IMG/VR virus record: IMGVR_UViG_3300031963_000694
Coordinates: 1-29,208 of that record
From: a virus
Reading direction: 5' to 3' (one strand)
Length of the DNA: 29,208 nucleotides
Shown here: piece by piece, positions 1-29,208 of the stretch
Position numbering within the stretch: the stretch's first letter is position 1
Layout: each line of letters starts with the position of its first letter
Made by a program: the position numbers and the translations under genes
Notes under the pieces: model-generated
What the model was told of the DNA's origin: nothing
The model's database searches: none
Seen by the model: only the letters and a program-made list of their open reading frames with translations

Positions 1-14
1 CTGATGTTCTGGAC

Positions 15-1571
15 TCATACCATCTTGACCCATTCCGCCATCATTGGCCGGGTTCGGGCGCCGGCTTCACACGCTGCAGCCAAGGACATCACGGCGTCGT
101 CATGGCAGCCGGCCGCGGCCTCCCGGTTCCCGTCCTCCGCCTGGCGGAAGGTCTTCATCTGCTTGCCGTAGATGTCGTCGGGGGGCAGGCCCAGCTCGCC
201 CTGCTCCAGCAGCAGCAGGACCCGATCGGTCATCCGGATCTTGGAGGGCTTGCTGGTGGCGAACTCCTCGATCGGCACCCCGGGGCGGAGGATCGACAGG
301 GCCTCGCCCACGTTGGCGCCGACGCCGTTGTTCTCGATCGCCACCATCTCGGGCTGGTATTGGTCGATCAGGCGGGCGGTGCGCTGCAGGCCGTAGTCGC
401 GGCTGCGGCGGGCGTCGTGGAAGCGGGCGACCACCTGCCAGGGGTTGGTGGTGATGTCGAGCACCGTGGTGACCCATTCGTCGTCGCCGGAGCCGTTGGG
501 GTCGATCCCGAAGACGTAGCTGTGGCCCCTGGTGGGGTCTTGCAGGGCGCCGATGGCCTCGGCCGCTTCGATCAGGTCGTGGGGGTAAACCTCCGCGTCG
601 GTGGCGGCGAAGTCGAGCTCGAACTCCTGCCGGTAGCGCTGCTGTGTGAGCTGGAACTTCCGACGGGTGTTCTCCGCATAGTCCGGATCCTGCGAATAGA
701 TCGGGTGCTGGCTCCAGTGGATGGCGACCTTGGCGAACTGGCCGTCGGGACTGCAGCGGAGGGTGGGGATGTCGTTGACGAAGCTGTCGCCGACCTGAAC
801 TTCGCCGTGGTCGGTGCTCCAGTGCTCATAAAACCGGCCGCTGCGGCCGTTGGGGGTGGAGACCCACACGGCCCTGGCCCGGGGCCCCAGCAGCGAGAGG
901 GTGGGCATGGCGCCGGTCTCGATGCCGGCCAACTTCTCGATGAATGCGCCCTCGTCGAACAGGACCATGGACGCCGATGGGATGCCCCGGGCGGCCCGTT
1001 CGGTGGGGGGAAGGAAGTGGAGGCTGCCGCGGCCCTGAAACACCAGCTTCCGGGCGCTGTCCTTCGGGAGGGGCGGACAAGCGGATCCCAGGGAGGCGGC
1101 CTGGCCCTTGATCCGTGCCGCCAGCTCTGAGGCGTCCTCGCCGGTCTTGGAGAAGATGATCCCCACCCAGGCCGGCCGCTGGATGGCCTGCTGGAGCATG
1201 TAGGAGATGATCGTCTCGGAAACGCCGGTCTGGCGGGACTTGTTGACGTAGGTGTTCTGATGGGCCCGGATCGTGCGAACCAGGTCCAGCTGGTACTCCC
1301 AGGGCCTGAAGCGCAGGTACTTGCCCTGGGAGGCGATGTAGGTGCAGCCGGCGAAGTCCGGCCAGCGCTTCGGGAGCAGATCCCACGGCTGTACACGCTG
1401 CGCCGATGAGAAGAGGCCCCGGCGGGGGGCGTACTGCAGCAGGGGGCGCAGAACCGGCTGCTTCCGGGGCAGATGCAGCCCGGCGGGGCCCTTGCGGGGC
1501 CAGCTGTAGCAGGCGGTCTGGGTGCGGAGCTGGGCGTCATATTCGGCCCAGGCCTCGTCGTCCCAGTCCAT
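15..1571 (-). CDS. terL: Terminase large subunit (TerL)
   Basis: This is the ATP-driven DNA packaging motor and headful/cos nuclease, which acts at the portal during head filling. The 518-residue product has an N-terminal ATPase domain with a deviant Walker A (R113-Q-T-G-V-S118, preceded by K111). Walker B is at 203-207 (VLFDE) and the coupling motif at S238-T-P-N241. The C-terminal RNase-H-like nuclease shows acidic residues D357 (GIDPN), E413 (AIENNG) and D491/D492 (CHDDAVMSLA). Length and motif order are normal for the family. It is the last gene of the packaging operon, starting 2 bases after the small-terminase stop, and it ends 14 bases from the window edge. Portal and head genes would be expected further left, outside the window. 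Confidence 0.95.
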   Translation of the reverse strand: MDWDDEAWAEYDAQLRTQTACYSWPRKGPAGLHLPRKQPVLRPLLQYAPRRGLFSSAQRVQPWDLLPKRWPDFAGCTYIASQGKYLRFRPWEYQLDLVRTIRAHQNTYVNKSRQTGVSETIISYMLQQAIQRPAWVGIIFSKTGEDASELAARIKGQAASLGSACPPLPKDSARKLVFQGRGSLHFLPPTERAARGIPSASMVLFDEGAFIEKLAGIETGAMPTLSLLGPRARAVWVSTPNGRSGRFYEHWSTDHGEVQVGDSFVNDIPTLRCSPDGQFAKVAIHWSQHPIYSQDPDYAENTRRKFQLTQQRYRQEFELDFAATDAEVYPHDLIEAAEAIGALQDPTRGHSYVFGIDPNGSGDDEWVTTVLDITTNPWQVVARFHDARRSRDYGLQRTARLIDQYQPEMVAIENNGVGANVGEALSILRPGVPIEEFATSKPSKIRMTDRVLLLLEQGELGLPPDDIYGKQMKTFRQAEDGNREAAAGCHDDAVMSLAAACEAGARTRPMMAEWVKMV

Positions 1572-1573
1572 GG

Positions 1574-2041
1574 TCAGAAGTCCCCGGCCCGGTCCTCTGC
1601 TTCCTGCTCCTCTGGCGTCAGCGAGTTGGTGCCGGCCCCGCCGTCGCCTGTCTCTTCGAGGGCCTTCTCGAACTTCTCGACGGTGAGGATCAGTTGGTTG
1701 ATCTCACGGTTCACCCCCAGGGCGACGGTTAGCTGGTTGCCGACCATGGCCGTCTTGAGCAGATGCTCCATCCGGCAGAGCTGGATGGAAGCCATCCGGG
1801 CCTTGTCGTAGAGGCTGGTGCTGCTGATCGCCAATTCATAGGCCTCAGCGACCAGCTGCGATGCGACGACGGGGCTGACCTTCCAGCTCCTGGTCGCCAC
1901 GTCCATCAAGTCCTTCGGCCCGAAGCCGCTCTTCACCGCCATGCCCAACAGGGCATGCACCCGGTAGTTGCGCTCGGCCGCCCGGGAGAGGGTACGGTCC
2001 TTCGGCGGCTTGGATGTGGCCCCGGCCTTCCTCTTTGCCAC
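1574..2041 (-). CDS. terS: Probable terminase small subunit
   Basis: The product (155 aa) has a basic N-terminus followed by a helical domain. Its pattern of hydrophobic positions matches small terminases: RNYRVHALLGMAVKSGFG, then TRSWKVSP, then an A..A..I helix, then a segment about short repeated helices (RMEHLLKTAMV, ALGVNREINQLI). Small terminases bind the packaging site and load TerL. Position directly upstream of TerL supports the call. The longest frame begins at a TTG at 2062. A perfect AGGAGG lies 9 bases before the in-frame GTG at 2041, so I chose the GTG. No identity search was possible, so this is a family-level inference. Confidence 0.72.
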   Translation of the reverse strand: MAKRKAGATSKPPKDRTLSRAAERNYRVHALLGMAVKSGFGPKDLMDVATRSWKVSPVVASQLVAEAYELAISSTSLYDKARMASIQLCRMEHLLKTAMVGNQLTVALGVNREINQLILTVEKFEKALEETGDGGAGTNSLTPEEQEAEDRAGDF

Positions 2042-2050
2042 CCCGGGATT

Positions 2051-2056
2051 CCTCCT
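2051..2056 (-). promoter_or_regulatory. Shine-Dalgarno site deciding the terS start
   Basis: AGGAGG on the minus strand is followed by nine bases and then GTG at 2041. This favours the GTG over the TTG seven codons earlier, which overlaps this site. Confidence 0.7.
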
Positions 2057-2065
2057 GCTCAAAGG

Positions 2066-2917
2066 CTAGGCGGCTGAAACAGCGGCATCCCCCGCGGGGG
2101 GAAGGGAAGCCGCGGCCTGGCGCAACCGGTTTGGGTTGGGGCCACGGGTGACCACGATCCCGTAGCGCTTCAGGGCGCCGGAGACGATGGCGGAGGGAAT
2201 GTCGAACTCCTTCGCCATGGCGGCAACGGTCCGGCCCTCCAGCCAGCCGCGGCGCAGCTGATCGAGCACCTCAGCCGATGGCACCTCCTCCGGGAGGAGC
2301 TCACCGCGGCGGCGGCGGGCCCGTTCCACCATCCGGGCGGCCTGGTTGGGCCGATCGTGCTCCTGCAGCCAGCAGCGGACCGCCATGGTGCTGCGGTTGA
2401 TCCTCAGCCCGATGGCGGAGGCGTCATGGCCCTGGGCCCGCATCCGCAGGCAGGTGGTGCGCTCCTGACGGGTCCACTGCCGGTAGCCATCGGGCACGCG
2501 GCGCCTGTCCGCCCGGATGGTGACGCCGTCCGTCACCAGCAGGCGGCGGATCACCGCACGGCTCACCCTGTAGTTGCTGGCCAGGGCCTCGATGCTCTCC
2601 CCGGCCAGGTAGCGGTTCACCACCACCTCCACCGGCAGGTGGGGCTTCGGGGGGATGATGCCATCCCCACCGGCCTGGAGATTGCTGGTGAAGCGTCGGA
2701 CCCGCAGCACATCGCCATGGCTCCGGCGGGAATCAGCGATCGAGGCGTAGATGCAGGTGAGGCTCCTCCCCCGATCGGCGGCGATCTCAGCGGCCGGCAC
2801 ACCCTGTTGGTGGAGGGCATAAATCCGGTCATGCTCGGCGGGGCTCATCGGCCGGCCGGGGCCGGCCTGGGTGCGGGGCGCAGGGGGCGCAACAGGGGGG
2901 CAGGCGGTGGCCGTCAT
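2066..2917 (-). CDS. DNA-binding protein with four tandem helix-turn-helix units
   Basis: The 283-residue protein is not a family I can name. Four similar helix-turn-helix segments are visible at about residues 25-60 (GVPAAEIAADRGRSLTCIYA), 95-135 (GESIEALASNYRVSRAVIRR), 148-187 (GHDASAIGLRINRSTMAVRC) and 213-256 (GRTVAAMAKEFDIPSAIVSG). Arginine-rich linkers separate them, for example residues 196-204. No catalytic motif is seen. It has an AGGGG ribosome site 9 bases before the ATG, lies 2 bases after the ParB-like gene and sits before terS, so a role in packaging-site recognition or late-gene control is a reasonable inference. It could instead be an accessory transcription factor. Confidence 0.8.
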   Translation of the reverse strand: MTATACPPVAPPAPRTQAGPGRPMSPAEHDRIYALHQQGVPAAEIAADRGRSLTCIYASIADSRRSHGDVLRVRRFTSNLQAGGDGIIPPKPHLPVEVVVNRYLAGESIEALASNYRVSRAVIRRLLVTDGVTIRADRRRVPDGYRQWTRQERTTCLRMRAQGHDASAIGLRINRSTMAVRCWLQEHDRPNQAARMVERARRRRGELLPEEVPSAEVLDQLRRGWLEGRTVAAMAKEFDIPSAIVSGALKRYGIVVTRGPNPNRLRQAAASLPPAGDAAVSAA

Positions 2918-2919
2918 GG

Positions 2920-3576
2920 TCAGCGGCCCCTGGTGGCCAGCAGGGCCTCCACGGCCCGGGACAGGCGGGCTTCGGTGCTCTCCTCCTCCGGCAGGGCCTC
3001 CGCCAAGCGGGCCATCAGCCGCTGGAACTCCGCCATCGCCTGCTGATCCGGGAAGGTGAGCTGCACCGTCAGCCCGGCTGGCGGTGGTTCCGGTGGGGCG
3101 GGGGGCTCGGGTTCCTCATCGATGCCGTGAACCAGGGCCTTGAACTCGTCATCGGAGAACCACGGGCTCAGGTCCAGCTCGGCGTGGTCATCCAGCAGTG
3201 CCGCCAGGGCGGCGCCGTCAAACTCTGAGGTGTCGCTGGAGCGGTTATCGGCCACCCCGTATTCCGCCTTTTGCGAGGGGGAAAGATCGGTCCGCTGCAC
3301 CGCCACCAGGGTGCGGCCATCGGCTGGGATGACCAGCACCTTGTCGATGCCGATGGCTGCTGCCGCTTCTGCGGTGCCGTTGCCGGCGAGGATCACCCCG
3401 TCCTCATCCACCACCAGGGAGCGGGCCGCCCCGAACTCGCGCAGCGAGCGCTCGATCATCCCCGTGCTCCGCTGTGTGCGGCGCCGGGCGTTCTTGGGGT
3501 CCTGCAGCAGGGCCTCCAGAGTGGTCAACGTGGGCATGGTCACCGGGACCAGGGGAGAGGTGCGGCGCCTAGCCAT
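2920..3576 (-). CDS. ParB/Srx-like nuclease-domain protein
   Basis: The 218-residue product carries a ParB N-terminal-type domain at about residues 14-120. The visible pattern is DPKNARRRT, then an alpha helix (IERSLREFGAARSLVV), then the signature-like stretch VILAGNGTAEAAAAIG, and a later AVQRTDLSPSQKAEY segment. Residues 140-165 form a Pro/Glu linker and the C-terminus is a charged helix. Phage ParB-like proteins of this kind often sit next to terminase genes and may bind or nick DNA, or use a nucleotide cofactor as in the wider ParB/sulfiredoxin fold. It is the first gene of the packaging operon; no Shine-Dalgarno site precedes its ATG. Domain assignment is fairly secure; activity is unknown. 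Confidence 0.82.
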   Translation of the reverse strand: MARRRTSPLVPVTMPTLTTLEALLQDPKNARRRTQRSTGMIERSLREFGAARSLVVDEDGVILAGNGTAEAAAAIGIDKVLVIPADGRTLVAVQRTDLSPSQKAEYGVADNRSSDTSEFDGAALAALLDDHAELDLSPWFSDDEFKALVHGIDEEPEPPAPPEPPPAGLTVQLTFPDQQAMAEFQRLMARLAEALPEEESTEARLSRAVEALLATRGR

Positions 3577-3635
3577 GCCAGAACGGTCTGATACTGGTGT
3601 TCAACGTAGCTGATCCAGTGCATGCTGGGAACTGA
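3577..3635. other. Short divergent intergenic region
   Basis: These 59 bases separate the leftward packaging operon from the rightward recombinase-like gene, so promoters for both directions should lie here or within the flanking coding ends. I could not identify a convincing -35/-10 pair on either strand. GC is visibly lower than in the flanking operon. Confidence 0.4.
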
Positions 3636-4529
3636 ATGCGGCATCGTGCTGCGATGGATTCCCGCTCTAGTTGCGGTGTCGTCACTGCAGCGAGGAACGT
3701 GCACGCTGATTCATCCGCACGCCTGAAAGCACTGCTGCAGGCGGGTTTTGCTTGGGCATCTGCTGCCAAAGACCTTGGAATCACCGAGAGAGGGCTGCGG
3801 TACTGGTGGGAACGGAAAGGTTCACGTCTTGCCGATCCAGTGGAGCTGGCCCTATCCAGTCGATTGATACAAGCGAACTACCAATTCAGCCCACCGAAGT
3901 TATTTGACGGCCTGATGGTTTGCCGCTGCGGCAGGCGAATGGAGAGGCCGGCACAGGAAAGTGCCCACGGGAGGCCTCATCGCTGGTCCTGCCCCGTCTG
4001 CCGTCTACCCAACGGGAAGCGGGACTGGGTGCAAGCCGCGGCCATCAAGCGGGCGGTCTTTGAGGCTTTGCAGCGGCGGCTGCCGGAGATGGCCCGGCTG
4101 TGCGAGTACCGGACGCCGATGCAGCGGGAACGGGAGCGACAGTGGCTGCAGAAGCTGGAGGGCTTCCTGGATCTGAGCAGGGAGCTTCATGAAGCGGGCC
4201 TGCCGCGAATGGACTATCCGACCATGGCGGCACGGGTGCAGCTGGCCCGCGACCAGGTGGGTGAGCCCCTGGATCCTGATCTGCATAGCTGGGGGCAGAG
4301 CTTCAGCCGCTGGGGTGCATGGGAGATGGCCACCTCACATCAGTGGCGGATGGTCAGCGTCTACTTCTGCCGAAAGATCGTCTGGGATGGCCAGGAGATC
4401 CGCGTTCAGTTGTTCGGCCGTCGGTTTGTCGATCCACTGCTGATGAATGCCCAGCAAGACCCAGTTGATCGAGGACTGTGGCCAGTTCACTCCCTCCCCC
4501 CGAGTCACCCTGCTCATCGGGACCGCTGA
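3636..4529 (+). CDS. Serine-recombinase-like protein lacking the catalytic domain
   Basis: The 297-residue product resembles only the C-terminal half of a large serine recombinase (cyanobacterial XisF-like type). In order it shows a helix-turn-helix-like stretch (about 28-58, AGFAWASAAKDLGITERGLR) and a zinc beta-ribbon domain (about 88-140) with paired cysteines in MVCRCGRR and SCPVCRL. A charged coiled-coil-like helix follows (about 165-190), then a terminal strand pair (KIVWDGQEIRVQLFG). The N-terminal resolvase domain with its catalytic serine is absent. The upstream plus-strand DNA is occupied by the ParB-like gene on the other strand, so no separated catalytic fragment is adjacent. Base composition at its 5-prime end is less GC-rich than its neighbours, suggesting transfer. 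An alternative start is the ATG six codons later. Confidence 0.75.
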   Translation: MRHRAAMDSRSSCGVVTAARNVHADSSARLKALLQAGFAWASAAKDLGITERGLRYWWERKGSRLADPVELALSSRLIQANYQFSPPKLFDGLMVCRCGRRMERPAQESAHGRPHRWSCPVCRLPNGKRDWVQAAAIKRAVFEALQRRLPEMARLCEYRTPMQRERERQWLQKLEGFLDLSRELHEAGLPRMDYPTMAARVQLARDQVGEPLDPDLHSWGQSFSRWGAWEMATSHQWRMVSVYFCRKIVWDGQEIRVQLFGRRFVDPLLMNAQQDPVDRGLWPVHSLPPSHPAHRDR

Positions 4530-4768
4530 GCCCGGAGGCAGGAGAGCTGCGCGAAGCGAGGGGTCGGGCCCGGGGCTGGAGCGTATGGGGGGCCCACCTC
4601 ATCGATCACCAGGGCAAGCGGCTCCGGCCGCCGGGCTTGCGTTTCAGCGAGCAGATCGATCTGCGCCATCTCCCTCGCCAGCAGGGCCATGGCCCGCACC
4701 GTGCCCATGCGGCGACCTGCCGTGAACCATGCACGCCGGCGGAGCTCGTCATGCAGCCAGCTGCTCAA
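4514..4768 (-). CDS. Small hypothetical protein, TTG start
   Basis: This 84-residue protein begins at a TTG that overlaps the TGA stop of the upstream gene (TTGA), a typical translational-coupling arrangement. The recognisable coding part is helical and basic: SSWLHDELRRRAWFTAGRRM, then VRAMALLAREMAQIDLLAE. The last 30 residues are proline/arginine-rich and may be poorly conserved. Its 3-prime end overlaps the convergent recombinase-like gene by 16 bases. It is the last gene of the replication operon. No family was recognised. Confidence 0.6.
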   Translation of the reverse strand: MSSWLHDELRRRAWFTAGRRMGTVRAMALLAREMAQIDLLAETQARRPEPLALVIDEVGPPYAPAPGPTPRFAQLSCLRAQRSR

Positions 4769-5433
4769 AGCTGCACCTCCCAGTTCATGTGCTTCGCCAT
4801 GAAGCGGTAGGAGTCGAGCGTGTCGATCCAGCATCTCAGGGCCTTGTCGACGTCGACCAGATCCACCGTGGTGCTGCCGGGGCTGCAGAACAGCACGAAG
4901 GCGCGCTGCGGCCACCAGCTGTAGGTGTCGCCCAGCAGGGCCACCGCAGCACCGACCTCAGCCGACACCTGCATGGGGTTCAGCTCCTCTCGGGAGCCCG
5001 TCTGGCAGAAGCCGAGGCCGATATCCCCGCCGTTGCGGAACCGAACCAGCAGATCAGCGGTGGTTGCCACCGGCAGCCGGCGGTGGCGGATCTGCAAAGG
5101 GGCGGCGAGCACCTCCAGTTGGGCCCAGAACGCATGACCCACCAGGTGCTCGATCGTGCTCAGGTAGCTGGTGAACGGGGCCACGGTCGGCGCCCAGGGC
5201 CCCCTGGAGGCCGCGGCCGGGTTGTGGAGGCTGTTGGCGTAGACGGAGCATGCGCGGGCCACCACCTGGTTGCGCACCATGCGGTGGTGATGGACCCGGC
5301 TGATGATGTCCTGGGCGGAGATGAGCTCCTCGCCAGTGGCATCGACATAGCCGCCGGCCGCGGCCGGTTGAATCGGCTGCTCAGGGGTGGACAGCCAGGT
5401 GGTGGGCTCAGGGCGGAACAAGGTGCTCACCAT
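4765..5433 (-). CDS. PD-(D/E)XK exonuclease-like protein, probably degenerate
   Basis: The 222-residue product is arranged like phage RecB/Cas4-type exonucleases. An N-terminal helical region is followed by a beta core (TTADLLVRF, then GGDIGLGFCQTG), an alpha helix (MQVSAEVGAAVALL), a strand (RAFVLFCSPG), a strand (TVDLVDVD) and a C-terminal helix (ALRCWIDTLDSYR). In active members the core reads GxxD then (D/E)xKT; here the aspartate of ADLL is kept, but the second motif reads FCQTG, with no acid and glutamine in place of lysine. This suggests loss of catalysis. The start at 5433 is supported by GGAG 9 bases upstream and by overlap with the preceding small gene. The fold call is by pattern only. 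Confidence 0.5.
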   Translation of the reverse strand: MVSTLFRPEPTTWLSTPEQPIQPAAAGGYVDATGEELISAQDIISRVHHHRMVRNQVVARACSVYANSLHNPAAASRGPWAPTVAPFTSYLSTIEHLVGHAFWAQLEVLAAPLQIRHRRLPVATTADLLVRFRNGGDIGLGFCQTGSREELNPMQVSAEVGAAVALLGDTYSWWPQRAFVLFCSPGSTTVDLVDVDKALRCWIDTLDSYRFMAKHMNWEVQL

Positions 5434-5582
5434 GCCGAGAGTCTCCGGGGGTTGGGGGGGCGAGTCACGGCCATGATCGGGCAGTTGGTCCGCTGCCAGC
5501 GGATCTCCCACCCGAAGGGAAGCGGCTGACGAAAGCGGGCACCACGGGGGTGCACCTGGTTGGTCTTGCAGAGGATGAGCAT
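5427..5582 (-). CDS. Small hypothetical protein (51 aa)
   Basis: This short frame fills the gap between its neighbours exactly. It starts at an ATG 22 bases after the 110-residue gene and ends at a TGA that overlaps the start codon region of the exonuclease-like gene (ATGGTGA). The protein is basic, with a segment reading LPFGWEIRWQRTNCPIMAVT. No family was recognised and no Shine-Dalgarno site is evident, so translation would rely on coupling. The packed arrangement is the main argument that it is real. Confidence 0.55.
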   Translation of the reverse strand: MLILCKTNQVHPRGARFRQPLPFGWEIRWQRTNCPIMAVTRPPNPRRLSAW

Positions 5583-5604
5583 GGTTCAGGGGAGCAGGGG
5601 GTGA

Positions 5605-5937
5605 TCACCAGGCCTCGGTGGGCTCTGGGGGGCCGACAGGGTCCGCAGGTGGGCGCCAGCAGGGACGAGGGATCGGGGCTGGCGGGGCAGCAGCGGCGGC
5701 CGCGGCCTGCTCTTCAGGGGAGGGCATCCAGACCATGGCCGCGGGCTTGCGCCAGGTGTGCCGGATGGTGCCCACCTTCCAGTCGTCGTAGACGTGGAAC
5801 CGGTGCCCGCCAGCGATGAAGTACCGGCCGATGTGCCGCTCGACGGTGATGGGGTAGGCGGAGGTGGAGCCACGCTCCAGGCACAGCAGGGTGGCACCGA
5901 CCGGTGGGTGCGGGCGGGAGGGAAGGATGGCGGCCAT
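5605..5937 (-). CDS. Hypothetical protein (110 aa)
   Basis: The first 75 residues look like a compact beta-rich domain (TLLCLERGSTSAYPITVERH, then GRYFIAGGHRFHVYDDWKVG, then TIRHTWRKPAAMVWMP). The remainder is an alanine/proline-rich tail. The start overlaps the stop of the upstream gene (TGATG), so it is translationally coupled. A competing frame over the same bases gives only low-complexity proline/serine sequence, which supports this frame. Function unknown; its place in the replication operon suggests an early role. Confidence 0.65.
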   Translation of the reverse strand: MAAILPSRPHPPVGATLLCLERGSTSAYPITVERHIGRYFIAGGHRFHVYDDWKVGTIRHTWRKPAAMVWMPSPEEQAAAAAAAPPAPIPRPCWRPPADPVGPPEPTEAW

Positions 5938-6446
5938 CAGCAGCCCCCCCGCGGCATGGCGGGCAGCAGGCCAGCGACTGCCTCACGGGAGGCCTTCATC
6001 TGGCGGGCCTGCTCAGCGGTGGCCTGGACGCCGGCGAGAGCGATCTGGCGGCGGTTGCGGTGGATGGTGGCGATGGCCTGCTGATGAAGATCACAGCCCA
6101 CCAGGCGGGGACCCAGCAGGGCCTCGATGCGGCGGGGGCCGGCGGAATCGCGATAGCCGCCGCGGCCCTCGCGGGCGTAGGCGGCGTTGCAGCAGCAGAT
6201 GACCGCCGGATCGGAGCCGGGGCAGACCTCGCCGGTGGGGAGGACGTCGTAGTCGGGGAGGAACTCGTTGATCGCCCGGTCGTGATTGCCGACGATGCCG
6301 GTGTCAGCGCAGGCGAAACAGGCGAAACCCGGGAGGACGAAGGCGGGGCCGGCTGGAGGGCGCCGCTTGTGCAGGGCCAGCGGCCCGGAAGCCAAGGGCT
6401 CGGGGGCCAGCGGCCCTGGTGGTGCTGAGGAGAGCGAGAGGGTCAT
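5937..6446 (-). CDS. Hypothetical cysteine-containing early protein
   Basis: The 169-residue product starts at an ATG that overlaps the stop of the replication initiator (ATGA). Residues 10-30 are a proline/alanine/leucine repeat encoded by a degenerate GGCCAGCGGCCC-type DNA repeat. The middle has cysteine pairs (FACFACAD, then VICCCNAAYA) that could bind metal. The C-terminus is helical (HQQAIATIHRNRRQIALAG). No known family is recognised. Position directly after the initiator suggests a replication or early helper function, but this is inference. Confidence 0.65.
   Translation of the reverse strand: MTLSLSSAPPGPLAPEPLASGPLALHKRRPPAGPAFVLPGFACFACADTGIVGNHDRAINEFLPDYDVLPTGEVCPGSDPAVICCCNAAYAREGRGGYRDSAGPRRIEALLGPRLVGCDLHQQAIATIHRNRRQIALAGVQATAEQARQMKASREAVAGLLPAMPRGGC
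6369..6422. repeat. Degenerate GGCCAGCGGCCC repeat tract
   Basis: Within the 5-prime part of the 169-residue gene the motif GGCCAGCGGCCC occurs twice, separated by related GCCAAGGGCTCGGG sequence. A related tract lies at about 16934-16973 within the muramidase gene. It encodes a low-complexity Pro/Ala/Leu segment. Confidence 0.5.
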
Positions 6447-7729
6447 TGGCCTTGGCCGGTGACGTGGCGGTGGTAGGCGAACGGGTCGGGGGCTCCGGTC
6501 TCTGGATCGATCGGGGCGACGAACTCGGCGGCGTTGGCGGCGACGGGCTGGTGCGGCTGGAGGTAGGCGGCGAAACGGCGCTCCTTCAGCCAGCGGGCCA
6601 TATCAGGCAGGAAGGGGGCAAAGCCGGTTGAGGCGTGCTGCTGGTCCTGGGCACGAACCTCAGCGGCCAGGGCAGCAACCAGCTGGTCGATGGTGTGACC
6701 CTCGGCGAGGACGGCGGAAAGCTCTTTCTGAGCAGCCGGCAGAGATTGACAGGTGACCCGGCGAGGCGCCGCCAGGTAGGGGGTGCGGAGGGCGTCGAAG
6801 GCGGCCGTGGCTGCAGGGCCTGCGCGGAGCTCTTCGCAGCGGCGGCGGTAGCCGGTGGCCAGGGACTTGCAGCCGCTGTCGGCGGCGTGCTGGAGGAAGG
6901 GCTGGAGGACCCCGAGGGCGTCGGCGTGGAGGATCGCCGTGATGTCGCCAGGGCTGAGCTCGTTGGGGGCGGTGGGGTGCTTGCTGCGCCGCCTGATCCA
7001 CCACTCGCGGAGCAGCTGGCGGTGAGGCTGAGCGCAGGCTGGCAGAGGGCTGTGCTGCTCGGTTGCCGGGTTGGCATGTCGCTGGGGAGCGTCGTTCTCG
7101 GCTGACGATACCACGATCTCGCTACCTGTCACGACGGCGTCGGCCGTTGTGACCGAGGGCGCGGCGGCGTCGATTTTTTCGTCGCGTTGGTGGATATATG
7201 TAGTGGAGTAATTATTTAACCCTTCTTGGTTTTCTTCTTCTTTGTTTAGAGGTTTATTGATTGGGTCCCCGTTACGGGGGCCCCGTAACGGGGGGTCCCC
7301 ACCCCCTGTAACGGGGGGGCCTTTAAGGGGGGTCCCCTCCCCGTTAAGGGGGGTCCCCTTTACGGGGGGTGGTGCTCCTGACTTCCGCTGCCTGCCAACG
7401 GCTTTCGGCGCCCGTCGCTTGCGCGTTGCTTCCATTCTCACCCGGTAGGAGTTGGTGCCGTTTGGGCCCGAACCGGTGCGCGTGATCCAGCCCTCGCCCA
7501 GAAGGGTGGAAATCGACGCCCTGACGTCGTCCTCCTTCATGCCGGTTTCGAGGGCAAGCCGTGGGATTGACGGGAAAGCGTTATCAGCACGCCCCGCGTA
7601 GAAAAAGAGCCAGGCGTACACAAACACCAGCCTTCTGCGCTTGCGTTCTGCACACGAACTCAGCAGCTCGAGGGGGATCTGAGCGAACAGGGGGCGGTGC
7701 AGTTCACCGCTAAAGTCTTTGTTCGGCAT
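6443..7729 (-). CDS. Winged-helix replication initiator-like protein
   Basis: The 428-residue protein has an N-terminal winged helix-turn-helix (about 12-100: FAQIPLELL, VFVYAWLFFYAGRADNAFPS, TGMKEDDVRASISTLLGEGW) as in phage and plasmid replication initiators. A basic linker and a Gly/Pro repeat (about 123-157) follow, encoded by palindromic iterons, then a polar segment encoded by AT-rich DNA (about 158-182). The C-terminal domain (about 230-420) is helical (LLREWWIRRRSKHP and onwards). This mirrors lambda O, whose gene contains the origin. The frame stays open 99 codons upstream, but that part is low-complexity and the wHTH begins naturally after the ATG at 7729. The helical C-terminus would recruit helicase-loading partners, by analogy only. 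Confidence 0.75.
   Translation of the reverse strand: MPNKDFSGELHRPLFAQIPLELLSSCAERKRRRLVFVYAWLFFYAGRADNAFPSIPRLALETGMKEDDVRASISTLLGEGWITRTGSGPNGTNSYRVRMEATRKRRAPKAVGRQRKSGAPPPVKGTPLNGEGTPLKGPPVTGGGDPPLRGPRNGDPINKPLNKEEENQEGLNNYSTTYIHQRDEKIDAAAPSVTTADAVVTGSEIVVSSAENDAPQRHANPATEQHSPLPACAQPHRQLLREWWIRRRSKHPTAPNELSPGDITAILHADALGVLQPFLQHAADSGCKSLATGYRRRCEELRAGPAATAAFDALRTPYLAAPRRVTCQSLPAAQKELSAVLAEGHTIDQLVAALAAEVRAQDQQHASTGFAPFLPDMARWLKERRFAAYLQPHQPVAANAAEFVAPIDPETGAPDPFAYHRHVTGQGQ
7191..7262. other. AT-rich block, candidate DNA-unwinding element
   Basis: By direct count, 21 of these 72 bases are G or C (29%), whereas the surrounding DNA is roughly two-thirds GC. It directly adjoins the iteron cluster, on the downstream side in the initiator's direction of transcription, as in the lambda origin. 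It contains TTCTTCTT-type tracts and lies inside the initiator reading frame. Confidence 0.6.
7266..7370. repeat. Six palindromic iterons, candidate replication origin
   Basis: Six imperfect copies of a palindromic unit with C-rich left arm, a GTTAC/GTAAC/GTTAA/TTTAA/TTTAC centre and G-rich right arm are visible, centred near 7273, 7287, 7310, 7324, 7345 and 7361. Units 1 and 2 (CCCCGTTACGGGG and its reverse complement) have perfect six-base arms around one centre base. The units come in pairs 14-16 bases apart, with pairs about 35-37 bases apart. They encode the Gly-Thr/Asp-Pro repeat of the initiator. A related CCGTTACGG core recurs at 7867-7875 in the upstream control region. Confidence 0.65.
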
Positions 7730-8112
7730 GTCAGGGGTTTGTGTGGTTCCTTCCACTCCCCTCGGCCTGCAGATACCGGCTGTTGCTGTAGGATGACCAC
7801 GTTGCGGCCATCGGTTCTGCTGGGGAGCGTTTCCGGCGGTCGCAGCCCGAAAGGGCAACATCGGCTCCGTTACGGCGGGGCCTTTGTTGTGGGCGGCAAA
7901 CCGGCCTGGATGGCTTGACCATAGCCGTATCAGTACGAACTGAGCCAGCGGCGTCTCCAATCTGAGGCCCTGGCGGCGGTGCTGCAGATCCGCTGCAGGC
8001 CCTTGTGCGGTCATCACGGCAGGCACGCCGGATGTGCCCCGGTGGGCACCTGATAGGACTTATGTTCGGCTCTCGATGGGGTCGGACACTCCCACTACGC
8101 ACGGATGACGCC
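7730..8112. promoter_or_regulatory. Divergent control region, no gene seen
   Basis: This 383-base gap lies between the leftward replication operon and the rightward regulator-like gene, so it should hold promoters for both. Visible features: a CCGTTACGG iteron-like core at 7867-7875; a GCCC-GAAA-GGGC hairpin near 7845-7856 with no T tract; a TTGACC at 7915-7920 without a good -10 partner; and an inverted repeat GTGCCC-CGGT-GGGCAC at 8034-8049 just upstream of the plus-strand gene. I saw no credible protein-coding frame in it. The open frame extending the initiator upstream is low-complexity. Confidence 0.5.
8034..8049. repeat. Inverted repeat upstream of the regulator-like gene
   Basis: GTGCCC and GGGCAC form six-base perfect arms around CGGT, 63 bases before the start at 8113. 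This could be an operator or an RNA hairpin; no T tract follows, so it is not a typical terminator. Confidence 0.35.
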
Positions 8113-9027
8113 ATGGACCAGCAGCAAAGCAAGCCGCGAGGGCTGGCCGCTTCTCACGCTTTCACTGGTGCTGGCCGTGACCACTGGCTGACCACCGAAA
8201 CCATCGGCCGAGAGCGCTTCCGTGTCCTGCTGAAGCAATGGCTGGCCCGCAACAACTGGAGCCTCGCTGTCACCTCCCGCTTGGCAGAGCTGGCCCTGCT
8301 GGCCGCCTCCGACAGCCCGGTGCCCGACTGGGCTGCCGGCATGCCCCTACAGCCTGGGGACTGGGTGAACCACAAGGGCCATGCCTGGGAGGCCATTGGC
8401 TCTCCTCTCTCAGAACCTGCGGACAGCGATCCAGGCTGGAGGGAGGTGGGGCTCACCAGCCGGCTGCATGCCTCTGGCCTGAACCTGTTCCTCCGCGGCA
8501 AAAACCGCACCCTCACCTCCACATTCTTCCTCGAGGTGGGTCGGCTTAACGAATGGGTCGCCGATGTGAAGGCCGGCAAGCGGCCGCCGCCGGAGGAGGT
8601 CCGCCTGCAGGAGCTGCTCAACCAGGCCGCGGCCATCACCGATGAGCAGGGCGCCCTGGGCCCCGAGGAGATGTTCTCCATCGCCGTCGGCCGCATCCAG
8701 CCGCCACCATGGCCCGGCACTGCTGCCCCATCAGAGGCGGGGGATGGCGTGCCGGCGCGCCAGCTGCGGGCCGCGGCCGCCGCCGCAGGGCTGGACATCA
8801 TCGAGGACTGGCAGGCAATCGCCGCCATGTACCCGACCACCGACCCGACCCGTCTGGAACGGCTGCAGCAGGTCATGCGAGGGCTCGGTCAGTGGGACCA
8901 GGGCCAGGAGGACGATGAGCGGCTGGCTTGCCTGGTCCTGCTGCAGAACCTCCAGCAGCACGCCACCAAGGGCCCGGAGGCTGTGACGCAGGTGGTGGTG
9001 CAGGAGATCACCGCCGCGAGCGACTGA
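8113..9027 (+). CDS. Putative regulator with HTH-like and CBM5/12-like segments
   Basis: The 304-residue product is not a family I can name with certainty. Residues 30-65 form a helical region (ERFRVLLKQWLARNNWSLAV). Residues 79-112 match the pattern of a small carbohydrate-binding-module 5/12-like fold (LQPGDWVNHKGHAWEAI, then DPGWREV). Residues 117-150 resemble a helix-turn-helix of the kind seen in uncharacterised cyanobacterial proteins (LHASGLNLFLRGKNRTL, then EVGRLNEWVADV). The C-terminal half is helical. Divergence from the replication operon across a control region is the position a phage repressor would occupy, but that role is inference. The start is set at 8113 because the upstream 36 codons are noncoding in character. 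Confidence 0.65.
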   Translation: MDQQQSKPRGLAASHAFTGAGRDHWLTTETIGRERFRVLLKQWLARNNWSLAVTSRLAELALLAASDSPVPDWAAGMPLQPGDWVNHKGHAWEAIGSPLSEPADSDPGWREVGLTSRLHASGLNLFLRGKNRTLTSTFFLEVGRLNEWVADVKAGKRPPPEEVRLQELLNQAAAITDEQGALGPEEMFSIAVGRIQPPPWPGTAAPSEAGDGVPARQLRAAAAAAGLDIIEDWQAIAAMYPTTDPTRLERLQQVMRGLGQWDQGQEDDERLACLVLLQNLQQHATKGPEAVTQVVVQEITAASD

Positions 9028-9280
9028 GAGGCGGCGCTGCTTCCGGTGGCCGGCGCCACTCAATGTCGATGGCTTGGCCGTCGGTGTTGGGTGGCTTCAG
9101 CACGGTGAGGCGCAGGGTGGAGCAGCCGTAGAGGGCGGTGAGGCGGTGGCGAACCTGCCAGAACAGGTCGGCCGCGGCCGCGTGAAGAACGGTGACGTGT
9201 AGGGCCTCAGCGTTCCTTGCCATGCAATTCACGGGAAGGCAGTCGGGGACTGCTCTGAAGCCATCACGGAACGGGGACAT
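9008..9280 (-). CDS. Small hypothetical protein (90 aa)
   Basis: This minus-strand frame reads convergently into the regulator-like gene, overlapping it by 20 bases. The best-looking part begins at an internal methionine at 9223: ARNAEALHVTVLHAAAADLF, then HRLTALYGCSTLRLTVLKPP, then GQAIDIEWRRP. This alternates strands and helices like a small alpha/beta domain. The N-terminal 20 residues are less convincing, so 9008-9223 (71 aa) is an alternative. No ribosome site is seen before either start. No family was recognised. Confidence 0.5.
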   Translation of the reverse strand: MSPFRDGFRAVPDCLPVNCMARNAEALHVTVLHAAAADLFWQVRHRLTALYGCSTLRLTVLKPPNTDGQAIDIEWRRPPEAAPPLSRSRR

Positions 9281-9368
9281 CACAAGTCAGCAATGGGTGC
9301 TAGTGTTCGGTTAACGGGCCGGGCGAAGCGTAGCCGTCCCGTGATCAACCTGACCGAAAACGCTCCCG

Positions 9369-10319
9369 ATGAAAAACAGCTCCCCGCCCTCCGGGCCGGC
9401 GGAGAGGTCCGCCGAGCAGACCGACCTCGAACACATCACCCAGACCCTGCTGCAGCTGGCCGATCGGGTTGCCGCCGGAGAGGCCGACACTGCCGCACGC
9501 TTCGAGGCGATGCGCCAGGCCTTTGGCGAGCTGCGCAGCCGCCTGAACCAGGACCAGGGCGGACAGCCCGCGCCGAGAGATGACCAGGAACGCCGACTGA
9601 TCGAGTTCCTCTGCTACAGGCCCACCAGCGAGCAGCAGATGCAGCTGTTCGCCGCCTTCGCCGAATGGCAGGCCACCGCACCCAGGCTGACGGAGAACCG
9701 GCAGGCGGAGTATCAGACCAAGAAGGGCGGCACCATCTCCTACGGCTACGCCGACCTGGCCGGCGTGATCGCCACGGGCCAGGCTGCCGCGGCCCATGGC
9801 CTGGTGCCTATCACCCGCCAGGAGCTCGATGACTTCGGCGATCCGGTGGTGACGGCCTATCTGGTTCACCTCGGTGGTGGGGCGATCACCAGCGGACCAG
9901 TGCCCCTGTTCATGGGCGAGAGCGACCGCCGCGGCCAGGCCCACGCTGCAGCTCTCACTACCGCCAGGCGGCTGGCCCTGCAGATGGTGCTGGGGCTGGC
10001 CGCTGAGCGTGATGACGATTTCAACGCCAGCAGCGAGACCAGCCCACGGCAACAGGCCGCCAAGCCTTCCGGAGCCCGGACCGTTGCGACTCCACAACGG
10101 CGGCAGGGTGAGACCACCGCACAACGGGCGAGGACCGTGGGGGGGCCGCCTCCCGGGTGGATCAGCAAGGACGAGAGGAGGGGGCTCGAGCAGGAGCTGA
10201 TGGATCCGGCGATCACCCCGGAGCGGTTCGCGGAGATCGAAGCGAAGCTCATCGCCGCTGATCAGCTGGCGGCCAGCCGGGCCCAGGGCGGGCAGGCCGC
10301 GGCAGGGCCAGCGTCATGA
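9369..10319 (+). CDS. erf: ERF-family single-strand annealing protein
   Basis: ERF-type proteins anneal complementary single strands in phage recombination, like lambda Beta or RecT. The 316-residue product has a helical N-terminus (ITQTLLQLADRVAAGEADTA). The conserved ERF core follows at about 95-215: QQMQLFAAFAEWQATAPRL, KGGTISYGYADLAGVIATGQ, AHGLVPITRQEL and a long helix LTTARRLALQMVLGLAAE. The C-terminus is disordered and charged, with a final acidic helix that could recruit SSB or a nuclease. It heads the plus-strand accessory operon. There is no purine-rich ribosome site before the ATG. The nearby GTTAAC and a TTCGGTTA/TGACCGAA inverted repeat at 9306-9358 may be regulatory. Confidence 0.8.
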   Translation: MKNSSPPSGPAERSAEQTDLEHITQTLLQLADRVAAGEADTAARFEAMRQAFGELRSRLNQDQGGQPAPRDDQERRLIEFLCYRPTSEQQMQLFAAFAEWQATAPRLTENRQAEYQTKKGGTISYGYADLAGVIATGQAAAAHGLVPITRQELDDFGDPVVTAYLVHLGGGAITSGPVPLFMGESDRRGQAHAAALTTARRLALQMVLGLAAERDDDFNASSETSPRQQAAKPSGARTVATPQRRQGETTAQRARTVGGPPPGWISKDERRGLEQELMDPAITPERFAEIEAKLIAADQLAASRAQGGQAAAGPAS

Positions 10320-10514
10320 GCAGGATCCCCCGTCTTCCAGTATGTGGCCCTTGAGCCACCTCTGCTGGTGCTGCACACGCGGAGACGTCGTGTTGATGGC
10401 CTCCCAGGTGATGCCGGCCACTGAGCGGACGACTCGGTGGATCTCTCCCGGCCTCTCCCACGCAACGGGCCCCGTCGAGGGATGTGGTTTCGCACCAGAG
10501 CGCTGCGCCCCCAT
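10314..10514 (-). CDS. Possible small protein (66 aa), uncertain
   Basis: A minus-strand frame in the gap after the ERF gene gives a protein whose second half reads naturally: VVRSVAGITWEAINTTSPRV, then QHQQRWLKGHILEDGG. The opposite-strand frames here are less protein-like. It overlaps the ERF stop codon by a few bases. No family was recognised. The gap 10320-10586 otherwise holds nothing I can name. Confidence 0.3.
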   Translation of the reverse strand: MGAQRSGAKPHPSTGPVAWERPGEIHRVVRSVAGITWEAINTTSPRVQHQQRWLKGHILEDGGSCS

Positions 10515-10586
10515 TGGGACCGCACCAAGGCCATCCGCAGCAACACATCCGGTCCAGCTGTTCACCCTTTCATCACCCATTCCCCC

Positions 10587-11444
10587 ATGACTGAACCGAC
10601 GATCAGAACCGAGGCCGACGCCGTCCATGAGCAGACCCTGCTGGGTGTGCAGCCTGTGAAGCTCACCCCCGGCTCCGTCTACGCCGTCCGCACCAAGGAT
10701 GGTTTCAAGACCATCGACCTGAACCAGCCGGATGTGCTCAAGGCGGCCGGTTGGGAGCGGCTGAATCCTAAGTCCAGCTACGCCTTCCACAGCGTCAGCA
10801 GCTTCACCAAGTACGTCGCCAAGGTCTTCGACTACGACAAGGACGACGACGACGCCTACAAGCCGCGGCGGAGTCGGGCCCTGTGCATTGCCGATGAAGC
10901 GGCCCGAACCATCCGCCTGGTCTTTGATGCGCAGCCCAACGAATGGGGCACCGTCTACGCGGACCTGAAGCTGCTCGGCAGCCCTGAGGCGAAGCGGTGG
11001 CTGGAGGCCAGCGGCAAGTACCTGGCCCAGCAGGACTTCGCTGAGTTCTGTGAGCTGAACCTGGCGACCTTTTCCAGCCCGGATTCCGCCACGATCCTGG
11101 AGATCGCCCAGACCTTCCAGGCCAAGTCCACCGTCGACTTCAGCAGCGCTGTTCGCCTCTCCAGCGGCGCCATCAAGCTGAAACGCGACGAAAAGATCGA
11201 GGCCAGCGCCGGGGAGCGCGCCGACATCGCCATCCCCGAGGAGCTCACCGTTGCCATGCCGATCTTCAAGTTCGGCAAGGCCTACGCGGTGAAGGCCCGC
11301 CTCCGCTACCGGATTGTCGAAGAGGCGGTCAAGCTCTCCGTTCTCCTGGTGGACCCAGAGATGGCGATCGAGCACGCCTTCAAGGAGGTGATCGACGAGG
11401 TCTCCAGCCTGCTTGAGATGCCCGTCTTCTACGGGCAGGCCTGA
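10587..11444 (+). CDS. DUF2303 (YfdQ-like) phage protein
   Basis: The 285-residue product matches the style of DUF2303 proteins, found near recombination genes in many temperate phages and in the E. coli prophage gene yfdQ. The visible pattern includes PGSVYAVRTKDGFKTIDLN near the N-terminus, HSVSSFTKYVAKVFDYD, then STVDFSSAVRLSSGAIKLKR, IPEELTVAMPIFKFGKAYAV and KARLRYRIVEEAVKLSVLLV. The biochemical role of the family is unknown. The ATG at 10587 follows a pyrimidine-rich leader with no Shine-Dalgarno sequence; the frame stays open upstream but that part is low-complexity. Its neighbours (ERF upstream, nuclease downstream) suggest a recombination-linked role. Confidence 0.75.
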   Translation: MTEPTIRTEADAVHEQTLLGVQPVKLTPGSVYAVRTKDGFKTIDLNQPDVLKAAGWERLNPKSSYAFHSVSSFTKYVAKVFDYDKDDDDAYKPRRSRALCIADEAARTIRLVFDAQPNEWGTVYADLKLLGSPEAKRWLEASGKYLAQQDFAEFCELNLATFSSPDSATILEIAQTFQAKSTVDFSSAVRLSSGAIKLKRDEKIEASAGERADIAIPEELTVAMPIFKFGKAYAVKARLRYRIVEEAVKLSVLLVDPEMAIEHAFKEVIDEVSSLLEMPVFYGQA

Positions 11445-11487
11445 GGCCTCCCATCGTTCCCCTCCGTCCCGTTCCCCCCCTCTCACC

Positions 11488-11895
11488 ATGAACGACAACG
11501 CGATCAACGAAACCGACAGCGAAGAGGGCCCGGAGTCCTCTCCCTTCGGGCAGTTCCTCTTCTCCCAGCGCAAGGGCCTCACCCACACCGAGCTCTCCGA
11601 CGCCTTGGCCATGGTCAGCGAAGCGGTGCTGGCCAACGGCGGCACCGGCACCATCACCCTGAAGATCACGGTGTCGCAGCTGGGTCACGAAAACCGCCTG
11701 GTCGTGAAGGATCAGGTGGATGTGAAGACGCCCAAGCCGATCAGGGAATCCAGCATCTGGTTCTACAACAAGGGCCAGCGCGGCCTCAGCCGCAGGGACC
11801 CCAACCAGGGCGAACTGGACCTGGCTGTCATCCCCTTGCGCCCACGGGTCGGCACCGCCATCGCGACCGATCGCACCGGCAAGACCAGCGCTTGA
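11488..11895 (+). CDS. Hypothetical protein (135 aa)
   Basis: The product has an acidic N-terminus, a helix (GLTHTELSDALAMVSEAVLA), then strands (TGTITLKITVSQLGHENRLV, VVKDQVDVKTPKPI) and an aromatic-rich stretch (SSIWFYNKGQRGLSRRDPN). The single alpha/beta domain resembles proteins that accompany DUF2303 in phages, but I cannot name a family. It starts 43 bases after the DUF2303 stop, behind a strongly C/T-rich leader with no Shine-Dalgarno sequence. Confidence 0.75.
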   Translation: MNDNAINETDSEEGPESSPFGQFLFSQRKGLTHTELSDALAMVSEAVLANGGTGTITLKITVSQLGHENRLVVKDQVDVKTPKPIRESSIWFYNKGQRGLSRRDPNQGELDLAVIPLRPRVGTAIATDRTGKTSA

Positions 11896-11928
11896 TCTGC
11901 ATCACCCCCTTCCCACTGCATTGCAGCC

Positions 11929-12393
11929 ATGGACATCCCCAACTACCAACCCATCACAGGGTTTGCCCTGTTTGCCGATGGCGCCCTCCACCTGCAGCGT
12001 GGCTACGGCCAGCAACACTTTCAGCCTTGCCGGCCTGACGAGCTGCCCGCCAACGATTTCAAGGCCCTGCTCTGGGTCATCGAGGCGGCCCTCGGCGCTT
12101 CCCACAACGAGCTCCAGCACACCGAGCCGGATTCCATCCAGTCGTTGCTGCGGGTGATAGCACTCTGCACCACCAACCGCCCTTCGGATCCCGTCACCGG
12201 TGCCGTCATGACATGGGTTCGTCCCTACCCCATCGCTCCCTGTTCTGACGACGATGCCCAGCCATCTGGAAGAGGCCTTTGCCAACCAGTGGCTCGTCTC
12301 CTTTCCAGACCTTCCCTTCGTCCGAGAGCACACGCTGCCGGTGTGGCAGGCCTGGGTGGTGTTCCAGAAGCAGGAGGGTTTGCGGTCGCGTAA
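11929..12393 (+). CDS. Hypothetical protein (154 aa) with overlapping tail
   Basis: Residues 1-100 look like a genuine small domain (ITGFALFADGALHLQRGYGQ, DFKALLWVIEAALGASHNEL, SIQSLLRVIALCTTNRPSDP). From about residue 109 the frame runs 140 bases into the nuclease gene and becomes Arg/Pro/Gly-rich, typical of a shadow frame. A TGA in a shifted frame sits a few bases before the nuclease ATG, so the ancestral gene may have ended there. No family was recognised. Confidence 0.6.
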   Translation: MDIPNYQPITGFALFADGALHLQRGYGQQHFQPCRPDELPANDFKALLWVIEAALGASHNELQHTEPDSIQSLLRVIALCTTNRPSDPVTGAVMTWVRPYPIAPCSDDDAQPSGRGLCQPVARLLSRPSLRPRAHAAGVAGLGGVPEAGGFAVA

Positions 12394-12853
12394 GCGCCCC
12401 GCCTTCCGCGCGGACTTCGCCTGGCCCGCTGCCCAGGTCGCGGTCGAGATCAATGGCGGCATCTGGAGGCCCGGCGGTCACTCCACGGGCGCCGGGATCA
12501 CCAGAGACATCACCAAAACCACCCTTGCCCAGCTCTCCGGATGGGTCCTCATCCCTCTTTCCGATGCTCACATCTTCGATGGCACCCCCTACTGGCTCCA
12601 GCTCATCGCGGACCTCATCACGCACCGAAGAGATCAGCTACTCGGCGGAGACCCCGCCAGTGGTTCATCTCTCCGGGGTGGCACTGGGCCGCGCCCATCA
12701 CTCCCTGCGGCCCTGGCTGATCCATGCACCGGAGAGTCGCAACAGCGTCGGCGACGCGGCAGCCGGCCGCAGACACGACGGGATCGAATGGATCTCCGTG
12801 AGTCGCTCGACCTTCTCCGGCAACGGGGAGGCTCAGCAGCGGCTGATCCATAA
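12254..12853 (+). CDS. PD-(D/E)XK phage endonuclease-like protein
   Basis: The first 125 residues resemble small DUF559/Vsr-like or resolvase-like nucleases of phages. There is a helix with E6/E7, an exposed strand and the core FRADFAWPAAQVAVEINGG with D54 and E65. It continues with W71, GGHSTGAG (H76), D85 and K88, and a final strand GWVLIPLS. It could process recombination intermediates alongside ERF. After about residue 127 the frame becomes Arg/Gly-rich and runs over the start of the next gene, so the true end may be near 12630; the family is usually about 120-140 residues. This may reflect a frameshift at the boundary, or simply loss of a stop. Confidence 0.7.
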   Translation: MPSHLEEAFANQWLVSFPDLPFVREHTLPVWQAWVVFQKQEGLRSRKRPAFRADFAWPAAQVAVEINGGIWRPGGHSTGAGITRDITKTTLAQLSGWVLIPLSDAHIFDGTPYWLQLIADLITHRRDQLLGGDPASGSSLRGGTGPRPSLPAALADPCTGESQQRRRRGSRPQTRRDRMDLRESLDLLRQRGGSAAADP

Positions 12854-13286
12854 CGCCCGGCCTCTAACCGTGATGCGCCCCCGCCGCTTTGCCGAGGAGG
12901 CCGAAAACCTGATCAAGCTGACAGTCAACGACGGCGATTTCATCCTCGAGGCGCCGTTCCCGGGGATCCACATCCCTACCGAAGGCCGCCACTTCCCGCC
13001 CGGGTCTCTGCAGATCATCGTCGACCAAGACGAACGGCAGGTGATCGATCAGTTCACCACCCTCCCGACCCCTGTGGAGGTCCCCACGGTGCCCTGCAGC
13101 GGCTGGTGCAAAAAGCAGCACATCTACAGCAACTTCGGCAATGTCGAAACGGCGGTGGTGTTCTTCGCCAGCAACGGTTGGCCCATCGCCTGCCGAGAGA
13201 ACCTCTTTGATCGCCGTTGGACTCTTTCCGGAACGAGGTGGTGGCGTTTTGACTACAGCCGCCCTCAACCTGAGGTAAGGGCATGA
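12660..13286 (+). CDS. Hypothetical protein (208 aa), start uncertain
   Basis: The protein looks well structured: VVHLSGVALGRAHHSLRPWL, GIEWISVSRSTFSGNGEAQQ, then RFAEEAENLIKLTVNDGDFI, GSLQIIVDQDERQVIDQFTT, and a cysteine pair in PCSGWCKKQHIYSN. No family was recognised. The same frame already reads plausibly from about 12624 (TEEISYSAETPPVV), but no ATG, GTG or TTG lies there. I use the GTG at 12660; an unusual start, or a frame change joining it to the nuclease, is possible. Its stop overlaps the next ATG. Confidence 0.65.
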   Translation: MVHLSGVALGRAHHSLRPWLIHAPESRNSVGDAAAGRRHDGIEWISVSRSTFSGNGEAQQRLIHNARPLTVMRPRRFAEEAENLIKLTVNDGDFILEAPFPGIHIPTEGRHFPPGSLQIIVDQDERQVIDQFTTLPTPVEVPTVPCSGWCKKQHIYSNFGNVETAVVFFASNGWPIACRENLFDRRWTLSGTRWWRFDYSRPQPEVRA

Positions 13287-13930
13287 CGAACCCGACAGAG
13301 CAGGTGCCTAACGAGATGGAAGAGTTCGCCCGCAGGGGCGTGATCAGCGTCACCGAAGCAACAAAAGCGATTATCCCAGGGGTTGAAATGAGCGAGCGTA
13401 TCATCACCATTGCCAAGGCTTTGGGGGAATGTGCTTGCGTCTGGGTGCCGCACACTTGCCTGATTGGGAACATCTCTGCAGGAGAGTTACTCGAACTGGC
13501 CGATGCGGTGCTGGAGGGAGGGTCTATCGGCGAGGCGCCTGCTCCGTCCAAAGGAGCACCGCAGTGCCCGCCGGTGCCTTTCGGCAGCTTCAACCCCCTC
13601 TTCATGACCTTCGAGGGACGGATGCAAGGCGCCGCCAACTGGGGCTACGCCCAAGCCCTCGCCGCCGCCCAGCGGCTGGCCGCGGAGGAGAGGCAGAAGG
13701 GGGCGGATGAAGAGCTGGAGTCCGTGTGCCAGTGGCTGACCGATCAGCGCTACTGCGGCCACGTTGACCTCATCCCAGCGTTGCGCCGCGCCCGTCGCCC
13801 GCCCGCGCCGTCGAAGCGGGAGCAGGCGCTGAGGGAGCGGCTGAACGACCCCAACGTCGCGCAGCTTCACGCCAACCGTGAGGCCATGCAGCTCGCGCTC
13901 CAGGCGCTGGAGGAGGCGGGCGATGAGTAA
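13283..13930 (+). CDS. Hypothetical modular protein (215 aa)
   Basis: Segments of differing character are joined by Pro/Ala linkers. The N-terminal helical part is residues 1-88 (VISVTEATKAIIPGVEMSER, ISAGELLELADAVLEGGS). Linker 1 is EAPAPSKGAP. A helical segment follows (MQGAANWGYAQALAAAQRLA, LESVCQWLTDQRYCGHVD), then linker 2, RRPPAPSKREQ, and a final helix (LHANREAMQLALQALEEAG). The start overlaps the previous stop (ATGA) and the end overlaps the next start. Function unknown. The linker-joined architecture recalls the mosaic early-region proteins of lambdoid phages (Ea22-like). Confidence 0.7.
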   Translation: MTNPTEQVPNEMEEFARRGVISVTEATKAIIPGVEMSERIITIAKALGECACVWVPHTCLIGNISAGELLELADAVLEGGSIGEAPAPSKGAPQCPPVPFGSFNPLFMTFEGRMQGAANWGYAQALAAAQRLAAEERQKGADEELESVCQWLTDQRYCGHVDLIPALRRARRPPAPSKREQALRERLNDPNVAQLHANREAMQLALQALEEAGDE

Positions 13931-15065
13931 TCCAATCCCGCATAACTGCTGGCTAGATGAAGAAGAGGCGCTATTCCCGTCTCCGTGCGTCTTTGATGAT
14001 CGCAGGCAGGAGATTAACAACTGCTCATTCGCTGCAATGCTGCAAGACCACCACAAAGACAAAACGGATTGCAAGCACTACCGCGCCACGCTGGAGGCGG
14101 CCCCCGCCCCGGTGGTGGGTGATGCACTGCCGCCTCGCCCATCACTGGAGCAGAACGCGATCGACTCCCCACTGGTGCGCTACGGCGTCACCTGGGATGG
14201 CAGTCCCGACACTCCGCTGCTCACCCCCATGCCGGACGGCTGCTGGACGCCTTGGCACATTGCTGCCGAGATGCTGCGCGGCACCACCCCCGCCCCGGTG
14301 GTGGGTGACGGCTGCGCCCGCATCGAACTGGTGACAGCCATCCATTGCTTGGCCAGCCACTTTGAGATCGCGTGCAGCTACCTCAGCGGCGACGACCTGC
14401 AGAAGGCCAAGGCCGACATTGCCCACGCCATCAGCATCGCCGCAAAGCACAACCAGAACGGGACTGGTTGCACCCCCGCCCCGGTGGTGGGTGCGCCTTT
14501 CGTAGTTCGCCACTACGTCGGTAGCGCCCATCCAGAGATCAAGGGCAACGGCTTCGATGGCCTGGTGGTGGGCGAAAACCGAGAGGAGGCAGAGGAGTTT
14601 GTCGCCTGGATCAACGCACGCCTGGGCACCACCGCCGCCCCGGTGGTGTGTGATGACCTGCCCGTTGTCCACCTGACCGCGCCAGAGCGCATCTGGGTTG
14701 ACCGCAACCCTGACTACATCAATCCCGAGCACACCGGCACCGATCGCACGTTGCTGGAGCTGTTCTATTCCGCCTGTCAGAGCGAAGGTGGGACCGCCGA
14801 TGAAGTGACACTGCGCGGACTTCGCGCCGTCCTCGCCAAGTACGGCCCCACCCCGGTGTGGGTGGCCGTGAGTGAGCGGCCTTGGGAGCGTGAGGGATGG
14901 TGCGACGACGACGGGCGCTGCTGGTGGGGACGACGCGCCGACGACTTCTGCAACCACGATTGGCACTACGCCACTCGTGCCGAAGTGGAGGAGTTCTGCG
15001 CCGATGCGATGCCACAGGTATCGCTCCCCTTCCACGCCCTCCCGCTGCCGGAGGTGGCGCCGTGA
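13923..15065 (+). CDS. Mosaic protein with repeated PAPVVG seams and DUF551-like end
   Basis: The 380-residue product is a chain of small unrelated modules joined by an almost identical linker. The linker APAPVVGD, TPAPVVGD, TPAPVVGA, TAAPVVCD and finally TPVWVAV appears near residues 62, 124, 186, 239 and 310. Module 1 ends in a short C/H-containing segment. Module 3 is helical (ALVTAIHCLA-type). Module 4 reads KGNGFDGLVVGENREEAEEF. The last reads VAVSERPWEREGWCDDDGRC and ends in HALPLPEVAP, the DUF551 pattern seen in phage and cyanobacterial proteins. The start at 13923 overlaps the previous gene by 8 bases and the end overlaps the next start (GTGA). No enzymatic motif is visible. Confidence 0.75.
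   Translation: MSNPIPHNCWLDEEEALFPSPCVFDDRRQEINNCSFAAMLQDHHKDKTDCKHYRATLEAAPAPVVGDALPPRPSLEQNAIDSPLVRYGVTWDGSPDTPLLTPMPDGCWTPWHIAAEMLRGTTPAPVVGDGCARIELVTAIHCLASHFEIACSYLSGDDLQKAKADIAHAISIAAKHNQNGTGCTPAPVVGAPFVVRHYVGSAHPEIKGNGFDGLVVGENREEAEEFVAWINARLGTTAAPVVCDDLPVVHLTAPERIWVDRNPDYINPEHTGTDRTLLELFYSACQSEGGTADEVTLRGLRAVLAKYGPTPVWVAVSERPWEREGWCDDDGRCWWGRRADDFCNHDWHYATRAEVEEFCADAMPQVSLPFHALPLPEVAP
14102..14121 (+). repeat. Seam repeat copy 1
   Basis: CCCCGCCCCGGTGGTGGGTG encodes the PAPVVG linker. Identical 20-base copies lie at 14288-14307 and 14474-14493, each exactly 186 bases apart. Confidence 0.85.
14288..14307 (+). repeat. Seam repeat copy 2
   Basis: This is identical over 20 bases to the copy at 14102 and joins the second and third modules in frame. 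Confidence 0.85.
14474..14493 (+). repeat. Seam repeat copy 3
   Basis: This is identical over 20 bases to copies 1 and 2; the following base differs (GCG instead of GAT/GAC). Confidence 0.85.
14633..14652 (+). repeat. Seam repeat copy 4, two mismatches
   Basis: CGCCGCCCCGGTGGTGTGTG encodes AAPVVC. It lies 159 bases after copy 3 and is in the same reading frame. Confidence 0.75.
14846..14865 (+). repeat. Seam repeat copy 5, degenerate
   Basis: CCCCACCCCGGTGTGGGTGG is a degenerate copy 213 bases after copy 4, in frame, at the start of the DUF551-like module. Confidence 0.5.
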
Positions 15066-15499
15066 CTACACCGCTCTACGAAAAGCGCGGTCGGCGGTAT
15101 TACTTATGGGGCAATGGCGAGCACTGGGATACCCAAACCGACGCCATGCAGGCTGGCACCTGTCGTCTTGTCTATTGCCCCGAACCTGGTTTCTATCGCT
15201 ATCGCTACGACGTCACTCTAGACACAGCAGCGTTTTTGGCTGCAGCAGAAGTCGCCCGCCATGCCATGGAGGAAGCGATGCACGAAAAAGCACGATCAGC
15301 CACGGCCATGTCTCAGGCGGTTCCATGGACGCCAGAACAGAAGCGCTTGATTCAGCAGTTTGAGCGCGACATGAACGCCACAGGAGCGTTTCTCCCTACC
15401 CACTGGCTGCAAAGCACACCCCGCGACATTGCGCAGGCTGGAATTGACGCAGTACGCCGTGTTTATGAAGAGACAGCAGGCAGAGGCGAGGGGGATTGA
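15062..15499 (+). CDS. Hypothetical protein (145 aa), GTG start
   Basis: It starts at a GTG overlapping the previous stop (GTGA). The N-terminus is rich in aromatic residues (TPLYEKRGRRYYLWGNGEHW, CRLVYCPEPGFYRYRYDV) and looks beta-structured. The C-terminus is helical (AAEVARHAMEEAMHEKARSA, TPEQKRLIQQFERDMNATGA). No family was recognised. It is the last early-type gene before the endolysin and continues the overlapping-gene operon. Confidence 0.7.
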   Translation: MTTPLYEKRGRRYYLWGNGEHWDTQTDAMQAGTCRLVYCPEPGFYRYRYDVTLDTAAFLAAAEVARHAMEEAMHEKARSATAMSQAVPWTPEQKRLIQQFERDMNATGAFLPTHWLQSTPRDIAQAGIDAVRRVYEETAGRGEGD

Positions 15500-15553
15500 G
15501 TTGCCGGAAGGGTGGTTTCAGCGGCGGCTGGGGGAGCGATCAAGGCCGGCTGC

Positions 15554-16399
15554 ATGACCCCCGCCGGCATGGATTATCGCCGCACGCCCACACTGAAAGC
15601 ACGACAGCACCGCCTGACGATGCCCTCCACCAGCCACAAACCTGCCGCCGCGGCTACCACCCCAGCCAAGCAGGCTGAAACGGCGCCACTGCGGCCGGTG
15701 CTCTTCACCCTCCAGGCGGTCCAGGAAACCTGGCTGAAGAAATCCCCCGATCCGGCGGCCGATCTGCCAGAAGACCAGAAGGTCATGGTGCCCACTGGCC
15801 ACCAGTTGCCCGTGGTGGCCGTGCAGGAGCTCCAGGGCACGGCCCATGAAGTGGTGGAGCTGGGCCACGGCGCAGGTCAGTGGCACGTCTTCTCCCCCCA
15901 CTACCGCCGGCTGCAGGCCAAGGCGCCGGCGGCGGCCCCTGCTCCGGCGGTGCTGCTCCAGCCTGGGGCGATCGACTGGGGGAACTTCGACGCCCTGGTG
16001 ACGCCCAACCTTACGGTGGGAGAGGTGCTGCAGTTTGACCCCCGGCGGCGGCCGTCGGCGCAGAGCGCGGTGATCCCCCGGATCCTGGACACGGCGGCGG
16101 AGTTTCAGTCGATCCGGCAGGCCTGGGCCCGTCCGTTGGGGATGACCAGCTTCTACCGACCGGAGCCGATCAACCGGGAGGTAGGAGGAGTGCCCAACAG
16201 CTTCCACGTCCCCGGCATGGCAATGGACATCTACCCGATAAAGCTGCCGCTGCAGGCCCTCTACGACTGGCTGATTGTGCGCTGGACCGGCGGCTTTGGT
16301 GATGGCCGGGATCGCGGCTTCCTGCACCTGGATCGGCGCAATGGCGGCCACTTCGTTCCCGGTGGTGGTGTCAGGCCAGCGGAGGTGTGGCGGTACTGA
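15554..16399 (+). CDS. M15-family peptidase endolysin with SH3-like domain
   Basis: The product (281 aa from this start) has a Pro/Ala-rich N-terminus and an SH3-like cell-wall domain at about 60-125 (KVMVPTGHQLPVVAVQEL, GQWHVFSPHYRRLQ). The zinc peptidase domain of the M15_3 type follows, with LTVGEVLQFDPRRRPSAQ, then GMTSFYRPEPINREVGG. The metal motif is H218-V-P-G-M-A-M-D225 and the third ligand H258 is in GFLHLDRR. It should cleave peptide cross-links in peptidoglycan. AAGG lies 8 bases before the ATG at 15554; an ATG at 15620 is an alternative. The stop abuts the stop of the convergent muramidase gene. Confidence 0.85.
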   Translation: MTPAGMDYRRTPTLKARQHRLTMPSTSHKPAAAATTPAKQAETAPLRPVLFTLQAVQETWLKKSPDPAADLPEDQKVMVPTGHQLPVVAVQELQGTAHEVVELGHGAGQWHVFSPHYRRLQAKAPAAAPAPAVLLQPGAIDWGNFDALVTPNLTVGEVLQFDPRRRPSAQSAVIPRILDTAAEFQSIRQAWARPLGMTSFYRPEPINREVGGVPNSFHVPGMAMDIYPIKLPLQALYDWLIVRWTGGFGDGRDRGFLHLDRRNGGHFVPGGGVRPAEVWRY

Positions 16400-17137
16400 T
16401 CAGGCCTTGGCTGGGCTGATCAACCGGGCTCTGGAGGCCTGCAGCGCGCCGATCACAGCGGCCAGGCTGCCGTGGGCCTTGTTCCCACCATTGTCGCCGT
16501 CATACCAGCCCTTGCCTTGGCTGTTGGGCAGGCTTGCCCACTCGAAGGCCAGGTCGTCGATCGCGGCGGCCTGGTTGGTGCCATGGAGAAGGAACCGGGC
16601 CAGCATGGGCCGCTTGCCCTGCAGCAGGATGGCGGTGGTCAGCCGATCCTGGTTGGCGGCACTGAACAGGTCCGCATCTGAGAGACCGGCCCGCGGTTGC
16701 TGCTCGAGCAGGGTGGAAGGGACCATCTGGGGGGCGCCGACGGCAAAGAGCTTGCCGGCCTGCTGCAGGGCTTTGATCTCAGCGATGGTGAGGTTCTGGA
16801 GGCCGCCGGGCCAGGGCTTGCCGAGGCTGTCGCCGGCGCTGCCACGGTTGTAAGCCTCGTAGGGGCTGGCAAAGCCGCCGGCTTCGTGGCGGTAGATCAG
16901 ATCAAGGAGGGGCCGGCAGGCCACGATCTCCCTTTCCCCTGGCCCTTGGGCCCCTGGCCCCTGGGCCGCTGGCCTGATGGCGGGTGTCAGCCAGGTGCTC
17001 TCGCGGATGTCGCCCCCATTGCCGAGCCGTTGGCGTTGCTCTGGCGTGAGCATCTCCTCCACTGATCTCCAGAACTTCTCATGGCCTGGATGGCCCGCCA
17101 CCGTATGGATGGCGTAGCGCATGAGTGAGAGAGTCAT
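16400..17137 (-). CDS. Muramidase-type endolysin
   Basis: The 245-residue product has an N-terminal region of unknown role (MLTPEQRQRLGNGGDI) and a Gly/Pro linker. The lysozyme-like domain starts at about residue 76, with LLDLIYRHEAGGFASPYEAY (likely catalytic E85) and NRGSAGDSLGKPWP. It continues NLTIAEIKALQQAGKLFAVG and APQMVPSTLLEQQ, then a helical end including ANQDRLTTAILLQ. This matches phage muramidases that cut glycan strands. Its start overlaps the stop of the preceding 99-residue gene (ATGA), and it ends the tail and lysis operon. It stands stop to stop with the M15 endolysin on the other strand. Confidence 0.82.
   Translation of the reverse strand: MTLSLMRYAIHTVAGHPGHEKFWRSVEEMLTPEQRQRLGNGGDIRESTWLTPAIRPAAQGPGAQGPGEREIVACRPLLDLIYRHEAGGFASPYEAYNRGSAGDSLGKPWPGGLQNLTIAEIKALQQAGKLFAVGAPQMVPSTLLEQQPRAGLSDADLFSAANQDRLTTAILLQGKRPMLARFLLHGTNQAAAIDDLAFEWASLPNSQGKGWYDGDNGGNKAHGSLAAVIGALQASRARLISPAKA
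16934..16973. repeat. Degenerate heptamer-like GC repeat
   Basis: Repeated CCCCTGG/CCCTTGGG/CCCCTGGG/CCGCTGG units encode the Gly/Pro/Gln linker of the muramidase. On the minus strand the tract shares GGCCAGCGGCCC with the tract at 6369-6422. Confidence 0.5.
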
Positions 17138-17433
17138 TCGTCTGCTGTGGTGGGTTGATGGTGCTCAGCGGCAATGGATGGATCAAACAGCAGCTGCAGA
17201 ACACGCAGCTCCATGTCGCTTGGATCCCGGTGGACAACACGCTGCACCGCGGTGAAAAACACCATGTAGGTGGCTCGGGTGCCGCGCTGCATTGCGGGGA
17301 TGATCTCTTCGTCGATCAGCGCAAACACCTGCGGCAGTCGCCGGCACAGATCACGGCCCAGCGCCTGCAGCAGCAGGCTGAGCAGCCGGCGCAACAGCCA
17401 GGGGATCAATGGCTTGAGCAGCATTCCGATCAT
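17134..17433 (-). CDS. Small protein with hydrophobic N-terminus, possible lysis accessory
   Basis: The 99-residue product begins with a strongly hydrophobic but arginine-interrupted stretch (MIGMLLKPLIPWLLRRLLSL) that could be a membrane-associated amphipathic helix. A soluble helical part follows (RRLPQVFALIDEEIIPAMQR, TYMVFFTAVQRVVH). It sits directly before the muramidase with an ATGA overlap, the position of a holin or anti-holin in many phages. A single charged helix is not a typical holin, so this is a weak inference. Confidence 0.65.
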   Translation of the reverse strand: MIGMLLKPLIPWLLRRLLSLLLQALGRDLCRRLPQVFALIDEEIIPAMQRGTRATYMVFFTAVQRVVHRDPSDMELRVLQLLFDPSIAAEHHQPTTADE

Positions 17434-17588
17434 CGCAAAAACTCCTCGATCATTCGGATGATGTTTTCGTTGCGGGAGTATTCCGCGTATGGATCCATGT
17501 TGAGTGCCAACAGCCCCTGATACACAGGAAGCTGCCGCACCCTCTCATCAGTGGCGGCTGGTGTGTAACCGGGGTCGGACGGAAGCAT
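17430..17588 (-). CDS. Small hypothetical protein (52 aa)
   Basis: It starts one base after the stop of the fibre gene and ends overlapping the next ATG, so it is tightly embedded. The sequence includes DERVRQLPVYQGLLALNMDP, YAEYSRNENIIRMIEEFLR and no membrane segment. The frame is open further upstream into the fibre gene, but the ATG at 17588 fits the operon spacing. Function unknown. Confidence 0.6.
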   Translation of the reverse strand: MLPSDPGYTPAATDERVRQLPVYQGLLALNMDPYAEYSRNENIIRMIEEFLR

Positions 17589-17589
17589 G

Positions 17590-20500
17590 TCAGAAGACGA
17601 CGTTGGTGGCAGGAATGGTGATTGCGTTAGCGACGGAGATGCCCCGCAGATAGCTGCGGAGGCCAACATTGAGCGCGGCGCCTCCCGATGTATCCGTGGT
17701 GATGATGGGATTCAACCCTGCTGGGAAGCCATCACCAGGCGCGGTGGAGCTGGGGTTGAAGGTCGGCCTGGCCGCTGTATTTGACTCGGCTGACGTAAGC
17801 CCGGCCCGCTGGAAGATGGTTTGGGCATTATCTTCGGCGGAAACGCCGAAAGTCAACGCAAAGGTAAACCCAGTCTCAGCTTCGGCATTCTTAGCGTTGC
17901 CGCCCAGCACACCGCGGGTTTTGGTTGCGTTATACCCGTTCCGCCCAAACCGACCAACAAAGCCCTGGAGTCGTTTGCCAATCGTCTCCGTCTGGCTCTC
18001 ATAAGGGCCCGGCCATGCCTCGGGAACAAAAAGCCCACGTGAGGCATGGATGAACTGGTCGAAAAATGGCCCTGTGTCAGTACCGCTTGGGACTGCCCCG
18101 CTACTATCCAGCAGGTGGATGTGGTTGGGCAGTAACTTGCCGGTCAGATCAACGTAATTGCTTTGAGAAAATGGGGAGCTTGTATTGGTGATGACGTTGA
18201 TAGTGCTGCCAAGATTTAGTGTAAGGGTTTGGGGTCCGTCGAATGCTGCGCCGATAAATGTGTGATAGGTCTGCTCCCACCTCCACGGCGCATTCACTAC
18301 CGCATTCCCGTAATGAGCAGAGTTGGCTAGAGGGAGAGGCCCTGTGACGCCAATCCCTGCGCTGGTAATCGTCGTCTTGCCACGAATATAGATGTTGCGC
18401 GTGGTGACCGCTGCGGTGCCGTCAATCTCGATCATTGCCGGTGTTGCGCCACCGGAGTCCTTCCGAGTCGGAAGGCCAGGGCCAAAACAGCAATCACGGA
18501 TGGTAATACTATCGCTGGTTCCGCCAGACAGCTTAATCAAGGGGCTTATCGAATAGGAATCAAACAAAGTAGAAGAGGGTATAAAAACCTGACGTATCCT
18601 GGATAGCAAGTAATCAACATTGGTGGCGAGATTTGGTGAGAAGTCAGCCAATGTCATCAGACTTGCAAGACCTGAGAAAGGCAGAAACGAAGCAATCGGA
18701 ATGCGTGACTCCCCAACGGCCTTGATAACGTCAGCCAACCCTAGAAACTGGAAGCCGCCGTCCCAGTCCACGCCACGGCGAAAACTCATCGTCAGTTGCA
18801 GGCTAGCTATCGTCATCTCGGCAAAAGAATATGATATATCTACCGGTATAAGGCACATCGGCCAGAAGTTAACCGAGTTAGCGTAATCCGCGTATCCGCT
18901 ACCGTCATAGTAATTATTCGGCACAACAGCAGTGCCCACGCTATTGCTTCCCCATAGCGGTGCAGTCAGGCCCGCATTGTAGGCCACAAACTTCACGCCG
19001 CACTGCCAAACCGAGTTTGGGTTGTATAGCCCTGGTGCGATTCGGATTTCAGCGATCTGGTTGCCAGACCCGATGATGGCGTTGGCATACTCAGAGGCCC
19101 GCGCAAGACTTGGGATTGCCGCGGCGACTGATGTTGGCGGCTCATTAAACATGGAGTCAAGATCCCGATCTACCGCCGAAGCCTTGACGTAGATCGTGAC
19201 CGTCGTTGTGGCGGCACTGATAAATCGCCGCTGAATAAACAAACGATTGACACCTGGCAGGGTCAGCAATTTGTCGCTGGACGCATCGATCTGATCATCG
19301 CTTGCAACGGCCTGTGTGACCGTTTGCAGATCGTTGATTGTGGCCAACTGGCCCAAGCCATAGCGGCTGGTCTGCATCGCAATCGCTTCTCCACCCTCCA
19401 ATTCAACGACGCCCGCCACGTCCAAGGTGCCGGTGAGGGTGAGGTTCTCGACCGCGAGGTCAGTGAGCTGGGTGGGCAGGGACTGATCGCCTTCTGCTCC
19501 GATCCCCTCCACAGCCACCACCTCACCGGTGTCGGTGTTGATCAACCCCTGATTTGTCACCTCAAAGCCGTCTTTATTGATCCCCCTCACCTCCACGCGG
19601 CCGCCCTGCTCTGGTGTGAAGTTGGCGTTGAACTCATTCAGCGCAGACAGTTGCCGGCGGGCACGGGGCAGTGCGCGGGAATAGTTCCAGAAGCCGACCC
19701 CGTTGAAGTTGTGGCCCAGCAGCTGCACAAACGACGGCTGGCGGAACTCGACCGCCCAGTTGGCGCGAGCGCTGGCGGCGCCGCCGCTGGGGGCGGTGGG
19801 GAAGTCAGTGGCCGAGGCAGGATCCAGGTCACGCTCGGCCTCAGGCCGTGGGATCAGGGCGTTGTGGGCGGCAGTGCTGTTGAAGCCCAGGGCCAGCAGC
19901 AGGGCCAGCGCGCCGCGATAGTCGGTGGCGCTGCGGAGCTGGTCCCGCACGCTGCCGCTGGCGGTGTAGACGGTGCTCCAGTTGATCCCACAGGTGACGG
20001 TCACATCAGTGGCCGCGTCGGTGTCCGTGTCGAAGATCAGGACCGGCGCTTCCAGCGTGGTGGGGTCTTCCGCGTTGTAGGCGGATTCCTCCTGCACGTA
20101 GCTCTGCTGCCACTTGCCCTCCTCTGGCGTGCTGCCGCTCGAGGTGAAGGTGGCTTTCGCGGTGAAGTGCTTGCCGGCGAACTTCACCGTCTGCCCCTGG
20201 CGGTAGAAGACGCCGGAGGCGTAGCTCTCATCAGGGCAGGAACGGCGGATGGATATCTCGGCCGAAAGCACCACACCGGCACCTTCCGGCGGGATGGCAT
20301 TGGTCTGGGTGACAGCCAGCACTTCAGCACCGCCGGGGGCAAGCGCCCGATCGATGCCGCCACCACTCACGCCCGGGCGTGTCTGCAAGATCGAGTTGCG
20401 CACCGGCACCCGGGCGCTGGTCGTGTTGACCAGCTTCAGGGTCACGCGGCGTTGCGTCGCCGTGCGGGTGTCGATGAGGCGGCGAACGTAGACGCGCTTG

Positions 20501-22263
20501 CCGATCGCAAGGGAGACACCACCAGAACCCGTGCCGATCGCGGCATCGGTGTCGGCCTGCAGCGCAGCGCCGGTGATGTCGATCTCGGTGGCGGCGCTGC
20601 TGCTCCAGGCGTTGGCGGCGAGAGTCGCGCGCCAGTCCATTCCGTTGGGGTTTTCGATCCAGACCAGGGTGCCGGCCGGGAGGCTGTAGCCGCTGGCAGC
20701 CAGGATCGCCGGCACTGCTGGATCGGTGCCAACCGCCAACGGTTCCTGCAGGACGATCGCGCTTCCAGAGATGGAGGCGACGATGCCGAGGGGGATGCGG
20801 CGGATGTTGCCGGTCTGATCGGCGACGCTGCGGGCGGTCTTGATCCGATGGAGGTTCCAGTTGCTATCCAGCGGCACGCTGCTGGTCTGGTAGCCCCGCG
20901 CCACCGCGACACAGCCGCCGAAATTGGAGGTGGAGTTGCTGAACTCCATCTGGGCGCCACTGTCGGCGAAGTGGTGGCGGCCTGCACCGATGGCAAAGAC
21001 CGACACCAGTTGCGCGAAGGCATCGTTTAGCGCGGTGATGTGACGGCTCATCCGCCGCGGCTTCATCCGCACGTCGTCAGATTCGCTGTCGATCAGCTCC
21101 TGGTAGTTGACCGGGGCACGCCAGGCGCCAGAGCGGTAGATCTCCCAGCAGCTCAGGTCGCGTTGCTGGCTGATGCCTGTGAATTGCGCCGCCACCAGGC
21201 TTTTCAGGCCAGCCAGGCGAGCGCCATCCCAGAACACGCCCGACATTCCCCATTCGGTGCGCAGGCTGCAGTTGTAGATGTACGGGCTTGCTCCCTTGAC
21301 CGTGTCCCACGCCTCGGATGGGTTGCCGCTGATCGGCCCCACCGTCTGCCATTCGGACGGCCGGGTGACCGTCAGGGAATTGGAGATGTTGCCGGTGTTG
21401 TTGGCACCGCCCATGGCGATCCGAACCTTGGCGTAGAGCTGGTCCAGGTCGGCCTGGCTCGCATTGTGGAAGCAGTCCAGCAGGTGGTGACTGCTGCTGG
21501 CACCGAGCGCATCGCGGAAGGTGACCCCGTAGACGTAGCTGGTCGAGGTGATCTTTAGGATCCCCACCCGGTTGCTGTAGTCGGCGGCCTCATCCGCCGC
21601 GACCGGCACGTAGGAGGGGCGAACGGTGGATTGCCGCAGGCTGAGCGGCGCGCTGGCCGTGGCGTAGCGGGGCAAGACGATGCCGCCGCTGTTGGGGTTG
21701 AAGGCAATCAGGTGGTTGGGGGTCGGATCGAAGCCGGCCGCCGGCCATTCCGTCACCGGGATGGCGTAGCTGGAATTGCCAGGGTCGTTGTAGAAAATGT
21801 GCGTCCCCGGGCTCAGCTCCACCGATGGGCAGTCAACGTTCGCTGCTTCCGAGTTGATGGTGAAGAAGCTCTTGCTGGTCATCGCAACGATCTCGATCGC
21901 TGCGCGGTTGATGGTGCGGAAGGGCCGCTCCTTGCTGTAGCCGCAGGTGAGCCGCTGATTTTCCAGCCGCTTGAGCTTGGCGGCGATCTTGGCCGCATCG
22001 GGGGCCCCGCCCGGCTCCTCGAACCAGTTGTAGGAACCACCAACGAACCGATCGCTGCCGATGTAGGGGTTGATGTAGATGGTGAAAGGGCTGTTGAGCG
22101 GATCGGCCGGCTCGGTGTTGCCCGGCGCCACGTTGGCGTTGCCTGCCATCTGCAGCAGGGCGTCGATCGTGACGGCCAGTTGCTCCTTCGCCCGCAGCTG
22201 GCCGCCAGCTCCAAAGGCATTGAGGATGCCTGCGACGGCATTCGCGAAGCTGAGCCGGGCCAT
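17590..22263 (-). CDS. Large tail fibre or tail structural protein
   Basis: The 1557-residue protein starts ARLSFANAVAGILNAFGAGG. It contains segments typical of large phage tail proteins with right-handed beta-helix domains. Near residues 60-175 it reads FTIYINPYIGSDRFVGGSYN, KERPFRTINRAAIEI and PSVELSPGTHIFYNDPG. A second beta-helix-like start appears about 1060-1120 (AEIRIAPGLYNPNSVW). The middle reads NFNGVGFWNYSRALPRARRQ and includes a coil-like ELNEFNANFTPEQ part. The C-terminal 580 residues are encoded by clearly less GC-rich DNA, as expected for an exchanged receptor-binding part. Upstream codons to 22446 are low-complexity, so 22263 is the chosen start; GGAAG lies 12 bases before it. 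It probably binds the host surface; the role is inferred. Confidence 0.8.
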   Translation of the reverse strand: MARLSFANAVAGILNAFGAGGQLRAKEQLAVTIDALLQMAGNANVAPGNTEPADPLNSPFTIYINPYIGSDRFVGGSYNWFEEPGGAPDAAKIAAKLKRLENQRLTCGYSKERPFRTINRAAIEIVAMTSKSFFTINSEAANVDCPSVELSPGTHIFYNDPGNSSYAIPVTEWPAAGFDPTPNHLIAFNPNSGGIVLPRYATASAPLSLRQSTVRPSYVPVAADEAADYSNRVGILKITSTSYVYGVTFRDALGASSSHHLLDCFHNASQADLDQLYAKVRIAMGGANNTGNISNSLTVTRPSEWQTVGPISGNPSEAWDTVKGASPYIYNCSLRTEWGMSGVFWDGARLAGLKSLVAAQFTGISQQRDLSCWEIYRSGAWRAPVNYQELIDSESDDVRMKPRRMSRHITALNDAFAQLVSVFAIGAGRHHFADSGAQMEFSNSTSNFGGCVAVARGYQTSSVPLDSNWNLHRIKTARSVADQTGNIRRIPLGIVASISGSAIVLQEPLAVGTDPAVPAILAASGYSLPAGTLVWIENPNGMDWRATLAANAWSSSAATEIDITGAALQADTDAAIGTGSGGVSLAIGKRVYVRRLIDTRTATQRRVTLKLVNTTSARVPVRNSILQTRPGVSGGGIDRALAPGGAEVLAVTQTNAIPPEGAGVVLSAEISIRRSCPDESYASGVFYRQGQTVKFAGKHFTAKATFTSSGSTPEEGKWQQSYVQEESAYNAEDPTTLEAPVLIFDTDTDAATDVTVTCGINWSTVYTASGSVRDQLRSATDYRGALALLLALGFNSTAAHNALIPRPEAERDLDPASATDFPTAPSGGAASARANWAVEFRQPSFVQLLGHNFNGVGFWNYSRALPRARRQLSALNEFNANFTPEQGGRVEVRGINKDGFEVTNQGLINTDTGEVVAVEGIGAEGDQSLPTQLTDLAVENLTLTGTLDVAGVVELEGGEAIAMQTSRYGLGQLATINDLQTVTQAVASDDQIDASSDKLLTLPGVNRLFIQRRFISAATTTVTIYVKASAVDRDLDSMFNEPPTSVAAAIPSLARASEYANAIIGSGNQIAEIRIAPGLYNPNSVWQCGVKFVAYNAGLTAPLWGSNSVGTAVVPNNYYDGSGYADYANSVNFWPMCLIPVDISYSFAEMTIASLQLTMSFRRGVDWDGGFQFLGLADVIKAVGESRIPIASFLPFSGLASLMTLADFSPNLATNVDYLLSRIRQVFIPSSTLFDSYSISPLIKLSGGTSDSITIRDCCFGPGLPTRKDSGGATPAMIEIDGTAAVTTRNIYIRGKTTITSAGIGVTGPLPLANSAHYGNAVVNAPWRWEQTYHTFIGAAFDGPQTLTLNLGSTINVITNTSSPFSQSNYVDLTGKLLPNHIHLLDSSGAVPSGTDTGPFFDQFIHASRGLFVPEAWPGPYESQTETIGKRLQGFVGRFGRNGYNATKTRGVLGGNAKNAEAETGFTFALTFGVSAEDNAQTIFQRAGLTSAESNTAARPTFNPSSTAPGDGFPAGLNPIITTDTSGGAALNVGLRSYLRGISVANAITIPATNVVF

Positions 22264-22278
22264 CTGCTGCTGCTGCTT

Positions 22279-22294
22279 CCAGCAGGCTAGGCAG
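22279..22294. repeat. Intergenic repeat CCAGCAGGCTAGGCAG, copy 1
   Basis: This 16-base sequence lies across the stop codon of the 360-residue tail gene, directly upstream of the fibre gene. It is identical to 23794-23809, which is also intergenic. Confidence 0.6.
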
Positions 22295-23369
22295 AGGCCA
22301 TCGCGGACAAGGGATGAGTTCGCTCGGCAATGATGAAGCGAACGTCGCCGATCGAAGCAAACTGGCCGCGGATCTTCTTGGTCTCGCCGGCCTGGGTGGA
22401 GAGTTGCACCTTGGTCAGGAGGATGTCCATCTCGTAGAAGAGGCACTCCTCCCGGATGAAACAGACCCCGTTCGAGTGTCCCCGAGGCCCATCGGCCACC
22501 AGCAGGCGGATGGTGCCGGTGCCCCCCTTCTTGGTGAGCATGTCGAGGCGGAGCATGGCGGAGCTGGGGCTGACGCCAGGGGCATAGATGTTGCTGAGCT
22601 CTCCGGAGAAGCTCCCGGCGCCCCGCACCTGGCCGGCGAGCACCGCCCCAAAGGCCTCGCCGATCGCCCCCTGGTCGAGGGCGGTGGTGTCGGTCTCCAC
22701 CTCCCAGCCGGAGAGATCCGCTTGCCGCTTCCAGCCCCGCTCATCCGCCGCGGCCCCCGCGTCCCGGATCACAGGCGGCAGGGCCGGCACGATGTCCTCC
22801 AGCCCCACCTCAGCCTCCTCAGGGCGTGTGATGGTGAGGGCCAGGGCCAGCAGGGCATCTGCATAGCCGGCGCGGTCGCTGGCCACGCTGAGGATGAGCC
22901 GATCGAATCCCACCAGGCGGAGTGGCAGGCGGCTGAGCTCGCCGCCGTTCACCGCACCCACCTCGAGGCTGTAGAAGGTGGCGCGCTCTAGGGCATCCTG
23001 GTGGATGTAGGCGGTGGCCTGCTGGCTCAGGCCGACGGTGCCGGGGTGCTCCCAGAAGGTGGCGTTGTCGTCAGGGCCCCAGAAGGGCGGATCGGCGCCG
23101 ACGCGGTGGAGGGTGGCCGGGCCGCTGGAGGCGGCATCACCCCAGAAGGAGTGGCCGTCGGGACAGTTGGCGTAGCCGGTGCCGAGCACGTCGAACGGCA
23201 GGCCCAGGGGGGCGGTGAGGAGCACCTGGTCGCCGTTGAGAAAGCAGGGCTCTTCCAGCCGCAGCCGCACCACGCTGCCGGGGGCATCGAGCAGGTCATC
23301 GGTGAGCACCACCGGCCGGGGCCAGCTGCGGCTGAGGGTGAGGGTGCCGATCTCGCCGTCGATCGCCAT
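22287..23369 (-). CDS. Tail structural protein (360 aa)
   Basis: Beta-rich protein with TLTLSRSWPRPVVLTDDLLD near the N-terminus and several short Gly/Asp-rich turns. A later domain reads LSGWEVETDTTALDQGAIGE, AFGAVLAGQVRGAGSFSGEL and APGVSPSSAMLRLDMLTKK. A C-terminal domain ends KKIRGQFASIGDVRFIIAER. The ETDTTALDQGAIGEAFGAV section has the look of phage tail-tube or sheath-like proteins, and the gene lies between the tube-like gene and the fibre. Precise function is not assigned; it may be a distal tail or baseplate-like subunit. Confidence 0.7.
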   Translation of the reverse strand: MAIDGEIGTLTLSRSWPRPVVLTDDLLDAPGSVVRLRLEEPCFLNGDQVLLTAPLGLPFDVLGTGYANCPDGHSFWGDAASSGPATLHRVGADPPFWGPDDNATFWEHPGTVGLSQQATAYIHQDALERATFYSLEVGAVNGGELSRLPLRLVGFDRLILSVASDRAGYADALLALALTITRPEEAEVGLEDIVPALPPVIRDAGAAADERGWKRQADLSGWEVETDTTALDQGAIGEAFGAVLAGQVRGAGSFSGELSNIYAPGVSPSSAMLRLDMLTKKGGTGTIRLLVADGPRGHSNGVCFIREECLFYEMDILLTKVQLSTQAGETKKIRGQFASIGDVRFIIAERTHPLSAMASA

Positions 23370-23372
23370 GGT

Positions 23373-23771
23373 TCAGAACCGGCCGCTCATGTCGCCGTTG
23401 ACGGTGAGGGAGAGGGAGCAGGAGATGAGCTCCCGCACCCGGACCGGGGTGCCGAGAGAGGCGGTGAGGACGTCCATGGTGAAGTCGCCGCGCGCGGAGC
23501 CGCGACGGGTGACGATGCGCAGGGTGTCGACCTCGTCGTTGTCGTTCCAGATGTTGTTCGCCATCGCCACCGCAGCGGCGTTGTCTGGGTCGTAGAGGAG
23601 GGTGCAGCTGATCTGCGACTCGCGCATCCCCTTGGTGCTGGTCGTGGCCACCTGGCCCACGCCTGTGGTGGGCAGGATGTCACGGGAGACGGAGACGCTG
23701 ACGTCGGTGATCTTGCCCACCAGGGAGCCGTTCCAGTAGACGTCGCTCTGGGTGGTGTTCCTGACGCCCAT
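23373..23771 (-). CDS. Probable tail tube protein
   Basis: The 132-residue product has the layout of a siphophage tail-tube subunit. A beta-hairpin start (SDVYWNGSLVGKITDVSVSV) is followed by SRDILPTTGVGQVATTSTKG, MRESQISCTLLYDPDNAAA, a short helix (VAMANNIWNDNDE) and further strands (LRIVTRRGSARGDFTMDVLT, then ISCSLSLTVNGDMSGRF). Its length is short for a tube protein, so a smaller tail component is possible. It is preceded by a 41-base gap with a 16-base repeat. Confidence 0.6.
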   Translation of the reverse strand: MGVRNTTQSDVYWNGSLVGKITDVSVSVSRDILPTTGVGQVATTSTKGMRESQISCTLLYDPDNAAAVAMANNIWNDNDEVDTLRIVTRRGSARGDFTMDVLTASLGTPVRVRELISCSLSLTVNGDMSGRF

Positions 23772-23793
23772 CCCTGTTCAGCTCATGACCACG

Positions 23794-23809
23794 CCAGCAG
23801 GCTAGGCAG
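23794..23809. repeat. Intergenic repeat CCAGCAGGCTAGGCAG, copy 2
   Basis: This is identical to 22279-22294. It lies in the 41-base gap before the tube-like gene, so both copies fall in the rare gaps of a tightly packed operon. Confidence 0.6.
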
Positions 23810-23812
23810 GCC

Positions 23813-24280
23813 CTAGTCTTGCTCCCCACCACCGGAGCCTTGCCCCCCACCACCGGCGGCGGCCGGGCTGTTCTGCAGCCGGGCCTGTAGCTGCACGGGC
23901 AGGGTGCAGCGGTGGCGGTAGGTGTGAGAGGTCCGCGGGGTGGGGGCGCCTTGGCCGAGGGGCCAGTACCAGCGCAGGCCGGCGCCGGTGGTGACCGACT
24001 CAATGAAGGCCTTGTGATCTGCCGTCACCCCGGTGAACAGGATGTCGGGCAGCGTCAGGGGCAGCAGGCCGGAGTAGCTCTGGTGGAAGGTGGCCAGGAT
24101 CTCGGTGGCTCGATCGGTGGTGATGTTGCCGAACTCCAGCTCCAGCGCTCCACCGACGGCGACGGTGCTCCACAGCCGATGGTCTTCGATGCCGGCTTCT
24201 GACATCGCGCTGGTGACCGGATGGCGGGGCATGACGAACGCGAAGGCGGTCGGCTCGATGGCAGGGAAGAGGATCGTCAC
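23813..24280 (-). CDS. Minor tail protein (155 aa)
   Basis: It starts overlapping the stop of the tail-tip gene (ATGA). The middle reads EDHRLWSTVAVGGALELEFG, NITTDRATEILATFHQSYSG and LLPLTLPDILF, then LRWYWPLGQGAPTPRTSHTY, RHRCTLPVQLQARL. It has a compact alpha/beta domain with a disordered glycine-rich C-terminus. Its place immediately after the J-like tip protein suggests a tail-tip accessory. No family was named with confidence. Confidence 0.65.
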   Translation of the reverse strand: MTILFPAIEPTAFAFVMPRHPVTSAMSEAGIEDHRLWSTVAVGGALELEFGNITTDRATEILATFHQSYSGLLPLTLPDILFTGVTADHKAFIESVTTGAGLRWYWPLGQGAPTPRTSHTYRHRCTLPVQLQARLQNSPAAAGGGGQGSGGGEQD

Positions 24281-27200
24281 CCTCGGATCACCCAGGCGGT
24301 GGGCTCATCCCAGTCTGCAGCCAGCAGCAGGCGGCCAGCGTCATCAGTGGGCATCAGCAGCGCCTCAATCCGCTGCCGTCCGTCATCGGTAGGGCTGACG
24401 CGCATCACCCGAAAGGTGCGCACCTGGGGGGCTGCCGTGCGTGTCCACTGGCTGCCCAGCAGATTGCCCCTGGTGCCCCCATCGCTCACCACCAGGGGCT
24501 GGACTGTGGGCCCCGGCGGTGTGGTGCCATCCCAGGCCAGCACCTCATAGGAGCCATCCGCCAGCGGCTCACTGGCCACCAGCGTGCCGTCGGGCATCAC
24601 CGCGCCATTGCTGTAGAGGTCCTCCAGCGTTTCGTCGTAGGCCACCGCGATGTGGTCCTCCGGCGCGACGGGGCGCAGCATGCCGGCATAGGTGGTCTCG
24701 AAGGTGATCGGGTCGCCCACCAGGCGGCGCCAGCGGATGAGGAACTTCGCCGCGTCGATCAGGTGCCAGCGGTTGGTGCAACTGTCCTTCAGGTCCAGCG
24801 GTTCGACCGGGTCGCTGTCGCTGGCGGTGGCCTCGCGGATCGTGATCTCACGCACCGTCGAGAACACACCAGGGGAGAGCATGTCATCGTTGCTGCGTTC
24901 TTCTCGGTACAGCCCGCTGACCTGGATTGGCCGCCGCTGGTCGTCGTCGCTGGTGGTGCTCCGAAACGTACCCTTCTTGATGTTGGCTGCGGTGAAGAGA
25001 TCAACGATCTGCACCGGATCGAAGGAGAGTGTGGGCTTGAAGTAGAACTGCCCATTGAGCTCGTAGAAGGCGAGCAGGTGAAACCCTGCCTGATCTGCCG
25101 CCCACTGCCTGAGGTTCTCCGGCTGGGGCAGGGTGCCATCAAAGAAATACCGCCTGGAAAAGCACCACTGTGCCGCGGCCAGAAAACTGGGGGCGTTGAT
25201 CTGTTCGGCAGACACGTCCAGGCCGGCGCCAAAGTCCGGGCTGGTGGCCAGCCTGGTGAAGATGTCGGGCAGCAGGTGGGTGGGCCCATCGTTCTGCTCG
25301 ATGTAGCGCTCGCAGATGTGGCCGCCGATCACCTGGGCCGAGAGCTGATTGACGCTCTGGAGCTCCAGCGCCGATCGTGCATTGAGCCCCACCACGGCCA
25401 TCGCTCTGTAGCTGGGGGCCGTGGCGTTGGACTGGATGATGTTGACGTAGGCAATCTCGTGCTCGGGCCCCTGGCCCGCCGTGGTCTGGATCTCGTCGTA
25501 GACAAAGACCTCGGCCAGCTTGCCCCATGGATCGGTCATGGCATTGCCATCGCTCCAGCCCAGGCCGAGATCCTGCTCGGGTTCGATCGATTTCAACGAG
25601 AAGCGGCTAGCCGATCGGGTGAAGGGGGCCACGCCGGCGTAGCGAGCGGTGCAGGCGCCATCGACAACCGTTTGCAGGTTGGGCATACGGCTGTCCAGCA
25701 CCGCCAGCTGGCCGGTGGCGGTGCCTGAGCGGATCTCCCAGCCGCTGATGGGCTCGAGTCGGATCTGGGCGCAGCGGGCACCGGCAGGGAGCTCCAGCTG
25801 AACGCTGTTGTGCTGGGCCTGCTGGGTCAGCCCCCGGATGGCGTAGAGGGTGGGCAGCACCACAAAATCGGCCGCGCCTTCTGGCCGGTAGCTGAAGCGG
25901 ATGAAGCTGTAACGCTCCTCAGAAAACCCCCGTGTCGTGCTCTGGTATATGGCGATTTCCAGGTTCTCGCCAGCCGACAGGATTTCCCCCCCTTTCTCGC
26001 CGCCAGCCAAGCGGTTGATCTCCTTGATCGTTGGTGCCTGGCGGAGGTTCGTGAAGCCGCTGCCACGGATCCCCACCGTGCTGCGCAGTCCGATCTCCAC
26101 CACTCGCACCGGCCGGCTGAGCGTGAAGTCGGCAATGGCGCACCGGTGCAGGTGCCCTCGGCTGGTGCCGGTCTCATACCTGGGCCCGGCACTCACCGCT
26201 GTCCAGTCCCAGTTCATGCCGCTGGTTACCCTCATCGGGAAGATTTGATCCCCGGTGGTGTCCGGATCGATTTCATCCAGGGGCGTCACAAACACCACGC
26301 CAGCACGCACCACGCGGAATCGGGCGGTGATCGAAACGCCGTTGCCAAACGGTTGATTGTCCGCGTCGGAGCTGAACGCCGCATCAGAGGGCGTGCGCTG
26401 CTCCAGCACCGCCAGACAGCTGCCGCACTTGAACAGCTCGCCCACCACCAGGGCGTCATCCGCACTGCGCTGGCGAGCGCTGATCGCCGCTCCCACATCG
26501 GAGCAGGTTTCCGTGTGGTCAGCCCCCCCGTCGGTGTTGGTGCTGTTGAACTTCAGCGTGGTCAGGGCGTCCGAGCTGTCGGAGAGCAGGAAGTCGAAGG
26601 TCGCTCCCACGCTCAAAGCCGCGATGCCGTTGGTGACGCCGGTGGAGGTGGCGATCACGCCGCTCCGGCCTGACCACACATATTTCGCCTTCCATGTCGC
26701 CCCCATGGCCACTGGATCATCGATCGGATTGATCCGCTGGTCGCCGTCGTCGCCTGTCGGGTATGCGGCGAACTGGCGTGTGGGGCGCAGCTGAGGATTG
26801 ATCCGGTAGCCGAGGCTGTTGCCGATCGTGTTGTAGAGGCCGCAGGCGGTGTTGTTGCTGGGTCGGGCAGTCGCGCAGGCATCGGGGCGGATCACGCCGC
26901 CGGTGCTGCGCACCTGGAACACATCGCCACCGCCGGCGTTCTCCATGTTGCCGATGTCGTTGGCGGCCAGGCGGCCGGCGATGCGATCGGTGGATCGGAT
27001 CCTTCCCCCACCCAGGCGCGCATAGAGGGTGATGCGCGCCGCGGCCTCGTTAGCCCCGGCGGTGCCAAGGTCGTAGGACCGCACGGGGTTATTGCCCAAG
27101 GCGAAACCAGCAGGGTCGATCTCCGCCATCGGGCCCTCACCCATCACGTAACAGCCGCTGAAGAGCTGCGACCCGCCTAGGCTGGAGAGTTTCGACCACA

Positions 27201-27651
27201 CCACGCCGAGATCGACGCGGCAGCCGCCGTACCACCCTTCGGGGCGGCCGTTGAGGGCCGGCAGATACTCCCGCCGCGCAAAGGTGATCGGGATCACGCT
27301 GCCGAGCCGCGCCACCTCCTGGATGGAGTCGAAGCCCGGCCGTGGCGAATACCGAGCCCCGTCGGAGATGTTCTCTCCCTGCTGCTGGCTGCTGATGACC
27401 TGGCCAGGCCGCCGCGGCTTGGGCGCCAGCAGGGAGGAGAGGACCGTGTAGCCGACCGAGAGGATGGTGGTCACCAGCGAGATCACACCCAGCGCCCCGG
27501 ACGCGCAGGTGGCCACCGGCGGGTTCCGCTCGAACTCCCTCGCCGCGGCCTGTTGCCGTTCAATCTGGTAGTGCAGCAGCTGGTCTTCGCTCCAGCCGAG
27601 CAGCTCCGCCAGGTAGGCGTCACCAGGGAGGGGGCGGGGATGGCGGGTCAC
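24277..27651 (-). CDS. Tail tip / host-specificity protein (lambda gpJ-like)
   Basis: The 1124-residue product begins at a GTG overlapping the NlpC-like stop (GTGA). Upstream codons to 27786 are noncoding in style. Residues 45-85 hold a hydrophobic segment followed by a linker (GALGVISLVTTILSVGYTVL, SSLLAPKPRRPGQVI), then EVARLGSVIPITFARREYLP, as in J-like tip proteins. The middle contains a cysteine-bearing domain (GGADHTETCSDVGAAISA). The C-terminal part holds a tip-core pattern (NAPSFLAAAQWCFSRRYFFD, ENLRQWAADQAGFHLLAFYE, LNGQFYFKPTLSFD) and ends with a domain containing DHIAVAYDETLEDLYS. It would bind the host surface and initiate tail assembly. Confidence 0.85.
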   Translation of the reverse strand: MTRHPRPLPGDAYLAELLGWSEDQLLHYQIERQQAAAREFERNPPVATCASGALGVISLVTTILSVGYTVLSSLLAPKPRRPGQVISSQQQGENISDGARYSPRPGFDSIQEVARLGSVIPITFARREYLPALNGRPEGWYGGCRVDLGVVWSKLSSLGGSQLFSGCYVMGEGPMAEIDPAGFALGNNPVRSYDLGTAGANEAAARITLYARLGGGRIRSTDRIAGRLAANDIGNMENAGGGDVFQVRSTGGVIRPDACATARPSNNTACGLYNTIGNSLGYRINPQLRPTRQFAAYPTGDDGDQRINPIDDPVAMGATWKAKYVWSGRSGVIATSTGVTNGIAALSVGATFDFLLSDSSDALTTLKFNSTNTDGGADHTETCSDVGAAISARQRSADDALVVGELFKCGSCLAVLEQRTPSDAAFSSDADNQPFGNGVSITARFRVVRAGVVFVTPLDEIDPDTTGDQIFPMRVTSGMNWDWTAVSAGPRYETGTSRGHLHRCAIADFTLSRPVRVVEIGLRSTVGIRGSGFTNLRQAPTIKEINRLAGGEKGGEILSAGENLEIAIYQSTTRGFSEERYSFIRFSYRPEGAADFVVLPTLYAIRGLTQQAQHNSVQLELPAGARCAQIRLEPISGWEIRSGTATGQLAVLDSRMPNLQTVVDGACTARYAGVAPFTRSASRFSLKSIEPEQDLGLGWSDGNAMTDPWGKLAEVFVYDEIQTTAGQGPEHEIAYVNIIQSNATAPSYRAMAVVGLNARSALELQSVNQLSAQVIGGHICERYIEQNDGPTHLLPDIFTRLATSPDFGAGLDVSAEQINAPSFLAAAQWCFSRRYFFDGTLPQPENLRQWAADQAGFHLLAFYELNGQFYFKPTLSFDPVQIVDLFTAANIKKGTFRSTTSDDDQRRPIQVSGLYREERSNDDMLSPGVFSTVREITIREATASDSDPVEPLDLKDSCTNRWHLIDAAKFLIRWRRLVGDPITFETTYAGMLRPVAPEDHIAVAYDETLEDLYSNGAVMPDGTLVASEPLADGSYEVLAWDGTTPPGPTVQPLVVSDGGTRGNLLGSQWTRTAAPQVRTFRVMRVSPTDDGRQRIEALLMPTDDAGRLLLAADWDEPTAWVIRG

Positions 27652-28085
27652 AGGATCAGTGTGGGCGCAGCCGTTACGGGATCTGGGGGCAGGAAGCGAA
27701 ACCAGCGGCTGATCTGGCAGACCCCCAGCGGCCGCCAGTGCACGCCCTGCCCCTGGCAGGTGGTGAGGATCCCCCCGGCAACGCAAATCCCCAGGGCGAT
27801 CGGCTCACCGCCGGCCAGCAGCGCCACGTCGAGGGGCATCGCGCCAGGCACCTCGCTGCTGATGGTGGGGAGCTCTTCGAGCAACGGCCGCCAACGGCCG
27901 CGGCCCGCAGCCTGATACCACTCGCGCTTAACCGCCGGGCGGGGGGCGTCGTACAGGGCGAGCACAGCAATGGTGAGCCGCAGGCAGTCGGTGCCGCCGT
28001 GGCGATCGGGGTCTCCCCCCCACCGGTACGGCAGGCCGATGTAGCGCACCCATGGGGCGGTTTGTGGCATGAGGGTGGAGGGCAT
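27648..28085 (-). CDS. NlpC/P60-like tail assembly protein (gpK-like)
   Basis: The 145-residue protein has the NlpC/P60 core: WVRYIGLPYRWGGDPDRHGG with GTDC34LRLTIAVLALY giving the catalytic-type cysteine, then PLDVALLAGGEPIALGICVA. In active members the second motif usually reads HVGI-type with a catalytic histidine. Here the equivalent position is alanine (IALGI), so the histidine seems lost. Siphophage K proteins of this type act with the tail tip. The start overlaps the previous stop (TGATG) and the end overlaps the tip gene. The longer upstream frame to 28307 is a shadow. Confidence 0.7.
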   Translation of the reverse strand: MPSTLMPQTAPWVRYIGLPYRWGGDPDRHGGTDCLRLTIAVLALYDAPRPAVKREWYQAAGRGRWRPLLEELPTISSEVPGAMPLDVALLAGGEPIALGICVAGGILTTCQGQGVHWRPLGVCQISRWFRFLPPDPVTAAPTLIL

Positions 28086-28546
28086 CAAAGGAAGATCTGG
28101 CCGGTGTCGGGCACCTGGCCCACCAGCTCGGTGGTGAGTCGTCGGCGCGGGGCATCGCCGCGGATCGCATCCAGCGGTGATGTGAGCGTGACGGTGATGG
28201 TTTCGCTCCGCTCGATCGGGCCCAGCCGCCACAGGTGACGGGACAGCAGCCGCACATCGCTGCTGGTCTGGGTATCGCAGAGCATCACATCGGCCCGCAG
28301 CTTCCACTGATTGGCGCGGGCCTCGGCGAGCACATTGAGCGCCAGCTGGTTGCGGTTCAGCGCCAGCCGGCCCTGGGAGCGATCACCACCACGGGCACCG
28401 GCCGAGTCGGAGATGCGAAAGGACATGAAGGTGTGCGGCCGGCCGTCATAGGTGCGGGTCAGGCCCACGAACAGGTTCTGCCAGGCGTAGCCGGGCACCG
28501 GCGTCCCATTGGCCTGGAAGCTGATGTAGGCGCAGATGGCGATCAT
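28085..28546 (-). CDS. Minor tail protein (gpL/M-like position)
   Basis: The 153-residue product contains RPHTFMSFRISDSAGARGGD, SQGRLALNRNQLALNVLAEA, WKLRADVMLCDTQTSSDVRL and the end motif TVTLTSPLDAIRGDAPRRRL. That end pattern recalls tail-tip minor proteins (DUF1833/gpL-like), and the order tape measure, this gene, NlpC-like, J-like fits siphophage convention. It starts overlapping the tape-measure stop (TGATG) and ends overlapping the next start. Family assignment is by position and style, not by a search. Confidence 0.65.
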   Translation of the reverse strand: MIAICAYISFQANGTPVPGYAWQNLFVGLTRTYDGRPHTFMSFRISDSAGARGGDRSQGRLALNRNQLALNVLAEARANQWKLRADVMLCDTQTSSDVRLLSRHLWRLGPIERSETITVTLTSPLDAIRGDAPRRRLTTELVGQVPDTGQIFL

Positions 28547-29208
28547 CAGCGCATCCCCAGGCTGCGCTGGATCGAGGGGTTGTTTCGCATCCCGTCGTAG
28601 GCCGAGTCACGGCCCGCTTCCGCCGCCGCCGCCGCGGCCTCCCGCACCTGCTCCACGGTGGCGTACTCCACCCCGTTGATGACCTGGGTTTCGAGGCTGA
28701 GGCGCAGCGAGGAGCTGCGGGCAACGCCACCGCCCGGGCCGCCGCCGGCAGGGCCTCCCACCGCCATGCCGCCGCCGGCGCCGGGGGAGGCCTTGAGGAA
28801 CGGGATCCCGAGACTGCCACCCCCACCGGCGGACCGGGTCGAACCGGCACCCATGAACGGCACGCCGAGGCTGTCGCCGCCGCCATCGGCCACCGCAGCG
28901 CCACCGCCGGGCGTCCGCTGGAATGGCACCCCCAGCGCTTGGGTGAGGGCCCGGTTGGAGTAGATCTTCCCTCCGGCCTTGTTGAACCGCACGATCTCCG
29001 CGTTCTTCTCCCCCACCAGGTAGTCGAGCCCGTACTTCACCTCTCCACCGCCGGCGAGGCCTGGTGTGAAGGCGCTGGAGAAATTGGGGATGCCCGTCAG
29101 GGCGGGGATGCCGAAGTTGAGGCCCATGGCGCCACCGAAGCCGCCGACGGCTTGAAGGATCGTGGCCCCGATCCCGAAGGGGTTGCTACCGAAGGTCGTC
29201 GCCGCGGC
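28546..29208 (-). CDS. Tape measure protein, C-terminal part (runs off the window)
   Basis: The frame is open to the edge of the window: before the methionine at 29127 it continues AAATTFGSNPFGIGATILQA, so only the C-terminal 220 residues are seen. Recognisable tape-measure end features are ALTGIPNFSSAFTPG, GLDYLVGEKNAEIVRF and KAGGKIYSN, then a Gly-rich tail with three LG(V/I)PF repeats and a helical end (EYATVEQVREAAAAAAEAG). Tape measures set tail length and span the tail lumen. The lumen and any lysozyme domain would lie upstream, outside the window. Confidence 0.75.
   Translation of the reverse strand, partial: AAATTFGSNPFGIGATILQAVGGFGGAMGLNFGIPALTGIPNFSSAFTPGLAGGGEVKYGLDYLVGEKNAEIVRFNKAGGKIYSNRALTQALGVPFQRTPGGGAAVADGGGDSLGVPFMGAGSTRSAGGGGSLGIPFLKASPGAGGGMAVGGPAGGGPGGGVARSSSLRLSLETQVINGVEYATVEQVREAAAAAAEAGRDSAYDGMRNNPSIQRSLGMR

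What the first reader, a model, noticed from the sequence alone, without database searches (positions are those of the whole stretch)
7185..7370. Lambda-type origin embedded in the initiator gene
Six palindromic GC-rich iterons (7266-7370) are followed, in the direction of initiator transcription, by a 72-base block with only 29% GC in a high-GC context (7191-7262). All of it lies between the winged-helix domain and the C-terminal domain of the initiator frame. That is the layout of lambda ori within gene O. The iterons appear in three pairs, with 14-16 bases inside a pair and about 35-37 between pairs.
Basis: partly seen in the sequence, partly recalled or inferred. Interest (0 to 1): 0.75.

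Follow-up and report, generated by a model that had tools for sequence, protein, structure and literature searches.

The report
Lambda-like origin inside phage initiator gene
This phage, probably one that infects cyanobacteria, seems to carry its DNA replication start site inside the gene for the protein that recognises it, laid out as in phage lambda; relatives keep the DNA signals while the protein stretch written over them changes, and in one pair the site and its reader domain were exchanged together.

Summary
The initiator gene (window 6443-7729, minus strand, 428 aa) contains five clear palindromes (CCCCGTWACGGGG type) and one degenerate copy at 7267-7367. They form three pairs, 14-16 bases apart within a pair and 36-37 between pairs. 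Downstream lies 7191-7262, 29% GC, the most AT-rich 72 bases of the window. Thirteen other distinct relatives (IMG/VR) keep palindromes in nearly the same register, and every one spanning the region keeps the AT block. Codon choice shows DNA-level selection: fourfold-site identity is 0.80 in the iteron linker, against 0.37 and 0.53 in the flanking domains, although the linker protein is least conserved. Synonymous simulations almost never reproduce the palindromes (at most 1 of 1000) or AT block (at most 1 of 2000). Iteron cores differ by lineage and follow the winged-helix tree. In one natural recombinant pair (L036/L037) winged helix, iterons and AT block were replaced as one ~490-bp cassette. 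AlphaFold places the origin over a disordered linker between winged helix and C-terminal domain. Best reading: an in-gene, lambda-layout replication origin. It is not a PF04492 lambda-O member, and no lambda P-like loader or DnaB-type helicase was found. Origin function is untested. New member of a known kind.

The parts
6443..7729 (-). initiator gene, 428 aa, ATG at 7729; the longer GTG frame up to 8026 is probably not coding in that part, because all close relatives start at this ATG
   Evidence: PHROG 270/391/678 replication initiation / O-like; HTH_36
7439..7672 (-). winged-helix DNA-binding domain (residues 20-97; candidate recognition helix residues 66-79)
   Evidence: AlphaFold secondary structure; HTH_36 match 37-82
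7355..7367 (.). iteron 1 CCCCTTTACGGGG
7339..7351 (.). iteron 2 CCCCGTTAAGGGG
7318..7330 (.). iteron 3, degenerate, GGCCTTTAAGGGG
   Evidence: aligned palindrome present in relatives
7303..7316 (.). iteron 4 CCCCTGTAACGGGG
7281..7293 (.). iteron 5 CCCCGTAACGGGG
7267..7279 (.). iteron 6 CCCCGTTACGGGG
7257..7270 (-). GGGGACCCAATCAA, longest run of identical bases in the 13 aligned genes, at the iteron / AT-block junction
7191..7262 (-). AT-rich block, putative unwinding element, 29% GC; rare Leu codons TTA/CTA concentrated here
7049..7429 (-). disordered linker (residues 101-227) that carries iterons, AT block and further synonymously conserved DNA
   Evidence: pLDDT < 50 over 101-227; synonymous conservation
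7128..7153 (-). imperfect inverted repeat GTCACAACGGC-N4-GCCGTCGTGAC downstream of the AT block, conserved in most relatives; role unknown
7080..7091 (-). CGCTCCCCAGCG, 12 bases identical in 13 genes; role unknown
6446..7042 (-). helical C-terminal domain (residues 230-428), putative contact site for replisome or loader
   Evidence: function inferred
5937..6446 (-). conserved Cys-rich 169-aa gene whose ATG overlaps the initiator stop (the position of lambda P); no similarity to P found

Best explanation
The 180-bp stretch is the phage's replication origin, embedded in its initiator gene. The N-terminal winged helix binds the paired C-tract/G-tract palindromes, several copies assemble a nucleoprotein complex (an O-some analogue), and the adjacent AT-rich block melts. 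The C-terminal domain then brings in the host replicative helicase, directly or through an unidentified partner. Shown here: the anatomy, its conservation, DNA-level selection on it, and co-inheritance of winged helix with iteron type. Inferred: binding, melting and helicase recruitment.
For: Palindromes stay in register in 13 other distinct relatives with different cores. Fourfold-site identity is 0.80 in the iteron linker and 0.76 in the AT block, against 0.37 in the winged helix and 0.53 in the C-terminal domain. Codon nulls: iterons 0-1 of 1000, AT block 0-1 of 2000. The AT block is the lowest-GC part of the gene in all 13 genes that span it. Same plan in distant initiators: L022/L036, L039, L042 and cultured cyanophage KBS-S-2A. 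Natural cassette exchange: L036 and L037 are 95-97% identical over most of the flanks, but winged helix, iterons and AT block are unrelated. Iteron type needs the minimum of 4 changes on the winged-helix tree (0 of 200 shuffles), and L037 changes place between the winged-helix and C-terminal trees. Structure: winged helix, disordered linker, helical C-terminal domain. Lambda control in the same register. PHROG O-like and initiator families.
Against: No binding or replication data. No lambda P homologue was recognised and no DnaB helicase was found in ten related contigs, some of them fragments, so the loading step is open. The protein does not match PF04492 and has no detectable profile similarity to lambda O directly. 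Given the linker's existing codons, merely permuting them gives as many C/G palindromes in 2-17% of permutations, so part of the signal is C- and G-tract codon choice rather than exact placement.
Confidence: 0.86

Rival explanations
1. The palindromes are operator or partition-type sites: the initiator, or the ParB-like protein encoded at 2920-3576, binds them for autoregulation or segregation, and replication starts elsewhere.
For: The palindromes look like dimer binding sites; a ParB-like protein is encoded in the window.
Against: They lie about 360 bases inside the gene, away from its start. They are always followed by an AT block kept by rare codons, which an operator would not need. They travel with the initiator's own winged helix. 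SPP1 and lambda use the same in-gene arrangement as origins.
Confidence: 0.06
2. The palindromes act as RNA hairpins in the mRNA (translation pausing, stability or antitermination), with no role as duplex binding sites.
For: Perfect C/G stems with 3-7 base loops would fold in RNA.
Against: Where the winged helix is of another type (L037), and in KBS-S-2A, the copies are direct repeats or imperfect palindromes, yet the repeat array followed by an A-rich block remains. Cores are alike within a phage and differ between phages, as expected for protein sites.
Confidence: 0.03
3. The repeat is a Gly/Pro protein linker in a GC-rich genome, and the DNA pattern is a by-product of codon bias.
For: The linker peptide is Pro/Gly rich and CCC/GGG codons alone give many C/G tracts (within-linker permutation).
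Against: Palindromes occur in all three codon phases; linker amino acids are the least conserved part while synonymous sites are the most conserved; gene-wide codon usage gives 0.3-0.8 sites instead of 4-6.
Confidence: 0.03
4. It is an in-gene origin but not the only or main one; a second array elsewhere (as oriR in SPP1) drives replication.
For: SPP1 has two origins (PMC6316719); the window is probably only part of the genome, since related contigs reach 57-68 kb.
Against: No second iteron array was seen in the 29-kb window; the rest of this genome is not held.
Confidence: 0.1

Closest known systems
Phage lambda ori within gene O (and six-iteron Stx-type lambdoid origins)
   Same: Iteron array then AT-rich tract, in the middle of the initiator gene, in the direction of transcription, at nearly the same gene coordinates; the iterons are C/G-tract inverted repeats (lambda ATCCCTCAAAACGAGGGA; some relatives here TCCCCCAAAAGGGGGA); Stx phages have 6 iterons (PMC7466680).
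   Different: Winged helix matches HTH_36 rather than PF04492; iterons are 13-17 bp instead of 18, set in pairs; core GTWAC in the window clade; no lambda P homologue recognised in the following gene.
Bacillus phage SPP1 oriL within gene 38
   Same: Direct repeats plus AT-rich unwinding element inside the origin-binding-protein gene (PMC6316719).
   Different: SPP1 encodes its own loader gp39 and DnaB-type helicase gp40; no DnaB_C match was found in ten related contigs.
Cyanophage KBS-S-2A gene CPKG_00028 (HQ634187, 'hypothetical protein')
   Same: Related winged helix (hhalign 98.7% probability), C/G-tract iterons CCCCCAAAAGGTGG in the linker, then an A-rich block.
   Different: About 35% identity to the window protein over the winged helix, shorter protein (264 aa), A4 core, imperfect palindromes.

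Membership tests
Origins embedded in initiator genes (lambda-layout origin) | array of three or more initiator-type repeats inside the initiator gene | tested here: met
Origins embedded in initiator genes (lambda-layout origin) | AT-rich block next to the array on its downstream side | tested here: met
Origins embedded in initiator genes (lambda-layout origin) | array lies between DNA-binding domain and C-terminal domain, over a flexible linker | tested here: met
   winged helix 20-97, pLDDT < 50 over 101-227, helical domain from 231 (predicted model)
Origins embedded in initiator genes (lambda-layout origin) | DNA signals conserved beyond protein constraint | tested here: met
Origins embedded in initiator genes (lambda-layout origin) | iteron type matches the DNA-binding domain type | tested here: met
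   few independent type changes
Origins embedded in initiator genes (lambda-layout origin) | initiator binds the repeats, melts the AT block and supports autonomous replication | not testable with these tools
   needs footprinting and plasmid replication
Phage_rep_O (PF04492), lambda O proteins proper | match to PF04492 | tested here: not met
   no match for the window protein or relatives; lambda O control matches at 5.7e-36; hhalign with lambda O E = 0.79
O-like phage initiators (PHROGs 391, 678, 345; HTH_36 winged helix) | match to profiles that also match lambda O | tested here: met
   phrog_391, 678 and 345 match both lambda O and the window protein, weakly for the latter; HTH_36 over cut-off in relatives, 21.5 of 25 bits in the window protein
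Lambda O-P module | helicase loader P encoded directly downstream | tested here: inconclusive
   a conserved Cys-rich 169-aa gene overlaps the stop codon but matches no loader family; its model is too poor to judge

The most novel reading that the evidence does not exclude
Winged helix, iterons and AT block form one ~490-bp exchangeable 'origin identity' cassette in cyanobacterial phages, swapped whole between phages that keep the C-terminal domain and backbone. The C-terminal domain, or the Cys-rich neighbour protein, recruits the cyanobacterial DnaB helicase without any lambda P or DnaC-type loader.
Probability: 0.3. Interest if true: 0.55.

Novelty: new member of a known kind. Interest (0 to 1): 0.42.

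Why it matters
It gives uncultured phages, probably of cyanobacteria, a concrete predicted origin that can be cloned. It shows that the lambda in-gene origin plan recurs with initiators outside the lambda O family. The relatives supply a natural series of paired winged-helix and iteron sequences, including one whole-cassette swap, that could be used to work out recognition rules. Similar repeats sit unannotated in the cultured cyanophage KBS-S-2A.

Tried and rejected
Exact-pattern search for the window iteron in IMG/VR found only L006/L007 plus three unrelated contigs (L008-L010) whose match lies outside any initiator gene; rejected as relatives. No relative in PLSDB plasmids or GTDB genomes, and none at 1e-5 among named phages for the window protein itself. 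Foldseek against PDB gave only generic winged-helix regulators with no significant hit; the viral library gave weak HTH proteins, including a Stx-type O protein at E 0.019; not used as proof. The structure of the following gene product is uninformative (pLDDT 39). Cumulative GC skew peaks near 7-10 kb, but gene direction also switches near 8 kb, so it is confounded. CCCC-N-GGGG counts over the whole window are not above chance; clustering, register and conservation carry the case. A promoter/terminator scan gave nothing decisive.

Full report
What is there. The window is a 29,208-base IMG/VR virus record. The gene at 6443-7729 (minus strand, 428 aa) matches PHROG replication-initiation families, several labelled O-like, and has a weak HTH_36 winged helix. 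Its linker DNA holds five clear palindromes and one degenerate copy (7267-7367), in three pairs with 14-16 bases between starts inside a pair and 36-37 between pairs. They are followed in the direction of transcription by 7191-7262, at 29.2% GC the most AT-rich 72 bases of a 65.8% GC record.

Not a by-product of the protein. Simulating the linker peptide with the gene's own codon usage gives 0.4 CCCC-N-GGGG sites on average against 4 seen (0 of 1000). Relatives show 4-6 against 0.3-0.8 (0-1 of 1000). The sites fall in all three codon phases. Permuting the linker's existing codons weakens the contrast (2-17% of permutations reach the observed count), so much of the signal lies in choosing CCC and GGG codons at all. 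The AT block peptide is expected at 47-55% GC and is 31-39% in all ten genes tested (0-1 of 2000). Its leucines are almost all TTA or CTA, codons used for 0-3 of the gene's other leucines.

Conservation. An alignment-based scan of IMG/VR gave 16 related loci; with the window, 14 distinct genes belong to the close family. Palindromes sit at nearly the same gene positions in all of them, with different cores (CCCCTACAGGGG or CCCCCAGGGG types against GTWAC in the window and L006). Fourfold-degenerate identity over pairs is 0.37 in the winged helix, 0.80 in the iteron linker, 0.76 in the AT block, 0.72 in the next 30 codons and 0.53 in the C-terminal domain, while amino-acid identity is lowest in the linker (0.54; 0.36 for the window against others). 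The AT block is the lowest-GC stretch of the gene in all 13 genes that span it. The longest invariant DNA run, GGGGACCCAATCAA, marks the iteron/AT junction.

Deeper relatives and a natural swap. L022/L035, L036, L039, L042 and L044 (about 33-46% identical in the matched parts) have 4-6 iterons of the type TCCCCCAAA[TCA]GGGGGA in the same place; in those read in full an AT-richer stretch follows. Cultured cyanophage KBS-S-2A has CCCCCAAAAGGTGG repeats in an unannotated gene with a related winged helix, followed by an A-rich stretch. L036 and L037 are 95-97% identical in DNA over most of the flanks (87% just upstream of the start codon) and 96.5% from the end of the AT block onward. The roughly 490 bp between start codon and that point are unrelated: L037 has another winged helix, CTAGTGCA-type repeats and its own A-rich block. 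On trees, iteron type needs the minimum number of changes along the winged-helix tree (4; 0 of 200 shuffles), and L037 pairs with L036 by C-terminal domain but with Prochlorococcus phage MED4-184 by winged helix. These trees have long branches and few independent type changes.

Protein architecture. AlphaFold with 15 sequences gives a winged helix (residues 20-97), a linker 101-227 with pLDDT below 50, and a helical C-terminal domain from 231. The origin DNA lies over the disordered linker, where changes in the protein cost least (inference).

Comparison with lambda, run as a control. Lambda O has iterons at gene nt 349-433 and an AT tract from 434; here 363-463 and 468-539. Published work places lambda's four 18-bp iterons and 38-bp AT-rich tract inside gene O (PMC3349717), notes six iterons in Stx phages and O contacts to the G-tracts (PMC7466680), and describes SPP1 oriL inside gene 38 (PMC6316719). 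Direct membership in PF04492 fails; shared PHROG profiles 391, 678 and 345 indicate a remote O-like relationship only.

Mechanism. Most likely the winged helix loads on the iterons, the AT block opens, and the C-terminal domain brings in helicase. No DnaB-type helicase was found in ten related contigs of 22-78 kb, so the host's is probably used. The conserved gene in the P position encodes a Cys-rich protein of no known family, so the loader is unknown. Binding, melting and loading are inferred.

Host. The large terminase is closest to phages of Cylindrospermopsis and Nodularia at 30% identity, and the nearest cultured relatives of the wider initiator set infect Synechococcus and Prochlorococcus. 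A cyanobacterial host is likely but not shown. No paper in the searched library describes iteron origins in cyanophages; that is a limited library.

Verdict. Confirmed observation, supported interpretation, known kind of system in a new lineage, with a useful natural experiment in the relatives.

Noticed in passing
L036:3010-3499 versus L037:2935-3412: Natural replacement of winged helix, iterons and AT block between two phages with 95-97% identical backbones; breakpoints at the start codon and just after the AT block.
   Followed up: yes
window 5937-6446 (-): Conserved Cys-rich gene (CxxC then CCC) in the position of lambda P, overlapping the initiator stop; 67-83% identical in nine of ten related contigs, no known family, possible zinc protein.
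   Followed up: partly
window 7080-7153 (-): Two further conserved DNA elements inside the gene downstream of the AT block: inverted repeat GTCACAACGGC-N4-GCCGTCGTGAC and the invariant 12-mer CGCTCCCCAGCG.
   Followed up: partly
L046:2841-2923 (KBS-S-2A, HQ634187): Unannotated iteron array plus A-rich block inside a gene called hypothetical protein in a cultured cyanophage; a likely origin.
   Followed up: partly
L047:2824-2927 (Prochlorococcus phage MED4-184): Repeats (GTMCACCAGATGAACT-like, ATCTCAGCAACYAG) followed by an AT-rich stretch inside the annotated replication initiation protein gene; possible in-gene origin of another iteron type.
   Followed up: no
window 7863-7882: GGCTCCGTTACGGCGGGGCC hairpin-like site upstream of the initiator start, containing CTCCGTTACGGCG (two mismatches to the iteron); possible operator or terminator.
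   Followed up: no
window 2920-3576 (-): ParB-like / methyltransferase-associated domain protein (PHROG 620, 498) in the same phage.
   Followed up: no
window 9369-10319 (+): Erf-type single-strand annealing protein (PF04404).
   Followed up: no
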